NCBI GenBank assembly: GCA_024638915.1
Contig: JAHEJJ010000007.1
Location: 1 to 64,000 of the forward strand
Direction: 5' to 3'
Length of the DNA stretch: 64,000 nt
DNA from: Robiginitalea sp.
GTDB lineage: Bacteria; Bacteroidota; Bacteroidia; Flavobacteriales; Flavobacteriaceae
Made by a program: the position numbers and the translations under genes. Below the pieces are notes generated by a model, which was not told the origin of the DNA, did not search any database, and saw only the letters and a program-made list of their open reading frames with translations. Positions 1 to 64,000 of the stretch are shown here, in pieces. Within the stretch, counting starts at the first letter, position 1; every line of letters starts with the position of its first letter.

Positions 1-18
1 TCAAAACTTAAATCAATG

Positions 19-100
19 TACAGGTGGAGAGACTCGAACTCTCAAGCCTTGCGGCACTAGTTCCTGATACTAGCGTGTCTACCAATTCCACCACACCTGC
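19..100 (-). tRNA. tRNA-Leu (anticodon CAG)
   Basis: Read on the minus strand this folds as a leucine tRNA. The acceptor strand is GCAGGTG, the D-arm contains GGAATTGGTAGAC, and the anticodon stem CTAGT/ACTAG encloses loop ATCAGGA, so the anticodon is CAG with U33 in place. A variable arm of the class II type (TGCCGCAAGGC) follows, then the T-arm with GTTCGAGTC. The 3' strand CACCTGT pairs with the acceptor apart from a terminal G-U, and the discriminator is A. CCA is not encoded, so it must be added after transcription. The 5' leader holds partial copies of this tRNA (see the repeat at 88-188). Confidence 0.95.
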
Positions 101-188
101 GAAATACGCGTGTCTATCTCCCGATAACTATCGGGACCACCACACCTGCGAAATACGAGTGTCTATCTCCCGATAACTATCGGGACCA
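88..188. repeat. Tandem 49-bp repeat: tRNA-Leu fragment plus palindrome
   Basis: Two copies of a 49-bp unit lie head to tail (about 88-136 and 137-185), differing at one base (gcgtgtc versus gagtgtc). Each unit ends in the perfect inverted repeat CCCGATAACTATCGGG (7-bp arms, 2-nt centre). On the minus strand the unit contains the first 13 nt of the tRNA (GCAGGTGTGGTGG), then the palindrome, then TAGACAC(G/T)CG, which resembles the tRNA D-arm/anticodon junction. It therefore looks like a tRNA 5' half in which the D-loop has been replaced by the palindrome. The copy nearest the tRNA shares its 13 nt with the tRNA itself. Confidence 0.85.
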
Positions 189-276
189 TAAAAACAACAT
201 AATCCTGGCTAGCAAAGATAAATAAAATGCAAAATTTTTAATTAGTCCAAATCGATCTTTTATAGCGGTCATTAAC

Positions 277-1749
277 TCAACGCAGTAATAGACCATTCAT
301 GCGATCGGGTTGTGAACCCAACTGCAGATCGATCAAAAAACCATTTATAACAGCATACCTTAATTCTCCCTCATGCTCAAGGAAGAAAGTTGGATTCTGC
401 CCCACTCCTAAATTGAATTCAGGTAGGTCATAATTTTCGCTAATCACATGAACCGGATAGGGAGAAAAAACCTGATCTTTAGATAATTTACTGACCCGCA
501 CATAGGCATATCCTTCGTCGAGTAAATTTAGTGCACTGGCATCATTCAACTCTTCTAGAGATTTTAAAACCTCATGATAAACTTTTGCTTCCCTTACCTT
601 GTAACCCTGTGCGTTTAAAGTTTCATAACCGTAAAAAGTAGAAAGATCTCCCTGATCAGATATTCGACCTTTATACCAGAATTCACCGTGCGTTGCATCA
701 TCAACCTCCTGCCGGTGAATTCCCAAATCCAGAATGTAATCCTTTCCTAACAAATTGTAGCTAAGCTTCTCAAGTTTAAGGTCAAACAATTTTCGGTCAT
801 TTTCGGGAATAGCCCAATAGTCGTCAAGGGAAACAGAAGTATAATTACCTGTGGCTATAGTATAAATGGCAGACAAGATTGAAACATAGTTTAATTTTCG
901 TATTTCCTGTTTCTCGACATCACCAGCAAAACCACCAGATTCAATAAGAATGGTACTGGTACCCCATTTCTGAATATTGTCACCAAAGGCCCTCGGTTCA
1001 AAATCATCGTTATATCGACCAACCTGCCCCGGGGCATATTTCTGTATTATACCATTCATAAAACCTATAACCTTCATCGCATTTCCACGAACATCATTGA
1101 TGTCTTTTTCATAGTTATAGGCCGGAGCCAGATAGGAAATAGTAGCCGGTTTTGGTGTGCGCTCAGCATTGTAATAAATACTCTGATCATGAAGATTAAA
1201 TCCAAAATCGGCCTCTAAACTATCCCTAACCCTCTTTAATGTTTGCCCTTCAGGAGATTGCAAGCGTAAGGCATCCCTGTTGATATCAATACCCAGTGTA
1301 TTTCTTCTCTGGAACACCTCCGCTCCATCGGGATTGAGCATCGGTAGAAAATGAAGTCTGAGTCGGCCAAAAATTTCTCTTTTTTCCTGAACGTTCGATT
1401 TGCTATCCAAAAAGTTTAAAATATCGAAAATTGCCTGAGTCGCTGTGGGCTCATCTCCATGCATCTGTGACCACAAAAAGACGTCAATATCACCATTGCC
1501 TATGCTGATCAGATGGAGATCACGTCCTTCAATGGACTCTCCGACCTTCTTGACCTGAAACTTTGGATTGTTTGAGTAATTTTCGATCAGGGGTTGAAGA
1601 TCATTGTGCTTTATTCTGCGCTTTTCAAGGCTTTTTTCTTTAAAGTCTTGATATGTGCTATATAAAATTTCGGTAATATCATTCTCCTGTCCCTGAACCT
1701 GACAGGCGCATATAGCGAGCAAAAGCAGCAAAGAACTAAGAAACTTCAT
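277..1749 (-). CDS. Secreted M14-family zinc carboxypeptidase
   Basis: 490 aa with an N-terminal hydrophobic signal (residues 3-13) followed by cysteines at 14 and 16, so it is exported and possibly lipidated. The M14 metallopeptidase signature is complete: HGDE at 97-100 supplies zinc ligands His97 and Glu100, NPDG lies at 139-142, the substrate-binding Arg is in DINRD (about 155-159), His187 is the third zinc ligand, and Glu270 in the ESGG motif is the general base. It should remove C-terminal residues from peptides in the periplasm or outside the cell. The C-terminal 200 residues are not recognised. It is the last gene of a three-gene lipoprotein operon; its ATG overlaps the stop of the amidase gene by 4 bp. 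Confidence 0.9.
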   Translation of the reverse strand: MKFLSSLLLLLAICACQVQGQENDITEILYSTYQDFKEKSLEKRRIKHNDLQPLIENYSNNPKFQVKKVGESIEGRDLHLISIGNGDIDVFLWSQMHGDEPTATQAIFDILNFLDSKSNVQEKREIFGRLRLHFLPMLNPDGAEVFQRRNTLGIDINRDALRLQSPEGQTLKRVRDSLEADFGFNLHDQSIYYNAERTPKPATISYLAPAYNYEKDINDVRGNAMKVIGFMNGIIQKYAPGQVGRYNDDFEPRAFGDNIQKWGTSTILIESGGFAGDVEKQEIRKLNYVSILSAIYTIATGNYTSVSLDDYWAIPENDRKLFDLKLEKLSYNLLGKDYILDLGIHRQEVDDATHGEFWYKGRISDQGDLSTFYGYETLNAQGYKVREAKVYHEVLKSLEELNDASALNLLDEGYAYVRVSKLSKDQVFSPYPVHVISENYDLPEFNLGVGQNPTFFLEHEGELRYAVINGFLIDLQLGSQPDRMNGLLLR

Positions 1750-2429
1750 TTATCGATCTTTTTGGGATTAATTTTAAAATCAAATTTTTTAGTAGCAACA
1801 CGGACAGCCTGCATAAAATCCCTGCCTGGATCCTCTTTTTCTGTTCTGTAGTTCTCATCTTTCTCCAGCCAGAGCTCGTGGGATTCAAAATTAGTGTATT
1901 CACAGTGGCCTATCAAATATTCTATGGTATACTTATCCGCCAAATAATGTACCAACCAAATGTTCGATTCCAACTGTGCTTTGGTAAGCGGATTTTCGTC
2001 CGTTCCCCCTACATTTTCGATACCGATGGCACAATGATTCAATCCAATAACATGGCGGGCCATATAGTTCTCGGGCATTAAACGGTATATTGTACCATCC
2101 CTGTCCACCATAAAGTGAGCCGATACATTTAGCCAGCTAACATCCTTTATATCAGGCCTATAATTCGAAAGAATGGGGTTTTTAAAAGCTTCAAATGATT
2201 GTTCCAGCGTCGGATAGACCGTCCAATGAAGCACTATCATTCTTGGTTCAATTATCGGCTGGTTCTGATGAAGATCATAACGTTCCGACATGTAGTCGAG
2301 CGTTAAATTAATGCGCTCTTTGTCAAAAACAATTGGTTTATTCTGAATCCTTTGCTGGGCTCTGGAACAACTTACACTCATAAGCAGGATAATGCCCAAA
2401 ACAAAAGTATTCTCAATCAGTCTAATCAT
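1746..2429 (-). CDS. AmpD/PGRP-type N-acetylmuramoyl-L-alanine amidase lipoprotein
   Basis: 227 aa from the ATG chosen here; an upstream in-frame TTG would add 7 residues but this ATG gives a clean lipoprotein signal (MSVSC, Cys21). The amidase_2 fold is recognisable: His68 in VLHWT and His175 in LIGHCEY are zinc ligands, Asp200 in KEDPG is the third, and Lys198 corresponds to the catalytic lysine of AmpD. ARHVIGLNHCAIGIENVG at about 124-141 is the typical core. It should cleave the muramyl-L-alanine amide bond, probably at the inner face of the outer membrane or in the periplasm. The start overlaps the preceding gene by 8 bp (ATGATTAG), indicating translational coupling. Confidence 0.88.
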   Translation of the reverse strand: MIRLIENTFVLGIILLMSVSCSRAQQRIQNKPIVFDKERINLTLDYMSERYDLHQNQPIIEPRMIVLHWTVYPTLEQSFEAFKNPILSNYRPDIKDVSWLNVSAHFMVDRDGTIYRLMPENYMARHVIGLNHCAIGIENVGGTDENPLTKAQLESNIWLVHYLADKYTIEYLIGHCEYTNFESHELWLEKDENYRTEKEDPGRDFMQAVRVATKKFDFKINPKKIDK

Positions 2430-3960
2430 TTTCGAAAAGTGTGTTTTCAAGAATTAACAGATCCACTCCCTTGGTATTCCAGGCATGGTTCAGGCTATCA
2501 GGAACCGGTGTGAATACATAGGTGAAGGGACTTAAGATCACATCTTCATCTCCGTCCTGATCAACATCGCCTTTTTCCAGCAACAGCCACCTGCCCGAGG
2601 CCGGATTTTCGAGTACCTCAGGGCTAAATCTGAAATCATCGGCCTTTTCATTCTTAAGGTAAACAAATGATAAAAGAGGATCTCGGTCGTAGTCCGGAAA
2701 AGTTGCGGCCAGCGCGAAATCCATATCCCCATCCTGATCAAAATCGTCGCCTACCACTCGTGTGGCCCCGTTCAATGGAAAGAAGAACGCCTCTTCAAAT
2801 TCGTTCTGTCCATTGTTTATATGAATTCGAAATCCGTGATAGGATTTATGAACATAAGACTTATCAGCATTATCACCATTTACCGTGATAATATCAAGAT
2901 CGCCGTCTCCTTCGTAATCCAATAAATCGAACCAGCTGCTCCCATAAATAGGACTAAATCTGAGTACTTTCTCAGTCCTGAAATTCAAGGGTTCTTCCTG
3001 ATATAATATAAGTATTCCTTCATCTCCCTGAGCGGTCAGGACCACCAGATCGGTCTTGCCGTCACCATTCATATCCTGGTCAATTACTCTGATACACCCG
3101 GGCTGCTCTAGCAAGACGCGCTTTTCCATTTCTTTAGCGCCGGTATCCTCAAATAGAGACAACCTTCCTTTTAAATTGCCGAATTCACTGATCAATACTT
3201 CCTCACGACCATTTTTGTCCAAATCTGTAACCAACATATGAACAGGTCTGTGAAGCATATCGCGACTAGGTTCAAATCCGGATTCACCTTTTTTAAATAG
3301 CCGTCCGCTGGATATTTCGGTAGGGTTTAACTGGCCAATACTGGCAGCGAAAGTCCCTTGCTGTGCTTCGTTATAGGAAATGATCGGATTTTCAAAACGA
3401 CCTAGCACGACTTCGCTTTGATCATTAACATTGTAGCGCATAACTTCCCCCTGGAGATCTGCCAATAATAAGGTACCCCTATCTTTTTCGTACTTTAAAA
3501 AAGTGGTGTTCTTGGAGCCTGGAATGGCATCGATTTTAATAGGTATTTCCTTAAATCCTGAAAGCACTTCAGTATTCATATCTGGAATGGCAGGCAAAGA
3601 ATCCGGGGCCATGGTAAGGATATAGTCGCGCAATCGATTCCACTGCTCTACTTTAATTACCGGACCGGGATGGTAAATGCCTGTTTTCAAGACAGCCTCC
3701 TGCTCATCAAAGGATAATCCTTTTAGAGGATTATAATCAGGGACCTTTACACCCATTCGCACTGCCATTTCAGGCAAAATGTTGTTTTCCCATATCGCCC
3801 TGGGTAAGTCCTCTATTTCCGGAGGAACATGGCAGCTACCACATTGCGCTTTGTATAAAGCCTGATCACTTTTCGTAACTTCTCTTGAACAACTGCATAA
3901 CCAATTTGCTGAAATAAAAACCAAAAGGGTAAAAAAAACAGAGGAAGGCCGACAATGCAT
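2422..3960 (-). CDS. Cytochrome c/FG-GAP (VCBS) repeat lipoprotein
   Basis: 512 aa. A lipoprotein signal ends at Cys24 (WLCSC). A single c-type haem motif CGSCH lies at residues 40-44, with Met64/Met67/Met-rich segment after it as possible axial ligand. The remainder carries repeated calcium-binding-like FG-GAP/VCBS motifs: DLDKNGREE, DQDMNGDGKTD, DYEGDGDLD, DFDQDGDMD and DVDQDGDED, consistent with a beta-propeller. The combination suggests a periplasmic or surface electron-transfer protein with a binding propeller; partner and substrate are unknown. First gene of the operon with the amidase and carboxypeptidase. It is divergent from the serine hydrolase at 4016, so the 55-bp gap must hold two promoters. 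Confidence 0.8.
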   Translation of the reverse strand: MHCRPSSVFFTLLVFISANWLCSCSREVTKSDQALYKAQCGSCHVPPEIEDLPRAIWENNILPEMAVRMGVKVPDYNPLKGLSFDEQEAVLKTGIYHPGPVIKVEQWNRLRDYILTMAPDSLPAIPDMNTEVLSGFKEIPIKIDAIPGSKNTTFLKYEKDRGTLLLADLQGEVMRYNVNDQSEVVLGRFENPIISYNEAQQGTFAASIGQLNPTEISSGRLFKKGESGFEPSRDMLHRPVHMLVTDLDKNGREEVLISEFGNLKGRLSLFEDTGAKEMEKRVLLEQPGCIRVIDQDMNGDGKTDLVVLTAQGDEGILILYQEEPLNFRTEKVLRFSPIYGSSWFDLLDYEGDGDLDIITVNGDNADKSYVHKSYHGFRIHINNGQNEFEEAFFFPLNGATRVVGDDFDQDGDMDFALAATFPDYDRDPLLSFVYLKNEKADDFRFSPEVLENPASGRWLLLEKGDVDQDGDEDVILSPFTYVFTPVPDSLNHAWNTKGVDLLILENTLFEND

Positions 3961-4015
3961 AGAACAAATTAATTCAAATTTTTATATTGAGGCAAGAAAT
4001 AATCACATACCATCC

Positions 4016-5350
4016 ATGAAATATATAAAGCGGATCATTCTTATAGCAGTAATTTTATTGATCATCACGCTGGCATTTCAGATCCCAAAGCTCAATATCA
4101 TCTCCGGATATGCCGCTAAAAATATGGCTTCTACAGTTTTTATCGCCGATAGAACAGCCCAATCTGTCTCCGAAAACGATCATAAAGTCCCCCTGATTGA
4201 ATTGGCGGATACCGATATTGATATAAAGGAGAAATCTGCGACTTCGAATGTTTTTGGACTCATGCAACGGAAAGCTGTTTTTTATGAAGGTCTGGGTTCT
4301 ATTTTATTAAATGATAATGCCCCTTCTTCGACTCACCTTATCAGACCGGAAAGACTTTTGGTGAAAAATCCCGCGCCTTTTCCTTTTGGTCATACGGCAG
4401 CAATCGACACAATAATTTCTGAAATAGATTATAAGAAACTTAAAAGCGTTTTGGACAATTACTTTATTCAGGATGAAGAATCCCGGACTCGAACCGTTAT
4501 GGTGATTTACAAAAACAACTTGATCGCAGAGCGATATGCCCCCGGGTTTAATCGTAATACTCCGATCCTTGGATGGTCTATGACCAAAAGTGTACTGGCT
4601 ACCCTCTTTGGCATTCTCAGATCTGAAGGACAAATCGATATATATCAACCCACCGGTTGGGAAGGCTGGAAGGACGACGATAGAAAAATGATCACATTTA
4701 ATCATTTATTGAGGATGCAGAGTGGCTTGGAGTGGGATGAAGACTATAGCAGTATCTCAGATGTAACCCGCATGCTGTTCCTCGAAGATGATATGGGAGC
4801 CATACAAGCCGCCAAGAAATCGATCGCAATACCCGGAGAGATATGGAATTACTCCTCGGGCACCAGCAACCTTCTTTCAAAGATGCTGCGCAAAAGGTTT
4901 CAGAATTACCAGGACTACCTTAATTATCCCTACCGACAGCTGATAGACAAGATCGGTATGCATAGCATGATTATAGAAACGGATATAAGCGGAAATTTCG
5001 TTGGTTCTTCCTATGGCTGGGCCAGCACAGGCGACTGGGCCAAATTCGGATTACTTTATCTCAACCGAGGTAAATGGCAGGATCAAATCGTCTTTGATCC
5101 AGAATGGGTGAACTATGTAACGCAGCCTACCGAAGATTCGGAAGGTAAATATGGGGCCCACTTCTGGCTTAATTCAAAGGGCAAATTTCCTGATGTCCCC
5201 AAAGACCTGTATTCGGCCAACGGCCACCAGGGTCAGCGCGTATACATAATTCCATCTAGAGAAGTGGTTATAGTTCGCACAGGGCTTGCTGAGGGGCCAT
5301 ACTTCGATGAAAACACCTTTTTAAGCGATATCCTGTCGGCCCTACCCTGA
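4016..5350 (+). CDS. Serine hydrolase of the beta-lactamase (class C-like) superfamily
   Basis: 444 aa with an N-terminal membrane segment (residues 6-22) that anchors the enzyme at the periplasmic face. The catalytic tetrad SMTK starts at Ser188, the second motif is Tyr279-Ser-Ser, and the third is His404-Gln-Gly, the pattern of PF00144 enzymes such as esterases, 6-aminohexanoate-dimer hydrolase and DD-peptidases. The third motif has His rather than Lys, as in the NylB/EstB branch, so esterase or amidase activity is more likely than antibiotic hydrolysis. Substrate unknown. Single-gene unit followed by a terminator at about 5511. Confidence 0.85.
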   Translation: MKYIKRIILIAVILLIITLAFQIPKLNIISGYAAKNMASTVFIADRTAQSVSENDHKVPLIELADTDIDIKEKSATSNVFGLMQRKAVFYEGLGSILLNDNAPSSTHLIRPERLLVKNPAPFPFGHTAAIDTIISEIDYKKLKSVLDNYFIQDEESRTRTVMVIYKNNLIAERYAPGFNRNTPILGWSMTKSVLATLFGILRSEGQIDIYQPTGWEGWKDDDRKMITFNHLLRMQSGLEWDEDYSSISDVTRMLFLEDDMGAIQAAKKSIAIPGEIWNYSSGTSNLLSKMLRKRFQNYQDYLNYPYRQLIDKIGMHSMIIETDISGNFVGSSYGWASTGDWAKFGLLYLNRGKWQDQIVFDPEWVNYVTQPTEDSEGKYGAHFWLNSKGKFPDVPKDLYSANGHQGQRVYIIPSREVVIVRTGLAEGPYFDENTFLSDILSALP

Positions 5351-5510
5351 TTTGTTCCGGTTTTATTTCCAAATAACACTTTTCCGGCACTTTACCACAA
5401 AACTGAGCCCACTCACAACATTAATTTCTGTTAGGCCAACTTAGGATGTATGTTTACAGAGTAATTAACAAAAAGAGTTAATTTTTTCATTTTCATATAG
5501 TGTTCTCGTA

Positions 5511-5544
5511 AAAGAGTCCTGATCGTCAAGACAGGGCTCTTTTT
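5511..5544. terminator. Rho-independent terminator, probably bidirectional
   Basis: AAAGAGTCCTG (5511-5521) pairs with CAGGGCTCTTT (5532-5542) with one T-G pair, around a 10-nt loop, and a T-run follows. It sits between two convergent genes, serine hydrolase and menB, so it can serve both. Confidence 0.75.
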
Positions 5545-5581
5545 GGTTAGGAGAATTATTGGCCATCAGGCTAAAAGAAAA

Positions 5582-6424
5582 TTAAGGAATCCATTTGTTT
5601 TTGCCGAACTGTGGCTTTCGCTTTTCAAGGAATGCATCCCTCCCTTCTTTAGCTTCATCCGTCATATAGGCCAATCGAGTAGCCTCTCCGGCAAATACCT
5701 GCTGACCTACCATGCCATCGTCTGTTAAGTTCATCGCGAATTTTAGCATTTTAATTGACGTGGGAGATTTATGCAGGATCTCCTGGGCCCATTCATAGGC
5801 TGTCTCTTCCAATTCTTCATGCGGGATCACAGCATTTACCATTCCCATTTCATGGGCGGCCTGAGCAGTATAGGTACGGCCGAGAAAAAAAATTTCCCGG
5901 GCCTTTTTCTGGCCCACCATTTTGGCCAGGTAAGCTGATCCATATCCGCCGTCGAAACTTGTCACATCAGCATCGGTCTGCTTAAAAAGTGCATGTTCTT
6001 TGCTGGCCAAGGTTAGATCACATACAACATGCAGACTATGTCCCCCACCGACAGCCCAGCCGGGAACAACTGCAATGACCACTTTAGGCATAAAGCGAAT
6101 AAGCCTTTGCACTTCCAGTATATTCAGGCGGTGGTACCCGTCCTTGCCCACGTACCCCTGGTCTCCTCGTGCCTTTTGATCGCCTCCACTGCAAAAAGAA
6201 TAAATGCCGTCTTTCGGAGAAGGGCCTTCACCGGTTAACAAAACCACGCCGATAGACGTGTCTTCCTGGGCATCATAAAGAGCCTTGTAAAGCTCGGTAG
6301 TGGTTTGTGGCCTGAAAGCATTACGCACTGCGGGCCGGTTAAAGGCAATTCTCGCAACTCCATCGCTTTTCTTATAGGTGATATCCTTAAAATCCCCTAC
6401 TGCTTTCCAATTCGCTTTTTTCAT
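5582..6424 (-). CDS. menB: 1,4-dihydroxy-2-naphthoyl-CoA synthase
   Basis: 280 aa, the usual length for MenB. It closes the second ring of menaquinone precursors by converting 2-succinylbenzoyl-CoA to 1,4-dihydroxy-2-naphthoyl-CoA, in the cytoplasm. The crotonase fold is evident: NRPAVRNAFRP near residues 29-39, the CoA-binding FCSGGDQ at about 77-83, oxyanion-hole VGGGHSLH at about 125-132, and the MenB-specific TSFDGGYGSAYLAKMVG region and C-terminal KRKPQF. No other men gene is adjacent, so the pathway is dispersed. Menaquinone is the respiratory quinone expected for the phylum. Confidence 0.97.
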   Translation of the reverse strand: MKKANWKAVGDFKDITYKKSDGVARIAFNRPAVRNAFRPQTTTELYKALYDAQEDTSIGVVLLTGEGPSPKDGIYSFCSGGDQKARGDQGYVGKDGYHRLNILEVQRLIRFMPKVVIAVVPGWAVGGGHSLHVVCDLTLASKEHALFKQTDADVTSFDGGYGSAYLAKMVGQKKAREIFFLGRTYTAQAAHEMGMVNAVIPHEELEETAYEWAQEILHKSPTSIKMLKFAMNLTDDGMVGQQVFAGEATRLAYMTDEAKEGRDAFLEKRKPQFGKNKWIP

Positions 6425-6519
6425 CGTTTTCTATTTGTGAAACTAAATATACACCATCTGAACTGACCACTGCCTGTGTTTTGGCTTTGAAATTTGTAGC
6501 CGGGTTAGCAAAGAAGTAA

Positions 6520-7770
6520 TCACAACAACTCATTTTTGGCCTCTATCCATTTCGCCAGATACTTAGTGCTGTTCAATGTCTGATGATGCAGTATACTTCC
6601 AACCACATTTTGTCGTCGATGATCATCTAAATGTGCTGCTAGATAAGCAATCCGATCTTTCAATTTTAAACTATGCGGTTGTTTTTGAAATAACTCGCTA
6701 AGTAGTTTTCTTTCTTTTAATAGATGTTCTTCCCATGCTTGTTTATCTCGATAAAGATGTAGCGCCTCCGTCACAAAATCCTTCTTTTCATCAGCTGATG
6801 TATAGCCATCATCAACATTTTTTAAAATACCCTCCGAGCCGATCTGAGTAGTTATACTGGGTGTGCCACATATCATAGCGTCCAGGAATTTACCCTTAAG
6901 GCCTGCTCCAAAACGCAACGGCACAAGGTTTAGCCGGGTATTTGATAAAACTCCCTGAATATCTTCAGCCCAACCGTGTACCAGAAATCCCAAATCTGGA
7001 TTATGGAAATCCATGATATTCTGTGGTAGGTAGGCTCCGTAAATATGAAGATTGGCCTCGGGCAACTCTTTTATGATCCCTGGCCAAAGTTCATTCTGTA
7101 ACCAGCGAATGGCATCGAGATTAGGTTGGTGTTTTCCATTTCCCACAAAGACAAAATCTCTACGATCCTCATAGCCAGGCAAATTGTCAATTTCTAATAT
7201 TTCCGTTTCATTGTACATGAAGGGAACATAGGCCAGCAGTTCACCTGGAATCCCCGCCTGATCCTTTAACCAGCGCTCTTCAAAGGAAGATATTATCAAA
7301 CTTAGATCAGACCTGTAAATACTAGCCAGCTCCCTCTTGGTGATATCGGCCTTAAGCCATTCATTCCTTAAATCCACCGTAAATTGATCGAGAGATCCAC
7401 GCCGCACCTGACGCAGTGAATGAAGATCTTCGGTATTCAAGATCCGAATACAGTTTGGCAGTTGTTCGGCTACCCGCCATCCGTATTGCTCTTCGGTCAT
7501 AAATCGGTCGAACATCACGACCCCCGGGTTCAGGTTATTTATCATTTGATCGAATGAAGGATCGTTCAAATTGATCGGAATTTCATCAATTCCTGACTTA
7601 GAAAGATCAAAACTATATGCGGTTTTAGCAGCAGCTGATGCGAAGCAGACAAGCGCTCCCCAGTCTTTCCAAAGGCAAAGAAGTTGAAGCATTCTCTTAC
7701 CTGCCGCCGTGGCCAGCGGTTCGGGCCACACATGGCCTATCACCAGTAATTTTCCTGAATTTGTAGACAT
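6520..7770 (-). CDS. Glycosyltransferase, GT4-like (GT-B fold)
   Basis: 416 aa. The N-terminal Rossmann domain starts VIGHVWPEPLATAAGKRM, a typical GT-B opening with a glycine/proline acceptor loop. The C-terminal half has DFVFVGNGKHQPNLDAIRWL and RLNLVPLRFGAGLKGKFLDAMICGTPSITT, the sugar-nucleotide-binding region of glycosyltransferase group 1 proteins. Donor and acceptor cannot be read from the sequence. It follows the helicase gene at 7774 with only a few bases between, so the two may share a transcript, although the functions look unrelated. Confidence 0.8.
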   Translation of the reverse strand: MSTNSGKLLVIGHVWPEPLATAAGKRMLQLLCLWKDWGALVCFASAAAKTAYSFDLSKSGIDEIPINLNDPSFDQMINNLNPGVVMFDRFMTEEQYGWRVAEQLPNCIRILNTEDLHSLRQVRRGSLDQFTVDLRNEWLKADITKRELASIYRSDLSLIISSFEERWLKDQAGIPGELLAYVPFMYNETEILEIDNLPGYEDRRDFVFVGNGKHQPNLDAIRWLQNELWPGIIKELPEANLHIYGAYLPQNIMDFHNPDLGFLVHGWAEDIQGVLSNTRLNLVPLRFGAGLKGKFLDAMICGTPSITTQIGSEGILKNVDDGYTSADEKKDFVTEALHLYRDKQAWEEHLLKERKLLSELFQKQPHSLKLKDRIAYLAAHLDDHRRQNVVGSILHHQTLNSTKYLAKWIEAKNELL

Positions 7771-7773
7771 CTA

Positions 7774-9279
7774 CTACATCTTAGCCGCGAATTTTTGGGA
7801 AATAGTTAAACGTAATTTGCGTTCGTAGTCCTCTTCGAGCCATTCCTTGTAGTTCTTGGTATTATTCATGATGCAGTAGGAATACTGCCTGACGCGATAT
7901 GCAATTTCATCCTTAAGCTGCTTGGCCAGCAAGCGGGCATCGAAAACATCCTCGCTGTTCTCCACACAAATCTTTGCGTGTTGTTCGATACTCCTCTCGA
8001 GTACGGTCTTCGACTTCAAACCCTGTGCGAAAACCTTTTTATACTCTACCTTAATATCGAACTGGATATCTTCAGACTGACTGAATTTTGCACGGAGTTC
8101 GGGAGGCATCTCGTATACAAATTCCTTTTCGATCTCCTCGTCATTCTTGATGTTAGACAAGTAGAAGTCAGGGAAGTGAAAGATCTCCTGCCAATCGATA
8201 GGCGCATCCCACATACCAAATCTGGCAACATTATTCCCAAGATCCACTACCGTGAATTCCTCTTTCTCTGGTAGAACCCTTGAGCCTCGTCCGATCATCT
8301 GAAAATATAGTGTCAGCGAGCGTGTCGCCCGATTCAGGATTACGGTCTCTACGCCGGGTTCATCAAATCCGGTAGTAAGGATACTGACCGATGTAAGTAT
8401 CGCATCAGGGGTTTCGGAAAACCAGTTGAGTATCTCACGACGTTCAGAGGCCGTATTTTTGTTGTCGAGATGTCTTATAGGGTAACCGGCTTTTTTAAAA
8501 GTCTCGTGCACATATTTAGAGGTGCTGATACCATTGTTGAAGATCAACGTTTTGGTTCCTTTAGCTACTTCTTCATAAGCGCCTATGAGCTTATTGAGCA
8601 TATTCAGGTTTCCATACAGCTCGTCGGAGGACTTTACCGTGTAATCTCCATTAATCCCAAGCTTAAGCGACCTCAGGCTTACATCATAACTATACATATT
8701 GGCCCTGGCAAGAAATCTCTTTTGGATCAAAGACTTGATAGACTCCCCCACGATGAGTTTTTGATAGTGATCTTTCATGGGGAGTTTAATATTGGAGCTT
8801 AGCGGCGTTGCCGTAACGCCAAGAATGGTCGCCTTTTCGAAATATTTAAAGAGCTTTCGGAATGAATTATAATGAGCTTCATCAATGATGACCAGCCCCA
8901 CATCATTAAGCTCTACCATATCTTCCTGCAATCTGTTATTGAGTGTTTCCACCATGGCCACAAAGCAGAGATACTGATTATCATCTCGCAATTCTTTTAC
9001 ATCGCTATTGATAATCATATTCTTGACCTTGAATCCGCTGAGCATATTGGAGGTTTGTATACTCAATTCTATTCGGTGGGTAAGGACCACCACCTTTTTC
9101 CCCGTTTCCTGAATAAAACGACGGCTGATTTCAGAAAATACAACGGTCTTGCCACCACCTGTGGGCAGCTGGTACAGAAGATTCTTATTCAGCTCATTTT
9201 TCTTGAGAAAAGAAAAAATGGTGTTTAAATCCTGTATCTGGTAATCGTAAAGGCTTTTTTCGATATAATCGGTTCGCAA
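7774..9279 (-). CDS. DEAD/DEAH-box superfamily 2 helicase
   Basis: 501 aa from a TTG start. Motifs in order: Q-like DYQIQDL, Walker A PTGGGKT near residue 40, Ia VLTHRIEL, Walker B DEAH near 134, GVTATP (III), TLIFNNG (IV), SILTTGFDEPGV (V) and QMIGRGSR (VI). The DEAH and QMIGRGSR forms are those of the UvrB/RecG/SSL2-type helicases with an uncharacterised C-terminal region. Likely a nucleic-acid helicase or translocase of unknown role. The reading frame stays open upstream of the TTG (residues DDYINEKAPLEL), and an ATG at 9312-9314 is one base out of that frame, so the real start is uncertain. Confidence 0.85.
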   Translation of the reverse strand: MRTDYIEKSLYDYQIQDLNTIFSFLKKNELNKNLLYQLPTGGGKTVVFSEISRRFIQETGKKVVVLTHRIELSIQTSNMLSGFKVKNMIINSDVKELRDDNQYLCFVAMVETLNNRLQEDMVELNDVGLVIIDEAHYNSFRKLFKYFEKATILGVTATPLSSNIKLPMKDHYQKLIVGESIKSLIQKRFLARANMYSYDVSLRSLKLGINGDYTVKSSDELYGNLNMLNKLIGAYEEVAKGTKTLIFNNGISTSKYVHETFKKAGYPIRHLDNKNTASERREILNWFSETPDAILTSVSILTTGFDEPGVETVILNRATRSLTLYFQMIGRGSRVLPEKEEFTVVDLGNNVARFGMWDAPIDWQEIFHFPDFYLSNIKNDEEIEKEFVYEMPPELRAKFSQSEDIQFDIKVEYKKVFAQGLKSKTVLERSIEQHAKICVENSEDVFDARLLAKQLKDEIAYRVRQYSYCIMNNTKNYKEWLEEDYERKLRLTISQKFAAKM

Positions 9280-9409
9280 CTCTAGAGGGGCTTTTTCATT
9301 GATATAGTCGTCATGGCCACACAGGGCAGGGGTTCCTAAAACCCCAATTTTGCAAAACTAGAGCATTTTTATGCTTAAATGAAATCAAAAGATCGGATTT
9401 ATAAAAAAG

Positions 9410-10342
9410 TTAATAACCACGGAGTGTTGATACCTCGTTTAGCAATGCTTCCCCCTTTTTGAATCTGAAGTAATTCTCGAGCAATTGTGGAACCACAGCC
9501 TGAGCGTCCGACACGCTGGCCACATGTGGGGTCATCAGTATTTTGGGATGTGCCCAAAAGGGATGCTGTTTAGGTAAAGGTTCCTGATGGTAAACATCCA
9601 GACAGGCTCCGCTTATATGTCCACGGTTTATCATGTCGATCAGGTCTTCATCCACCAAATGGCCACCTCTGGCTACATTAATTACATAGGCACCAGGAGG
9701 TAACTGCCCAAAGAGTGGTTTATTCAGGATGTTGGTGGTTTCTGGTGTTAGCGGCAATAGGCAAACCAGAGCATTGGTTTTGGACAGAAATTCCGCTCTC
9801 TGTTTTTCACCTGAAAAGCACTCCATGAAATCTATATTCTTTTTGGATCTCGACCAACCCACTACTTTAAATCCTATTCGATAAAGGTCTTTAGCCAAAC
9901 AACTACCCAGGGCTCCCATTCCCATTATCCCCACAGTCAGGTCCCTGATCCTAATATATGGGGTTGGGTCCCAAATAGCTTTGATCTGATCGCTCCGATA
10001 GTGGATTAAGTTCTTCATAAAAGAAAACAGGGCCCCGATCACATATTCCGACATATCGCTTGCCAAAACCGGATCGACTACTCTGGTAATTTTGACATCA
10101 GCTGGGATTTCCGGATCCTGTAATAAAAAATCGACTCCCGCACCGAAAGAAGCAATGTATCTCATTGAAGGGTATTCCTTAAAAATTCCCTGTGGATGCT
10201 TCCAAACCATGGCGACTTCAATACGGTCCTTCTGGTGGTCCTCGAGATAGCTGTAAAAATTGATTTCTGGAGCTGCCAACTGCAAGGCCAGTTTCCATTC
10301 TTCTATTTTTCCATCTTGCCTTATAATTACTACACTCATCAT
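9410..10342 (-). CDS. D-2-hydroxyacid dehydrogenase (GhrA-like glyoxylate/hydroxypyruvate reductase)
   Basis: 310 aa, the length of GhrA-type enzymes. The NAD(P)-binding motif is GIMGMGALGSCLAKDL (about 139-154), with WSRSKKN after beta-2 suggesting NADP(H) preference. The catalytic triad is visible as Arg in NVARGGHLVDED, Glu in DVYHQEPLP and His in MTPHVAS. It should reduce glyoxylate or hydroxypyruvate, or a related 2-oxo acid, in the cytoplasm. Located upstream of the helicase gene on the same strand with a 130-bp gap, and downstream of the DUF6155-like gene. Confidence 0.88.
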   Translation of the reverse strand: MMSVVIIRQDGKIEEWKLALQLAAPEINFYSYLEDHQKDRIEVAMVWKHPQGIFKEYPSMRYIASFGAGVDFLLQDPEIPADVKITRVVDPVLASDMSEYVIGALFSFMKNLIHYRSDQIKAIWDPTPYIRIRDLTVGIMGMGALGSCLAKDLYRIGFKVVGWSRSKKNIDFMECFSGEKQRAEFLSKTNALVCLLPLTPETTNILNKPLFGQLPPGAYVINVARGGHLVDEDLIDMINRGHISGACLDVYHQEPLPKQHPFWAHPKILMTPHVASVSDAQAVVPQLLENYFRFKKGEALLNEVSTLRGY

Positions 10343-10360
10343 ATACTTAGACTAGCGCCT

Positions 10361-10930
10361 TTAATCGATAATATCTAAAGCCCTGGAAAATCCTTCCATA
10401 AAAGGCCAATTGCGGTCCTTTACCACTTTATAGATCTCAATGATACGCGATTTGAAATCATAGACCAATCCATTGAAAGAAATATATCGAATGGCTTCTG
10501 TAAATGAGTTCATCATGCTTTTATAAAAAGCTTCCGGCACATTTCGTCCCGCCTCGAATCGCTGAGCGATTTCCAGATTATAGAGCATGAGATCTGCAAG
10601 TTTGGAAGGATCCATCCCCAGCGTTTTGAAATGTTTTATGAATTTTTGAGCAACCGATCTTCTGGCCCTGGGGCGTTTCCGCTTTAAGGGGAAATACTCA
10701 TTGGAAATTTTCATCTGAGCCTCGCTTATCAGTCTGTCTTCCTTTGGGTTAAAAACGAAATCGTAATATTTCTTTACCTGTGGGAAACGGTCATACAGAT
10801 CCAGGAGCTGTTCCTCCAAAGCTGGTTTAGGTAATTCAGTCAGGTATTTTTTAAATGCTCTCTTACTCATCGACCCAAGATAATGATTCTCTGGTTTAGC
10901 ATGGAAAATCAATGATTTTCGTTTATCCAT
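10361..10930 (-). CDS. DUF6155-like protein of unknown function
   Basis: 189 aa from the first ATG; an internal ATG (10870, MSKRAFKKYL) matches the usual start of this Bacteroidetes family better and would give 169 aa. The segments KYYDFVFNPKEDRLISEA, YFPLKRKRPRARRSVAQKFI and MLYNLEIAQRF are the ones I recognise from DUF6155 proteins. It is basic and largely helical, without signal or membrane segments, so it is cytoplasmic. No function is known. The gene is divergent from the sigma factor gene at 11075, sharing a 144-bp AT-rich intergenic region. Confidence 0.7.
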   Translation of the reverse strand: MDKRKSLIFHAKPENHYLGSMSKRAFKKYLTELPKPALEEQLLDLYDRFPQVKKYYDFVFNPKEDRLISEAQMKISNEYFPLKRKRPRARRSVAQKFIKHFKTLGMDPSKLADLMLYNLEIAQRFEAGRNVPEAFYKSMMNSFTEAIRYISFNGLVYDFKSRIIEIYKVVKDRNWPFMEGFSRALDIID

Positions 10931-11074
10931 AAATTTATACTTTTCTGTATATCAACCATTTAAATAATAAATTAACATTATTATAACTCCTGTAAAATAT
11001 TGTATTAAACCCTTTGGAAAAGAGCGAATAAAGCTGTATGTTGTTTCACTCAAATTTTAACATAAATTCAGCGA

Positions 11075-11938
11075 ATGAGGCAACTTAAGATCATCAAGCA
11101 GGTAACCAATAGAGAATCCAAATCGTTGGATAAATACTTGCAGGATATCAGTAAAATAGAATTAATAACAGCCGAAGAAGAGGTTGAACTGGCCCGGAAG
11201 ATAAGAGCCGGGGACCAGGCTGCTTTGGAAAAGCTTACCAATGCCAACTTGAGATTTGTGGTCTCGGTGGCCAAACAATATCAGAACCAGGGTCTGAAAT
11301 TACCTGATTTGATCAATGAAGGAAACGTTGGTCTGGTAAAGGCCGCAAAAAGATTTGACGAGACTCGTGGCTTTAAGTTTATCTCATACGCCGTTTGGTG
11401 GATCAGACAATCTATTCTGCAGGCACTCGCAGAGCAATCAAGGGTGGTTAGACTACCATTGAATAAGATTGGTTCGATCAATAAGATTAAAAAAACCTTT
11501 TCTTACCTCGAGCAAACCCATGAACGACCTCCCTCTGCTGAAGAAATCGCCAGGGAACTCGATATGACCATTACCGAGGTAAAACAATCGATCAAAAACG
11601 CGGGAAGGCATATTTCTATGGATGCACCTTTAAAAGAAGGTGAAGATTCCAATTTGTACGATGTGATGCGTTCTGGGGAATCTCCAAGGCCCGATGTGGA
11701 TCTTATGAGACAATCGCTTTATACCGAGATCAACAGAGCTTTAGATACATTGTCCCCCAGGGAGGCCGATGTCATAAAACTTTACTATGGCATTGGAGAT
11801 CAGCAGTCAATGACCTTGGCAGAAATCGGCCAAACTTTCGATCTGACACGCGAAAGGGTTAGGCAGATTCGGGAGAAAGCCATCCGAAAATTAAGGCATA
11901 ATTCCAGAAATAAGCTCTTAAAATCCTATCTGGGTTAA
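11075..11938 (+). CDS. rpoD: Primary RNA polymerase sigma factor (sigma-70 family)
   Basis: 287 aa, the short Bacteroidetes form that lacks region 1.1 and begins [15 protein letters not shown]. Region 2 contains [20 protein letters not shown] and the -10 recognition helix [13 protein letters not shown] (about 108-120). Region 3 includes the linker with [16 protein letters not shown], and region 4 the helix-turn-helix [24 protein letters not shown] (about 247-270). It directs RNA polymerase to the TTG / TAnnTTTG promoters of this phylum. It is monocistronic and followed by a hairpin at 11975. An AT-rich upstream region may hold the promoter, but I could not fix one with confidence. Confidence 0.97.
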
Positions 11939-11974
11939 TTCCTCTGATAGATACACTTCTTAGAAACTAATAAA

Positions 11975-11997
11975 CCCTGCCATAACCGGCAGGGCTT
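11975..11997 (+). terminator. Hairpin terminator after rpoD
   Basis: CCCTGCC (11975-11981) pairs perfectly with GGCAGGG (11988-11994) around ATAACC, 36 bases after the rpoD stop. Only a short pyrimidine tract (CTTATC) follows, so efficiency is uncertain. Confidence 0.55.
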
Positions 11998-12024
11998 ATC
12001 GAAACAATCTGAACACTAAAACAA

Positions 12025-12126
12025 TTAAGAACAGCTAAGTCTGCTGATATCGAAATCTTTTAAAATATCATTTAGGTCTTCAATAAAATTCAGGTACGCG
12101 GTGTTGTCGTGATCTTGATTTGCCAT
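12025..12126 (-). CDS. Acidic microprotein, 33 aa (copy 1 of pair)
   Basis: Unrecognised. An ATG at 12126 opens a 33-codon frame ending in TAA at 12025. The product is acidic (N-terminal NQDHDN) and contains YLNFIEDLNDIL, then KDFDISRLSCS. The 12-residue segment aligns with YLDFLRDLNEIL in the neighbouring 32-aa frame at 12163-12261, with every change conservative. That shared protein-level pattern between two adjacent short frames is the reason to call both as genes. No signal peptide or membrane segment is visible; the repeat is amphipathic-helix-like. It contains one Cys near the C-terminus. On the same strand as the YaiO/sulfatase/GT2 operon and 283 bp beyond its end. Confidence 0.55.
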   Translation of the reverse strand: MANQDHDNTAYLNFIEDLNDILKDFDISRLSCS

Positions 12127-12162
12127 GGTTGTAGGTATTTAAAAAAGAACTAGCCGATCAGA

Positions 12163-12261
12163 CTATAAATAATCCAATTCGGCTAATTCATTTAAACTTA
12201 AAATTTCATTTAAATCTCGGAGGAAATCTAAATATTCCTCCCCATAAGTATCGTATAACAT
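12163..12261 (-). CDS. Acidic microprotein, 32 aa (copy 2 of pair)
   Basis: Unrecognised. An ATG at 12261 opens 32 codons ending in TAG at 12163, 36 bases before the start of the 33-aa sister frame. It begins MLYDTYGEE, contains YLDFLRDLNEIL and ends SLNELAELDYL. It is strongly acidic and leucine-rich, likely one amphipathic helix. The gap from the upstream YaiO gene is 147 bp and contains a possible promoter at 12312-12342. Function could be regulatory, signalling or toxin-like; the sequence does not decide. Leader-peptide roles are less likely because no downstream gene lies on this strand. Confidence 0.55.
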   Translation of the reverse strand: MLYDTYGEEYLDFLRDLNEILSLNELAELDYL

Positions 12262-12311
12262 GGTAAGATTGGTTTTAAGCTATTGAGATTTGGGAATCAA
12301 TAATCTTATAG

Positions 12312-12342
12312 TAAACATATATAATACGATAGGTGAAACCAA
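12312..12342 (-). promoter_or_regulatory. Possible promoter for the microprotein pair
   Basis: On the minus strand TTG (12342-12340), a 20-base spacer and TATGTTTA (12319-12312) match the Bacteroidetes -33 TTG / -7 TAnnTTTG arrangement at seven of eight -7 positions. Transcription would start roughly 45 bases before the ATG at 12261. Judged by eye only. Confidence 0.4.
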
Positions 12343-12408
12343 TTAAATGTGGTGAAGGCGCTTAATATTGTTGTCAATTCCAGATTATTGTGGGGTAAAG
12401 CCTCGGTT

Positions 12409-13629
12409 TTAGAACTTAATATGGTACTTCAAACCAGCGGTAAGGGCCCAGAAAAACCTGCCCGGTTCAAATACCAGTTCCTGATGGGTGACCCCAAGTT
12501 GGGCCTTATATAAGTTCGAAGGATTCCTTCCGCTGAACTGATATTCCATAAAAAGCTGTTGAGAATCAATAAAATAGAGGGTTTCTGCTAGCAAGGTATT
12601 ATTAGCGGTTAGTTGCCGTAATTCGGGTATAAAACCCATGTTTAAGATAACGCCAAGATAATCTTCCTTGGTTTTCAGGTATTTTCGGGCGGTTAGTGAA
12701 CCTGAAACAGCTATGTTCTCCTCCTGATTTGGGATGATATAAGGCCTGAGAGAAAAATAGTAGTTTCCTTTGTAAAGACCGAAAGAACCGGTAAGTATAG
12801 TGGTCTGATTGTCTAAAAAATCCAGGTAACGAATACCCAGGGAAGCCTCTTTGGCTTTAGGCAAATTTGCATAGAGCTCCACTCCCACCCTGTGATTGGG
12901 AAAAATATCGGAATCCGAAAAGCCATAATTCAAATAACCATAAAACCTTTTAGAAAGTGTTGGATAAAAATCCACCTCATATTGAAGTCCGTTAATATCG
13001 AATCTGTTCGCGTAGTTAAAACGAGGTATTATTTTGCCGGCATCGGTTTCTCTGATGTATTCAAGCCCTACATAGACCATGGGTTCATAAACGATATCGA
13101 ATACATCGAAGGCGTTGTAAATCGCCATTTGGTTCTTAAATGTTTTTTCTTCTTCCTTGTTTTTATCCGTTAAGGGATAAACGCCACCTAGTGCCCTGAT
13201 TTCATCCCATAATTGGCCTTGCAAACTCATAATATCCGGATCTTCTGGTAAGTATATCAAAGCTTTATTGGCCAATCCGAGGGCGATATAGCTATCCTTG
13301 GCATAGATCTCATTTTTTATAGCCGCGATCCAGGCTTCCTTGTTCTGACGCTCAGTCGACGTTATTTTATTCAAATGCTTGCGGGCTTCATCATATTTTG
13401 CATCCCAGCTATAGGTTTTGGCAAGAAGGTTTCGCACATCGGTATAGTCTGGGTAACGCGTAAGAATACGTTTTAGGGTGTCCTGAGCAGAATGGTGCTT
13501 ACCGGCAAAGGCCAGTTCCCGGGCCTTAAAAAATGAAGCATCGGGATCTCCCATATATGATACTTCTTGTGCAGAAAGCAAACTATTCCCCAGATAGAAG
13601 CTCAGTATAATAAAAATCATTTTTTTCAT
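12409..13629 (-). CDS. YaiO-family outer-membrane beta-barrel protein with TPRs
   Basis: 406 aa. A signal peptide (residues 1-20, ending LLSAQ) precedes two to three TPR-like helical repeats (ARELAFAGKHHSAQDTLKRILTRYP; LLAKTYSWDAKYDEARKHLNKI) and then a C-terminal half made of short alternating strands ending in TAGLKYHIKF, an aromatic-terminated outer-membrane barrel. This architecture is that of YaiO proteins, found beside processive glycosyltransferases and thought to export or anchor polysaccharide. Last gene of the six-gene operon; its start overlaps the stop of the sulfatase gene by 4 bp. Confidence 0.82.
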   Translation of the reverse strand: MKKMIFIILSFYLGNSLLSAQEVSYMGDPDASFFKARELAFAGKHHSAQDTLKRILTRYPDYTDVRNLLAKTYSWDAKYDEARKHLNKITSTERQNKEAWIAAIKNEIYAKDSYIALGLANKALIYLPEDPDIMSLQGQLWDEIRALGGVYPLTDKNKEEEKTFKNQMAIYNAFDVFDIVYEPMVYVGLEYIRETDAGKIIPRFNYANRFDINGLQYEVDFYPTLSKRFYGYLNYGFSDSDIFPNHRVGVELYANLPKAKEASLGIRYLDFLDNQTTILTGSFGLYKGNYYFSLRPYIIPNQEENIAVSGSLTARKYLKTKEDYLGVILNMGFIPELRQLTANNTLLAETLYFIDSQQLFMEYQFSGRNPSNLYKAQLGVTHQELVFEPGRFFWALTAGLKYHIKF

Positions 13630-16019
13630 TCCGGTCTGCTTTTTAGCTTATTGATCGAAAAGGAATTTTGATTCCCTGTAATTTTGCGTTTTTCCTCTTC
13701 TGAGGTTTTGAGCAATGCATCTAATGCCCTGGTCATTTTAGACCGAAGATTTTCATTTTCCACTTTATTTCGTTCAATCTGCCGTTCCAGCAGAAGCGAT
13801 CTTTCATTCTGCCCGGACCAGTAATAAACGTCGAGCAATGCACTGTAGGCATCGGCATAGACAGGGTATTTTACAATACACCCTTCCAGGATCTCAATTG
13901 CTTTTCCATAGTCTCCCTGCCATGCGGTAATTCTACCCATCAGGATCTCTGTATCGGCATGACCAGGCACCCTATTCAGGATATATGACGATAGCAGCAA
14001 TGCCCGCTCGTAATGGCCGTTTATCGCGAGTGAACGCGCCGTTTTATAGGCATTATCAAAATCTGCGCCGTTGAAAACACTGTTGATCCAAATCATCTCC
14101 TGTTTGCTGGGTTCATAGGAAAGTTGTGCAAAAAGCGTGCTCTGCGGTGGAATCAACTTATCTTCCCGTAAAACATATTTATTGATCGCTTTAAACTGCT
14201 TGAACTCCTGAAACAGATGATTTCGCGGAGCATCTTCTTCCGCTTCTACCACTCTTAAATCGTCGGTAAGTCCGTAGATATTACCATCGGAGATAAGGTA
14301 GGGCGAACTGATATAATCCTTAATACCAAAAGCATGCCTGTAAAGTGGAATGCTCTTATTTAAGGTCTCACTAAGGCCAGTCCCGAGACCCTGACCGATA
14401 AAACTGGTCTGATCGGGCAGATTAAGATCATAGGATCGCGCTAAAAGCCCAAGAATTGAAGGGACTATATCGGCATGTGAAACGAGGTCTCCTCGCTCAA
14501 CCGGCGCTTTTACCAAAGGGCTATGGATCAGTAAAGGGACTCGATAACGCGAAAGCGGATCCCGCGGTGGAAGTTCTGTCAGATTATGACTTCCTGTGAT
14601 GATGAATATTGTATTGCTATAAGCTTCCAGCTTTTTGAATTGATTAATATATTCTGCCAGGGCTTCATCGGTATAAAGCAAACTGGCAAATACCTCCTTG
14701 TTTTTTCTAATAATCTTTGCTGACGTACGGCGTATTGGCCTTTTATCAACAATCTGCTCAACTTTTTTTATGTAAAGGTCTTTGTCGGGTATCTCAAATG
14801 GATTTTTGCTGCTAAGTGTAAAAAACACCTCGACAAATGGTCTGGTAAATTCTTCCCTGTCTGCTATCCATTTACGGTAAAGTTCCTTATCCGGGTATCC
14901 CAAGGAAATACCGGCCGCGTCTTCTTTCTGCATGCTATAGGACGCTCCAAACCCTTTAAAATCCAATAATCGACTTACCCTGTCTTCGAAAAGAAATTTA
15001 TCCCATTGATTCAGGGCACTATTCCCACCATAATTAAATGCGGTCGTGTATCCATTTTTCTTCAGCATTCCAAAGAGCGAATTGCGATTAATTCTGTGGC
15101 TGGCTTCATTAAACCCGGTCTCGCCAAAAGGCAATGAACCCATAATGGTAGCAAGGCTCGCATGTCCTTCACCAGTATTGCTAAGATGATTCGACCAATA
15201 GATCGATTTTGTTTTTAGCGAGTCGAGGAATGGCATAAAACCACTATACGCTCCCTCAGCACCTATAAAATCAGTCCCTACCCCATCGAGGATTAAGAAT
15301 ATTATATTTGGTGGCACTTCTTTGAGTGCGATATGTTTTTCCAAATCACTATTGGCCTTGAATGGCCTCATCAGCGGATATGGCTCATCTCCTTCATATT
15401 TATTGAGATCAAGGGCATAGGCTGTGGCATTCACCACAAGGTGTTGCGTTTTATTCTCATTGATGGGCTTCTTATCCGAATATAGCGTCGCCAGAAAAAG
15501 GCTGAATAAGATTACCGTAAAGGGGTACATCCTCCCGATCAGGCGGTAAGTGGAGGAGGAAATCCGGTTGAACAAATAATACAATGCAGTACATATCGGG
15601 ACCGCAATCAATAGAGTGATGGTGAATTCCGCCAGGGTAGTCCTGGCTTTGTACATCATCAGAAATCCTTCACCAAGAATTTCGAAATGAGAAACGTAAT
15701 ATTCTACCAGAATAACCTCAATGACCAGAAGTCCCAGGAATATCATCCTGATGGCATTTAAACCCAGTGAGGGTCTTTTTCTCTCAAGCGCCTTAAAGAT
15801 AAAGGCCAGGGGAAGGGATACCAAAGCAGAAAAACCAATATGGTGGACCAATAATAAGAAAAGGCTTTTCCCTACCACCTGATCCAGCACCCCTGATAAG
15901 TACAATCTTGATTGTTGATAAATCGCAATTACCACCAAGGAAAGGAAAAAGGCAAGCGTCATCCGGGTAAAGTCCCTCAACGACTTGGCTTCTTTGTTTA
16001 TGTTTTGGGTTGCGCTCAT
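13626..16019 (-). CDS. Membrane sulfatase/phosphoethanolamine-transferase-like enzyme with C-terminal TPRs
   Basis: 797 aa from the ATG at 16019; a TTG 21 bases upstream is also possible. About five N-terminal membrane helices (within residues 20-190) precede an alkaline-phosphatase-superfamily domain: NIIFLILDGVGTDFIG holds the metal-binding Asp, NTGEGHASLATIMGSLP contains the probable Ser/Thr nucleophile, and ITGSHNLTE and SHADIVPSILG complete the site. The C-terminus has TPR-like repeats (LLLSSYILNRVPGHADTEILMGRITAWQGDYGKAIE). The layout resembles LtaS/phosphoglycerol transferases, so it may decorate the glycan made by the neighbouring GT2; sulfatase activity is the alternative. Overlaps neighbours at both ends. 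Confidence 0.8.
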   Translation of the reverse strand: MSATQNINKEAKSLRDFTRMTLAFFLSLVVIAIYQQSRLYLSGVLDQVVGKSLFLLLVHHIGFSALVSLPLAFIFKALERKRPSLGLNAIRMIFLGLLVIEVILVEYYVSHFEILGEGFLMMYKARTTLAEFTITLLIAVPICTALYYLFNRISSSTYRLIGRMYPFTVILFSLFLATLYSDKKPINENKTQHLVVNATAYALDLNKYEGDEPYPLMRPFKANSDLEKHIALKEVPPNIIFLILDGVGTDFIGAEGAYSGFMPFLDSLKTKSIYWSNHLSNTGEGHASLATIMGSLPFGETGFNEASHRINRNSLFGMLKKNGYTTAFNYGGNSALNQWDKFLFEDRVSRLLDFKGFGASYSMQKEDAAGISLGYPDKELYRKWIADREEFTRPFVEVFFTLSSKNPFEIPDKDLYIKKVEQIVDKRPIRRTSAKIIRKNKEVFASLLYTDEALAEYINQFKKLEAYSNTIFIITGSHNLTELPPRDPLSRYRVPLLIHSPLVKAPVERGDLVSHADIVPSILGLLARSYDLNLPDQTSFIGQGLGTGLSETLNKSIPLYRHAFGIKDYISSPYLISDGNIYGLTDDLRVVEAEEDAPRNHLFQEFKQFKAINKYVLREDKLIPPQSTLFAQLSYEPSKQEMIWINSVFNGADFDNAYKTARSLAINGHYERALLLSSYILNRVPGHADTEILMGRITAWQGDYGKAIEILEGCIVKYPVYADAYSALLDVYYWSGQNERSLLLERQIERNKVENENLRSKMTRALDALLKTSEEEKRKITGNQNSFSINKLKSRPE

Positions 16020-16026
16020 GCTTAAA

Positions 16027-17454
16027 TTATGCTTTGGCAAATCCTTTGCGTACTTGTGAGCCCCATCCGGACTTCACTTTAAATAGTTTTTTATAGTTCC
16101 CCCTTACCGCAGACCAAACCACCAGAGGATGGAAGGTTAAGGGTTCGATTATCGCACAGAACATCAGGGTCAGGATATCCCGGGTTTTTTTGTATTGATT
16201 ATAAGAATATACATCCCATAGAATGGCGTAGAAGGAATACATTACTGAAAATGAATATACCGCGAGTGTTATAGCAATAAAAAAGTCCCAATTGATGATT
16301 CCGAGGTAGTAAAATAAAATAACTGTGAAAAAGCCAAAAAACTCCAAAAGCGGAGAGAGCCATTCATAGAAGAACCAATATGGATAGCTAAGCATCCCCA
16401 GACGTCCAAATTTGGGATTGAAGAACATATCCTTATGCGTGAAAAGTGTTTCCAGGTTACCCCTGGCCCATCGGTCTCGCTGATTAACAAGGATCTTTGT
16501 GCTCTCAGGAACTTCTGTCCAACACAAAGGATCGGGAATATATTCCACGGTATAGGGAATGTCTCGCTCGTGCATATATCGCCTCATACGAAATACGATT
16601 TCCATATCCTCTCCTACAGTACCTGTATCATAACCTCCCACAGTCAAGGCGATTTCCCTGTCGAAAAAACCAAATGCCCCTGATATGATCAGTAGGCTGT
16701 CGATCCGCCCCCAGGCCATCCTGCCCAATAGAAAAGAACGGCTGTACTCGAGCAGTTGAAACTTTGCGAGCCAATTTTTTGGCAGCCTGATTTCTTCCAG
16801 TTTTCCGCCTGATATTTTGCATGAATTGGCAATTCTGATTACGCCCCCCACTGCGATCACTCTCTTTTGAGACCTTTGGTAAAAGGATTTTACAACATGA
16901 AGTAAAGCTTCGGGTAATAGTAAACAATCCACATCGATACAGCCTACATATTTCATTTCCGATAATTGGATGCCAGTATTCAGAGCATCTGATTTTCCAC
17001 CATTTTCTTTGTCGATTACGGTGAGTTTGGAAAATGATCGCTGTTTTGATTTATAGATTCCTCTGAGAGGTTTGCATGGCCAGTTTGGGTCTATATCCCT
17101 TTCAACCAGTTCCAGATCGTAAGCATCGATCATTTTTTGCAGGGTGTCATCTTTGCTACCATCATTTACGACCATAACCTCATAGTTGACATATTGCAAG
17201 GAAAGAAGAGACCGAATGTTTTCCACAATGGTCAGGCCTTCATTAAAGGCCGGTGCAATGATGGTGATCCCAGGTGCCAGAGGCGATGCCATTACTTTGG
17301 AGAGATCACCGAAACTGTTTTTATTTTTGTAATGCAGAGAATTGCGGGTAGATAAATATCCCATAATCGTGAATAGTGAAAAAAGCACCACTGTAAACAC
17401 CAGGAAGACGATGTTTATGTATTCGAGAATGAGATTAAAGAGCCCGCTATCCAT
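16027..17454 (-). CDS. Processive family 2 glycosyltransferase (PgaC/HasA-like)
   Basis: 475 aa. One N-terminal helix (9-30), a cytosolic GT2 domain, and about four C-terminal helices. The catalytic features of membrane polysaccharide synthases are all present: TIIAPAFNEG and VVNDGSKDDT (UDP binding), GGKSDALNTGI, the DVD motif in GCIDVDCLLLP, VGEDMEI (TED-like base) and QRDRWARG (QxxRW). The last motif marks a processive enzyme that makes and extrudes a homopolymer such as poly-N-acetylglucosamine. The polymer is not identifiable. No deacetylase or PilZ protein is next to it; instead a HEAT protein and phosphorelay genes lie upstream in the same operon. Confidence 0.9.
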   Translation of the reverse strand: MDSGLFNLILEYINIVFLVFTVVLFSLFTIMGYLSTRNSLHYKNKNSFGDLSKVMASPLAPGITIIAPAFNEGLTIVENIRSLLSLQYVNYEVMVVNDGSKDDTLQKMIDAYDLELVERDIDPNWPCKPLRGIYKSKQRSFSKLTVIDKENGGKSDALNTGIQLSEMKYVGCIDVDCLLLPEALLHVVKSFYQRSQKRVIAVGGVIRIANSCKISGGKLEEIRLPKNWLAKFQLLEYSRSFLLGRMAWGRIDSLLIISGAFGFFDREIALTVGGYDTGTVGEDMEIVFRMRRYMHERDIPYTVEYIPDPLCWTEVPESTKILVNQRDRWARGNLETLFTHKDMFFNPKFGRLGMLSYPYWFFYEWLSPLLEFFGFFTVILFYYLGIINWDFFIAITLAVYSFSVMYSFYAILWDVYSYNQYKKTRDILTLMFCAIIEPLTFHPLVVWSAVRGNYKKLFKVKSGWGSQVRKGFAKA

Positions 17455-17466
17455 TTAATTATTGCT

Positions 17467-19809
17467 TTAATAAGATTCCCCTTGTAGAGGTAGGTCCCCT
17501 GTCTTACCAGAGCCATTTTGCTGGTTTAATGCAGGCTCCAGTGCTCGTTGGTCTTCATAAATTGCCAATTGGCCTTCAAAGAAGCAGTATTCCAGGGGTA
17601 GCTTTTTTTCCATCTCCGAAGCCCTGGAATCCGTAACCAATTTGTTGTGCGTTGCTGTTTTGGGTTCACTTTCCTTAGTTATAGTTGTACTATCGAGCTT
17701 AATACCCAATTTATCAGCGAGTTCATGCCTTATTTTTAGGGCTTTTTTACGAACCCGTTTATCCTTGTCATTGGAGAGGGTTGCCAAAAAACACCATTCT
17801 TTGTGCTCCCCTACCACCAGGATCTCATCGAGAAGAATCAGCTTTGATTCTGAATCAAAATCCCTAAACATTTCCCTAAAAATGCTAAACACCGGGAAGT
17901 CGTCCTGCTGAACATCCTCAATTTCAATTTCCTCATCCGGGCTGATTTGAAGATCAATATCGTTTTCGACCAATAGTTGTTGCCATGATACCTCTTCTGC
18001 AATCACCTCGGTATCGCGAAGATCAACAACTGCCTGACTGTTATGATCCGGCACAGCACCATCTCCATGCTGAGCTCCAGAAAATACGATTTCCGTTGTC
18101 ACTTCCATTTCCCGGATCGATGTATCCACATCTGATTTCTCATTTTCTTCCTGATTCTCAACGACCAGGGGTATAAAATCAGGAACTTGCTCTCTTATTT
18201 TTGGTTTGTTTGATTCGTCGTTCATCTCTAATTTGTTTATGATGGAATTGAGGTCTTGTTCAAATTTTTCCTCCTCTTCCACTGGTTTGGCATTTGTTAT
18301 AGAATTTTTAGTGTTTTCCATTTCCATCGCTTCCATTTCTGGTTCTGTTTCCACCAATGGCAGAAAATTTAAAGGCAGGTATTGGGGAACTTCCTCCTGT
18401 TTTGCCTCATCTATAATATCATTAAACTCTTCTTTTACGCACAGATCGAAAAGGACCTGGTTTTCGTCCTTCAACTCTGGCACCTCAAAATCTTCTTCCA
18501 TTATAATCGATGCATGATCCTGCTGTTGCTCCTCCTTTGATTCGCTTTCTTCTAAAAGGACAACTTCGGGTTGAAGCTCCTCTTCCGGCTCATTCTCTCC
18601 GGGAATGAGGTTATCGGGCTTGGTATTCTCGGGTTGATTGTCTTGGATTACAGCTTCTTTGCTTTCAGGGATTGGATCTGGATGGATCTCGACAGACTCT
18701 ATGTCTTCGGGTTTCGCGACAAGGGCAAATGCAATATCTGCCGAAGAGGGTTCGCGGATGTCATCGGTGGGCATAATCTTCTCTGGGGCCAGCGTATTAA
18801 TGGCCGACATTGCTTTGCTTCGTACCGTGAAATTGTCGTCTGAATGCTCTACTTTCATTAGAAATGCCAGGTCGTCGCACGCTCCGAATTCTGCAAGGGC
18901 ATCGAGCATGGCGATTTTTACACCAGCATTGCTTTTTCTAAATGCTGCCTTGATCGTATCCCGGGCTTCCATCACTCCAAATTCCTTAAGGCATTGTACC
19001 GCTTCGGTTTTAATTTGGTTATTCCTGTGTTTGATAAGTTGGATTACGGCCCGGTTGGCATCGTTCTGATTGTAATAGCGAATAAGACGCAATGCAAATA
19101 ATACAACATCCTTGTTTTTTGAAGTAAGCCAAATCTTGAAACGAGGCGGGACAAAATCATCAAAATTCCTTAATACATCGAGAAGCTTCAGCTGTTGCCA
19201 CTCGGAAATACGATGTTTACAAGTGTCAAGGAAATACGCTATACCCTCATTTTTAAGGGTAACTGTGGCGATCTGTGCCTGCTGTCTTATCACTCCACGA
19301 CGGTGATTGATAAATCGCCTTATGAACATATAAGACTCCTCTACCCTCATCTGTGTGAGTTCGAGAATTCCCTGGGAAATGACTTCCCATCTACGACTCC
19401 TTAATTTCTCAAATGCATCATGGTGAAGCCCGAGGCCCTTGTATAACGCATATAAGTTCTCCCGGGTCTCACCAGAAACATCTTTTTGCAGATCGAACAA
19501 TATTTCGGCCAATACCAGCCGGTTAAAATCTGACTTTATCAGTTCGCGAATTTCAACCTTCGAATGCAGATAATCCTTCTTTTCTTCTACGGGGGCCGTC
19601 TGTTCAAAAAACAAAAACTGACTTACCAATGGGGCTAATTCCTTCTTTTTTTCAGCCACCTTCTGCGCTTTTCTGGAAAGTTTATTCCTGATGATGAAAA
19701 CGAAAACAAAGTATAACAATCCCAGCCCACATGAGACCATTGTTAAAAACCACAAAAGATCCGTTTGGATCTCAGGCAGGCTTAACAACGACCAATGATA
19801 TGTAGGCAA
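17467..19809 (-). CDS. HEAT-repeat membrane protein of a polysaccharide operon
   Basis: 780 aa from a TTG start; no earlier ATG is in frame. One membrane helix at about residues 18-40 is followed by a long cytosolic part: helical HEAT-like repeats at about 110-330 (for example NRAVIQLIKHRNNQIKTEAVQCLKEFG; RKSNAGVKIAMLDALAEFGACDDLAFLMKVEH), then a very acidic, Glu/Pro-rich low-complexity region (about 350-650) and a final HEAT-like unit near 690-730. Probably a scaffold linking the synthase to cytosolic regulators. It lies 12 bp upstream of the GT2 and 14 bp downstream of the stand-alone receiver gene. Confidence 0.72.
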   Translation of the reverse strand: MPTYHWSLLSLPEIQTDLLWFLTMVSCGLGLLYFVFVFIIRNKLSRKAQKVAEKKKELAPLVSQFLFFEQTAPVEEKKDYLHSKVEIRELIKSDFNRLVLAEILFDLQKDVSGETRENLYALYKGLGLHHDAFEKLRSRRWEVISQGILELTQMRVEESYMFIRRFINHRRGVIRQQAQIATVTLKNEGIAYFLDTCKHRISEWQQLKLLDVLRNFDDFVPPRFKIWLTSKNKDVVLFALRLIRYYNQNDANRAVIQLIKHRNNQIKTEAVQCLKEFGVMEARDTIKAAFRKSNAGVKIAMLDALAEFGACDDLAFLMKVEHSDDNFTVRSKAMSAINTLAPEKIMPTDDIREPSSADIAFALVAKPEDIESVEIHPDPIPESKEAVIQDNQPENTKPDNLIPGENEPEEELQPEVVLLEESESKEEQQQDHASIIMEEDFEVPELKDENQVLFDLCVKEEFNDIIDEAKQEEVPQYLPLNFLPLVETEPEMEAMEMENTKNSITNAKPVEEEEKFEQDLNSIINKLEMNDESNKPKIREQVPDFIPLVVENQEENEKSDVDTSIREMEVTTEIVFSGAQHGDGAVPDHNSQAVVDLRDTEVIAEEVSWQQLLVENDIDLQISPDEEIEIEDVQQDDFPVFSIFREMFRDFDSESKLILLDEILVVGEHKEWCFLATLSNDKDKRVRKKALKIRHELADKLGIKLDSTTITKESEPKTATHNKLVTDSRASEMEKKLPLEYCFFEGQLAIYEDQRALEPALNQQNGSGKTGDLPLQGESY

Positions 19810-19823
19810 GGGTTCTATCTGTA

Positions 19824-20195
19824 TTAAACTTTTAGAAGTTCTCTGTTTACCCTAACCAGTAATTCCGAAGGACTCACAGGTTTGGCAATAAAATCGTTGG
19901 CACCCAGTTCAAAGGCGCTCAGCACATTTTCCTCGTTTCCGGCTGAGGATATAATTATAATTGGAACTCCTGAACGGAGTTCGTTCCTAACATATTCGAT
20001 GAGCTCGATCCCAGAGAAATAGGGCATCATAATATCGCTAACGATAATATCAGGGATCTTCTGGGCCAATTGGTTCTTTACCTCTTGCCCATCGAAAACG
20101 CTGATCACCTCATAACCCGCCTTTTTTAGTCGATAGGTTAGCAATGAGGCTAATAATTCGTCGTCTTCCGCCAATAATATTTGCTTGTCGCTCAT
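19824..20195 (-). CDS. Single-domain response regulator (receiver only)
   Basis: 123 aa, just a CheY-like receiver. The acidic pair AEDDE lies at about 8-12, the phosphoacceptor Asp in IIVSDIMMPYFSG at about residue 55, Ser in IIIISSAGN and Lys in DFIAKPVSP. No output domain, so it probably acts by protein contact or as a phosphate shuttle. It sits directly behind the hybrid kinase gene (5-bp gap) and before the HEAT-protein gene, so the HPt domain of the kinase is the obvious phosphodonor and the HEAT/GT2 complex a plausible target. Confidence 0.9.
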   Translation of the reverse strand: MSDKQILLAEDDELLASLLTYRLKKAGYEVISVFDGQEVKNQLAQKIPDIIVSDIMMPYFSGIELIEYVRNELRSGVPIIIISSAGNEENVLSAFELGANDFIAKPVSPSELLVRVNRELLKV

Positions 20196-20200
20196 CTGTT

Positions 20201-21955
20201 TTATCCATTAGATTCCAGGTTATCCATCTCTACATCAAGTTCTTTTTGGACCTTGGTATATTCACCAACAAATTGGTCGTATAATACCAAAAGTGCTGCT
20301 ATATCCTGTGTTGTACGGCAATTATCATGGATTTGCTCAACGATTGAATGAAGCTTATACGTATGCATCATGGCCAGACCGCATTTTATCTTGTGCGCTG
20401 CATCCCTGATCATCGTGAAATCCTCTTGCTGCAGGTAGATCTTAACTTTACCAATAAATTCAAGGGCATTTTGTTTGTACAGCACAATGAGCTCCCGCAG
20501 CATATGGATATCGCCCATACAATCTTCCAGTGCTGGCTTGAGGTCCAGAAGGGCCTTTTGTGAGTTTTTAGTCTGAGATGTTTCGTCTTGTATTCTATCC
20601 AATCTCTGGACAGAGGCATTCCTCTTTTTGTTTTTGACGATTATCGACAGCAGGGCTTCCGGGCTATAAGGTTTTAGTAGATAGTCATCAATCCCATGAT
20701 CCATACATTCCTTTTTGTCCTCTATGGTAAAATCGGCCGTTAGTGCCACGATGGGGATTTCCCGCAGCCTTTCTTGTTGATGCCCTCTTATGAGTTGTGT
20801 TACTTCAAAACCATCCATTTCGGGCATGCGAAGGTCCATCAGTACCATATCGAATTGCTTTTTCTCGAGCAGTTCAAGACCGTAATAGGCATTTTCCGTT
20901 ATATCCGTGAGGACCCCCCAGGAGTTTAGTCTTTTCTCAATTAATCGTTGATTTAAAAGATTATCCTCAAACACGAGCACCTGCATACCAGCCACCTTCT
21001 GTGGCGACAGTTCTGCATTGAGATTCGCGGGCTGTTCTATGGTACTTCCCTTCTCATAAGGGACGGTAAATCTAAATGTGGAACCCACCCCTATCCTGCT
21101 GCTTACCTCAAGTTCACCACCAAGCTTATCTACAATTTGCTTAACGATACTTAGCCCCAGACCGGTTCCTCCATAACGAGAAAATATTTCTTGATTGGCC
21201 TGCCTGAAGGAATCGAATATATGATTTAAGTCCCCTTCTGAAATGCCGATCCCCGTATCGGTTACAACAAATTCGATCCAAACTTTGCTTTCTCGCTCCT
21301 TTATCAGACTGATATTTAAAGAAATACCTCCCTTCTCGACAAACTTCATCGAGTTACCGATCAGGTTCAGTAAAACCTGGGACAATTTTGTGGGATCGCC
21401 CACCAAAATTGCGGGGATGAGCGGATCCTTGTCCAGTTTGAAACCAATACCCTTGTCCTGCTGAAGACTTTGGCATAAAAACACCGTCTCCTGTATGAGG
21501 TCGGTAAAATTGAAAGCGACCTTTTCGAAGTGTTCCAGGCCTGCCAGAATTTTGGAATACTCAAGAAGTTCATTGATAATATCCATTAGATTCTTGGAGG
21601 CCGCACGTATGGCATTGACCTGGTTTAGTTGCTCCTGATCAAGCTGGCTTTCGCCTAATAAATCAGCAAAGCCCACAATACCACTGAGTGGTGTTCTGAT
21701 CTCATGGCTGACGGTCGCGATAAGTCTTGCTTCGCGATTTTCTGTCAAATCTGTTTCAGCTCCTTGTGATTTGTTGAAATCTGTGGATTCTGATCTCAGG
21801 TCTTCACCAAAAATACGACCTTCCAATTGTCTCCTGAAAGTGTCGAATGAGGTTTTAAGCCTTTTGGCATCCTCGGTACTCAATTCCTCGAATGAAAAAT
21901 TCTGAAGGGCATTCTCGAGTTCTGCGAGTTGGTTAAGCAGGTTTTTAGGTTTCAA
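20201..21955 (-). CDS. Hybrid histidine kinase with receiver and HPt domains
   Basis: 584 aa from a TTG start; the frame is closed just upstream and contains no earlier ATG. There is no membrane segment or recognisable sensor domain; the first 80 residues are a coiled-coil-like helix. Then come HisKA with the phosphoacceptor in ATVSHEIRTPLSG (about 83-95), HATPase_c with NLIGNSMKF, DTGIGI and GGTGLGLSI, a receiver with MDLRMPEMDG (about 375), and a C-terminal HPt with His in AAHKIKCGLAMMH (about 520). This is a complete four-step phosphorelay in one cytosolic protein. First gene of the six-gene operon ending with the YaiO barrel. Confidence 0.92.
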   Translation of the reverse strand: MKPKNLLNQLAELENALQNFSFEELSTEDAKRLKTSFDTFRRQLEGRIFGEDLRSESTDFNKSQGAETDLTENREARLIATVSHEIRTPLSGIVGFADLLGESQLDQEQLNQVNAIRAASKNLMDIINELLEYSKILAGLEHFEKVAFNFTDLIQETVFLCQSLQQDKGIGFKLDKDPLIPAILVGDPTKLSQVLLNLIGNSMKFVEKGGISLNISLIKERESKVWIEFVVTDTGIGISEGDLNHIFDSFRQANQEIFSRYGGTGLGLSIVKQIVDKLGGELEVSSRIGVGSTFRFTVPYEKGSTIEQPANLNAELSPQKVAGMQVLVFEDNLLNQRLIEKRLNSWGVLTDITENAYYGLELLEKKQFDMVLMDLRMPEMDGFEVTQLIRGHQQERLREIPIVALTADFTIEDKKECMDHGIDDYLLKPYSPEALLSIIVKNKKRNASVQRLDRIQDETSQTKNSQKALLDLKPALEDCMGDIHMLRELIVLYKQNALEFIGKVKIYLQQEDFTMIRDAAHKIKCGLAMMHTYKLHSIVEQIHDNCRTTQDIAALLVLYDQFVGEYTKVQKELDVEMDNLESNG

Positions 21956-22147
21956 TAGTAGTGGATTTGGGTTTTAAATTTGATCAGCCCAAAAGCGCGT
22001 TGATTCAATAGGTCTGAATATTATCAATGCGATGGGTCTATGATCAGGACTAAACTCCATATTTCGGTTTGCCTGTGCAATTAAATGTTCTCTAGGTGTG
22101 GCATTTTGTTGTCAAATTGCGTTATTTGTAGGTGTAAAATTCCTACA

Positions 22148-23437
22148 ATGCGACCTTTCATCTTATTTATCTGTTTTTTATCGATAATTTCATGTAATCA
22201 AAGGGCTCAGGACGACAAGGTAGAATTGAACAAAATCGCCAGGGAAATCCATCGAAGCGTCATTACGTTAGACACCCACAATGATATCGATGTAAAGAAT
22301 TTTACAGACACTGTCAACTACACCCAAAGACTGCCTACTCAGGTGAATTTGCCAAAAATGGAAGAAGGCGGTTTAGATGTAAGCTGGCTGATTGTCTATA
22401 CCGGCCAGGATTCATTAAACACAGTCGGCTATACCAAAGCAAAAATGAATGCAATGGCTAAATTCGCCGCCATACATCGATTATGCGAAGAAATCGCCCC
22501 TGAACGCATAGAACTCGCACTAACATCGAAAGATGTACGAAGGATCCATGGCTCAGGAAAAAAAGTGGCCATGATCGGGGTTGAAAATGCCTATCCAATG
22601 GGTGAGGATCTCAATGAGTTTGAGCGTTACCATGCACTGGGTGCCCGTTATATTTCACTCGCTCATAACGGACACAGCCAGTTCAGCGATTCCCACACCG
22701 GTGAGGAGAATGATGAATGGTTATATAATGGTTTAAGTGATTTAGGTAAACGTGCTGTAATTGAGATGAATAGATTAGGAATTATGATCGATGTGTCACA
22801 TCTATCGAAGCAAGCAACCGATCAAATTCTACGGATGTCCAAAGCGCCGGTTATCGCCTCACATTCTTCGGCCAGAACCCTGTGCGCACATAGCCGAAAT
22901 ATGGATGATGAGTCGCTAAAATTGCTCAAAGAAAATGGTGGGGTAATTCAGACTGTGGCACTGGGCAGCTATATAGACGAAAAGAAAAGTGAGTTGCGGC
23001 AAGCTTATATGACGACCATATACAAGGGTGTGGCCGATTCTTTGGGGGTGCGTTGGTATGAATGGTCTGAGTTCTCCGGCTTGAGTGAACAGGAGCAATC
23101 CGATTTCCTCGAAAATTATCCCCGCATCAAGGCCATCTCCAACACTCTTGTGATGGATCGGGCCGATGCGCCACCCGATGTGGATGTGGAAGACTTTATA
23201 AACCATATTGATTATATGGTGTCTCTTATCGGTATTGATCATGTCGGAATAAGTTCAGATTTTGATGGGGGCGGCGGTATCGCCGGGTGGTCCGATGCTT
23301 CAGAAACACTTAATATCACCCTGGAGCTGGTTAAAAGAGGTTATTCCGAGGAGGAAATATCTAAATTGTGGAGTGGGAATTTATTGCGCGTTCTCGAACA
23401 AGTACAGCTGATCGCAGCAACTCAAAATACCGAATGA
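22148..23437 (+). CDS. Membrane dipeptidase lipoprotein (M19 renal-dipeptidase family)
   Basis: 429 aa from the ATG at 22148, chosen because it gives a lipoprotein signal (FLSIISCN, Cys around residue 16); an ATG at 22085 would add a nonsensical Cys-rich extension. Zinc-site motifs of family M19 are present: THNDID (about 43-48), the bridging Glu in GVENAYPMGED, His pairs in SLAHNGHSQFSD and ASHSSARTLCAHSRN, and HVGISSDFDGGGG near the C-terminus. It should cleave dipeptides, possibly with D-residues, in the periplasm. A single-gene unit divergent from the hybrid kinase operon. Confidence 0.9.
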   Translation: MRPFILFICFLSIISCNQRAQDDKVELNKIAREIHRSVITLDTHNDIDVKNFTDTVNYTQRLPTQVNLPKMEEGGLDVSWLIVYTGQDSLNTVGYTKAKMNAMAKFAAIHRLCEEIAPERIELALTSKDVRRIHGSGKKVAMIGVENAYPMGEDLNEFERYHALGARYISLAHNGHSQFSDSHTGEENDEWLYNGLSDLGKRAVIEMNRLGIMIDVSHLSKQATDQILRMSKAPVIASHSSARTLCAHSRNMDDESLKLLKENGGVIQTVALGSYIDEKKSELRQAYMTTIYKGVADSLGVRWYEWSEFSGLSEQEQSDFLENYPRIKAISNTLVMDRADAPPDVDVEDFINHIDYMVSLIGIDHVGISSDFDGGGGIAGWSDASETLNITLELVKRGYSEEEISKLWSGNLLRVLEQVQLIAATQNTE

Positions 23438-23653
23438 CCTACCCCCTCTGCATGATGCTTTGAGCCTTAGGTTGGACTCATGAGAACCGGGAATAACCAA
23501 GAGCACTCTTTTACCCAAAGTCCAATGAAGCCGAATAGCCATAGATACTTTTAAAGACTTATAAAATTTGTTAAGCTTACAATAAACTTTTCTTAAAGGG
23601 CTTTCACTTTGGGTGAAAATAAAATAGTTTTAATTCACCTAATCAAAATCATC

Positions 23654-23821
23654 ATGCAAACCATTGTAAAAGTCATCATCGCCCTGTTGTTTTCCCACAT
23701 ATCGGTATCGGAGCCTGTAAAGGAGGATCAAAAGGAAAAAGCAGACCTCCACAATACCCTCATCATAAAAAAGAATAGTTGCGTTTCGATGGAGACATTA
23801 TCCGAAAATCAATTAATCTAA
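23654..23821 (+). CDS. Possible small secreted protein, 55 aa
   Basis: Not recognised. From the ATG at 23654 the frame encodes a plausible signal-like N-terminus (MQTIVKVIIALLFSHISVS) and a short charged tail (EPVKEDQKEKADLHN) ending 12 bases before the ATG of the PSD-like gene. It may be a small exported protein or a translated leader. The only support is the hydrophobic start and spacing; it could equally be the non-coding 5' region. Confidence 0.3.
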   Translation: MQTIVKVIIALLFSHISVSEPVKEDQKEKADLHNTLIIKKNSCVSMETLSENQLI

Positions 23822-23832
23822 AAGACATTCAG

Positions 23833-24684
23833 ATGCAAGGCGTTGCTTATCACAATTGCGATCCGTATTTTACTGTTTATCGTATCCCTGCCTGGAGAGC
23901 CAGGCTTTATAAGTTCATGTCGGTAGAGATTTGGGGTAATCTGCCCAGCACTATACAACGCAAGCTTTCTTCTACATATGCCAGATTGTATACAAAGCCA
24001 TTTTCCAAATGGATCATCAAGCCCTATGTCCGTCATTTTTACAGCGATGAAAATTATCTGGAGGGTTTTATTCCTCCTGATGGGAAAAGGGAATTTGAAT
24101 GTTTTCAGGATTTTTTTATTCGTAAGTTCAAGACAATACCCAAGAATGAAGCGCCATGGGTATGGCCCTGTGAAGGGCTTCTTTGCGATGAGAACAAAAT
24201 AGGTCAAATGTCGACCTCTAAAGTGAAAAACGATTTAAGGACTGTCCATACTATTTTTGGTGTTGCGCCCGATTCCATACCTGCTGATTATACCTTTACC
24301 AATGTCTTCCTTCATAATAAGAACTACCATCGCATTCATTCACCCATAGAGGGAACTATCACGAGGATTCAGCATATGCCAGGAGATCTGGTGGTTTTAA
24401 GACCTTGGATATATAAACAAAATCCATCACTGCCCGCATTCAGAAATGAACGCTACAATATCGATATCACTGATGGAAATGGACGGACATGGTTTATGTC
24501 GATCGTGGGCGGCCCTGCAGTCGGGACTATTGAATTGGGGGAAGGTATTAGCCTTGGAAAGAAGGTAAATAAACTGGAGGAACTGGCCCTTTTCTATCTG
24601 GGATCAACCTGTTGTATGGCAGCTCCGATATCTCCAAGGGTCCACAGTAAAAATTCTTTTGTAGAAGTAGGCGCAACCTATTGA
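23833..24684 (+). CDS. Phosphatidylserine decarboxylase-like protein
   Basis: 283 aa from the ATG at 23833; an upstream ATG at 23779 would overlap the small frame before it. The family features are the FFIRKFK block (about 95-101), the YHRIHSPIEG segment with the catalytic His, and the C-terminal LGST at which PSD precursors self-cleave to give the pyruvoyl group. The LGST is followed by two Cys (TCCMAAP), and no N-terminal membrane helix is evident. It should make phosphatidylethanolamine or act on a related amino-acid head group. It belongs to the larger eukaryote-like branch rather than the short archaeal-type Psd, judged from length. Confidence 0.78.
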   Translation: MQGVAYHNCDPYFTVYRIPAWRARLYKFMSVEIWGNLPSTIQRKLSSTYARLYTKPFSKWIIKPYVRHFYSDENYLEGFIPPDGKREFECFQDFFIRKFKTIPKNEAPWVWPCEGLLCDENKIGQMSTSKVKNDLRTVHTIFGVAPDSIPADYTFTNVFLHNKNYHRIHSPIEGTITRIQHMPGDLVVLRPWIYKQNPSLPAFRNERYNIDITDGNGRTWFMSIVGGPAVGTIELGEGISLGKKVNKLEELALFYLGSTCCMAAPISPRVHSKNSFVEVGATY

Positions 24685-25011
24685 TTCAGCTAAAGTAAGA
24701 CATACGCAATAAGATAACATTATACTGAGGATTTCTTAATGTGGGTGCGATAAGTATTTATTAGTTTTAGATTCTTTCCCCTATTGAAATCTCAATGGGA
24801 ATTAGTTTGGTCAATAAAACCGGTGGTAACATCGGTTTTTTCTTTGGAGGGGAATCTGACTCGACAATCTGATCGAGATCAAAAAGCCTTGCTGCCGCGT
24901 TTAAAAACATCATCAGTGCACCATTAAGGCTGTTCATAACCCCGTTAAAAACTTAGTCACCGCTGCTCGCGGTCACTGATGATTCTATTTAACTTTAGCA
25001 AAACCTTTGTC
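24685..25011. other. Intergenic region with a terminator and an imperfect hairpin
   Basis: No convincing gene. It holds the terminator at 24816-24842 and, at about 24956-24976, an imperfect stem AGTCACCGC/GCGGTCACT (one C-C mismatch) just before the next gene, which could be part of its 5' UTR. A promoter for the gene at 25012 must lie after the terminator, but I could not place it. Confidence 0.5.
24816..24842 (+). terminator. Rho-independent terminator after the PSD-like gene
   Basis: AAAACCG (24816-24822) pairs with CGGTTTT (24833-24839), with further T residues. It lies about 130 bases after the stop of the PSD-like gene. Confidence 0.65.
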
Positions 25012-25422
25012 ATGAACGACAGATCTGACGATCTCCTCAGCTTCCGGCCGGAGATCCCGACTGCCACCATCAGCCCGAATATGTCAGAAGATGAGCGGTT
25101 CCAGAATCAAACACTACGCCCTATCATCAAATTACAAAACCCATTATTGACGGCTGCGTTTTGCAATTATGTTTCCAAACATAAAAACACCTTTTATGAA
25201 CTCGGTGCCGAAAAAAGGATGGAATACATAGAGAACGCCATTCAGAGGGATATAAAATTCCGCAACGCGCTTAAAGGAATGATCATCGGGCAATTCACCA
25301 TTGAGGAATACCAACAATATATCACCAACTCCTCGTCTCTTAACAAACGGATGATGAACATGGTGATTAACCGGTTAAAGGATCAGATACAGCTCCTCGA
25401 ACCCATGATGCTAGTTCAGTAA
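25012..25422 (+). CDS. Conserved flavobacterial protein of unknown function
   Basis: 136 aa from the ATG at 25012 (MNDRSDD); an ATG at 24979 adds 11 hydrophobic residues that look like leader. I recognise the pattern ERFQNQTLRPI, KLQNPLL, YIENAIQRDIKFRNALKGMIIGQFT and KRMMNMVI as a family common in flavobacteria and often labelled glyoxalase without support. It is helical, soluble and has no catalytic motif I can name. Its last 12 bases overlap the end of the convergent DUF2461 gene. Confidence 0.7.
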   Translation: MNDRSDDLLSFRPEIPTATISPNMSEDERFQNQTLRPIIKLQNPLLTAAFCNYVSKHKNTFYELGAEKRMEYIENAIQRDIKFRNALKGMIIGQFTIEEYQQYITNSSSLNKRMMNMVINRLKDQIQLLEPMMLVQ

Positions 25423-26091
25423 AGATTCGCCGTTTAGGTTGGTGGTAAGTACCTCGCTCATATAGTCAAAATATGGTCTGATGGCCTTATAGGACTTATC
25501 GACGGCATCCAGAAATCCATTTGAGACGACCTCCTTGTCCGTAAAATTTCGCACAAAAATAAATCCCTTTTTGCGTATCAAATCTATATTCGGATGATCT
25601 CTGCTAAATCCCTTGGGTGCTGTTTTCACCTCCTCGCCTTCCAACGAACCCCAAATCTTAACAAACTTATCATCGCCGATGATGGATCTGAATTCCGTGG
25701 CATCCTGTTCCAGTTCCTTTCGGATTCTCAGAAGATCCTTGGGCTCGGGTTGCCAGAATCCCACAGCTATAAAAGACTCCCCCGGTCTTATCCTTAAATA
25801 ATACCCACCCCTCCTATGGGCCCCGGCCCTTGAGAAAGATCCTGCAAAGTGGGGCTGATAAGGGGATTTATCCTTGGAAAACCGGACATCGCGATAGATT
25901 CGGAATATTTTTAGTTTTTCGATCTCATCATGGGTGTTTAATCGATCGTTTAGGGCATTATAAAAGAACTTGGCAGTCTCCTGGACCTCCTTGAATCTTT
26001 TCTTGTTATCTGCAAACCAATCTCTGTTATTATTGGCTTTGAGATCCTTTAAAAATCGAATAACCTCATTGGTTATTATAGCTTTGCCCAT
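25411..26091 (-). CDS. DUF2461 (TIGR02453) family protein
   Basis: 226 aa from the ATG at 26091, preferred over one at 26127 because the family starts near MGKAIITNEVIRFL. The diagnostic block is NNNRDWFADNKKRF (about 17-30), then IYRDVRFSKDKSPYQPHFAGSFS (about 74-96) and GGYYLRIRPGESFIAVGFW. The family is widespread and uncharacterised. No membrane or signal segments. Convergent with the preceding gene and divergent from cysE; the gap to cysE is 90 bp. Confidence 0.85.
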   Translation of the reverse strand: MGKAIITNEVIRFLKDLKANNNRDWFADNKKRFKEVQETAKFFYNALNDRLNTHDEIEKLKIFRIYRDVRFSKDKSPYQPHFAGSFSRAGAHRRGGYYLRIRPGESFIAVGFWQPEPKDLLRIRKELEQDATEFRSIIGDDKFVKIWGSLEGEEVKTAPKGFSRDHPNIDLIRKKGFIFVRNFTDKEVVSNGFLDAVDKSYKAIRPYFDYMSEVLTTNLNGESLLN

Positions 26092-26181
26092 CGCTATAGT
26101 TTTTAAATTTAAGCTAAAGTTAACCATTTTGCATACAGCAGCTTTCGAATAATGGTTATTTTTGAACGTGAATCATCACCT

Positions 26182-26973
26182 ATGGATAAGTCAGCAATTA
26201 TCAATAAAATAAAGGAAAATAAAAAACAGCCAAACCTGAGATTCCGGCTCAAAAGGAAGGTAGAAGTATTTACGGACCAGTTGTTTTTGACATTATTCGA
26301 CATCGAAACACCGGTGGAAGAAAACCTCGATATTTTAGAACAACAATTCGATGAACTCATCGATCTTGCCTGCTGGGATGTTGAAAAGCCCTGTAGTAAG
26401 ATTTGGGGAAATTATATCGAAAAATTACCGGGGATACTCCAAAAATTAAACCTCGATGCCGAAGCTATTTCGGACTGCGACCCTGCCTCATGGTCTATTG
26501 AAGAGGTATATATGGCCTACCCGGGATTCTATGCTATTGCGATCTATCGGCTGGCTCATGAGCTGTGTAATAAAGGATTTCCGCTGGTACCGCGGTTAAT
26601 GACCGAATACGCACATCGCCAAACCGGGGTGGATATCAATCCCGGCGCACAAATTGGGGATTCTTTCTTTATCGATCATGCCACAGGTGTGGTTATAGGA
26701 GAAACTGCGATCATTAAGAATAATGTAAAAATCTATCAGGGAGTTACCTTAGGTGCGCTTTATGTCACCAAGAACTTACAGAAGAAAAAAAGACATCCTA
26801 CCATCGAGGATAATGTCACCATTTATGCTAATGCCACTATTCTGGGAGGCAGCACCGTTATAGGCGAAAATTCTGTTATCGGTGGTAATGCCTGGGTAAC
26901 CGCTTCCGTTCCCCCCAACTCAACGGTCTTCCATTCACCGGAAATCAAGATCAAAACACTACCTCATGTCTAA
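26182..26973 (+). CDS. cysE: Serine O-acetyltransferase
   Basis: 263 aa from the ATG at 26182; an ATG at 26152 is possible. The N-terminal helical domain is followed by left-handed beta-helix hexapeptide repeats from about residue 160, with the CysE signature YAHRQTGVDINPGAQIG and IDHATGVVIGETAIIKNNVKIYQGVTLGA, containing the catalytic His pair. It makes O-acetylserine from serine and acetyl-CoA. Its stop overlaps the start of the cysteine synthase gene by 8 bp, so the two steps of cysteine synthesis are co-translated. Confidence 0.95.
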   Translation: MDKSAIINKIKENKKQPNLRFRLKRKVEVFTDQLFLTLFDIETPVEENLDILEQQFDELIDLACWDVEKPCSKIWGNYIEKLPGILQKLNLDAEAISDCDPASWSIEEVYMAYPGFYAIAIYRLAHELCNKGFPLVPRLMTEYAHRQTGVDINPGAQIGDSFFIDHATGVVIGETAIIKNNVKIYQGVTLGALYVTKNLQKKKRHPTIEDNVTIYANATILGGSTVIGENSVIGGNAWVTASVPPNSTVFHSPEIKIKTLPHV

Positions 26974-27850
26974 AAGCGTATTGGACTTAATTGGGAATAC
27001 CCCCCTGGTTCTGTCTAAGGCGCTTAACACCAATCCCGGTGTAGCGCTTTATTTCAAATTGGAAGGGCAGAATCCTGGTGGTAGTGTAAAAGACCGGCCT
27101 GCTTACAGCATGATCAAATATGGCCTCGAACGAGGAGAGATAGATCAAAACACCAAATTGATCGAGGCTACCAGTGGAAATACGGGAATAGCCCTGGCGA
27201 TGATCGCCAGGCTGTACGATTTAAATATAGAGTTGGTTATGCCCGAAAGTGCCACAAGAGAACGTGTCCAGACCATGCGGGCCTATGGTGCCAAAGTAAC
27301 CCTCACTCCAGATGACGTTGGCATTGAAGGCTCCAGAGATTATGCAGAGGCCAAAGTTGAAAAAGAAGGTTATACGATGATCAACCAATTTGGCAATGAT
27401 GATAACTGGAAGGCGCATTATCGAACCACCGGTCCTGAAATCTGGAGGGATACCCAAGGTCATGTTACCCACTTTGTCTCCTCTATGGGCACCACAGGCA
27501 CCATTATGGGCACCTCCACCTTTTTAAAAGAAAAAAAACCGGACATTCAAATTGTGGGCGTACAACCTACCGACGATTCCAGCATCCCCGGTATTCGCAA
27601 ATGGCCAAAGGCATATCTTCCCAAAATTTTTAATCCTTCAAAAGTTGACAAGGTGCTTGAGGTAAGTGAAGAAGAATCTCGTTTAATGACCAGGCGCCTG
27701 GCCGAAGAGGAAGGTATTTTCGCAGGGATGAGCAGCGGAGGTGCCACTGCGGCCGCGCTGAAACTGATCAGCAAACTCGATAAAGGTGTTGTAGTATCTA
27801 TCATTTGCGATCGAGGCGACCGTTACCTTTCCTCGGACCTTTTCGAATAA
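26966..27850 (+). CDS. cysM: Cysteine synthase (O-acetylserine sulfhydrylase, CysM type)
   Basis: 294 aa, the length of CysM rather than CysK. The PLP lysine is in NPGGSVKDRPA (Lys about 43), with the substrate loop ATSGNTGIALAM and the phosphate-binding GTTGTIMG. CysM-like features are GIRKWPKAYLP and the ending ICDRGDRYLSS. It converts O-acetylserine and sulfide (or thiosulfate) to cysteine. It is coupled to cysE, and its 3' end overlaps that of the convergent alpha/beta hydrolase gene by 28 bp. Confidence 0.93.
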   Translation: MSKSVLDLIGNTPLVLSKALNTNPGVALYFKLEGQNPGGSVKDRPAYSMIKYGLERGEIDQNTKLIEATSGNTGIALAMIARLYDLNIELVMPESATRERVQTMRAYGAKVTLTPDDVGIEGSRDYAEAKVEKEGYTMINQFGNDDNWKAHYRTTGPEIWRDTQGHVTHFVSSMGTTGTIMGTSTFLKEKKPDIQIVGVQPTDDSSIPGIRKWPKAYLPKIFNPSKVDKVLEVSEEESRLMTRRLAEEEGIFAGMSSGGATAAALKLISKLDKGVVVSIICDRGDRYLSSDLFE

Positions 27851-28653
27851 TCAGTCGCGAGCAGATGATTCATACCGCGATGGTAAGCCTCAAAGCCGGA
27901 AAGATTATTGTGCCGTCCTCCTTTTACCAGAAAGAATTGCTTTCTTTCCCCGGGAATGCTCTGAAATAACTTTCTGCCGGATTCTAAAGGTATGACTTCA
28001 TCTTCAGTCCCATGAAATACCGCAACAGGACAACTGATGTCTTTTACATATTCGAAGGATTTAAACTGGTACTTGAGCAGCCATTTCACCGGAAGAAAGG
28101 GAAACCTGCGCTGACCGATATCGAGCAGACTATAATAGGGCGTTTCCAATATTAATCTAGCAGGCCGGTTTTGTGCTGCCAGTCGGGCGGCAATACCCGT
28201 CCCCAAAGACCTGCCATATAAAATGATATCCTTTTCCGAATAAAGGTCTAGTAAATGGTCATAAAACAACTGACCATCCCGATGCAGGGCTTCTTCACTA
28301 AGGCTTCCTGTGCTCTTCCCATAGGTACGATAATCCATCACCACTACATCGTGCTCGTATTCACGGGATATTGCTCCTGCAATTTCTCCCCAGCGGGAGA
28401 GGTTTCCGGCGTTCCCATGAAAATAAAGGATAATCCCTTTGGCGTTTGGAATCTTGAAGTGTAATGCATTGAGCTGCGCGCCATCTTCCGAATTCAAGTT
28501 AAATTCCAGGTAATCCTGTTCAAAGTTGTACTCGTACTGTTGTGGTAATCGGGTAGGCAGAAATATAAAGCGTTCCTGTAAAAAATATATCATTGTCGTG
28601 AATATAAGATAGGCCCCGACCAACCAGAACAGGGGGCGAATCGACTTATGCAT
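27823..28653 (-). CDS. Membrane-anchored alpha/beta hydrolase (copy 1)
   Basis: 276 aa from the ATG at 28653. One N-terminal membrane helix (about 8-24) anchors an alpha/beta-hydrolase domain on the outer face or lumen side. HFHGNAG-like YFHGNAGN is the oxyanion region, the nucleophile is Ser in LYGRSLGTG (about 139), Asp is in FHGTEDEVIP and His in KGGRHNN. It resembles the BEM46/YfhR group. The neighbouring gene upstream is a paralogue. Substrate unknown. Confidence 0.82.
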   Translation of the reverse strand: MHKSIRPLFWLVGAYLIFTTMIYFLQERFIFLPTRLPQQYEYNFEQDYLEFNLNSEDGAQLNALHFKIPNAKGIILYFHGNAGNLSRWGEIAGAISREYEHDVVVMDYRTYGKSTGSLSEEALHRDGQLFYDHLLDLYSEKDIILYGRSLGTGIAARLAAQNRPARLILETPYYSLLDIGQRRFPFLPVKWLLKYQFKSFEYVKDISCPVAVFHGTEDEVIPLESGRKLFQSIPGERKQFFLVKGGRHNNLSGFEAYHRGMNHLLATDYSKRSEER

Positions 28654-29515
28654 TGACTTTTTTCGGAGCATTATTAAGGTGAATACTACTGCCCGTCATG
28701 TCGATCTTTTTGGGTTTAGTGGTAATAATATCGTGCAACATCTTGTGGTACGACTCGAAACTGTTCAGGTTTTTATGTCCTCCGCCAATAACCGTATAGA
28801 GTGTAGTACTTTCAGGTCTTATTTTAGACAGTTTTACACTCGTCCTATAGGGAATCAACCTATCATCTGTACCATGTATTATATGAATCGGGCAATTCAC
28901 ATAACGCAACCATTTATAGGTAGGCATGGGATATTTTATAAGTAAAGATAAAGGCATGAAGGGAATAAATTTCTTTGCGACCTTGCTCAGACTATAGTAT
29001 GGAGCGTCAAGGATAAGCATTCTCGGGTTGTTCATGGAGGCCAGTTTGGCAGCAAAACCTGATCCCAAAGACCTGCCGTAAAGGATGATATATTTCTCAT
29101 CGACCTTTTCCTTGATCTTGTTATAGACTACCTGCATATCGCGTTTAACGGCCTTCTGAGTTCTGCGGCCTGTACTTTTGCCAAAACCCCTGTAATCGAC
29201 CATGAGAACATCGTAGCCTAGTCGGGTAAAATCGACGGCAAATTTTCCCCAGCCTTTTATGCTTTTGGAGTTTCCTTTCAAGTAAAAGACCACCCCTTTC
29301 GGATCCTGTGCCTTAAAACGCAAACCGTTAATAATGGCGCCGTCGCGGGTCTCTACATTGTATTCCTCGGTTTCCTGATTTTCATAATAAAACTGAAAAT
29401 CCGCAGGAAGTTTTTCGGGTTTGAACATCAGATAATCCTGCAGGAAGTATAATAAAACACTGATCAGAACGTAAATCGCCAGAACTATGATCAATATATA
29501 CAACCAGGTGGACAT
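28646..29515 (-). CDS. Membrane-anchored alpha/beta hydrolase (copy 2)
   Basis: 289 aa from the ATG at 29515, preferred over an upstream TTG that overlaps truA. It shares the layout of copy 1: N-terminal helix (about 5-25), FYLKGNSKS oxyanion strand, nucleophile Ser in LYGRSLGSG, Asp in IHGTDDRLIP and His in GGGHKN. The two proteins align over their whole length, so the pair arose by tandem duplication. In copy 2 the oxyanion HG pair is replaced by KGN. It overlaps copy 1 by 8 bp. Confidence 0.82.
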   Translation of the reverse strand: MSTWLYILIIVLAIYVLISVLLYFLQDYLMFKPEKLPADFQFYYENQETEEYNVETRDGAIINGLRFKAQDPKGVVFYLKGNSKSIKGWGKFAVDFTRLGYDVLMVDYRGFGKSTGRRTQKAVKRDMQVVYNKIKEKVDEKYIILYGRSLGSGFAAKLASMNNPRMLILDAPYYSLSKVAKKFIPFMPLSLLIKYPMPTYKWLRYVNCPIHIIHGTDDRLIPYRTSVKLSKIRPESTTLYTVIGGGHKNLNSFESYHKMLHDIITTKPKKIDMTGSSIHLNNAPKKVNA

Positions 29516-29552
29516 CGCAATAGCTTTGGGTTTAATGTACAAAAATTCTTCG

Positions 29553-30335
29553 TTACTCCCGGTAATCAAAGCAGATAGATCGCAGGTGCAGTCCTGAGGC
29601 CGGGGCTACTGAATCTAGAACGGTTTCGGTAGCCGGATCAAGTGTGGCTTTCAGGTCTTCCAGGCTTAGATCGTGCCTTCCCAGCCGGAAAAGAGCGCCC
29701 ATAATCATACGTACCTGATATCTTAGAAATCCTTCAGATCGTATCAGCAATGCGTAGCTTGTGGTCGGAAAAAAGCTGGCTTCTATAAAATTGTTAGGCA
29801 CGATAGCACAAGAACTCACCTTACGGACCAGCTGTTTACTTCTGGAATCTGCAGTAGTAAAAGCCTTAAAATTGTGAGTCCCTACAAAGAGGGTGGCGCC
29901 CTCTTTCATCAGATCGATATCGAGCTCTTCCTCTATTCCGGTAACAAATGGGGCGCTATAAGGATGATTTTTTCCACCATAAGAGAACAAATACACGTAT
30001 TCTTTCTCTTCACAGTCCTTAATTATATTAAATTTTTCATTAACTTTAACTACTTTAAGCAGCTCTATATCAGGAGGTAAATTAGTGTTCAATACTGAAA
30101 TAAGTTCTTTCAGCTCCATGAGGCGATCACCTTTGATAAAAAGTTCAAAAGCCCCTTCCATGGCCGAAACTTTAGCATCGGTACGTCCGGCGCCAAGGAT
30201 CTTAAAATCACGCCCTGGCAATACATATCGGAACGTTTTGACCAACATCTGCTCCAATGTCTTCCGATGAGGTTGCGTTTGCCAGCCGCTATATCTGAAT
30301 CCCAGGTATCGGATGGTAAATAAATAGTAATTCAT
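29553..30335 (-). CDS. TruA-family tRNA pseudouridine synthase
   Basis: 260 aa from the ATG at 30335 (30344 also possible). The catalytic Asp is in GAGRTDAKVSA (about residue 53), the GAGRTD motif of TruA. Other family blocks are RYSGWQTQP near the start, the HNFKAFTT segment and FLRYQVRMIMGALFRLG at the C-terminus. It should modify uridines 38-40 of tRNA, although this variant diverges from the standard bacterial TruA, so it may be a second, TruA-like enzyme. First gene of the run with the two alpha/beta hydrolases. Confidence 0.85.
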   Translation of the reverse strand: MNYYLFTIRYLGFRYSGWQTQPHRKTLEQMLVKTFRYVLPGRDFKILGAGRTDAKVSAMEGAFELFIKGDRLMELKELISVLNTNLPPDIELLKVVKVNEKFNIIKDCEEKEYVYLFSYGGKNHPYSAPFVTGIEEELDIDLMKEGATLFVGTHNFKAFTTADSRSKQLVRKVSSCAIVPNNFIEASFFPTTSYALLIRSEGFLRYQVRMIMGALFRLGRHDLSLEDLKATLDPATETVLDSVAPASGLHLRSICFDYRE

Positions 30336-30476
30336 CTGCTGCATGGAGGTGCTGTTTCTGTAAATCTACCGAATTGAAACCCTTATCTCATTAATTGCTG
30401 TAAAAATTAGAAACTAAACTGTAACAAATAGAACGGATCAAGGTCTTATTTTTGACAACAAACAGCGAACCGACCC

Positions 30477-31688
30477 ATGCCTGGCGTTAAAACCAATAAC
30501 AGGATTGTAATTATAGATGCTCTGAGAGGATTTTCCCTTGCCGGTATCGTCATCGTTCATATGGTGGAGAACTATGTAGGTGCTCCGACGCCGGAAGGCA
30601 CCATGGAAGCTGTCAGAATAGGGCTACCCGACTATATCGTGGACGGTTTCGTATTTCTCTTTCTAAGGGGCAAGTTCTTTGCCTTGTTCTCATTTTTGTT
30701 TGGTCTTAGTTTCTTTATTCAGATGGATAGTGCACATAATAAAGGGCAAGATTTCAGATGGCGTTTCCTATGGCGCCTTTTATTGCTCTTTGGTTTCGGA
30801 TATGTGCACCATCTTTTCTACCGCGGTGATATTCTCACCATCTATGCGGTACTTGGACTTTTCTTAATCCCTTTTTACAAGGTGCCGTCCAAGTATATTC
30901 TGGCGATCTGCGGTTTACTTTTTCTCGGTTTTGGGAGGTACATGGTTTTTGCATTCAACGGGGCGGATAATTTATTTATGCAAGGGGAATTCTCTCCTAA
31001 CAGTCCAGAAATCGCTGCATACTTTGAAACGATCAGGAACGGAAGTTTATGGGAGGTATTCAGATCGAATGCCACCGAAGGTCAACTCATGAAAATGGAT
31101 TTTCAATTGGGTATATTTTCCAGAGGCTATCTTACCTATGCCTTTTTCCTATTGGGTTTGATCGTGGGCAGAATGCAATTTTTCAAGAATTTCCTCGAGC
31201 ATAGAAAACTCACTTTAAAGGTGATGTGGTGGTCTTTAGGAATCTTCGTCGTCTCCATTGGCCTGGCCGCGGTGATCTTCGCTCCAATGGGGCCCGATAT
31301 CACTTTTGATAATTGGAGAGCAATGCTTGGCCTTTCAGCTGTAGATCTGAATAACATCGGAATGACAGGGATCATTCTCTCAGGCTTTGTATTGCTTTAC
31401 CGCAAGGTCAAGATCAATAAATTCTTTTCAAGCTTTGCTCCTTATGGCCGTATGGCGCTGACCAATTATTTGACCCAAAGCTTGATCGGTACCTTTGTCA
31501 TATACGGATGGGGTCTGGGCTATCTGGGAGAACTTCGGAATATCTATACGTTTTTGATGGCATTGGTTTTAATTGCCCTACAAATGCTGGCCAGTAATTG
31601 GTGGCTAAAGCGATACTATTACGGTCCCCTGGAATGGTTATGGCGTAGTCTGACCCATACTAAGATCTATCCCTTTACAAGGAAATAG
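30477..31688 (+). CDS. DUF418 family membrane protein (YeiB-like)
   Basis: 403 aa polytopic protein. It starts IDALRGFSLAGIVIVHMV, the acyltransferase-3-like N-terminal motif of the YeiB/DUF418 group, and ends with the DUF418 block APYGRMALTNYLTQSLIGTFVIYGWG. Ten or so hydrophobic helices are visible. Function unproven; a membrane acyl-transfer role is only inferred from the superfamily. Single gene followed by a 165-bp gap. Confidence 0.82.
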   Translation: MPGVKTNNRIVIIDALRGFSLAGIVIVHMVENYVGAPTPEGTMEAVRIGLPDYIVDGFVFLFLRGKFFALFSFLFGLSFFIQMDSAHNKGQDFRWRFLWRLLLLFGFGYVHHLFYRGDILTIYAVLGLFLIPFYKVPSKYILAICGLLFLGFGRYMVFAFNGADNLFMQGEFSPNSPEIAAYFETIRNGSLWEVFRSNATEGQLMKMDFQLGIFSRGYLTYAFFLLGLIVGRMQFFKNFLEHRKLTLKVMWWSLGIFVVSIGLAAVIFAPMGPDITFDNWRAMLGLSAVDLNNIGMTGIILSGFVLLYRKVKINKFFSSFAPYGRMALTNYLTQSLIGTFVIYGWGLGYLGELRNIYTFLMALVLIALQMLASNWWLKRYYYGPLEWLWRSLTHTKIYPFTRK

Positions 31689-31853
31689 CTGCTGAAATCT
31701 GATTGAACACTCTATCCACGACCGATTTTTACCACAGGATTTGATCATTACTCAACATTGAATGCGCTTCGTCGATTTTTTTCAAATATTATTTTTTAAG
31801 TGCCGTTTTTAGGTTGACAAAAAAGGTTCCCCAAAGCCTTGAAACCTACTTTT

Positions 31854-32336
31854 ATGAAGTATTTATGGCGACCATCTATATGGAAGATGTGCTTGGTGTT
31901 GACGATTGGTGTTTTACTGATTTTGATCGTATCGAACTTCTACGGTCTCTATACAGACAAATTCTATTTCTACAAAGTTGACAATTATATTTTCCCATTG
32001 CTCAGCATTGTCCACTTCTCGTATTTGCAGGCGATGCATTTAAAAGTGAACAACAGGAATTTTAGCGATAACCAACTTCGCAATCTCGAGTACGCTCTTT
32101 ATGCTATTCTGTTGGTGTATATTTTTAAAGCCACCGATACAGCCTATATGCTGCTAAGCTATTGGGAGTTCGAAGCTTATTTCATCCCCGAAACATTTAT
32201 CCCTTTAGGCCTGGCGATCCTTACAATACAAATAATACTCATTCTGCTGACCATGATGTCTTTCAGGTATCGTCGTCAATTAGTAGGCAGATATAATTTT
32301 GATCAGATCAACGATAAACTAGATTCATGGCAATAG
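31854..32336 (+). CDS. Unknown four-helix membrane protein
   Basis: 160 aa from the ATG at 31854; a TTG 15 bases upstream is also open. Four membrane helices are visible: near residues 11-30, 46-60, 82-98 and 122-144, with the last followed by a basic tail (YRRQLVGRYN). I recognise no family or motif. Monocistronic with a strong terminator at 32366-32390. Confidence 0.6.
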   Translation: MKYLWRPSIWKMCLVLTIGVLLILIVSNFYGLYTDKFYFYKVDNYIFPLLSIVHFSYLQAMHLKVNNRNFSDNQLRNLEYALYAILLVYIFKATDTAYMLLSYWEFEAYFIPETFIPLGLAILTIQIILILLTMMSFRYRRQLVGRYNFDQINDKLDSWQ

Positions 32337-32364
32337 TTCGAATCTCTTGTGTTATGGCAAGTGA

Positions 32365-32395
32365 AAAACCCTGGCGATTTGCCAGGGTTTTTTTG
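32365..32395 (+). terminator. Strong rho-independent terminator
   Basis: AAACCCTGGC (32366-32375) pairs perfectly with GCCAGGGTTT (32381-32390) around a 5-nt loop, followed by four more T. It ends the unit at 31854-32336. The 180 bases after it up to 32577 hold no convincing gene. Confidence 0.9.
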
Positions 32396-32576
32396 TAGGA
32401 AGCAACCATTGGCAAAACCATAAACTTCTAATTTCAAGTATGCCAAAAAAATGTTTTAAGAATTGCTATAAGTGGGCATCTTTGTCAATTGAATGATTAA
32501 AAAGCTACCTATTTATGAATCGGTATACTGTTTATGATATTTTTTACAACGTATAATGGGACATTTGTATGTCGTT

Positions 32577-34046
32577 TCAAAGCTTACTGATATAGCTACC
32601 ATAAGGATCTTTGAATTGCAGCCCTTTACTGAACCGGTGTTTGCTCAATTTTTTATGCACCACCAGGCCCCATAATAGAAATTCCATCATAAAATAACGA
32701 TCGGCCGCCTTAATTTCAGGCTGATATTCATTCAGGAGCGCTTTCAATGCCGGAATACGATCTAATTTGGCCTGATATTCTTTATCGGAAACATCGTCCA
32801 TGAGCTCGAAACCTTCTCCTTCAAAAAACCAATGAACCAGTTCATCATAAGGAGAGGTGGTGTCTTTGTGTTCCAATTTGCGGATCTCAGGGAAATATTG
32901 ACCGAACAGTGTTTTTACTGCATCTTCTATCAAAATACCAGCAACACTATCGGCTCCCTCCTGCTCTCCCTCATAAACCAATTCGATCTTCCCTGTTATG
33001 GAAGGAATAAGTCCCATAAAATCGCTGAGTCGAATGCTGGTTGTTTCCTCCCCTGTAGCCAATATCCTGTGTTCAGCGGTACTCATCAGGTTTTCATACC
33101 CTGTAATGCTGGTACGAGCGCTCACACCGCTTTTGGCATCTATGTATTCACTGTTGCGGGCCTCGAAACTAATTTGTTCCAGCAGATTCCTGGCCAGATC
33201 AGGTATATGAATCGCTTTCTTTTGGAAATCGTCTAACCGGGCCTCCTGTTCCGTAATCTGCTTAGCCACGTCTATATCTTCCGGATAATGCGTAAGGATT
33301 TGGGAACCGATCCTATCCTTTAGAGGTGTAACGATACTTCCTCTATTGGTATAGTCTTCTGGGTTGGCGGTAAAAATAAACTGAACATCCAATGGTAAGC
33401 GCAGTTTAAATCCACGGATCTGAATGTCCCCTTCTTGCAAAATATTAAAAAGTGATACCTGGATCCTCGCCTGCAGATCGGGTAATTCGTTGATCACAAA
33501 AATACAGCGGTTCGCTCTGGGAATCATACCAAAATGGATGACCCTGTCATCGGCATAAGATAATTTCAGATTAGCAGCCTTTATCGGGTCTACATCTCCG
33601 ATCAAATCTGCAACGGTTACATCTGGAGTAGCCAGCTTTTCAGAAAATCTATCCTCCCGATGCAACCAACTAATGGGCGTATCATCGCCATGTTCCCTGA
33701 TAAGCTCTCTGGCATATCGGGAAATTGGAGCCAATGGATCATCGTTGATCTCTGAACCTTTTACAACAGGTATCCATTCGTCTAATAATCCTATCATGAG
33801 CCGCGCAAGCCTTGTTTTGGCCTGTCCACGAAGCCCTAGTAAATTAATATTATGGCGTGAAAGAATAGCCCTTTCCAACTCAGGGATGACAGAATGCTCA
33901 TAACCCCAGACCCCTTCAAAACTTTGTTTGTCTTTCTTAATATTTTCCCTAAGGTTTTCCCTTAGCTCATCTTTTATGCTTCTGCTTTGGTATCCTGCCT
34001 TTTGCAGGTCTCCCAACGATTTTATCTTTGTGTGGTCCAATTTCAT
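32577..34046 (-). CDS. MoxR/magnesium-chelatase-like AAA+ ATPase
   Basis: 489 aa. Walker A is GLRGQAKT (about 73-80), with the Ala before Lys normal for MoxR-type proteins; Walker B/sensor region IFVINELPDLQARIQVSLFNILQEGDIQIRG (about 180-210) and sensor 1 FIFTANPEDY follow. The helical region after about 350 includes LMGLIPSITGKIELVYEGEQEGAD. With the next gene, a VWA protein, it forms a MoxR/VWA pair that usually acts as a chaperone or metal-insertion machine. No third subunit or chelatase H gene is near. Confidence 0.85.
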   Translation of the reverse strand: MKLDHTKIKSLGDLQKAGYQSRSIKDELRENLRENIKKDKQSFEGVWGYEHSVIPELERAILSRHNINLLGLRGQAKTRLARLMIGLLDEWIPVVKGSEINDDPLAPISRYARELIREHGDDTPISWLHREDRFSEKLATPDVTVADLIGDVDPIKAANLKLSYADDRVIHFGMIPRANRCIFVINELPDLQARIQVSLFNILQEGDIQIRGFKLRLPLDVQFIFTANPEDYTNRGSIVTPLKDRIGSQILTHYPEDIDVAKQITEQEARLDDFQKKAIHIPDLARNLLEQISFEARNSEYIDAKSGVSARTSITGYENLMSTAEHRILATGEETTSIRLSDFMGLIPSITGKIELVYEGEQEGADSVAGILIEDAVKTLFGQYFPEIRKLEHKDTTSPYDELVHWFFEGEGFELMDDVSDKEYQAKLDRIPALKALLNEYQPEIKAADRYFMMEFLLWGLVVHKKLSKHRFSKGLQFKDPYGSYISKL

Positions 34047-34081
34047 TTTCTTTAATATATAATCAGCAATTTTTCCTTTAT

Positions 34082-35242
34082 CTATTTTAGTCTCTTTCTT
34101 CTGTTCTTCTCATAATCTTCAAAAATCATTTCACCCAGGTCTTTGAGTCCGGTAAAAAAGGCCTTTCCTTTATTCGCTTCGGTAAAATGACGTACAAATT
34201 GCATCAAGTAAGGATCCTGCGCAATCATAAAAGTGGTGATCGGGATATGCAACTTTCGGGCCCGTCTGGCCATATTATAACACTGCTCCACAATATGATC
34301 GTCCAGACCAACACTGTTTTTATAATAGGTGCCATCAGCAAGCCTTAAACAACTGGGTTTGCCATCTGTGATCATGAAGATCTGTTTGTTGGTATTCCGT
34401 TTACGCCTGAGCATGTCCATAGCCAATTGCAGTCCCGCCACTGTATTGGTATGATAAGGTCCCACTTTTAAGTAGGGCAGATCTTTAATAGGTATGGGCC
34501 AGGCATCATTGCCAAAGACCAATATATCCAAGGTGTCCTTAGGATATCGTGTGGTGATAAGTTCCGCCAGGGCCATCGCTACTTTTTTAGCCGGAGTGAT
34601 GCGGTCTTCCCCGTACAATATCATACTATGGCTGATATCTATCATCAACACCGTACTCATCTGAGCTTTGTAGTGGGTATCCTCAACCACCAAATCATCC
34701 TCTGTAAGAGAGAAACCGTCTATTCCGTGATTGATCTGTGCATTCTTAAAGCTTTCGGTCATGGAAATGTGTTCCAGAGGATCGCCATAGCGGTATTCCC
34801 TAAAATCCCCGGTATGCTCGTCGCCACTTCCCGCTTTTTTGGTTCGGTGATTTCCACGACCACTACGTTTTAATTTGCCAAAAATCTGATCCAGCGCGCG
34901 TTGCCTGATGATCCGTTCCATCTTGGCAGTGATCGATAGAGCACCCTCTCCCGGTATACCTTCACCCTCCTGGCCTTCATCGGAAAACTCTTCACGCAAA
35001 TAGCCTTTTGCTTTCAGGTCTTCGATAAAATCATCGATGGTGTAGTCCTCATCGGTAAGCCCATATTCCCTGTCCAGTTCCCGAAGCCAGTCGAGCGCCT
35101 CATCGACGTCACCAGAGGTATGGGTAATCAGTTCCTGAAATATCTCGAACAATTTATCGAAGGGCGATAGATTCGGAGCTTCATATTTAGTAAAATGAAA
35201 TCCTTTCTTTCTCATCATAGCCATTTCATAAAAATAATGCAT
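34082..35242 (-). CDS. VWA-domain protein paired with AAA+ ATPase
   Basis: 386 aa. The first 180 residues are charged and include a basic linker (FGKLKRSGRGNHRTKKAG). The C-terminal VWA domain has the MIDAS motif DISHSM (about 203-208), Thr in FMITDGKPS and the DxxxG region, so metal-ion-dependent adhesion is intact. Downstream partner is the AAA+ gene, 36 bp away. The pairing is the usual clue to a MoxR-dependent maturation function; the substrate is unknown. Start could be at one of two ATGs near 35210. Confidence 0.82.
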   Translation of the reverse strand: MHYFYEMAMMRKKGFHFTKYEAPNLSPFDKLFEIFQELITHTSGDVDEALDWLRELDREYGLTDEDYTIDDFIEDLKAKGYLREEFSDEGQEGEGIPGEGALSITAKMERIIRQRALDQIFGKLKRSGRGNHRTKKAGSGDEHTGDFREYRYGDPLEHISMTESFKNAQINHGIDGFSLTEDDLVVEDTHYKAQMSTVLMIDISHSMILYGEDRITPAKKVAMALAELITTRYPKDTLDILVFGNDAWPIPIKDLPYLKVGPYHTNTVAGLQLAMDMLRRKRNTNKQIFMITDGKPSCLRLADGTYYKNSVGLDDHIVEQCYNMARRARKLHIPITTFMIAQDPYLMQFVRHFTEANKGKAFFTGLKDLGEMIFEDYEKNRRKRLK

Positions 35243-35282
35243 TTCCTGATACAGGAAACTATTTTAAGAAAACTTAAGGAAA

Positions 35283-35891
35283 TTAGGGCTTATGCCGCTT
35301 TTTGAGCACTTGTGCCACATCATCCAGGGACTTCCCTTTTGCTTTCAAAAGGATCAAAAGATGAAACAACAGGTCTGCACTTTCGTCAAGAAACCTATCA
35401 TCGTCCTGGTCTTTGGCTTCAATCACGGTTTCCACAGCTTCCTCACCTACCTTCTGAGCAATTTTGTTTATACCCGACTTAAACAGTGAGGCCACGTAAC
35501 TTGATTTCTGGTCCGGATTGTTGATCCGATCGTCTATTACCGACTCGAGCCTGCTGAGAAAGCCATAGCTGCTGCTGTTCTGCTGATCCCAACAAGTATC
35601 AGAGCCTTTATGGCAAACCGGTCCGCTGGGGCTTGCGCTGATCAGCAGGCTATCCTGATCACAATCCACCAAAATATCATTAAGAACCATAAAATTTCCA
35701 CTTTCCTCACCCTTGGTCCAAAGTCTGTTTTTCGACCTGCTAAAGAAAGTCACTTTACCGGTTTGCCTGGTCTTTTCCAAAGCTTCGCTATTCATGTAGC
35801 CCTGCATTAAAACAATATTTGTATCGACGTCCTGAATTATCGCCGGAACCAGTCCGTCAGGATTTTTGCTAAAATCAACTTCCATCATCAT
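35283..35891 (-). CDS. hisI: Bifunctional phosphoribosyl-AMP cyclohydrolase / phosphoribosyl-ATP pyrophosphatase
   Basis: 202 aa fusion of HisI and HisE. The N-terminal HisI part has MQGYMNSEAL, TFFSRSKNRLWTKGEESGN and DCDQDSLLI with metal ligands; CHKGSDTCW supplies the Cys ligands. The HisE part (from about 110) has YVASLFKSGINKIAQKVGEEAVETVIEA with the acidic metal site. It catalyses the second and third steps of histidine synthesis. Last gene of the his operon, with a 33-bp gap from hisF. Confidence 0.96.
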   Translation of the reverse strand: MMMEVDFSKNPDGLVPAIIQDVDTNIVLMQGYMNSEALEKTRQTGKVTFFSRSKNRLWTKGEESGNFMVLNDILVDCDQDSLLISASPSGPVCHKGSDTCWDQQNSSSYGFLSRLESVIDDRINNPDQKSSYVASLFKSGINKIAQKVGEEAVETVIEAKDQDDDRFLDESADLLFHLLILLKAKGKSLDDVAQVLKKRHKP

Positions 35892-35924
35892 AAATTAATT
35901 TCTTGAAATATCTATTTTTTACCG

Positions 35925-36680
35925 CTAAAACCTTACTGGTACATTATGTTTTTTTAGTTCCCTTTTTAGGTCGTGAATCTCCATTTCCCTAAAATGAAAA
36001 ACACTGGCGGCCAGTGCTGCATCGGCCTTACCTTCCTTAAAAGTATCCACAAAGTGCTGCACGGTACCAGCGCCGCCCGAGGCGATGATCGGGATATTCC
36101 TCTCGGTAGACAATCGCCTTAGAGCCTCATTCGCAAATCCATTTTTGGTCCCGTCGTGGTCCATTGAAGTGAACAGGATCTCCCCCGCTCCCCTTTTCTC
36201 CACTTCCTCAGCCCATTGAAAGAGCTCTATTTCTGTTGGTACCTTACCCCCAACCAAGTGTACCTTCCACTTTCCATTGATTTTTTTTGCATCAATAGCC
36301 ACCACAACACACTGAGATCCGAATTTCCCCACCAGTTCATCGATCAACTCCGGGTTTTTAACTGCAGAGGAGTTCACAGATATCTTATCGGCCCCATTAT
36401 GAAGTAGTAAATCCACATCTTTTGAGGATGAAATACCTCCCCCCACCGTAAAGGGGATGTTGACTTTTTCAGCCACCCTGCGCACAAGTTTTGCGAGTGT
36501 TTTACGTCGCTCCTCGGTTGCTGATATATCCAGAAAAACCAGTTCATCAGCCCCCGCATCCGCATAGAAGGCTGCGAGTTCAACCGGATCTCCCGCATCT
36601 CGAAGATCCACAAAATTTACGCCTTTAACCGTTCGGCCATCTTTGATATCTAAACAGGGTATGATTCTTTTGGTAAGCAT
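35925..36680 (-). CDS. hisF: Imidazole glycerol phosphate synthase, cyclase subunit
   Basis: 251 aa TIM barrel. It has the phosphate-binding and catalytic features of His[24 protein letters not shown] at the start with catalytic Asp11, and [17 protein letters not shown] with Asp130. It forms a complex with HisH and makes imidazole glycerol phosphate and AICAR. The gene touches the DinB-like gene upstream (1-base overlap). Confidence 0.97.
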
Positions 36681-37204
36681 TATTTTTCGCTATTGTTGGA
36701 ATTCAGACCAATTCCGTCATAAAATCCTAAATCTTTATTTTTTAAAATCTTGGTCCAGAAAGCGATCTGACCGGTATGATACGACAAATGCTCTACCAGA
36801 TGCATTACAACACCTAAACCACTCATTTTAAATGTTTGTACATCTCTTACCCTAAGTAATTCTTCAATACTACACGAATCTATACCATTCTTTACCTCCG
36901 CCACTATCTTTTCAAGTTTTTCAAGTAATTGCGATTTCGTTAGTCCCCCGGAAACAGAAAATTCTAGATGCCTCTCTCGAATATCAGGATATCCGCAGAG
37001 CGATGCAATCCCGTATTGTGTCAGGTTACCGCAAAGGTGAGATAAAAGATTGCCCACACTGTTAGAGACCGGGTTCGGACGCAACCAAATATCGTTTTCA
37101 TCGAGTTGGTCGAGGCTCCTACGGATCATTCTAAGACTCTCATCGATCCTGTAATTAGCGTTCTTGGCAAATTCTTCCTGCCATTTTGATTGATATTGGC
37201 TCAT
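36680..37204 (-). CDS. DinB-like (DUF1572) metal-binding protein inside the his operon
   Basis: 174 aa four-helix bundle typical of the DinB/YfiT superfamily. His in NLLSHLCGN (about 56) and the pair in [12 protein letters not shown] (about 137-145) form the expected three-His metal site. The family includes thiol-S-transferases and many unknowns. It is inserted between hisA and hisF with overlaps on both sides, so it is translated with the pathway, but no known histidine step needs it. Confidence 0.8.
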
Positions 37205-37977
37205 GATCCGTAAATGAATTTTTCAAGTTCTTTCAATCCAATCTTGTTTTCATAAATAGCCTTGCCCAGGATAGCACCGTCACAACCGATACGTTTCAAA
37301 CCCTGAAGGTCTTCCAGGCAAGAAATTCCCCCACTGGCAATTAATTTTATTCCCGGAACCTCCTCATCTTGGACGCCGCTCATACCGATGATGGTTTTGT
37401 TAATCTTCGTTTTATCTATAATCTTTTGATAAAGCTTCTCGGCTGGTCCCTCTAACATACCGTCTTTGCTGATATCTGTGCAGATAACATATCGAATGCC
37501 CTTTTTCTGGTGTGCTTCGATAAATGGGATAAGATCTAAGGCCGTTTCTTCCTGCCAACCCGAAATCGCTACCTTTTCATCCTTTGCGTCGGCACCAAGA
37601 ATAATCTTTTCCGGGCCAAAACGACCCAACCAGTCCAGAAAAACCTCAGGACGCCTCACCGCGATGCTACCACCAGTAATTTGTTTAGCCCCACTGTTGA
37701 AGGCAATTTCAAGGTCTTCCTCCGAATTAAGACCACCGCCAAAATCAATCTTCAATGATGTCCTTGATGCGATTTGCTCCAAAATATCATAATTGATAAT
37801 TTGCCTGGCCCTGGCACCATCTAAATCGACCAGGTGCAGGAATTCCGCCCCATGATCTTCAAATGCTCTGGCCACTTCCAGAGGATTTTCGTTATAGATC
37901 TTTTTAGTGGCATAGTCTCCCTTGGAAAGCCTGACGCACTTTCCCTCGATGATATCTATGGCTGGGATAACTCTCAT
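37201..37977 (-). CDS. hisA: Phosphoribosylformimino-5-aminoimidazole carboxamide ribotide isomerase
   Basis: 258 aa, TIM barrel. [21 protein letters not shown] with catalytic Asp8 and [13 protein letters not shown] with Asp in the second half are the HisA signatures. It rearranges ProFAR to PRFAR. Overlaps the DinB-like gene by 4 bp and abuts the GNAT gene upstream. Confidence 0.97.
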
Positions 37978-38391
37978 CTAATTCTTTTTTCGAAACATCC
38001 ATATTTCAGGATTAGGTATAGCTTTAAAATTAAATTTTTCATACAATGCATGTGCATCTTGGGTACGCAGACCAATACCATTGACCTCCTGCAACTCAGG
38101 ATGATCAACAATGTTTTGAATCAACATTCGGCCCAGACCTCTCCCTCTGTAAACCGGATCAACAAAAAGATCCATTATCCACGCAAATACCACATAATCT
38201 GTAACCACCCGGCCAAAGCCGATCTGCTGCGTACCGGTAAAAAGACCAAAACAAAGCGAGTGAGCCATGGATTTCTTTACACGCTCTTTACTTCGACCCT
38301 GCGCCCAATAGGATTTACCGGATAGGTATTGATGAATAAAATCCAAATCTATCCTGCTTTGGTCAGTACTAATAAGAAACTCTTGTCCCAT
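37978..38391 (-). CDS. GNAT-family N-acetyltransferase inside the his operon
   Basis: 137 aa. Acetyl-CoA-binding motif A is LFVDPVYRGRGLGRMLIQNI (about 75-94, with the R-G-x-G-x-G/A pattern). The C-terminal LYEKFNFKAIPNPEIWMFRKK is the usual end of small GNAT enzymes. Substrate unknown. It lies between hisH and hisA with no gap on one side and 6 bp on the other, so it is co-expressed with the operon. Confidence 0.85.
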   Translation of the reverse strand: MGQEFLISTDQSRIDLDFIHQYLSGKSYWAQGRSKERVKKSMAHSLCFGLFTGTQQIGFGRVVTDYVVFAWIMDLFVDPVYRGRGLGRMLIQNIVDHPELQEVNGIGLRTQDAHALYEKFNFKAIPNPEIWMFRKKN

Positions 38392-38397
38392 TATAGA

Positions 38398-38979
38398 TCA
38401 CATATTTAAGAAGTTTTCAAGGATCTTAGCCCCCACTGTGCTGCTTTTTTCGGGGTGGAACTGCACCCCGTAAAAATTACCTTTCTTTAATGCCGTACTG
38501 TACTTAATCCCGTAGTCTGAAACGGCGATTGTTTCTTTACATAAGGGCGCATAATAGCTATGTACCAGATAAATATATTCTTTGTCGGACACATCTTTAA
38601 ACAAATCTGACTTCAATTGATCTATTGTATTCCACCCGATCTGTGGCACTTTAACACCTTGGTTAAAGCGCAGTACATCTACCTCAAATATATCAAGGCC
38701 TTTGGTATCTCCCTCCTCCGAATATTTGCACAAAAGTTGCATGCCAAGACAAATACCCAACACCGGCTGGGTTAATCGTGGAATAAGCAGGTCGAGCTTA
38801 GTGGATTTCAATTTAGACATGGCACTGCTCGCTTCGCCTACCCCTGGAAAGACCACCAGGTCTGCAGAAGCGATTTCCTCTGCCTGATCGCTTAAAAAGG
38901 GATGTACACCCAAACGCTCAAAAGCAAATCTGATACTTTGGATATTCCCTGCCCCATAGTTAATTATTGCGATTTTCAT
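38398..38979 (-). CDS. hisH: Imidazole glycerol phosphate synthase, glutamine amidotransferase subunit
   Basis: 193 aa from the ATG at 38979 (the frame opens upstream from a TTG). A class I glutamine amidotransferase: the nucleophile Cys is in GICLGMQLL (about 80), with His and Glu in VQFHPEKS near the C-terminus. It supplies ammonia to HisF. GAGNIQSIRFAFE near the start is the HisH signature. Confidence 0.97.
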   Translation of the reverse strand: MKIAIINYGAGNIQSIRFAFERLGVHPFLSDQAEEIASADLVVFPGVGEASSAMSKLKSTKLDLLIPRLTQPVLGICLGMQLLCKYSEEGDTKGLDIFEVDVLRFNQGVKVPQIGWNTIDQLKSDLFKDVSDKEYIYLVHSYYAPLCKETIAVSDYGIKYSTALKKGNFYGVQFHPEKSSTVGAKILENFLNM

Positions 38980-39004
38980 CTTTAAATTCAAATTTTGGGA
39001 ATGC

Positions 39005-40159
39005 TTACAGCATGCCTTTTGTCGATGGAAGGATCATTCGATCCGGATCTCGTTTTACCGCCATTTTAATCGCCTTGGCAAAGGCCTTAAATATCGATTC
39101 GATCTTGTGATGCTCATTCGCGCCTTCTGCCTTTATATGGAGGTTGGCCTTCGCCCCATCGGTAAAGGACTTAAAAAAGTGGGAAAACATCTCCGTGGGC
39201 ATCTTACCGATCATTTCCCTTTTGAATTCTACCTCCCATTCGAGCCAGTTTCTGCCGCCAAAGTCAATAGCTACACTGGCCAGAGCATCGTCCATAGGCA
39301 GACAAAATCCGTAGCGTTCCATGCCTATCTTGTCGCCCAGAGCCTTAGAAAAAGACTCCCCCAGGGCAATTCCTGTATCCTCAATAGTATGATGTTCATC
39401 TACTTCCAGATCTCCCTCTGCTTTCAATTGAAGATCCAATTGCCCATGCCGCGCCAGTTGATCGAGCATATGATCAAAAAAGGCAATACCTGTGTCCACC
39501 TCGCTTTTTCCACTTCCATCGATATTTAGACGAATACCGATCTTGGTTTCAGCCGTCTGCCTATGATATTCTACCCATCGTTCCTTAAGACTTAAAAAAT
39601 CGTAAATCTCCTTCCAATCCTGTGTTTCCAATGAAATGACCGATTGTATATCTTTTTGGGTCGCTTTAATCTCGCCGGCCCCTAACTGGGCCGCGCCGTT
39701 GATCAGGATCCCCGAACAATTCAGGTTTCGGGCCAACTCCATATCGGTAAGCCGGTCACCGATCACAAATGAATTTTCCAAGTCAAATCCAGCTTCTAAG
39801 TAAGAGGTCAGGAGTGCAGTCCCCGGCTTGCGGGTGGGTGCTTTATCTTCAGGAAAAGTGCGATCGATCACGATTTCATCGAATACAATACCTTCATTTT
39901 GCAAAGCTTTAATAATAAAATCCTGTACAGGCCAAAAGTCCTTTTCAGGATAGGCCGCAGTACCCAGTCCATCCTGGTTGGTCACCATGACCAAACGAAA
40001 GTCTAACTCCCTTACGATCCTCGCCAGATAGGTGAATACCCCGGGGTAGAATTCAAGTTTTTCAAACCGGTCGATCTGTTCATCAGAAGGTTCCATGATC
40101 AGTGTGCCGTCCCTATCAATAAATAATATCTTCTTTGTTTTTGTTTTTTCCTCCATCAT
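39005..40159 (-). CDS. hisB: Bifunctional histidinol-phosphatase / imidazoleglycerol-phosphate dehydratase
   Basis: 384 aa fusion. The N-terminal HAD phosphatase has FIDRDGTLIMEP (nucleophile Asp about 14) and KPGTALL, and the C-terminal dehydratase domain, from about 190, has the duplicated Mn-binding HHTIEDTGIALGE and EHHKIES motifs. It performs steps 7 and 9. The E. coli-type fusion is usual for this phylum. Overlaps hisC by 4 bp. Confidence 0.97.
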   Translation of the reverse strand: MMEEKTKTKKILFIDRDGTLIMEPSDEQIDRFEKLEFYPGVFTYLARIVRELDFRLVMVTNQDGLGTAAYPEKDFWPVQDFIIKALQNEGIVFDEIVIDRTFPEDKAPTRKPGTALLTSYLEAGFDLENSFVIGDRLTDMELARNLNCSGILINGAAQLGAGEIKATQKDIQSVISLETQDWKEIYDFLSLKERWVEYHRQTAETKIGIRLNIDGSGKSEVDTGIAFFDHMLDQLARHGQLDLQLKAEGDLEVDEHHTIEDTGIALGESFSKALGDKIGMERYGFCLPMDDALASVAIDFGGRNWLEWEVEFKREMIGKMPTEMFSHFFKSFTDGAKANLHIKAEGANEHHKIESIFKAFAKAIKMAVKRDPDRMILPSTKGML

Positions 40160-41196
40160 ATCGATTTTAAAACTTCCAACAATCGTATATTCTCCTCTTC
40201 TGTTCCCACGGTAAACCGCAGGGTATTGTGACAGAGAGGTAATCCTGATCGGTTCCTCACTACAATCCCACTATTAAGGATCTGTGTATATCGCAGCTCT
40301 GCATCATCAATTCTGACCAAGACAAAATTAGCTTCTGATGGATATACATTAGTAATAAAAGGTATTTCCTTTAACTTCTTCTCAAGCCATTTACGTTGAC
40401 CGATGATCTCACGGATCTGACTGGAAAAAAGATCGGCTTCGCAAAGTCGTTCTATTGCAGCCTGCTGAGTCAGTTCATTCACATTGTATGGAGGCTTAAT
40501 GCGTTTCAGTATATCGATGATCGCACTGGAAGCCCAGCAGACCCCTAATCGTATACCAGCCATTCCCAGGGCTTTGGAAAAGGTTTGTGTAATAACTAGA
40601 TTGGGATAATTTGCCAGCTTATTTGTCCAACTCTCACTCATAGAGAAGTCGATATAAGCTTCATCTAGCACCACTATACCCTTAAATCCATTCAACAGAA
40701 ACTCCACATCCCCCTCCCTGAAATAGTTGCCTGTGGGATTGTTTGGAGAACAAATACAGATCAGTTTCGAAGACGAATCCACAGCCCTGAGCATGGCGTT
40801 TATATCTAATTCGAAATTGTCTTTTAGGATTATCTCGCGATTCTCAACCCCATTTACAGCTGCAAGGACCTTGTACATGCCATAGGTGGGTGGGGCGGTA
40901 ATAATATTATCGCTTCCGGGTTCACAAAACGCTCTGAAAATCAGGTCTAAAATCTCATCACTTCCGTTTCCCAGCAAGAGGTTCTCTGTATTCATTCCTC
41001 TTATTCGGGCCAATGTTCCCTTCAGTAGACGCTGTTGTGGGTCTGGATAACGGTTCAGGCCATTATCAAATGGATTTTCGTTTGCGTCGAGGAAAATTTT
41101 TTGTGAACCATCGGATACGTATTCATCGCGAGCGGAGGAATACGGTTTCAGATCCCTGACATTTTTGCGTACGAGCGTCTCCAGTTCAAATCTCAT
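40156..41196 (-). CDS. hisC: Histidinol-phosphate aminotransferase
   Basis: 346 aa from the ATG at 41196, which shares one base with the hisD stop (TGATG). Class I/II PLP fold: SPNNPTGNYF, VLDEAYIDFS, and the PLP lysine in TFSKALGMAGIRLG (about 209). NENPFDNGLNRYPDPQQ near the start is the usual HisC block. Confidence 0.97.
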   Translation of the reverse strand: MRFELETLVRKNVRDLKPYSSARDEYVSDGSQKIFLDANENPFDNGLNRYPDPQQRLLKGTLARIRGMNTENLLLGNGSDEILDLIFRAFCEPGSDNIITAPPTYGMYKVLAAVNGVENREIILKDNFELDINAMLRAVDSSSKLICICSPNNPTGNYFREGDVEFLLNGFKGIVVLDEAYIDFSMSESWTNKLANYPNLVITQTFSKALGMAGIRLGVCWASSAIIDILKRIKPPYNVNELTQQAAIERLCEADLFSSQIREIIGQRKWLEKKLKEIPFITNVYPSEANFVLVRIDDAELRYTQILNSGIVVRNRSGLPLCHNTLRFTVGTEEENIRLLEVLKSI

Positions 41197-42494
41197 CACT
41201 TGCGCTTGTTAATGTTTAATTGATCAAGACGGATGCTTACAGCATTTTTATGTCCCATCAGGCCTTCAGCTTCTGCCATTACTTCAATGGCCGGGCCGAT
41301 ATTGCGAAGCCCACTGTCGGAGATTCTTTGAAAGGTGATACTTTTTAAGAAACTGTCGAGATTCACCCCACTATACTGTTTGGCATAACCTTGTGTAGGT
41401 AAGGTATGATTGGTGCCAGAGGCATAATCACCGGCAGATTCAGGAGTATATGGCCCTACAAAAACTGAACCTGCATTGCGGAGTTCCCTCAAAAAGTACT
41501 CTTCATCCGAACTACAAAGTATATAATGCTCTGGACCATATTGGTTGATAAATTCAGCTGCCTTTTCTTTATCGGCCAAATAGATCAATTTGCTATTCGC
41601 AATGGATTGTTCCGCAATGTTTTTGCGGGGAAGCAGCTTTACTTGTTCCGTTACTTCCGCTTCTACCAGATCTATCATCTCCTCATCTGTGGTAACCATG
41701 ATAACCTGACTATCGATACCGTGCTCGGCCTGACTCAATAAATCGGAGGCCACAAAGGCCGGATTCGCAGTACTATCGGCCATCACCAATAATTCACTGG
41801 GACCAGCAGGCATGTCGATAGCAGTGTTATAACGGGTAGAAAGTTGCTTCGCCCCAGTAACATATTGGTTTCCAGGGCCAAATATCTTAAACACCTTGGG
41901 TATAGATTCAGTACCAAAGGTCATGGCGGCGATAGCCTGAATGCCTCCCACCCTAAAGACTCTTTTTATCCCACACAACTGGGCGGTATACAAAATAGAA
42001 GCCGGAACATTCCCATCCTTACCAGGTGGGGTGCAAAGAATAATTTCCCTGCATCCGGCGATAACCGCGGGGATGGCAAGCATTAAAACCGTGGAAAATA
42101 ATGGGGCCGTCCCTCCGGGAATATAAAGTCCAACTTTATCAATTGGCCGCTTTTCCTGCCAGCACAAAACTCCTTTTGTGGTCTCCAATTCAAGTTTTTC
42201 ACTGCTTTGTGCCCTGTGAAAAGCATAAATGTTATCATAAGCCCTTTGTATGGCTGACTTTAGCTGAGCAGGAACTTCATCTGCTGCATTTTCCATCAAA
42301 TCCGAAGCTAGTTCGAAATCGGTCACCGTCAATCCGTCAAATTTTTGGCTATATTTCCTGACAGCGATGTCGCCCGTATTCTTCACTTCCTTGAATATCG
42401 GATAGCAGATTTTTTCAATTTCCGCAGCGTCCTTTGCCGGACGTTGGCATATCTCTGCCCATTTGGACTGATCAGGGTTAAAGATCTTTATCAT
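41196..42494 (-). CDS. hisD: Histidinol dehydrogenase
   Basis: 432 aa from the ATG at 42494, which overlaps the hisG stop (ATGA). Family landmarks: YIPGGTAPLFSTVLML, GNQYVTGAKQL, DMPAGPSELLV, AEHGIDSQVIM with a zinc ligand, ASGTNHTLPT and the final EGL--HKNAVSIR block. It oxidises histidinol to histidine, the last two steps. Confidence 0.97.
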   Translation of the reverse strand: MIKIFNPDQSKWAEICQRPAKDAAEIEKICYPIFKEVKNTGDIAVRKYSQKFDGLTVTDFELASDLMENAADEVPAQLKSAIQRAYDNIYAFHRAQSSEKLELETTKGVLCWQEKRPIDKVGLYIPGGTAPLFSTVLMLAIPAVIAGCREIILCTPPGKDGNVPASILYTAQLCGIKRVFRVGGIQAIAAMTFGTESIPKVFKIFGPGNQYVTGAKQLSTRYNTAIDMPAGPSELLVMADSTANPAFVASDLLSQAEHGIDSQVIMVTTDEEMIDLVEAEVTEQVKLLPRKNIAEQSIANSKLIYLADKEKAAEFINQYGPEHYILCSSDEEYFLRELRNAGSVFVGPYTPESAGDYASGTNHTLPTQGYAKQYSGVNLDSFLKSITFQRISDSGLRNIGPAIEVMAEAEGLMGHKNAVSIRLDQLNINKRK

Positions 42495-43348
42495 AACACC
42501 ATTTTTTCTATCGGACAAACCAATATTCCTTCTGCACCCGAATCTTTAAGCTCCTGGATCACTTCCCAGAATTTATCTTTATTGATTACGGTATGCACCG
42601 AGCTCCATCCTTCCTCAGCCAGGGGAAGAACAGTAGGGCTTCGCATACCAGGAAGGATACGCACGATCTCTTCAAGCTTATCATTTGGGGCATTAAGCAG
42701 CACATATCGATTTTGTCTCGCGGCAAGAACAGATTTGACACGGAAACGCAGCTCTTCAAAAATCGACCTGGTATTCGCATCCATTTTTGGGGACACCGCC
42801 AATGCTGCTTCACTATTCAATAACACTTCCACCTCTTTTAAATTATTTTTGAACAGTGTGCTGCCACTGGATACGATGTCGCAAATAGCGTCGGCAAGGC
42901 CGATGTTAGGAGCGATCTCCACCGAGCCATTGATGATATGAAGATCTGATTTTATATCGTGTTTATCGAGGAACATCGTAACGGTATTCGGATAGGAAGT
43001 AGCGATACGTTTGCCCTCGAGATCTTTAATCCCTTTATAGGAATGTGATTTTGGTATAGCCAGGGATACGCGGCATTTTGAAAATCCCAGCAGCTCCTCG
43101 ATCTTTATTTCACCTCCATTTTCGATTATTAGATTCTCACCGATAATGGCTGCGTGAACCACTCCATCTTGCAAATACTGTGGGATGTCGCTATTTCTCA
43201 GGTAGAACACCTCGAGTGGAAAATTCCTTGCCGCAGCTTTTAGCTGATCTTTCCCGTTGTCTATGGAGATCCCACAATCTTTGAGGATACGCAATGAATC
43301 TTCATTTAAGCGGCCGGACTTTTGAATGGCTAATTTAATTCTGTTCAT
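42491..43348 (-). CDS. hisG: ATP phosphoribosyltransferase, long form
   Basis: 285 aa from the ATG at 43348 (a TTG 15 bases upstream is open). It starts MNRIKLAIQKSGRL and has a C-terminal ACT-like regulatory domain (VLLNAPNDKLEEIVRILPGMRSPTV), so it is the long, histidine-inhibited hexameric form that needs no HisZ. First structural gene after the attenuator and leader peptide. Confidence 0.97.
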   Translation of the reverse strand: MNRIKLAIQKSGRLNEDSLRILKDCGISIDNGKDQLKAAARNFPLEVFYLRNSDIPQYLQDGVVHAAIIGENLIIENGGEIKIEELLGFSKCRVSLAIPKSHSYKGIKDLEGKRIATSYPNTVTMFLDKHDIKSDLHIINGSVEIAPNIGLADAICDIVSSGSTLFKNNLKEVEVLLNSEAALAVSPKMDANTRSIFEELRFRVKSVLAARQNRYVLLNAPNDKLEEIVRILPGMRSPTVLPLAEEGWSSVHTVINKDKFWEVIQELKDSGAEGILVCPIEKMVL

Positions 43349-43383
43349 ATCTGTGGTTTTCAACGATATCTATTTTTATCACA

Positions 43384-43415
43384 ATAAAAAACCCGCTTGA
43401 TTGCTCAAACGGGTT
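43384..43415 (-). terminator. his operon attenuator terminator
   Basis: On the minus strand AACCCGTTTGA (43415-43405) pairs with TCAAGCGGGTT (43400-43390), one T-G pair, with loop GCAA, then TTTTTTATT. It lies between the leader peptide stop and hisG. With the leader and the hairpin at 43445-43474 it forms a typical amino-acid attenuator. Confidence 0.9.
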
Positions 43416-43444
43416 AGGTATAAGGTGAAATACAACAACACACA

Positions 43445-43474
43445 ACTACCTCGCCTGAGCGCAGGATTGGTAGT
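43445..43474 (-). ncRNA. his attenuator, first (pause) hairpin
   Basis: ACTACC pairs with GGTAGT (6 bp), and inside that CCTG pairs with CAGG around CGCT. It overlaps the second half of the leader peptide, just after its His codons, so a ribosome stalled there would disrupt it, the expected logic of attenuation. Confidence 0.55.
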
Positions 43475-43499
43475 GATGATGTGTATTTAAATTTCTCAT
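43446..43499 (-). CDS. hisL: HisL leader peptide, 17 aa
   Basis: ATG at 43499 and TAG at 43446 frame MRNLNTHHHYQSCAQAR, with three consecutive His codons (CAT CAT CAC). It is followed by the terminator hairpin and then hisG, the same arrangement as enterobacterial HisL. If histidyl-tRNA is scarce the ribosome stalls at the His codons and the terminator does not form. A possible promoter at 43507-43535 would put the transcript start only a few bases before the ATG. Confidence 0.85.
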   Translation of the reverse strand: MRNLNTHHHYQSCAQAR

Positions 43500-43506
43500 T
43501 GCGATG

Positions 43507-43535
43507 TAAAATTAGAACTAATTTTTATTTATCAA
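43507..43535 (-). promoter_or_regulatory. Possible his operon promoter
   Basis: TTG (43535-43533), an 18-base spacer and TAATTTTA (43514-43507), matching TAnnTTTG at seven of eight positions. The spacer is a little short for this phylum. Placed between the prohibitin-like gene and the leader peptide. Confidence 0.45.
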
Positions 43536-43548
43536 AAATTAATTTGTC

Positions 43549-44364
43549 TTAATTGTTTCCCAGGATCAGTGGTAGTCCACTATCGCCAGAACCTACCACA
43601 ACGATCTTAGAATTTGGGGATTGCGATAATTTAAGTGTAGCCTCAATACCTTTATCCTGAAGTATTTTATCTGTTAGGGAGGCGCTTAGAATCCGGTTTG
43701 CATCTGCTTTTCCCTGAGCTTCGATACGCTGGCGCTGTGCCTCCTTGTCTGCTGTTACAAGACGGAACTCATATTCGAGTGTCTCCTGTTCCTGTCGCAG
43801 CTTTTTTTCAATTGCCTCTTTTATTGTTGGGGGAAGTGTAACATCCCGAACCAGTACTTCATTAAGCTGAATATACTGTCCTTCAACAATTTCTTTGGTA
43901 TCCTGATATATTTCGTCCTGGATGGCATCCCGTTTGCTGGAATATAATTGTTCCGGGGTATAGCGGCCCACAACACTTCGGGCAGCAGAGCGAATGGCCG
44001 GAAGCAGGATACGATTGATGTACTGCTCACTCTTTTCCTGATGGAGTTTGCCCAATTCATTAAAACTGGGTTGGAACCATGCAGATGCGTCGATCTGGAT
44101 CTCCAGTCCGTTGCTCGAGAGTACTTTCATCTGTTCAAAAACTTCTTGCTGTCGCACCTCATATACATAAACCTTGTTCCAGGGTGCCACGATATGGAAT
44201 CCCTCATCAAGGGGCGGTTTATCGGTTACAACACCTCCTCCAAATGTTTTATATAGAACACCTGCTTCTCCGGAGCCGATGGTTATGGCCGATTTAGAAA
44301 TGAGTATGATGAGTAATATAATCGCAAACACTACAGGAAGGGCTATTTTTGGAAGTCTGTCCAT
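43549..44364 (-). CDS. Prohibitin-like SPFH/band 7 membrane protein
   Basis: 271 aa. One N-terminal helix (about 8-25), then an SPFH domain (GSGEAGVLYKTFGGGVV to VLVRDVTLPPTI) and a long coiled coil (about 185-230, EKKLRQEQETLEYEFRLVTADKEAQ), the layout of prohibitins, which assemble membrane rings. The residues GGGVVTDKPPLDEGFHIVAPW are characteristic. It follows the VWA membrane protein gene and is the last gene before the his leader. Confidence 0.85.
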   Translation of the reverse strand: MDRLPKIALPVVFAIILLIILISKSAITIGSGEAGVLYKTFGGGVVTDKPPLDEGFHIVAPWNKVYVYEVRQQEVFEQMKVLSSNGLEIQIDASAWFQPSFNELGKLHQEKSEQYINRILLPAIRSAARSVVGRYTPEQLYSSKRDAIQDEIYQDTKEIVEGQYIQLNEVLVRDVTLPPTIKEAIEKKLRQEQETLEYEFRLVTADKEAQRQRIEAQGKADANRILSASLTDKILQDKGIEATLKLSQSPNSKIVVVGSGDSGLPLILGNN

Positions 44365-44377
44365 ACTATTATTTTTT

Positions 44378-46444
44378 TTAAATTAATCCGTTATATTTTC
44401 TAATGAACCACTCTGCGGAAAAAGCCAGAACAACTATCGCGAGCAGTATTTTAAAATCGATCAAAGATACGACATTTTGTTCGCTTTTTTGGGTTGGAAG
44501 GTAGTGTTCATTGTTGCTAAGATCCCGGATCAGATCAGCAACCTGATCAGGAAAAAAACTAAGTCCGCCTGAACGTCCTGCCAACCGATCTAATTTATTG
44601 AAATCGGCAGTGGTATATTGTTTTTCAACATCGAAATCGAGAATGGTAAACTGTCCGTTTCGACGAAGGCTGCTACCTTCTATCTCGAGAGTAAAAGCAA
44701 AGTTGCCGGCGGGTAAACCACCAAGATCTGCCTCGTAATAGTTCCCTTTGAGCAACAATGGAAACTCCCGCTCAGATTCATTATCAGTACCGGAAATACG
44801 CAGGCTTAGGCTGGCGTTTTTATCAAATTCGTAGGTGTCGTCAAAATAGGCGGCCCTGATCCTGGCCGAGCTGGCGTCGCGATAAATATTATCATATTCT
44901 ACGGTAAGGCGTTGACGAGTCTGATCTGTAGCCAGGAAGAATATGATCTTACCTAGAAATTCATCAAATCCTGTAAAACTACTTTCATTTCGATACCACT
45001 GCAGTCGCCATTTCCATAAGTCCTCAGCGAAGAGCACGGCTTCTCTTTCGGCCCTCTGACCCATCAGGCAGAGCAACGGATCACCGAGTGCCACCCCTTT
45101 GATACGTTGCTCCAGTAATACCTGGGCAGGAGACATGATCGAAAGGTCTCCCAATGTCGTTAGAAGTGGAGGAAAGTTTTCCACAGAGAAGTTAGAAATG
45201 TCATAGGCCGAGAAGCCTTCGTTCAGAATGGGGCTGACATATTCATCCTGATTGAAACTGTTCTTTTGAAAGCTGTTTTGAATTGTATTGAGGAAATTCC
45301 AATCGGTATCCGTTCCTGTGATAGTGAAAATGTTCAGACCGCGTTTTTTAGAGACTTCATAAACCTTTTCGAATGTTCGGCGGGGCTGATAGAGTATGAG
45401 TACGTCTGCACGATCGAGCAATGAATGATCGTCGATAGATGGTTTAAAAAAACGCACCGTCCTTTGATTATTGCTTTCTACAGATTTCTTCAGCATTCCC
45501 AGATCCGGATGATTCATATCGGAAACGATGAAGACCTCAGTCTTCTCATCGATGACCTCCACCGCGACATTTTTACTATTGTTACTTGTATTGTTTTCGT
45601 TCTGGAGCGTACCTAATTTTACTTCTATAAGTTTTACACCTACCGTTTCTGCCTGCAGAAGCACCTCCAGGCGTTGAGAATTATTTTGCCGATCGAACTG
45701 AAGATCTGCACGATAGTTCACCTGCCCATCCACAGATACGGACAACGGTACTCTGGTATCAGTAAAACCCTGATAATTTACGAGTATTTCCACTGGATAT
45801 CGATTGTTGAGAAAGGCATATTTATTGATGTTAATCTGCTCTATACGCACATCCTCATAGACGGTGGTATCGCCAATCACGACCGGGTAGATCCTTAAAT
45901 TTTCCTTCGGATTGAGAAATTCATAATCCGATCCTACCGTTTGATTGCCATCGGTAAGTAAGATCACAGCGGTCGCCTGATCGCGATAAGTCCTGCGAAT
46001 AGTGTTGAGAGCTGAATATATATCTGTTGTCCTCTTATCGAAGGCAAGGCTATCCATCTCGGCTACCTCCCTACCGAATTTTAAATGTTGTAAATCGAAA
46101 CGCTCTTCTATTTCGGGATGATCGGATATGCTTTTGATCACTTCGGTCAGTTCTTCTTTTTTACCGGAATCGGCTATGGAAGAGGAGTCATCGGCCAATA
46201 CGATGAGTTTGCTCTTTACCAGATAAAACTCATCTTTTATAAATTTGGGATTGATGAGCAGCAGTAGCAGACTCATGATCCCTGTAAAGCGGCAAAAAGC
46301 CAACAAAAGATACAGGCGCTTTGGGGACTTCCTCAATCCCGGGTATTGAAAAATAACCCATGCCAGCGAAATGGCAGCAGCGGCTATGATCAGCAAAAGG
46401 GTTTGTATTTGCATAATGATATCAGTCCTCCCGGATTGCATCAT
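44378..46444 (-). CDS. Large VWA-type membrane protein of flavobacteria
   Basis: 688 aa (or from an ATG at 46414, 678 aa). Two N-terminal helices and one near the C-terminus (about 664-680) enclose a long periplasmic-type region. It carries a VWA-like start, LIVLADDSSSIADSGKKEEL (MIDAS-type DxSxS), and AVILLTDGNQTVGSDYEF. Related proteins in the phylum are annotated only as VWA or unknown. It ends 14 bp before the prohibitin-like gene, so the two may cooperate. Confidence 0.65.
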   Translation of the reverse strand: MMQSGRTDIIMQIQTLLLIIAAAAISLAWVIFQYPGLRKSPKRLYLLLAFCRFTGIMSLLLLLINPKFIKDEFYLVKSKLIVLADDSSSIADSGKKEELTEVIKSISDHPEIEERFDLQHLKFGREVAEMDSLAFDKRTTDIYSALNTIRRTYRDQATAVILLTDGNQTVGSDYEFLNPKENLRIYPVVIGDTTVYEDVRIEQININKYAFLNNRYPVEILVNYQGFTDTRVPLSVSVDGQVNYRADLQFDRQNNSQRLEVLLQAETVGVKLIEVKLGTLQNENNTSNNSKNVAVEVIDEKTEVFIVSDMNHPDLGMLKKSVESNNQRTVRFFKPSIDDHSLLDRADVLILYQPRRTFEKVYEVSKKRGLNIFTITGTDTDWNFLNTIQNSFQKNSFNQDEYVSPILNEGFSAYDISNFSVENFPPLLTTLGDLSIMSPAQVLLEQRIKGVALGDPLLCLMGQRAEREAVLFAEDLWKWRLQWYRNESSFTGFDEFLGKIIFFLATDQTRQRLTVEYDNIYRDASSARIRAAYFDDTYEFDKNASLSLRISGTDNESEREFPLLLKGNYYEADLGGLPAGNFAFTLEIEGSSLRRNGQFTILDFDVEKQYTTADFNKLDRLAGRSGGLSFFPDQVADLIRDLSNNEHYLPTQKSEQNVVSLIDFKILLAIVVLAFSAEWFIRKYNGLI

Positions 46445-46506
46445 AGTGCCGGAAGAATGGTAAATGTATTACACCATGGTCGTTTGAAAAAGTAAAGGTT
46501 TGGATA

Positions 46507-47253
46507 CTATGTTAACATCCCGCCATCAACATTTATAACCTGGCCGGTGATATATCCTGATAGGTCTGATGCTAAAAACAAACATGCATTAGCAATATCT
46601 TCAGGCGTGCCGCCCCTTTTCAGCGGTATGGCATCGCGCCAGCTCTGGACGGTTTTCTCATCGAGTTTCTCTGTCATTTCGGTTTCTATGAAACCGGGGG
46701 CAATGGCATTGCAACGAATATTTCTGGAACCTAATTCCAGGGCTACAGATTTGGTAAATCCAATCATTCCAGCCTTAGAAGCAGCATAATTGGTTTGTCC
46801 GGCATTTCCTTTAACCCCAACCACACTGCTCATATTAATAATAGAGCCTTTACGCTGTTTAAGCATCGTCCGCTGAACCGCCTTAGTCATATTGAAAACC
46901 GATTTCAAATTAACTTCTATAACGGTATCGAAATCCTCTTCCGACATTCGCATCAACAAATTATCTTTGGTAATACCTGCGTTATTGATCAAGACATCGA
47001 TTCCGCCAAAGTCCTCAAGTATGGCCGATACAAGGCTTTCGGCCTCTGTAAAACTCGCAGCGTTGCTTTTATAGGCCCGGGCCTTGACTCCACTCTTAGT
47101 CAGTTCATTCTCTAATTCGATGGCCGGTCCTTCGCTGGAACTATATGTAAAAGCCACATTAGCGCCATGCTCAGCAAAAACCTCGGCAATTCCCTTTCCA
47201 ATGCCACGACTGGCACCGGTAATGATCACATTTTTTCCTTCGAGTATTTTCAT
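46507..47253 (-). CDS. fabG: 3-oxoacyl-ACP reductase
   Basis: 248 aa short-chain dehydrogenase. GASRGIGKGIAEVF is the NADPH-binding motif, NNAGITKDNLLMRM is the FabG fingerprint, and the catalytic Ser-Tyr-Lys is in NMSSVVGVKGNAGQTNYAASKAG, with the C-terminal GQVINVDGGMLT. It reduces 3-oxoacyl-ACP in fatty acid elongation. Upstream is sucD, 97 bp away on the same strand. Confidence 0.95.
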   Translation of the reverse strand: MKILEGKNVIITGASRGIGKGIAEVFAEHGANVAFTYSSSEGPAIELENELTKSGVKARAYKSNAASFTEAESLVSAILEDFGGIDVLINNAGITKDNLLMRMSEEDFDTVIEVNLKSVFNMTKAVQRTMLKQRKGSIINMSSVVGVKGNAGQTNYAASKAGMIGFTKSVALELGSRNIRCNAIAPGFIETEMTEKLDEKTVQSWRDAIPLKRGGTPEDIANACLFLASDLSGYITGQVINVDGGMLT

Positions 47254-47350
47254 GCCTGATAATTAGTTACTTAAATCAAGATAAGCTTTTCATACTTCAA
47301 AATGGAATACCTGGTAAGGCAGATCGGATATGGTCTGTTCAAAATGGTAT

Positions 47351-48223
47351 TTAACCCATAACTTCCCTAACCTTTTTTCCAATCTCGGCCGGAGAATCGA
47401 CCACGTGAATCCCGCATTCCTTCATTATGCTTTTCTTCGCCTGTGCCGTATCGTCCGTACCGCCAACTATAGCGCCCGCATGGCCCATAGTCCGTCCGGC
47501 AGGAGCTGTTTCTCCTGCAATAAAGCCAACAATGGGTTTTTTGCTGCCACTCTGTTTATACCAACGTGCAGCTTCTGCTTCGAGCTGGCCTCCGATCTCA
47601 CCAATCATGACGATGCATTCGGTTTCAGGATCATTGATAAACATTTCAACGGCTTCCCTTGTAGTGGTCCCGATAATAGGGTCCCCTCCTATTCCTATGG
47701 CCGTAGTGATCCCCATGCCCTGGCGTACCACCTGATCAGCAGCTTCATAGGTGAGCGTACCAGATTTAGAAACGAGACCGACTTTACCTTTTTTGAAAAC
47801 AAAACCCGGCATGATACCAACTTTGGCTTCTCCAGGTGTAATCACACCCGGGCAATTCGGTCCGATGAGGACGCAATCCCGATTTTTAATATACTGATAG
47901 GTTTTGACCATATCGGCAACAGGAATACCTTCGGTTATGGTAATAATGACTTTTATACCTGCAGTAGCGGCTTCCATGATAGCATCGGCAGCAAACGCAG
48001 GCGGCACAAAAATTATGGTAGTATCGGCCCCTGCTTTTTCTACCGCTTCTTCAACGGTATTAAATACAGGTTTACCCAGATGTTCCTGACCACCTTTGCC
48101 TGGGGTGACCCCACCTACCACATTGGTGCCATACTCAATCATTTGTCCGGCATGGAAAGTACCTTCACTTCCCGTGAAGCCCTGAACTATAATTTTGGAG
48201 TTTTTGTCGACTAATACACTCAT
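47351..48223 (-). CDS. sucD: Succinyl-CoA ligase, alpha subunit
   Basis: 290 aa. CoA-binding [25 protein letters not shown], the phosphohistidine motif region with [19 protein letters not shown] (His about 246), and GPNCPGVI are all intact. It forms succinate and a nucleoside triphosphate in the TCA cycle with SucC, which is not in the window. Confidence 0.97.
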
Positions 48224-48290
48224 TCAATTCGGTTTAATTCTGTATGCACAAAAGTATGCTATTACAGCCTATTTGTAAAAGATTCTTAAG

Positions 48291-49223
48291 CTATTCCTTT
48301 ATTTGATCCAGTATTGCAGGGATCTTCTTTATATTGTTCAATTCCCTCATTTTTTCACGGGCATCTTCTGCCGGGCTACCGAAGTAGGCTTTACCCCCTT
48401 CCAATGATTTAGCCACGCCAGATTGAGCATAGATAACCGATTTTTTACCAATGGTGGCACCGCTTACCACTCCTACCTGGCCCCAAAGGGTCACTTCATC
48501 TTCTACCACAACACAGCCCGCAATCCCTACCTGCGATGCAATAAGACATTTTTCACCAATAATGGTATCGTGCCCTATTTGTATCTGGTTGTCGAGTTTA
48601 GAGCCTTTTTTAATCGTCGTATCCCCTGTTACACCCCTGTCTATGGTACAAAGCGCCCCTATGTCTACCCGATCTTCAATAACCACTCGACCGCCGGAAA
48701 GCAGTTTATCAAATCCCTCGGGCCTGTTTTTGTAATAAAAAGCATCGGCTCCTATAATCGTTCCGGCATGTATGGTAACATGATCTCCGATAACACAATG
48801 ATCATAAATAACCACATTGGGGTGAATCGTACAATGATCACCAATGGTGACGTGATTTCCAATAAAAACACTCGGTTGTATTAAGGTATTTTCGCCAATT
48901 CTGGCTGATGGTGCAATCAGGGCACTGGCCTGTTCAAAGGGTTTAAAGTGATTGGTAAGCTTGTTGAAATCACGAAATGGATCATCAGAGATCAGCAATG
49001 CCTTACCTACCGGACAATCAACCTCTTTATTGATAAGCACTATGGTCGCTTTACTTTTTAGGGCCTTATCATAGTATTTGGGATGATCTACAAATACAAT
49101 ATCTCCAGGCTCAACCACGTGAATCTCATTCATTCCCAGCACGGGAAAATCATCGGCACCAACAAAGGGCACATCTAGGAGACCAGCGATATCTTTTAGC
49201 GAATAAGTTTTTGGAAATTTCAT
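48291..49223 (-). CDS. LpxD-like UDP-3-O-acylglucosamine N-acyltransferase (second copy)
   Basis: 310 aa left-handed beta helix with hexapeptide repeats (IGENTLIQPSVFIGNHVTIGDHC) and the N-terminal LpxD_UDP-binding domain (EIHVVEPGDIVFVDHPKYYDKAL). The block GADAFYYKNRPEGFDKL and the catalytic-type His in QIGHDTIIGEKC match LpxD, yet a second lpxD is 3 kb upstream. It may use a different chain or sugar. Last gene of the lipid A block, 11 bp after efp. Confidence 0.8.
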   Translation of the reverse strand: MKFPKTYSLKDIAGLLDVPFVGADDFPVLGMNEIHVVEPGDIVFVDHPKYYDKALKSKATIVLINKEVDCPVGKALLISDDPFRDFNKLTNHFKPFEQASALIAPSARIGENTLIQPSVFIGNHVTIGDHCTIHPNVVIYDHCVIGDHVTIHAGTIIGADAFYYKNRPEGFDKLLSGGRVVIEDRVDIGALCTIDRGVTGDTTIKKGSKLDNQIQIGHDTIIGEKCLIASQVGIAGCVVVEDEVTLWGQVGVVSGATIGKKSVIYAQSGVAKSLEGGKAYFGSPAEDAREKMRELNNIKKIPAILDQIKE

Positions 49224-49234
49224 CAGCGCCCGGA

Positions 49235-49801
49235 CTAATCTTTTGCGCGCTCCATATAGGCGCCTTTTTCAGTATCTATTTTAATCCGGTCCCCTTCATT
49301 TATAAAAAGCGGGACGTTAACGCGAGCACCGGTTTCCAGCGTAGCTGGTTTGGTGGCATTAGTAGCGGTATTTCCTTTCACACCAGGCTCCGTATGCGTA
49401 ACTTCGAGAATGACACTAGCTGGCATATCCACGGACAACGGCATGCTGTCCTCAGTATTGAACATAATGGTTACAAGCACGCCTTCTTTTAATAAATCCG
49501 GCGCATCGAGTCCACTCTCCTGCAGGGCGATCTGGTTGTAGTCGTCCGTATTCATAAAATGGTAAGTACTACCGTCTGAATAAAGATACTGATAGGTTCG
49601 GGTCTCTACCCTTACGTCCTCTATTTTGTGACCGGCACTAAAGGTGTTATCCAGGACTTTGCCGGTGGTAACACTTTTTAATTTAGTCCGGACAAAAGCA
49701 GGTCCCTTACCAGGTTTGACATGAAGAAATTCAACAATCTTGTATATATCATTGTTATATCTGATACATAAACCCTTGCGTATGTCCGATGTTGTCGCCA
49801 T
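49235..49801 (-). CDS. efp: Translation elongation factor P
   Basis: 188 aa, standard. Three OB-like domains; KPGKGPAFVRTK is the modification loop, the position usually post-translationally modified (Lys about 32), and the C-terminal GARVNVPLFINEGDRIKIDTEKGAYMERA is the EF-P end. It relieves stalling at proline runs. Located within the lipid A genes, as in other flavobacteria. Confidence 0.97.
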   Translation of the reverse strand: MATTSDIRKGLCIRYNNDIYKIVEFLHVKPGKGPAFVRTKLKSVTTGKVLDNTFSAGHKIEDVRVETRTYQYLYSDGSTYHFMNTDDYNQIALQESGLDAPDLLKEGVLVTIMFNTEDSMPLSVDMPASVILEVTHTEPGVKGNTATNATKPATLETGARVNVPLFINEGDRIKIDTEKGAYMERAKD

Positions 49802-49807
49802 AAATGA

Positions 49808-50596
49808 TTAATTAGTTGTGCTAAAATATCCTTTCATTATCCCCCGTTGAGAATTACGGATGAATTGTAAGATTTCATCCCGCTCCGGTGTGGCTTCCAT
49901 TTCGGCCTCGATGATGCGAACGGCTTGGGTGTTATTGTAGTTTCCTTGATAGAGAATACGATAAATATTCTGTATCTCTCGGATCTTATCAGAAGTAAAT
50001 CCCCTTCTTCGGAGACCGATCGAATTTATCCCGACGTATGAAAGCGGCTCGCGAGCGCCTTTTACAAATGGCGGGACATCTTTTCGAACCAGGGATCCGC
50101 CGGTCACAAAGGCGTGATTTCCGATAGAGACAAATTGATGTACCGCCACAAGACCCGCCAGTACAACATTATCACCAATGGTAACGTGACCGGCCAGGGT
50201 TGAATTATTTGAAAAAATGCAGTTATTACCGATAAAACAATCATGCGCGATATGACAATATGCCATAATCAAGCAATTCTTACCGATAACCGTCTTCATA
50301 CGGTCTGAAGTACCTTTATTAATAGTCGCGCATTCGCGGATAGTGGTGTTATTTCCAATCTGAACAATGGTGTCTTCCCCATCATATTTGAGATCCTGGG
50401 GTGTCGCTGAGATGACTGCACCAGGGAAAATATTGCAATTTTTACCGATTCGGGCTCCTTCCATTATGGTCACGTTGGAGCCGATCCAGGTACCTTCCCC
50501 AATCTCCACATTATTGTGAATAGTGGTAAAGGGTTCAACCACGACGTTTTTAGCTATTTTTGCGCCGGGGTGGATATAGGCAAGCGGTTGATTCAT
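49808..50596 (-). CDS. lpxA: UDP-N-acetylglucosamine acyltransferase
   Basis: 262 aa from the ATG at 50596; the TTG 18 bases upstream would overlap the previous gene. Left-handed beta helix: IHPGAKIAKNV, GAVISATPQDLKYDGEDT and the catalytic His in MAYCHIAHDCFIGNN (about 120). The C-terminal helices contain FTSDKIREIQNIYRILY. It carries out the first step of lipid A synthesis. Confidence 0.97.
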   Translation of the reverse strand: MNQPLAYIHPGAKIAKNVVVEPFTTIHNNVEIGEGTWIGSNVTIMEGARIGKNCNIFPGAVISATPQDLKYDGEDTIVQIGNNTTIRECATINKGTSDRMKTVIGKNCLIMAYCHIAHDCFIGNNCIFSNNSTLAGHVTIGDNVVLAGLVAVHQFVSIGNHAFVTGGSLVRKDVPPFVKGAREPLSYVGINSIGLRRRGFTSDKIREIQNIYRILYQGNYNNTQAVRIIEAEMEATPERDEILQFIRNSQRGIMKGYFSTTN

Positions 50597-50597
50597 T

Positions 50598-51986
50598 CTA
50601 ACTCTTTTTAGCAATTTGGGCCATCATCTCGGCCTCGCATACCAATTTGTTATTGGAGTAGGCGTAAGCCTGCATATGACAGATGCCTCTGCGGATGGGC
50701 GACATAAGGCTGCAGTGGAAGATCAGTGTATCTCCGGGCAAGACCTTCTGTTTAAATTTTACATTATCGACCTTCATAAAGAAGGTGAGGTAGTTCTCAG
50801 GATCGGGTACTGTGCTGAGCACAAGAATTCCTCCGGTCTGGGCCATCGCTTCGATCTGCAATACACCAGGCATGACGGGGGCTCCGGGGAAATGACCAAC
50901 AAAAAATGGCTCGTTCATCGATACATTCTTCATGCCCACAACATATTGATCGGTTAGCTCAAGGATTCTGTCTATCAATAGAAATGGTGGACGGTGCGGT
51001 AACATCGCCATGATCTGGTTGATATCCATCAAGGGCGGAATACTTAAATCGTACTTAGGGATCTTGTTCCGCTTTTCGAGTTTGATGATTTTTGCCAGTT
51101 TTTTGGCAAACTGCGTATTTACATAATGCCCGGGTTTATTAGCAATGATCTTTCCTTTGAGTCGGGTACCCGTTAAAGCAAGGTCTCCCACCACATCGAG
51201 GAGCTTATGACGAGCAGCTTCATTGGGTTGATGCAGTGTGAGGTTATCCAGAATACCATTTGGTTTTACCGAAAGCTTCTTTTTGTTAAAAGCCTTTTCC
51301 AATCTCTTCATCGTGGATTCGGAGATCTCTTTATCTACATAAACAATGGCATTGTTCAGGTCTCCTCCTTTTATCAGGCCATTTTCCAGTAGCATTTCCA
51401 ATTCATGAAGAAAGCTAAAAGTTCTGGCATCAGCTATTTCAGACTTAAAATCTGATATATGTTCTAGTGTCGCATTTTGGGTTCCCAGGACTTTAGTGCC
51501 AAAATCGACCATGGTGGTTATCTGGTATTCGTCCGCAGGGATTACGGTGATCTCACTTCCTGTAGCCTCATCCTTGTAACTTATAACATCTCTCACCTCA
51601 TACTCATCCCTATCAGCTTCCTGTGTTACAATTCCTGCCTTTTCCAAAGCTTCGACAAAAAATTTAGCCGAGCCATCCATTATAGGTGGTTCGGGAGAAT
51701 CTAACTCGATAAGCACATTATCGATTTCCAATCCCACCAGCGCTGCCAGAACGTGTTCGGATGTCTGGATCTTAACCCCTCTTTTTTCGAGGTTGGTTCC
51801 GCGCTGTGTGTTAACAACATAGTTGGCATCTGCTTCGATAATGGGCTCTCCTTCGAGATCTACGCGCTTGAAGGCATAACCATGGTTTATTGGAGCCGGA
51901 ACGAATTTCATCGTCACATTGGCCCCGGTATGAAGACCGACACCTTTTAAAGTAACTTCGTTTGCTATCGTCTGCTGTTTCGTCAT
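50598..51986 (-). CDS. lpxC: Fused LpxC deacetylase / FabZ dehydratase
   Basis: 462 aa fusion. LpxC part: SEHVLAALVGLEIDNVLIELDSPEPP (zinc His in EHVL), ISESTMKR and LDVVGDLALTG (His-Lys-Asp zinc/catalytic triad near HKLLDVVGDL, about 250). FabZ part from about 315: MLPHRPPFLLIDRI, catalytic His/Glu in GHFPGAPVMPGVLQIEAMAQ. The fusion is the usual Bacteroidetes form and couples lipid A and fatty acid supply. Confidence 0.97.
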   Translation of the reverse strand: MTKQQTIANEVTLKGVGLHTGANVTMKFVPAPINHGYAFKRVDLEGEPIIEADANYVVNTQRGTNLEKRGVKIQTSEHVLAALVGLEIDNVLIELDSPEPPIMDGSAKFFVEALEKAGIVTQEADRDEYEVRDVISYKDEATGSEITVIPADEYQITTMVDFGTKVLGTQNATLEHISDFKSEIADARTFSFLHELEMLLENGLIKGGDLNNAIVYVDKEISESTMKRLEKAFNKKKLSVKPNGILDNLTLHQPNEAARHKLLDVVGDLALTGTRLKGKIIANKPGHYVNTQFAKKLAKIIKLEKRNKIPKYDLSIPPLMDINQIMAMLPHRPPFLLIDRILELTDQYVVGMKNVSMNEPFFVGHFPGAPVMPGVLQIEAMAQTGGILVLSTVPDPENYLTFFMKVDNVKFKQKVLPGDTLIFHCSLMSPIRRGICHMQAYAYSNNKLVCEAEMMAQIAKKS

Positions 51987-51989
51987 TTC

Positions 51990-53015
51990 CTACTTTCCGT
52001 TCTTACCCTTATCTATTTCATTAATCTTATTCACAATCTTGGGCAGGTTTTTAAAGTGTACGTAAGACTTATTGTAATCGCCATAGTTCAGAGCAGGTGA
52101 TCCTTGCAAGACTTGGTCGTCCTTTACATTTCTCCCTATACCTGACTGAGCCTGTATCTTTACCCTGTCCCCGATGGTTATATGACCTACAATACCCACC
52201 TGGCCACCGATAAGGCAATTCCTGCCGATTTTTGTTGAGCCCGCAACACCTGTCTGGGCAGCGATAGCGGTATTTTCTCCGATCTCAACATTATGTGCTA
52301 TTTGAATCTGATTATCCAGTTTAACACCACGTCTCAATATGGTTGAACCTAAAGTGGCCCTGTCTATGGTGGTGCCTGCACCTACATCCACATTATCTTC
52401 CAAAACCACATTGCCGGTCTGCGGAACCTTGGAGTATTCCCCATTGTCATTTGGGGTAAATCCGAAACCGTCGGCACCGATGATCGCTCCGCTGTGAATT
52501 ACACAATTATTTCCAATTATCGATTCAGAATAGATTTTTGCTCCTGCAAATACCACCACATCGTTCCCGATCTTTACATTATCTCCAATGTATACATTCG
52601 GATAAATTTTAACGTTATCCCCGATATTTACATGGTTCCCGAGATATGAAAACGCTCCTAAATAAAAGTTTTCTCCATAAGTAGCCGTTTTGGAGATGAA
52701 AACAGGTTTTTCAAGACCCGTTTTATTGAGTTTTACCTTGTTGTAGTATTCGAGGAGCTTTGAAAAAGACTTATAAGCATCTTCGACCTTTATCAATGTG
52801 GTGCTCAGTTTCTGCTCGGGAATAAAATCCTTATTGACAATAGTTACAGATGCCTCTGTGCTATAGATGAATGGAGTATATTTCGGATTAGCTAAAAAAG
52901 TTAAAGACCCTTTTTCCCCTTCCTCAATTTTTGACAGTTTATAAACAGCGATTTCTGGGTTGCCTTCAACCTCGCCCTCCAGTAAATTTGCAATCTGACT
53001 TGCAGTAAATTCCAA
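51990..53015 (-). CDS. lpxD: UDP-3-O-(3-hydroxyacyl)glucosamine N-acyltransferase
   Basis: 341 aa from a TTG start (MEFTASQIANLLEG). The N-terminal uridine-binding domain precedes hexapeptide repeats; GADGFGFTPNDNGEYSKVPQTG and the catalytic His in QIAHNVEIGENTAIAAQTG (about 240) are the LpxD signatures. It adds the third acyl chain-bearing step after LpxC. It lies 3 bp upstream of the lpxC-fabZ gene, the regular lpxD/lpxC/lpxA order. Confidence 0.95.
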   Translation of the reverse strand: MEFTASQIANLLEGEVEGNPEIAVYKLSKIEEGEKGSLTFLANPKYTPFIYSTEASVTIVNKDFIPEQKLSTTLIKVEDAYKSFSKLLEYYNKVKLNKTGLEKPVFISKTATYGENFYLGAFSYLGNHVNIGDNVKIYPNVYIGDNVKIGNDVVVFAGAKIYSESIIGNNCVIHSGAIIGADGFGFTPNDNGEYSKVPQTGNVVLEDNVDVGAGTTIDRATLGSTILRRGVKLDNQIQIAHNVEIGENTAIAAQTGVAGSTKIGRNCLIGGQVGIVGHITIGDRVKIQAQSGIGRNVKDDQVLQGSPALNYGDYNKSYVHFKNLPKIVNKINEIDKGKNGK

Positions 53016-53156
53016 TTCCTATCGTTTTAACCCCTTGCTTAGGTGCACACAAAAGTAAGAAAAATTGGTTAGTCCCCTAATTTATCCACTTCCCTTTAAA
53101 CTAAGGTCTCCATTGCCTGTCCCTAGAACTATCATGGGTATTTGGTGACATAGAGA

Positions 53157-54383
53157 TTAATCCAACTCTTTTGGATAACAACTATAATATTTGACGACGC
53201 TCTTCGATAACATCTTTAGGTTCAGATGATCCGATGCCGAGGCCACATCGGTGAGTTTTGCGTCACCGCGAAGAATAATTATGGCCTCATTATCCTCGTC
53301 ATAGGCCATATTCTCGATCTGCCCTTTAAAAACAAAATAGGAGGTTTCTTCATCAGTGAGTCCATACCGGTTTTTAAAAATCTTGAATCGTTCTTGAAAA
53401 TCGGTCTCTATAACGGCCGAGTTTTTAAGTCGAATCTTAAAAAATTTCCTATGGAGTATCATCTTGCAAAGCTCCGAGAGCACAAAATCACTATGGTGTT
53501 GCCAGGTCTTAATGGCTGAAAGTATATCGATATCGTCGAGTTGTGCGAATTGTGCCAGTCCTGTTTCATCGAAGGAAGCAGAATCGATTTTACGATCCAT
53601 AAAGTAGGATAACGGACCGCTTGCAGGTAATTTTATTTTCGGGTATATCTCCTTGGCGCGTTTTAATATTTTAATCAGCAGTTGCTCGGCTACAATACCT
53701 GTTTTATGAAGATAGACCTGCCAGTACATGAACCTCCTGGCCATCAAGAACTTTTCTACCGAATAGATGCCCTTTTCTTCTACCACCAATGAATTCTCTG
53801 ATACGTTCAACATAGTGATCAGACGTTCTGCATTAATGTTGCCTTCTGCTACTCCGGTATAGAAACTATCACGTTTTAAATAATCAAGTCGATCCATATC
53901 TAACTGACTTGATATTAATTGATTGAGATATTTTTTCTTATGCGTTCCTTTAAATATATCGATGGCTAGATCTAGTTGGCCATTAAATTCTTTGTTCAGC
54001 GCATTCATGAAATGTAATGAGATTTCTTCATGAGTAATGCCATGCACTATGCTGTTTTCCATGGCATGAGAAAAAGGTCCATGACCGATATCATGCATCA
54101 GAATGGCCAGTAACAATGCATCTGATTCAGCATCGGAAATGGGCACTTTTTTAAACCTTAAGACCTGGATGGCCTGGCCCATAAGATGCATACTACCCAG
54201 GGCATGATGAAAGCGGGTATGATGGGCGCCGGGGTAAACAAGATAAGACAGACCCATCTGCGAGATTCGGCGTAGTCTTTGAAAGAAAGGATGACCTATA
54301 AGATCAAAAATAAGTGCATTGGGTATTCTAATAAATCCGTAAATTGGATCATTAAATATTTTGAGTTTATTGGTCTCGGGCAA
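53157..54383 (-). CDS. HD-domain phosphohydrolase
   Basis: 408 aa from a TTG (the frame has no earlier ATG). The HD metal site is complete: RFHHALGSMHLM (His), LMHDIGHGPFSHAMEN (HD) and the Asp in ISSQLDMDRLDYLKRDSF. This is the dGTPase/SAMHD1-like branch found next to lpxD in flavobacteria. Likely a nucleotide triphosphohydrolase. Divergent from porX at 54419. Confidence 0.88.
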   Translation of the reverse strand: MPETNKLKIFNDPIYGFIRIPNALIFDLIGHPFFQRLRRISQMGLSYLVYPGAHHTRFHHALGSMHLMGQAIQVLRFKKVPISDAESDALLLAILMHDIGHGPFSHAMENSIVHGITHEEISLHFMNALNKEFNGQLDLAIDIFKGTHKKKYLNQLISSQLDMDRLDYLKRDSFYTGVAEGNINAERLITMLNVSENSLVVEEKGIYSVEKFLMARRFMYWQVYLHKTGIVAEQLLIKILKRAKEIYPKIKLPASGPLSYFMDRKIDSASFDETGLAQFAQLDDIDILSAIKTWQHHSDFVLSELCKMILHRKFFKIRLKNSAVIETDFQERFKIFKNRYGLTDEETSYFVFKGQIENMAYDEDNEAIIILRGDAKLTDVASASDHLNLKMLSKSVVKYYSCYPKELD

Positions 54384-54418
54384 AATAGAATTCTTAGCTC
54401 GGTAAATATAAGGAGTTA

Positions 54419-55963
54419 ATGGACAAGATTACAATCCTCTGGGTAGATGACGAAATAGATCTCCTAAAACCTCATATCCTGTTTCTGGAAGATAAAAACT
54501 ATAATGTGATCACTTGCCAAAGTGGCCAGGATGCGCTGGAAGAGATGGCAGACAGGCAATTTGATATTGTCTTTCTGGACGAAAATATGCCCGGTCTATC
54601 GGGCCTGGATACACTTACAGAAATAAAGGTGAAAGATGCAACCTTGCCGGTGGTGATGATCACCAAGAGTGAGGAGGAATACATTATGGAAGAAGCTATA
54701 GGCAGCAAGATTGCGGATTATCTGATAAAACCGGTGAATCCCCATCAAATACTACTTTCCCTAAAGAAGAACCTGCAACATTCCCGCTTGGTATCGGAAA
54801 AGACCACCGCCAATTATCAACAGGAATTCAGGAAGATTGCTATGGATCTTTCCATGGTCAACACCTATGAGGAATGGGCAGAGTTGTATAAGAAATTGAT
54901 TTATTGGGATTTGCAACTGGAGCAAATCGAAGATACTGGAATGTTTGAGATACTGGAATCCCAAAAGATCGAGGCCAATACTCAGTTTGGGAAGTTCATT
55001 GAACGAAATTATGCTTCCTGGTTTAACCAGGATGACGGGCCCGTAATGTCGCATACTCTATTCCGAAAACTGGTGCTGCCTGAGCTTGAAAAGGGACCTA
55101 CCCTAATGGTGGTCATCGATAATCTAAGGTACGATCAATGGTTTGCTTTCGAAGATGCCCTAAACACATTTTATAAGAAAAGACGGGAAACTCCATATTA
55201 CAGCATCTTGCCTACCGCCACCCAATATGCAAGAAATGCTATCTTCTCGGGTCTCATGCCCTTGGATATGGAAAAGAAATATCCCAAATGGTGGAAAAAT
55301 GATACGGATGAGGGTGGTAAGAATTTATATGAAGACAAGTTCCTGGGGGCACAGATCGATCGTTTGGGATTAGATATCCGATGGGAATACCATAAAATCA
55401 GTAGCTTAAAGCAAGGAAAACATCTATCTCAGAATTTCAAAACGCAAAAAAATAATGATCTGACGGTGATCGTCTACAATTTTGTGGACATACTATCGCA
55501 CTCCAAGACCGAAATGGAGGTTATCAAAGAGTTGGCCTCGAACGATAAAGCCTACCGGTCGCTCACACTGAGTTGGTTTAAAAATTCTCCTCTTCTTGAA
55601 ATCATCCAACAGGCACAATCTTTAGGGCTCAGATTGATCATAACAACCGATCATGGCACCATCAATGTAAAACAGCCCTCAAAAGTAATCGGGGACCGTG
55701 AAACCAGCCTGAATTTGAGATATAAAACGGGTCGAAGCCTGACCTATGAACAAAAGGATGTTCTGGAAGCCAAGGATCCGGGTGAAATTCACCTCCCTTC
55801 TATCACAATGAGTAGCTCGTTTATCTTCGCTAAAAACGATCTTTTCTTCGCCTATCCCAATAATTATAACCACTACGTAAGTTACTACCGAAATACCTAT
55901 CAGCATGGCGGCGTGTCCCTGGAAGAAATGATAATCCCATTTATAGTCCTCGATCCGCGATAG
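54419..55963 (+). CDS. porX: PorX: response regulator with PglZ/alkaline-phosphatase-like effector domain
   Basis: 514 aa. The N-terminal receiver has VDDEIDL and the phosphoacceptor Asp in IVFLDENMPGLSG (about 52) plus Lys in DYLIKPVNP. A three-helix linker follows, then a PglZ-type alkaline phosphatase domain from about 205: VIDNLRYDQW, ATQYARNAIFSGLMP, and TTDHGTINVKQP with metal ligands. This is the architecture of PorX, the regulator of the type IX secretion system, which hydrolyses cyclic or linear oligonucleotides. Its kinase PorY is not in the window. It lies just before tsaE, the usual flavobacterial order. Confidence 0.95.
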   Translation: MDKITILWVDDEIDLLKPHILFLEDKNYNVITCQSGQDALEEMADRQFDIVFLDENMPGLSGLDTLTEIKVKDATLPVVMITKSEEEYIMEEAIGSKIADYLIKPVNPHQILLSLKKNLQHSRLVSEKTTANYQQEFRKIAMDLSMVNTYEEWAELYKKLIYWDLQLEQIEDTGMFEILESQKIEANTQFGKFIERNYASWFNQDDGPVMSHTLFRKLVLPELEKGPTLMVVIDNLRYDQWFAFEDALNTFYKKRRETPYYSILPTATQYARNAIFSGLMPLDMEKKYPKWWKNDTDEGGKNLYEDKFLGAQIDRLGLDIRWEYHKISSLKQGKHLSQNFKTQKNNDLTVIVYNFVDILSHSKTEMEVIKELASNDKAYRSLTLSWFKNSPLLEIIQQAQSLGLRLIITTDHGTINVKQPSKVIGDRETSLNLRYKTGRSLTYEQKDVLEAKDPGEIHLPSITMSSSFIFAKNDLFFAYPNNYNHYVSYYRNTYQHGGVSLEEMIIPFIVLDPR

Positions 55964-55966
55964 CTT

Positions 55967-56383
55967 ATGGAGCTCACCTATTCCGAAGATCAGATCGATA
56001 CCATTGCTGAACAAATCCTTGCGGCCGTTAGCTGTAAAACCATTTTGTTCTATGGTTCTATGGGCGCCGGTAAAACGACGCTGATAAAGGCCTTGGTAAA
56101 AGCTTTGGGAGGTGCCCAAAAGGGCAATAGCCCTACCTTTGGCATCGTAAACGAGTACAGCACCAGAAACGGTACATTGTTGGGCTACCATTTTGATTTC
56201 TACCGACTTGAAGATGAAGAGGAGGCCTTAGATATTGGATTGGAAGACTATTTATCGCAGGATGCCTGGATTTTTATGGAATGGCCCGAAAAAATTGCAT
56301 CTCTGCTCCCAGACGATGCCGTTATTCTTCAAATCGATCTTATAGATACCCAGACCCGTAAAATTAGCTTGAAACTGCCATAA
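55967..56383 (+). CDS. tsaE: tRNA threonylcarbamoyladenosine biosynthesis protein TsaE
   Basis: 138 aa P-loop ATPase. Walker A is GSMGAGKTTLIKAL (about 32-45), then NSPTFGIVNEY, and Walker B-like FDFYRLEDEEEALDIGLEDYL with DAWIFMEWPE. It supports the TsaB-TsaD complex in t6A37 synthesis. Separated from porX by 3 bp. Confidence 0.95.
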   Translation: MELTYSEDQIDTIAEQILAAVSCKTILFYGSMGAGKTTLIKALVKALGGAQKGNSPTFGIVNEYSTRNGTLLGYHFDFYRLEDEEEALDIGLEDYLSQDAWIFMEWPEKIASLLPDDAVILQIDLIDTQTRKISLKLP

Positions 56384-56438
56384 ACTTCAAAAGTGTATTT
56401 TATTCAAAACAAATTGCAGGACAGTGCAGAACTTTACT

Positions 56439-56948
56439 ATGATTAAAATTCTTTTCATTATCTCAATGGTATTTCCCTGGTATCTAACAGCCCAGGAAGA
56501 CAAAGGTTGTATCGGAGAATCCTATGCAATGATCAACCCGTTTATGGGCAACTGGAAGGAATTCACAGTAACCCAGGAGGCAGAAGTTTATATGGGTACC
56601 CTTCAATCAAGCAAAGGACAAGACAAATGTACCATCACACAACGTTTTATAAGTGCCGACGGGAGTTTCTCCTATCAATGCTTCGGATATGTAGATTCCT
56701 CCACTAGTAACTGGAAAGAAATTTATGTATTTAATAATGGTAATCACTCTGAATATCAATGGTTTAAGGAGGATAGCGACATAATTATGAGGCGAACCAG
56801 CGGAACACGTCTTCTAGACTATATGCACCAATTACGCCTTACCAATATAACAAAAGACTCCTATGATGTCTTTGAAGAACACTCTTATGATAATGGAATC
56901 ACCTGGCAAAATGTTGAACTCACAAGAATAAAGAGGTCAAATCCATGA
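56439..56948 (+). CDS. Secreted protein, DUF1579-like
   Basis: 169 aa from the ATG at 56439 (a GTG upstream is open). A signal peptide (MIKILFIISMVFPWYLTAQ) precedes a single domain with the repeated pattern GNWKEFTVTQEAEVYMG ... CTITQRFISADGSFSYQCFGYVD ... RRTSGTRLLDYMHQLRLTNITKDSYDVFEE, a beta-rich fold reminiscent of lipocalin-like DUF1579 proteins. Ends in ATGA, overlapping the broken gene that follows, so the two were co-translated. Confidence 0.7.
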   Translation: MIKILFIISMVFPWYLTAQEDKGCIGESYAMINPFMGNWKEFTVTQEAEVYMGTLQSSKGQDKCTITQRFISADGSFSYQCFGYVDSSTSNWKEIYVFNNGNHSEYQWFKEDSDIIMRRTSGTRLLDYMHQLRLTNITKDSYDVFEEHSYDNGITWQNVELTRIKRSNP

Positions 56949-57199
56949 AAAAAGACAATTATGGCAAGTGGACTTCCAAGCAGCTGCATCGACAGTTTAA
57001 AAATCTCAATTTGGCCATAAGATTACTGGCAGGTATACTACTTGTGATTTTTGCCCTGACTATTTACAAGTCTATAAAGTAAGGACGAATTAATCCTTTG
57101 TTGATCTCTCCCATTGCACTTTCTATTATAATCCCATTAAATTTCAAAAGGATTAGGGATATTAGAGAAGAGATTCAGCGCAGGGAGCAAGAACACTGA
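56945..57199 (+). pseudogene. Small membrane protein gene with in-frame TAA
   Basis: From the ATG at 56945 the frame gives 45 aa with one membrane helix (LAIRLLAGILLVIFALTIY), then TAA at 57080-57082, and immediately continues in frame for 38 codons (GRINPLLISPIALSIIIPL, then a charged tail RIRDIREEIQRREQEH) to a TGA at 57197. The second half is plainly protein-like, with a second helix and no rare start. The 83-residue two-helix whole resembles small Bacteroidetes membrane proteins. Either a nonsense mutation or a recoding site; the first seems simpler. It follows the secreted protein gene with an ATGA overlap. Confidence 0.65.
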
Positions 57200-57266
57200 G
57201 GTCAGTTGAATTTAGATTTAAAATCAGCTGGTTTTAAGTCGTTATCAATATCCGATTGGCCAGGTC

Positions 57267-57476
57267 TTATTTCCCTTTTCTAAGATCCAAAAAGGCTACA
57301 AACACCAATAATGCCCCTACAGTTAGTTTATAACTAATATACCAGGCTTTGGAAGTCTCTAATCCAAACAAAATCTCATATGAAATCCTGGAGGTAAATC
57401 CAAAGAGCAATGCCAGAGCAGAAATCAAAAAGAGCAGTCCAAGAGCTATAAAGAAGAAGTTCAATATGTTTCTCAT
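57267..57476 (-). CDS. Small two-helix membrane protein
   Basis: 69 aa, unrecognised. Two hydrophobic helices (residues 6-26 and about 47-62) separated by ISYEILFGLETSKAWY and a final basic DLRKGK. It lies downstream of the double-glycine peptides on the same strand but across the hairpin at 57509-57546, so co-transcription is uncertain. A small immunity-like membrane protein is one possibility; nothing in the sequence proves it. Confidence 0.55.
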   Translation of the reverse strand: MRNILNFFFIALGLLFLISALALLFGFTSRISYEILFGLETSKAWYISYKLTVGALLVFVAFLDLRKGK

Positions 57477-57508
57477 ATTCCAGCAGTCAGGTATTATAAT
57501 TCATAATG

Positions 57509-57546
57509 ATGAACTGCACCTTGATTTTGGCCAAAGTGCAGTTCAT
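57509..57546 (-). terminator. Long perfect hairpin after the double-glycine peptides
   Basis: ATGAACTGCAC and GTGCAGTTCAT (11 bp, perfect) enclose a 16-nt loop, 14 bases after the stop of the second peptide gene. No T-run follows on the minus strand, so it may be a processing or partial termination site rather than a classical terminator. Confidence 0.5.
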
Positions 57547-57559
57547 AAGCTGTCTCAAA

Positions 57560-57709
57560 CTATTTGATGAATTTGAGCAGCCGTCCTACACCAAATACGG
57601 TTATCGCTACTTCTAGAACGTCTCCTACAAGAACACCTGCATGATAGGCTGAGCCATTATGGCCGCCATTGATTGCGGCTTGTTCTGATATTTCCAATTC
57701 TCTTATCAT
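57560..57709 (-). CDS. Double-glycine leader peptide A, 49 aa (bacteriocin-like)
   Basis: ATG at 57709, TAG at 57560. The leader ELEISEQAAINGG matches the double-glycine consensus (Glu at -8 relative region, hydrophobic at -4, Gly-Gly at 15-16). The mature part is 33 residues: it starts HNGSAYHAG, contains GVLVG (a GxxxG motif) and a hydrophobic stretch VLEVAITVFGVG, and ends RLLKFIK. Two-peptide class IIb bacteriocins have this form. No C39 peptidase/ABC exporter is in the window, so processing would need a distant one. Found by translating the gap; separate from peptide B by 65 bp. Confidence 0.65.
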   Translation of the reverse strand: MIRELEISEQAAINGGHNGSAYHAGVLVGDVLEVAITVFGVGRLLKFIK

Positions 57710-57774
57710 TTTTAGATTTGTTTTTTAAGTTTATATATATTCTTTTTTAGACGGGTCGTCAAAAGACTCCACCC

Positions 57775-57936
57775 CTATTTCCACAAGGAGCTCAGCCCAT
57801 CTTTAACGCCTCTGAAAAAATCATTCAGGGCATGAGATCTGTAGGCAATGCCCCCTGGAGGTCCAAAGCCACCTTTGACCGATCTCAATTCTTCACTTTT
57901 AAGCTCTACCATTTCATTTGTCGGCATATTTTCCAT
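57775..57936 (-). CDS. Double-glycine leader peptide B, 53 aa (bacteriocin-like)
   Basis: ATG at 57936, TAG at 57775. The leader ends LKSEELRSVKGG, a near-perfect double-glycine motif (LS-x-EEL-xx-V-x-GG) with cleavage after Gly23. The predicted mature peptide is 30 residues: FGPPGGIAYRSHALND, then FFRGVKDG with a GxxxG motif (GVKDG), ending LSSLWK. It carries four basic and two acidic residues. With peptide A it forms a tandem pair sharing leader type, size and GxxxG. A palindrome lies 39 bp upstream. Role as bacteriocin, pheromone or other secreted signal is inference. Confidence 0.7.
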   Translation of the reverse strand: MENMPTNEMVELKSEELRSVKGGFGPPGGIAYRSHALNDFFRGVKDGLSSLWK

Positions 57937-57974
57937 TTTTTCTGATTTAAATTATGATTAATTTATCCTGAAAT

Positions 57975-57986
57975 CAGTGATCACTG
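57975..57986. promoter_or_regulatory. Perfect 12-bp palindrome upstream of peptide B
   Basis: CAGTGATCACTG is its own complement and lies 39-50 bases before the ATG of peptide B. That is a normal position for an operator of a dimeric regulator. A second palindrome CTCTGCAGAG lies at 58019-58028. No binding protein is identified. Confidence 0.4.
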
Positions 57987-58064
57987 TTTTATTCAGACAA
58001 TACGAATATAGGGCTCAGCTCTGCAGAGGGCTTGCAGTTCTTTAAAATCAAAAATTAATATGGA

Positions 58065-59255
58065 TCAGAGCTGTTTAAGCACCGAGATCATAAGTTCCCG
58101 GCGTTGAAGTACTTCTTCCTGGCTCCAGCTGAGTTTTACAAGACATGAAATGGTCCGCGACATCCAGTGATCAGAAGCGGAAAAACTTTTATTATTCCAA
58201 TTTCCGATCCCCTGTTGAACCTCATTGCTTAGGTTGCCAAGGCTTATCATCTGTTTTAGATGTTCCCATTTTCTATGATAGTGCCAGTTGTTGTCGTACC
58301 AGTAAAAACAAGCATCTATGCCTGCTTCGGTCAATTTCCGGATGGCATGGCGGGCCTTCTCTTCGTCGGGCAGAAAAAAATTAAGGAAAGAGTAATTTTC
58401 AACCCCGCCTTCCGGCACACGTCTGAATTCAATTTCCGGAATCTCCTGTAGTCCTTCCTTCAGTATATTATAGTTCTTCTCCTGAATTTTAAGGAATTCG
58501 TCTATTCTTCTCAACTGTGCCAGCCCGATGGCAGCATTCAATTCAGAAATACGAAAATTATAACCCAGAAAAGGATGTTTTTCCGCACCACGATCTGTTC
58601 CTGCATGATCATGGCCATGGTCGGAATAATGGTCGGCCTTATGGTAATATTCAGTATTATCGGTAATCAAGGCTCCGCCTTCTCCACAGGTAATCGTTTT
58701 TACATAGTCGAAACTAAAGCACCCTATATCGCCTATACTTCCCAGTGGCTGCCCTTTATAGGTCCCCCCGATAGCCTGGCAGGCATCTTCCAGCAATATC
58801 AAATTATATTCCTCGCATATAAACTTTAAGGTATCCAGATCGGCCATTGAACCGCACATGTGTACTGGCATTATGACCCTGGTCTTGTCGGTAATGGCAT
58901 TTCTGACCGCCTCAGGATCGAGGGTGAGGGTATCGTCTATATCCACCAAAACCGGGACCGCCCCCATTGCTATCACCGCCTCAAAACTAGCGACAAATGT
59001 GAATACAGGCAGGATCACCTCATCCCCTGCTCCTACACCACTACTGGCCATAGCTACGGTTAACGCCGCCGTTCCGCTACTGAGGAGTTGCGCATGTTTT
59101 ACCTGCATTCGCTTGGCCAACAAAAATTCCATTTCCCGGGCCTTCCAATGACCGTTGCGCATGCCGTCGAATCCATAGCGCATCAATACTCCTGATTCCA
59201 ATACATCATGGGTCTCAGCCCGCTCCCTATCGCCAAATAATTCAAATCCTGGCAT
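58065..59255 (-). CDS. DegT/DnrJ/EryC1/StrS family aminotransferase
   Basis: 396 aa PLP enzyme. SSGTAALTVAM, DEVILPVFTFVAS, LLEDACQAIGG, the PLP lysine in SFDYVKTITCGEGG (about 190), and NFRISELNAAIGLAQL are the DegT family blocks. Such enzymes make amino sugars for surface glycans or antibiotics. The Lys environment ITCGEGGALIT is as in sugar aminotransferases. First gene of a small minus-strand run, next to the peptide genes but 129 bp from them. Confidence 0.9.
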   Translation of the reverse strand: MPGFELFGDRERAETHDVLESGVLMRYGFDGMRNGHWKAREMEFLLAKRMQVKHAQLLSSGTAALTVAMASSGVGAGDEVILPVFTFVASFEAVIAMGAVPVLVDIDDTLTLDPEAVRNAITDKTRVIMPVHMCGSMADLDTLKFICEEYNLILLEDACQAIGGTYKGQPLGSIGDIGCFSFDYVKTITCGEGGALITDNTEYYHKADHYSDHGHDHAGTDRGAEKHPFLGYNFRISELNAAIGLAQLRRIDEFLKIQEKNYNILKEGLQEIPEIEFRRVPEGGVENYSFLNFFLPDEEKARHAIRKLTEAGIDACFYWYDNNWHYHRKWEHLKQMISLGNLSNEVQQGIGNWNNKSFSASDHWMSRTISCLVKLSWSQEEVLQRRELMISVLKQL

Positions 59256-59285
59256 AATAATTTTTTGATTAATACAAATTGAACG

Positions 59286-59930
59286 TCATTTCCTTGTTGT
59301 CATATCGATAATACTGTCTGTAAGCCGGCGACGCACTTTTTTAAATCCTGAAAACATGTCGTCCTCGGCCCTGTACCCAACTGGAAGCACCAATACCGAT
59401 GTAAGTCCCCTAGCGGTCAGGCCGAGGATGCGATCGTACTCCGCCGGAACGAAGCCTTCCATCGGACAAGAATCGATTCTTTCCAGGGCACATATGGTCA
59501 ATAAATTTCCCAGTGCCAGGTAGGCCTGTTTCTTAGCCCATTCGAGGATCTCAGTCGGATCTTTTTTGGAGAAATCTTCGAGGAGTGCCTCTTTAAAAGG
59601 ATCAAGAATTTCGTCGCTTGTCCCTCTGACTTGCTTTACCCTGTCAAAGTATGAATCGATATAGCGTCCATCTACCCCGGTTTCCACACATAGTATCAGC
59701 AAGTGGGAGGCTTGTCCTACCTGTGGCTGTGAATACGAATGAGGGGTGAGTTGCTCCTGTAGTTCTTTATCGCTTAAAACTACCAGTTTGATCGGTTGCA
59801 GCCCATATGATGTGGCGGTTAGGTTAAACGACTTTTTTAAAATATCTACCTTTTCCTGTGGTAATATCCGGTCTTCATTAAAGCGTTTTACCGCATATCG
59901 CCATTTAAGATCTTCTACTATATCATGCAT
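59286..59930 (-). CDS. Nitroreductase-family NAD(P)H-dependent flavoprotein
   Basis: 214 aa FMN enzyme, NfsB/NfnB-like. DLKWRYAVKRFNEDR near the start, SFNLTATSYGLQPIKLVVL, SQPQVGQASHLLILC and the C-terminal VLVLPVGYRAEDD are the nitroreductase blocks. It reduces quinones or nitro compounds. It lies 30 bp from the DegT gene on the same strand. Confidence 0.88.
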   Translation of the reverse strand: MHDIVEDLKWRYAVKRFNEDRILPQEKVDILKKSFNLTATSYGLQPIKLVVLSDKELQEQLTPHSYSQPQVGQASHLLILCVETGVDGRYIDSYFDRVKQVRGTSDEILDPFKEALLEDFSKKDPTEILEWAKKQAYLALGNLLTICALERIDSCPMEGFVPAEYDRILGLTARGLTSVLVLPVGYRAEDDMFSGFKKVRRRLTDSIIDMTTRK

Positions 59931-59940
59931 ATTATTACTA

Positions 59941-60693
59941 TTAAAAAAACCAAAGTTTGATCGCCATGACCACCACCATGACCACCAGAAATACTTTTAT
60001 AAAATTATCCCCTTTGCGTACCGAGATCCTGCTTGAAAACCAGGCACCTGTACCATTACCGATCGCCAGTACCAACCCTACCTTCCACAACACCTTATCG
60101 TTATAAAGAAATACCCCCAGGGCAGAAAGCGTATATATGAACACTACTGCCACCTTGGTGGCATTGGCACGTACCAGCGACATATGGTTGACGTAGTGCA
60201 AAAATAAAAGAATTACAAAGCCGATCCCCGCATTGATGAAACCGCCATAAATGCCGATAAAAAAAAAGGCGATGATACCGATCCAAAGATATTTCCCCGT
60301 AAGACGTTCTTTGAGATCAGCAGCACTGATCCTGGGTTTAAATACAATGATCAAGACGACCAGCAGCATGATGATGGCCAGGATCCTGTTAAAGGTTTCC
60401 CCCTTTATATCTACAGCGATCTGAGCGCCGATGATCGCTCCCAGAAGTGCTGATATACCTAAATAAATATTGAAGGGGAATGTGCTGACACCCTTGCTTT
60501 TAAAACCGGCGATGCCCATCGAATTTTGGATTATAATGGCGACGCGGTTGGTTCCGTTGGCCACACTGGGCGGTAAGCCTAAAAATATAAGCACCGGTAA
60601 TGAAATAAGGGACCCGCCACCGGCAATGGTATTGATGAACCCCACTACAAACCCGACTACGATCAGCAAAAGGTAATGATACCATTCCTCCAT
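59941..60693 (-). CDS. TauE/SafE family sulfite or anion exporter
   Basis: 250 aa from the ATG at 60693 (60732 also open). Seven to eight membrane helices. The family signatures are FVVGFINTIAGGGSLISLPVL at the start and the repeated FINAGIGFVILLFLHYV in the second half. It probably moves sulfonates or organic anions; substrate unknown. Overlap spacing with the nitroreductase gene is 10 bp. Confidence 0.88.
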   Translation of the reverse strand: MEEWYHYLLLIVVGFVVGFINTIAGGGSLISLPVLIFLGLPPSVANGTNRVAIIIQNSMGIAGFKSKGVSTFPFNIYLGISALLGAIIGAQIAVDIKGETFNRILAIIMLLVVLIIVFKPRISAADLKERLTGKYLWIGIIAFFFIGIYGGFINAGIGFVILLFLHYVNHMSLVRANATKVAVVFIYTLSALGVFLYNDKVLWKVGLVLAIGNGTGAWFSSRISVRKGDNFIKVFLVVMVVVMAIKLWFF

Positions 60694-60761
60694 TGGGCAA
60701 AAGTACAGCTTCTTTCGAAGACTTAAAATCATGTATTTTTACAACTCTCCTGCGTCACAAT

Positions 60762-60792
60762 AAAAAAAAGGCAGCTTCGATGAAGCTGCCTT
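60762..60792 (-). terminator. Terminator after the LuxR-type regulator
   Basis: AAGGCAGCTTC and GAAGCTGCCTT pair perfectly (11 bp) around GAT; on the minus strand the stem is followed by TTTTTT. It lies between the LuxR-type gene and the TauE gene. Confidence 0.9.
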
Positions 60793-60807
60793 CCAACCAT
60801 AAACAAA

Positions 60808-60838
60808 CCGCAGGCTCACCCCAGTGTGAACGCTGCGG
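60808..60838 (-). terminator. Second, imperfect hairpin before the main terminator
   Basis: CCGCAG pairs with CTGCGG around an imperfect inner stem (TCAC/GTGA), followed on the minus strand by TTTGTTTA. It lies closer to the LuxR-type gene than the main terminator, giving tandem signals. Confidence 0.5.
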
Positions 60839-60854
60839 CAGTTACGCTACACCA

Positions 60855-61490
60855 TCAGGATGCAAAATCCCATTCTCGGAGCTTCTGAAGCGCTTCAGAT
60901 TTGGAATTCACATCCAGTTTTAAATAAATATTTTGAATATGGAAATTAATCGTACTGGGGGTCACAAATAATTTATCGGCTATAGCCTTATAGGTTGCCC
61001 CCTGCCCGAGGTATTCAATGATCTGGTTTTCCCGGTCCGAAAAGATCCGATACGACTTCCTCTGGAACATCGAAATGATCTTTTTGGCGATATCGCTGCT
61101 TAGCGCGGCTCCTTCATCCCTGATGGAGTTAAGTGCCCTCAATAGCCTCTTTTTCGAAATGGGCTTAGTGAGATATCCATTTACCTGGTTTTTAAATGCC
61201 TTCTTAATGATTTCAAAATCATCTTCCTTGCTCACCATGATCACCTTTACCTCAGGATCTATCTCCTTAAATTGTGCGATGCCTTCTATTCCGGTAAGAC
61301 CATCAGACATATTTACTTCTGATAGGATGAGATCGGGCTCAACGTATTCAAATTCCTCAAGGGCATCCTCTACCGAATTGTAGATACCTTCTAGTGAATA
61401 GTTGAAATAGGATCGGAAATAATGATGGTAGGTACTGTGAAACGAAACATCATTATCAATAGCGATAATCTTTAGAGTAGTTGTTTCCAT
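60855..61490 (-). CDS. LuxR/NarL-type response regulator with Glu at the phosphoacceptor site
   Basis: 211 aa. The receiver domain (residues 1-125) has the acidic site IAIDNDVSF, Ser in VIMVSKEDD and Lys in GYLTKPISKKRL, but the phosphoacceptor position reads PDLILSEVNMSDGLTG, with Glu where Asp is normal. The C-terminal LuxR HTH is intact (FSDRENQIIEYLGQGATYKAIADKLFVTPSTINFHIQNIYLKLDV). Glu at this site often mimics phosphorylation, so this may be a constitutively active or kinase-independent regulator. No kinase is adjacent. Followed by tandem terminators and preceded by a 480-bp gap with a 16-bp palindrome. Confidence 0.88.
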   Translation of the reverse strand: METTTLKIIAIDNDVSFHSTYHHYFRSYFNYSLEGIYNSVEDALEEFEYVEPDLILSEVNMSDGLTGIEGIAQFKEIDPEVKVIMVSKEDDFEIIKKAFKNQVNGYLTKPISKKRLLRALNSIRDEGAALSSDIAKKIISMFQRKSYRIFSDRENQIIEYLGQGATYKAIADKLFVTPSTINFHIQNIYLKLDVNSKSEALQKLREWDFAS

Positions 61491-61707
61491 TTTGGGTAAT
61501 ATTTGGGGTTGTGTTTTTTGGGTTGTATCTATTACTTCAATTCATGAGCATATTATTCCACCTGTATTTAGCCGGGTTGAAGGGCACACAGGGAGCCAGA
61601 TCGCATCTAAGGATGGGTCTGAAAATACCTGCCAACTATCCGGATTGGACTGTCGGTTAAAAGGAATTAATAAGTATGCTTAACGGTTCAATTTGCCGCT
61701 ACAGAAG

Positions 61708-61723
61708 ATCCGTTATAACGGAT
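61708..61723. promoter_or_regulatory. Perfect 16-bp palindrome upstream of the LuxR-type gene
   Basis: ATCCGTTATAACGGAT is its own reverse complement. It is flanked by GCCGC (61695-61699) and GCGGC (61726-61730), which could extend a stem. Candidate operator, perhaps for the neighbouring regulator itself. No proof. Confidence 0.45.
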
Positions 61724-61916
61724 AGGCGGCTTTATTCTTTTGATGCGCTAAAAAAACTTGGGAAGTCTTCATAGATGGGGGTTTTGGGGTTATTATAAGA
61801 TTCGGGTTGTTAATTTTACGTACGATGAAAGTACCTATTTTCACGACGAATACCTAAAATAAGTAAGTGTTTTCGTTCAACTGCAGATTATTTTAACTTA
61901 CCGACTAAGCGGTCTG

Positions 61917-61966
61917 CGGTCCTTGCCTGGGGCTTCTTCATTTTTGAAAAAGCCCCGGCCAGACCG
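61917..61966. terminator. Hairpin at the 3' end of the PorP/SprF gene
   Basis: GGGGCTT and AAGCCCC form the core stem, with GGTC/GACC and further partial pairs outside. It is directly behind the stop of the PorP/SprF-SPOR gene on the minus strand. No strong T-run follows. Confidence 0.55.
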
Positions 61967-61970
61967 TAGG

Positions 61971-63725
61971 TCAACGTTGCTCGTATTGTACCGCTGCGGT
62001 GGCCACCGGTTCGTAGATCTCAAGGATCCATTTCTCATCCTCATAGTCTCCGTCCAGGTGCGAGTTCATCGCTAAACGAGCATCGTCTTTATTGGGAAAA
62101 TCGGCCAGATATACGTAATACAACCCATTCTTTCTATTATAAAATTGTCTGGCATTCAAACCTTCATTGTTCAACTTGTTTACAAAAGCCTTTAAATACC
62201 TTTTATTCGAATAAACATTGACAATTAAATAATAACCAGAATCAACCCCGATAATATCCGACCGATTTTGATTTCGTATTGGAATTTCTTTAAAATCCTT
62301 TCTTGCAGGCACCTTGGTGCTAGGTTCAGCAGCTGCCTGGGTAACCTTTTTCTTTGGTACATAAATATTGTTATCAATGGAAGCAGTGGCGGTTTCATAA
62401 TTAACACCGGTTAAGCGGTTGAAACGGTCCTTGGTCTTCACATCGATTTCATTTCGCATGAGCCTGACGATAGTTTCGAACTGCTTTTCATACATCGCCG
62501 TTCGGGCTTTTTCTATCGAGTCTTGCCTCCAGATCAACTCATCCAGGATCAAACGGTTTTCCATCGCGAGGCTATGATCCTGTTGCTGAGTGGTACTCAG
62601 GGCCACTGCCGTTTTATCGACCGTGGTGTTTGTCCTGTCCTTCTTCCTGCCTTTTTGCTCCTGTTGCTCTTTTTTCAGCTGCGCGATCTGCTCCTCATAA
62701 TTCCTTACGATCCTGTCGATTTGTGCATCCTTGGAATCCACACTGCTGAACAAACCATCGGGCGTGCTAAGGTCCTCCTTAAATGTATAGGCCAACGATA
62801 ATTCGTGGTTCCATCCCAAATTGGCAGATTGATCTGAAATATTCTTCTCCATCAGATACCCGATGGAAAGTTGCTTGCTCAGATTAAACCCAAGTCCGAA
62901 GGAAAGTCCAAAGGTCTGATCATAGGTACTCTGCAACCATCCATAATTTGGTAAATCGAGTAGTATGGAGCCGATATAAGTGAAATCACCTTCGGTATTC
63001 TGACCTACCTGCACCAGGGGCATCATTCTGGCATTCTCGAAAAGCCCGGCAGTAGCCGCAAAAAGATGGCTATACTGTACAGAAGCTTTCAGATTTTCAG
63101 TTCCAAAACCCGTAATGAGTTCGTTCGAGGTCTGATTGTACTCTATCAGGTCTTTGGCATAGAGTCCGAAATCGAACTGGCCTACTGATAAAGCGATCCC
63201 GGGATGGATCCCGATTCTGTTCTCACGTCGGGTATCGAGCAGTGTAGGGTCGTTTTCAGGGGTAACTATACGGTCCTGATCCAGGCCACCACTCATATAA
63301 CTTACATTGGTACCAAAGGTCAGGCTGGTCTTATCACCCAGTCGAACCGAGTTGGCATAATTGGCATTAAAGCCAAATTCCTGCATTATTCCCGACCATT
63401 GGCCATAAATACCGATACCGAGTGCTGTATGTTCGTTCATCTTATTGCTAAAACCGAGGTAATAATTCTGTGCATTGTCCTCAAACGAAGCGTACTGGTT
63501 CCGGTGAAGGATATTGATGTACGATTTGTTTTCACGGACCAATGAGAAGGTCGGGTTGATTAAAAATCGATTAAAAAACAGCTGGTTGTGAAAAGTAGCG
63601 TTTACACTGATCTCTGTCAGGTTTTCCTGTCCGTATGTGGCGCTAAGGCCAAGCAGCAGGCAGATTGAGATAATCAGATAGTTCTTTCTTTCCGTTATGT
63701 GGCTAAAAGCATTCATAACTATCAT
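61971..63725 (-). CDS. PorP/SprF-family type IX secretion membrane protein with C-terminal SPOR-like domain
   Basis: 584 aa. A signal peptide (about residues 16-32, ending ATYGQ) precedes the PorP/SprF beta barrel (FFNRFLINPTFSLVRENKSYINILHRNQYASFED; alternating strands to about 325). Then a coiled-coil-like charged linker (IDRIVRNYEEQIAQLKKEQQEQKGRKKDR), and a C-terminal SPOR-like repeat (GYYLIVNVYSNKRYLKAFVNKLNNEGLNARQFYNRKNGLYYVYLADFPNKDDA). The barrel anchors type IX secreted proteins; the SPOR part could bind peptidoglycan. Start at one of two ATGs (63725 or 63716). Confidence 0.82.
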   Translation of the reverse strand: MIVMNAFSHITERKNYLIISICLLLGLSATYGQENLTEISVNATFHNQLFFNRFLINPTFSLVRENKSYINILHRNQYASFEDNAQNYYLGFSNKMNEHTALGIGIYGQWSGIMQEFGFNANYANSVRLGDKTSLTFGTNVSYMSGGLDQDRIVTPENDPTLLDTRRENRIGIHPGIALSVGQFDFGLYAKDLIEYNQTSNELITGFGTENLKASVQYSHLFAATAGLFENARMMPLVQVGQNTEGDFTYIGSILLDLPNYGWLQSTYDQTFGLSFGLGFNLSKQLSIGYLMEKNISDQSANLGWNHELSLAYTFKEDLSTPDGLFSSVDSKDAQIDRIVRNYEEQIAQLKKEQQEQKGRKKDRTNTTVDKTAVALSTTQQQDHSLAMENRLILDELIWRQDSIEKARTAMYEKQFETIVRLMRNEIDVKTKDRFNRLTGVNYETATASIDNNIYVPKKKVTQAAAEPSTKVPARKDFKEIPIRNQNRSDIIGVDSGYYLIVNVYSNKRYLKAFVNKLNNEGLNARQFYNRKNGLYYVYLADFPNKDDARLAMNSHLDGDYEDEKWILEIYEPVATAAVQYEQR

Positions 63726-63850
63726 CTTTAGGGTTGTATTGTCGGAAAATGGTTGTTAGACCATCATCCATCGGGGTTGTTTTTCCTGGAATTACTTCCG
63801 GGTAAACGATCTGCCAAACCAGGGGTCAGATGGCGGGGCGATCGGTATTT

Positions 63851-63871
63851 CCCCGGCCATATATGCCGGGG
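63851..63871 (-). terminator. Hairpin after the partial gene at the window end
   Basis: CCCCGGC (63851-63857) and GCCGGGG (63865-63871) pair perfectly around CATATAT, 14 bases after the stop of the partial gene. It has no clear T-run. Confidence 0.5.
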
Positions 63872-63884
63872 AAGGTTCCATTTA

Positions 63885-64000
63885 TTAGTCCTGAAATAAG
63901 GTGTTGGTATACCCTGTACTCAGGGAATTATTCACCAGGTTGAGATATTCGTGATCTGCTTTCTCAAGCAGGGCCTGTTCTTCGGCTCCGCTATAGGAGA
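63885..64000 (-). CDS. C-terminal end of a gene continuing beyond the window
   Basis: The minus strand is open from the window edge to a double stop (TAATAA, last codon at 63885-63887), giving 37 residues that end NSLSTGYTNTLFQD. The fragment is acidic and helical in its first part (AEEQALLEKADHEYLNLV). I do not recognise it. PorP/SprF genes usually follow a gene for a large secreted adhesin, so that is possible but not shown. Confidence 0.5.
   Translation of the reverse strand, partial: SYSGAEEQALLEKADHEYLNLVNNSLSTGYTNTLFQD

Follow-up and report, generated by a model that had tools for sequence, protein, structure and literature searches.

Three small genes on the minus strand of a 64,000-nucleotide stretch of Robiginitalea sp. 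DNA (the window, analysed as a whole) probably constitute a cassette for a two-peptide bacteriocin resembling those of class IIb, in which a helical hairpin protein would provide immunity and the exporter would act in trans. That the first two products, peptides A and B, are secreted as a pair after processing by a C39 peptidase is highly probable. The genes share one direction and lie downstream of a DegT-type aminotransferase gene; they and the nearby elements are as follows.

58065-59255: DegT-type aminotransferase gene, upstream of the genes for A, B and the 69-aa protein
57975-57986, no strand assigned: 12-bp palindrome, 38 nt upstream of A
57775-57936, minus strand: peptide A precursor, 53 aa, with a 23-aa double-glycine leader (57868-57936) and a 30-aa mature part (57778-57867)
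57796-57810, minus strand: GxxxG motif GVKDG within the mature part of A
57560-57709, minus strand: peptide B precursor, 49 aa, with a 16-aa double-glycine leader (57662-57709) and a 33-aa mature part (57563-57661)
57623-57637, minus strand: GxxxG motif GVLVG within the mature part of B
57509-57546, no strand assigned: hairpin with 11-bp perfect arms, between B and the membrane protein gene
57267-57476, minus strand: small membrane protein of 69 aa with two helices, candidate immunity protein

All three frames are intact. The initial annotation had placed the two peptide frames on the correct strand and position, had given them these leaders and mature parts of 30 and 33 aa, and had credited each with one GxxxG; A in fact has two such spacings, GVKDG and, where its mature part begins, GPPGG, and its distant homologues keep only GVKDG. 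It had overlooked the adjoining gene for the two-helix membrane protein. Mature A and B have monoisotopic masses of 3291.69 and 3478.95. The net charges are +2 for A and +1 for B, and a structure model of B, of low confidence (mean pLDDT 64.2), has a single helix running across the mature part. A double-glycine leader pattern, formulated after A and B had been seen, picks out A and B alone from the window's 336 ORFs of this size class (35-90 aa). When 60 windows were simulated (Markov-2, about 530 ORFs each), the same pattern was matched on average 0.87 times per window (maximum 5), and this frequency of look-alikes is what the idea of chance frames mimicking double-glycine peptides can draw on; a same-strand pair no more than 300 bp apart was found in none of the 60.

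Comparison with a sister species (G001) bears on the same question. There the genes for A, B and the 69-aa protein lie in identical order beside the same aminotransferase gene, with amino-acid identities of 85%, 76% and 68% respectively, and dN/dS values of 0.081 for A, 0.150 for B (dS about 1 for both) and 0.198 for the 69-aa protein; the two flanking genes, the aminotransferase and one on the other side, give 0.066 and 0.107. Between the two species, 3 of the 30 mature residues of A and 5 of its 23 leader residues differ. All three cassette genes are under purifying selection. With low dN/dS (0.08 and 0.15 at dS of about 1), no adjacent pair in the simulations and homologous pairs near exporters elsewhere, chance frames have a negligible probability, and conservation already refutes that reading.

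Five A sequences share, after the start, L12, both leader glycines, and G43, D46 and G47 of a GxxDG motif; four B sequences share, among other residues, the leader glycines and Y22, G25 and G29 of a YxxGxxxG motif. With six B sequences aligned G29 is no longer invariant, the last glycine being absent from the peptide of locus L123. The glycines of GxxxG are among the few invariant positions of the five A and four B sequences.

Homologues of the pair were recovered in other Bacteroidota, and they lie near ABC exporters. A single-sequence search with A gave credible matches in 3 of 397 family genomes, namely the window's own genome, the sister and G253; a match in G243 (L010) was discarded, since it lacks a double-glycine leader and a 435-aa frame overlaps it on the opposite strand. 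In G253, genes for an HTH-like protein, a C39-ABC exporter and HlyD are followed by an A-like, a B-like and a third double-glycine peptide and by a homologue of the small membrane protein. In G123, reached through the small membrane protein, an HlyD-like gene on one side and a C39-ABC gene on the other enclose A-like and B-like peptides together with the membrane protein. In G026 the row runs from the end of an ABC exporter gene, the only part of that gene in view, through an HTH-like protein and a double-glycine peptide to A, the membrane protein and B. A scan of named genomes with the exporter as query led to a Cloacibacterium MAG (L116), where single-sequence searches found both A and B (E 5e-5 and 1e-5) and where the pair is followed by an Abi-motif membrane protein, HlyD, C39-ABC and a TolC-type protein. 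The exporters close to A and B in these four genomes belong to one subfamily, and HlyD is present in three of the four.

Order-wide profile searches, the window's genome included, matched A in 21 of 395 genomes and B in 7 of 395, but 15 of the 26 A-profile matches listed end at or before position 35 of the 53-position profile, so that they rest largely on the leader. From the scan of named genomes, which excluded the window's genome and very near ones, we took the best 80 of 550 confirmed loci; together with G253 and G123 these 82 loci hold 150 double-glycine peptides, spread over 67 loci. Five A-B pairs were counted among 57 adjacent pairs in the 82 loci, where 2.5 were expected (p 0.088), and a profile version with 142 peptides, from which the training loci L012, L048, L116 and L123 were omitted, gave p 0.0996. 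Both tests are non-significant, so the pairing of A with B is shown for the named homologues only. The clusters of G253, G026 and L157 each have three double-glycine peptides; the term two-peptide may therefore not fit every relative, and the initial statement that the combination of features defines class IIb went too far. Peptides of the same-family loci L133, L135 and L151 recur in identical form in loci of Croceitalea (L114) and Flavobacterium (L069), and the Sinomicrobium pectinilyticum locus L128 (7176-9586) has six consecutive double-glycine peptides, most with long Gly/Val-rich mature parts.

The window has no exporter, as had been noted at the outset, and no C39 match was found anywhere in the assembly; its five ABC exporters with an ABC_membrane domain show 23-34% resemblance to the C39 exporter of the sister. 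The sister has exactly one C39 match, in an exporter gene beside an HlyD gene on a different contig from the peptides, and no double-glycine peptide was seen beside that exporter in the filtered ORF list. This exporter is 51-54% identical to five members of its subfamily, including those of G253, G123 and L116, 50% identical to part of the L133 exporter, and 44-46% identical to the approximately 190 residues in view of those at L155 and L157; identity to four other C39 exporters of the family is 26-29%. A C39 ABC transporter and an accessory protein are present in the sister and near the pairs of relatives, and none was found in the assembly that contains the window.

Contig C69 of this assembly starts at the equivalent of position 6161 of the sister locus L022 and does not reach the HlyD and exporter genes (2181-5537). 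The sister's 6.16 kb from that point to its own contig start, neighbouring genes included, have no match in the window's genome. Since the contig end falls at the exporter's place, absence of the exporter is not established; an assembly gap is the likely and simplest account, with a larger loss as the alternative, and the absence from the window, first described as unusual, probably reflects this contig end and the location of the exporter elsewhere in the sister. A relic, in which the strain has lost its exporter, no longer secretes the peptides and perhaps benefits from the immunity protein alone, would fit a genome in which there is no C39 match and at least 6.1 kb of the sister's exporter region are unmatched. 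We regard it as improbable: the contig stops exactly there, the neighbouring genes are missing too, as an assembly gap would have it, and the three frames of the cassette are intact.

The third gene of the cassette encodes a protein that is modelled as two helices, residues 2-24 and 43-66 (mean pLDDT 86.3), and we propose it as a candidate immunity protein. It has no match to known immunity families, and a fold search returned no matches at E ≤ 0.001. When its sequence (P0003) was used alone, 22 of 388 genomes were matched at E ≤ 0.05, the strong matches being in the window's own genome, the sister and G123; most of the others have stop codons inside or lie within long frames, and this result was set aside. 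A four-row profile matched 6 of 388 family genomes, namely the four source genomes, G026 and G131, and A and B lie beside the homologue in five of these six, a count in which four genomes had also served as profile rows. The homologue in G131 (L167, 1501-1707) has no double-glycine peptide within the 3.2 kb viewed; possibly it is an orphan immunity gene.

Membrane proteins of another type accompany many of the related peptides. A paper on two-peptide bacteriocins (PMC6957408) describes clusters in which a pair of precursors is joined by an immunity protein, a transporter and an accessory protein; according to it all immunity proteins are predicted to have transmembrane parts, and some belong to the Abi family. 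With the Abi motif adapted from that paper (R or Q allowed, spacings set, and an H...N end added after examples had been seen), all three motifs occur in 25 of 47 multi-helix ORFs (120-320 aa) near a double-glycine peptide, that is within 2 kb on the same strand, versus 2 of 42 elsewhere in the 80 named loci (Fisher p 2.8e-7; 21 of 80 loci; ORFs of a single locus are not independent). A CAAX-like profile gave 18 of its 22 matches within 2 kb of a double-glycine peptide, a zone covering 12.6% of strand positions, although its seeds had been chosen beside such peptides and the figure is biased accordingly. No multi-helix Abi-motif ORF lies near A and B at the G253, G123 or sister loci, and none was found in the sister stretch syntenic with the cassette; G123 has a short CAAX-type fragment below the Pfam cut-off. 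At these three loci the two-helix hairpin protein may substitute for the Abi-type protein. Upstream of the Cloacibacterium pair (L116, 741-2117) lie two more CAAX/Abi-like membrane proteins, one of which exceeds the Pfam cut-off (PF02517, E 1.9e-10).

Double-glycine leaders serve pheromones too. An alternative explanation for the cassette is that A and B are pheromones secreted by the same C39 route, with the small membrane protein as a sensor or modulator. The HTH-like proteins in the G253, G026 and G123 clusters count for signalling, as does a weak match of the B-like peptide of L132 to the BlpC pheromone model (E 2e-4, 21 bits versus a cut-off of 70). Against signalling, no kinase gene was seen in the stretches viewed around the A/B pair, and a bacteriocin better fits the combination of two distinct peptides with conserved GxxxG and a transmembrane partner, as it does the Abi-type proteins of related loci. 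The enrichment of Abi motifs, taken with the cluster make-up described in PMC6957408, makes the related clusters resemble those of bacteriocins more than those of signalling systems. Signalling is thus an unlikely function, though one with some claim to consideration, and we favour a bacteriocin function for A and B at rather better than even chances. Counting against a bacteriocin are the G131 homologue without peptides, the missing C39 match in the genome itself, the relatives with three peptides, the two non-significant pairing tests, the lack of a known immunity family for the 69-aa protein, and the sister's syntenic stretch, in which no Abi-type gene lies.

Most two-peptide bacteriocins known so far come from Gram-positive bacteria. 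Like lactococcin G, carnobacteriocin XY and the plantaricins of class IIb, A and B have adjacent double-glycine precursors, a conserved GxxxG in each mature part and a small transmembrane neighbour, and their relatives add a C39-ABC exporter, an accessory protein and Abi-type membrane proteins (following the features given in PMC6957408). They differ from class IIb in the Gram-negative host, in the HlyD and TolC-type partners, in the separation of exporter and peptides in this genus, in an immunity candidate of no known family, and in curated-model matches that stay below cut-offs. Such matches are those of A to the lactococcin G-beta model and of the Cloacibacterium B to the G-alpha model, both weak; that of A to TIGR03949 (lactobin A/cerein 7B; 18.9 bits, cut-off 21.5), which covers residues 10-26 and so mostly leader and has no counterpart for B among the matches listed; and that of A to TIGR04149 (rSAM-modified RiPP; 12.2 bits, cut-off 25). 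TIGR03949 and Pfam Bacteriocin_IIc were each matched by 14 of 32 hand-picked related peptides at E ≤ 0.1. Sequence searches against solved structures with A and B profiles gave nothing useful, and a plasmid search with A yielded a single weak match (E 0.4), which carries the annotation 'bacteriocin-type signal sequence'.

Two Gram-negative systems invite comparison. Bacteroidetocins share with A and B a Bacteroidota host, a double-glycine leader and a C39-ABC exporter; as PMC6671954 describes them, they are single peptides with at least two cysteines in the mature part, accompanied by a protein of five helices and in most cases by a thiol oxidoreductase, and no immunity protein was found for them, whereas A and B have no cysteines. 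Cdz of Caulobacter crescentus is, according to PMC5380434, a two-protein toxin that uses type I secretion and has a small transmembrane immunity protein, and on this precedent A and B could be a contact-dependent, surface-bound toxin. Its proteins are longer (84-86 aa), with GxxxGxxxG glycine zippers and leaders likened to RTX secretion signals, whereas the A and B precursors of 53 and 49 aa, with mature parts of 30 and 33 aa, hold no GxxxGxxxG, and we think a Cdz-like toxin quite improbable.

The class IIb-like bacteriocin is our preferred reading; the initial suggestion of a bacteriocin-like pair with C39-type leaders is borne out as far as homologous pairs near ABC exporters and invariant GxxxG glycines are concerned, and is partly supported as a whole. 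Beyond the existence and conservation of the genes, the steps of the proposed mechanism draw on what is known of the family and on gene order in relatives. A C39 domain would recognise the double-glycine leaders and cleave after Gly-Gly, and the ABC exporter, working with an HlyD adaptor and a TolC-type channel in the outer membrane, would release mature peptides of 30 and 33 aa. Once in a related competitor's membrane, the cationic, helix-prone A and B would associate by their GxxxG faces and make it permeable, and the 69-aa two-helix protein would shield the inner membrane of the producer. The exporter would, in this genus, be encoded apart from the cassette and act in trans. More tentatively, and at somewhat below even odds, A and B could represent a widespread Bacteroidota lineage of membrane-permeabilising two-peptide bacteriocins that share one C39 exporter subfamily and whose immunity has been swapped between Abi/CAAX-type proteins and the new hairpin, with cassette and exporter split in this genus.

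The proven double-glycine toxins of Bacteroidota are the bacteroidetocins, which are single peptides with no known immunity protein (PMC6671954); a cassette of A, B and a membrane protein would offer a small, testable system for flavobacterial competition and a candidate new family of immunity proteins. A natural-product survey of Flavobacteriaceae reports many RiPP-type clusters, and the word 'bacteriocin' is absent from its main text (PMC10734526). Among the matches listed from the open-access full-text literature, a scope outside which most subscription journals lie, no title concerns two-peptide double-glycine bacteriocins of Flavobacteriia. A screen of Gram-negative genomes for double-glycine peptides, by Dirix et al. 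in 2004, reportedly exists and may include relatives.

Two DNA elements flank the peptide genes. The arms of the hairpin between B and the membrane protein gene are identical in the sister and the loop differs (-26.1 and -29.0 kcal/mol); its inner pattern has no other copy in the genome, and it is a possible terminator, processing or stability element. At the place equivalent to the palindrome upstream of A the sister also has a palindrome, in which both arms have changed in concert, as would be expected of a regulator site, and this is a possible role for it. Beyond the membrane protein gene, a plus-strand ORF of 45 aa (56945-57082) is shorter than its intact 85-aa counterpart in the sister (L007, 674-928).
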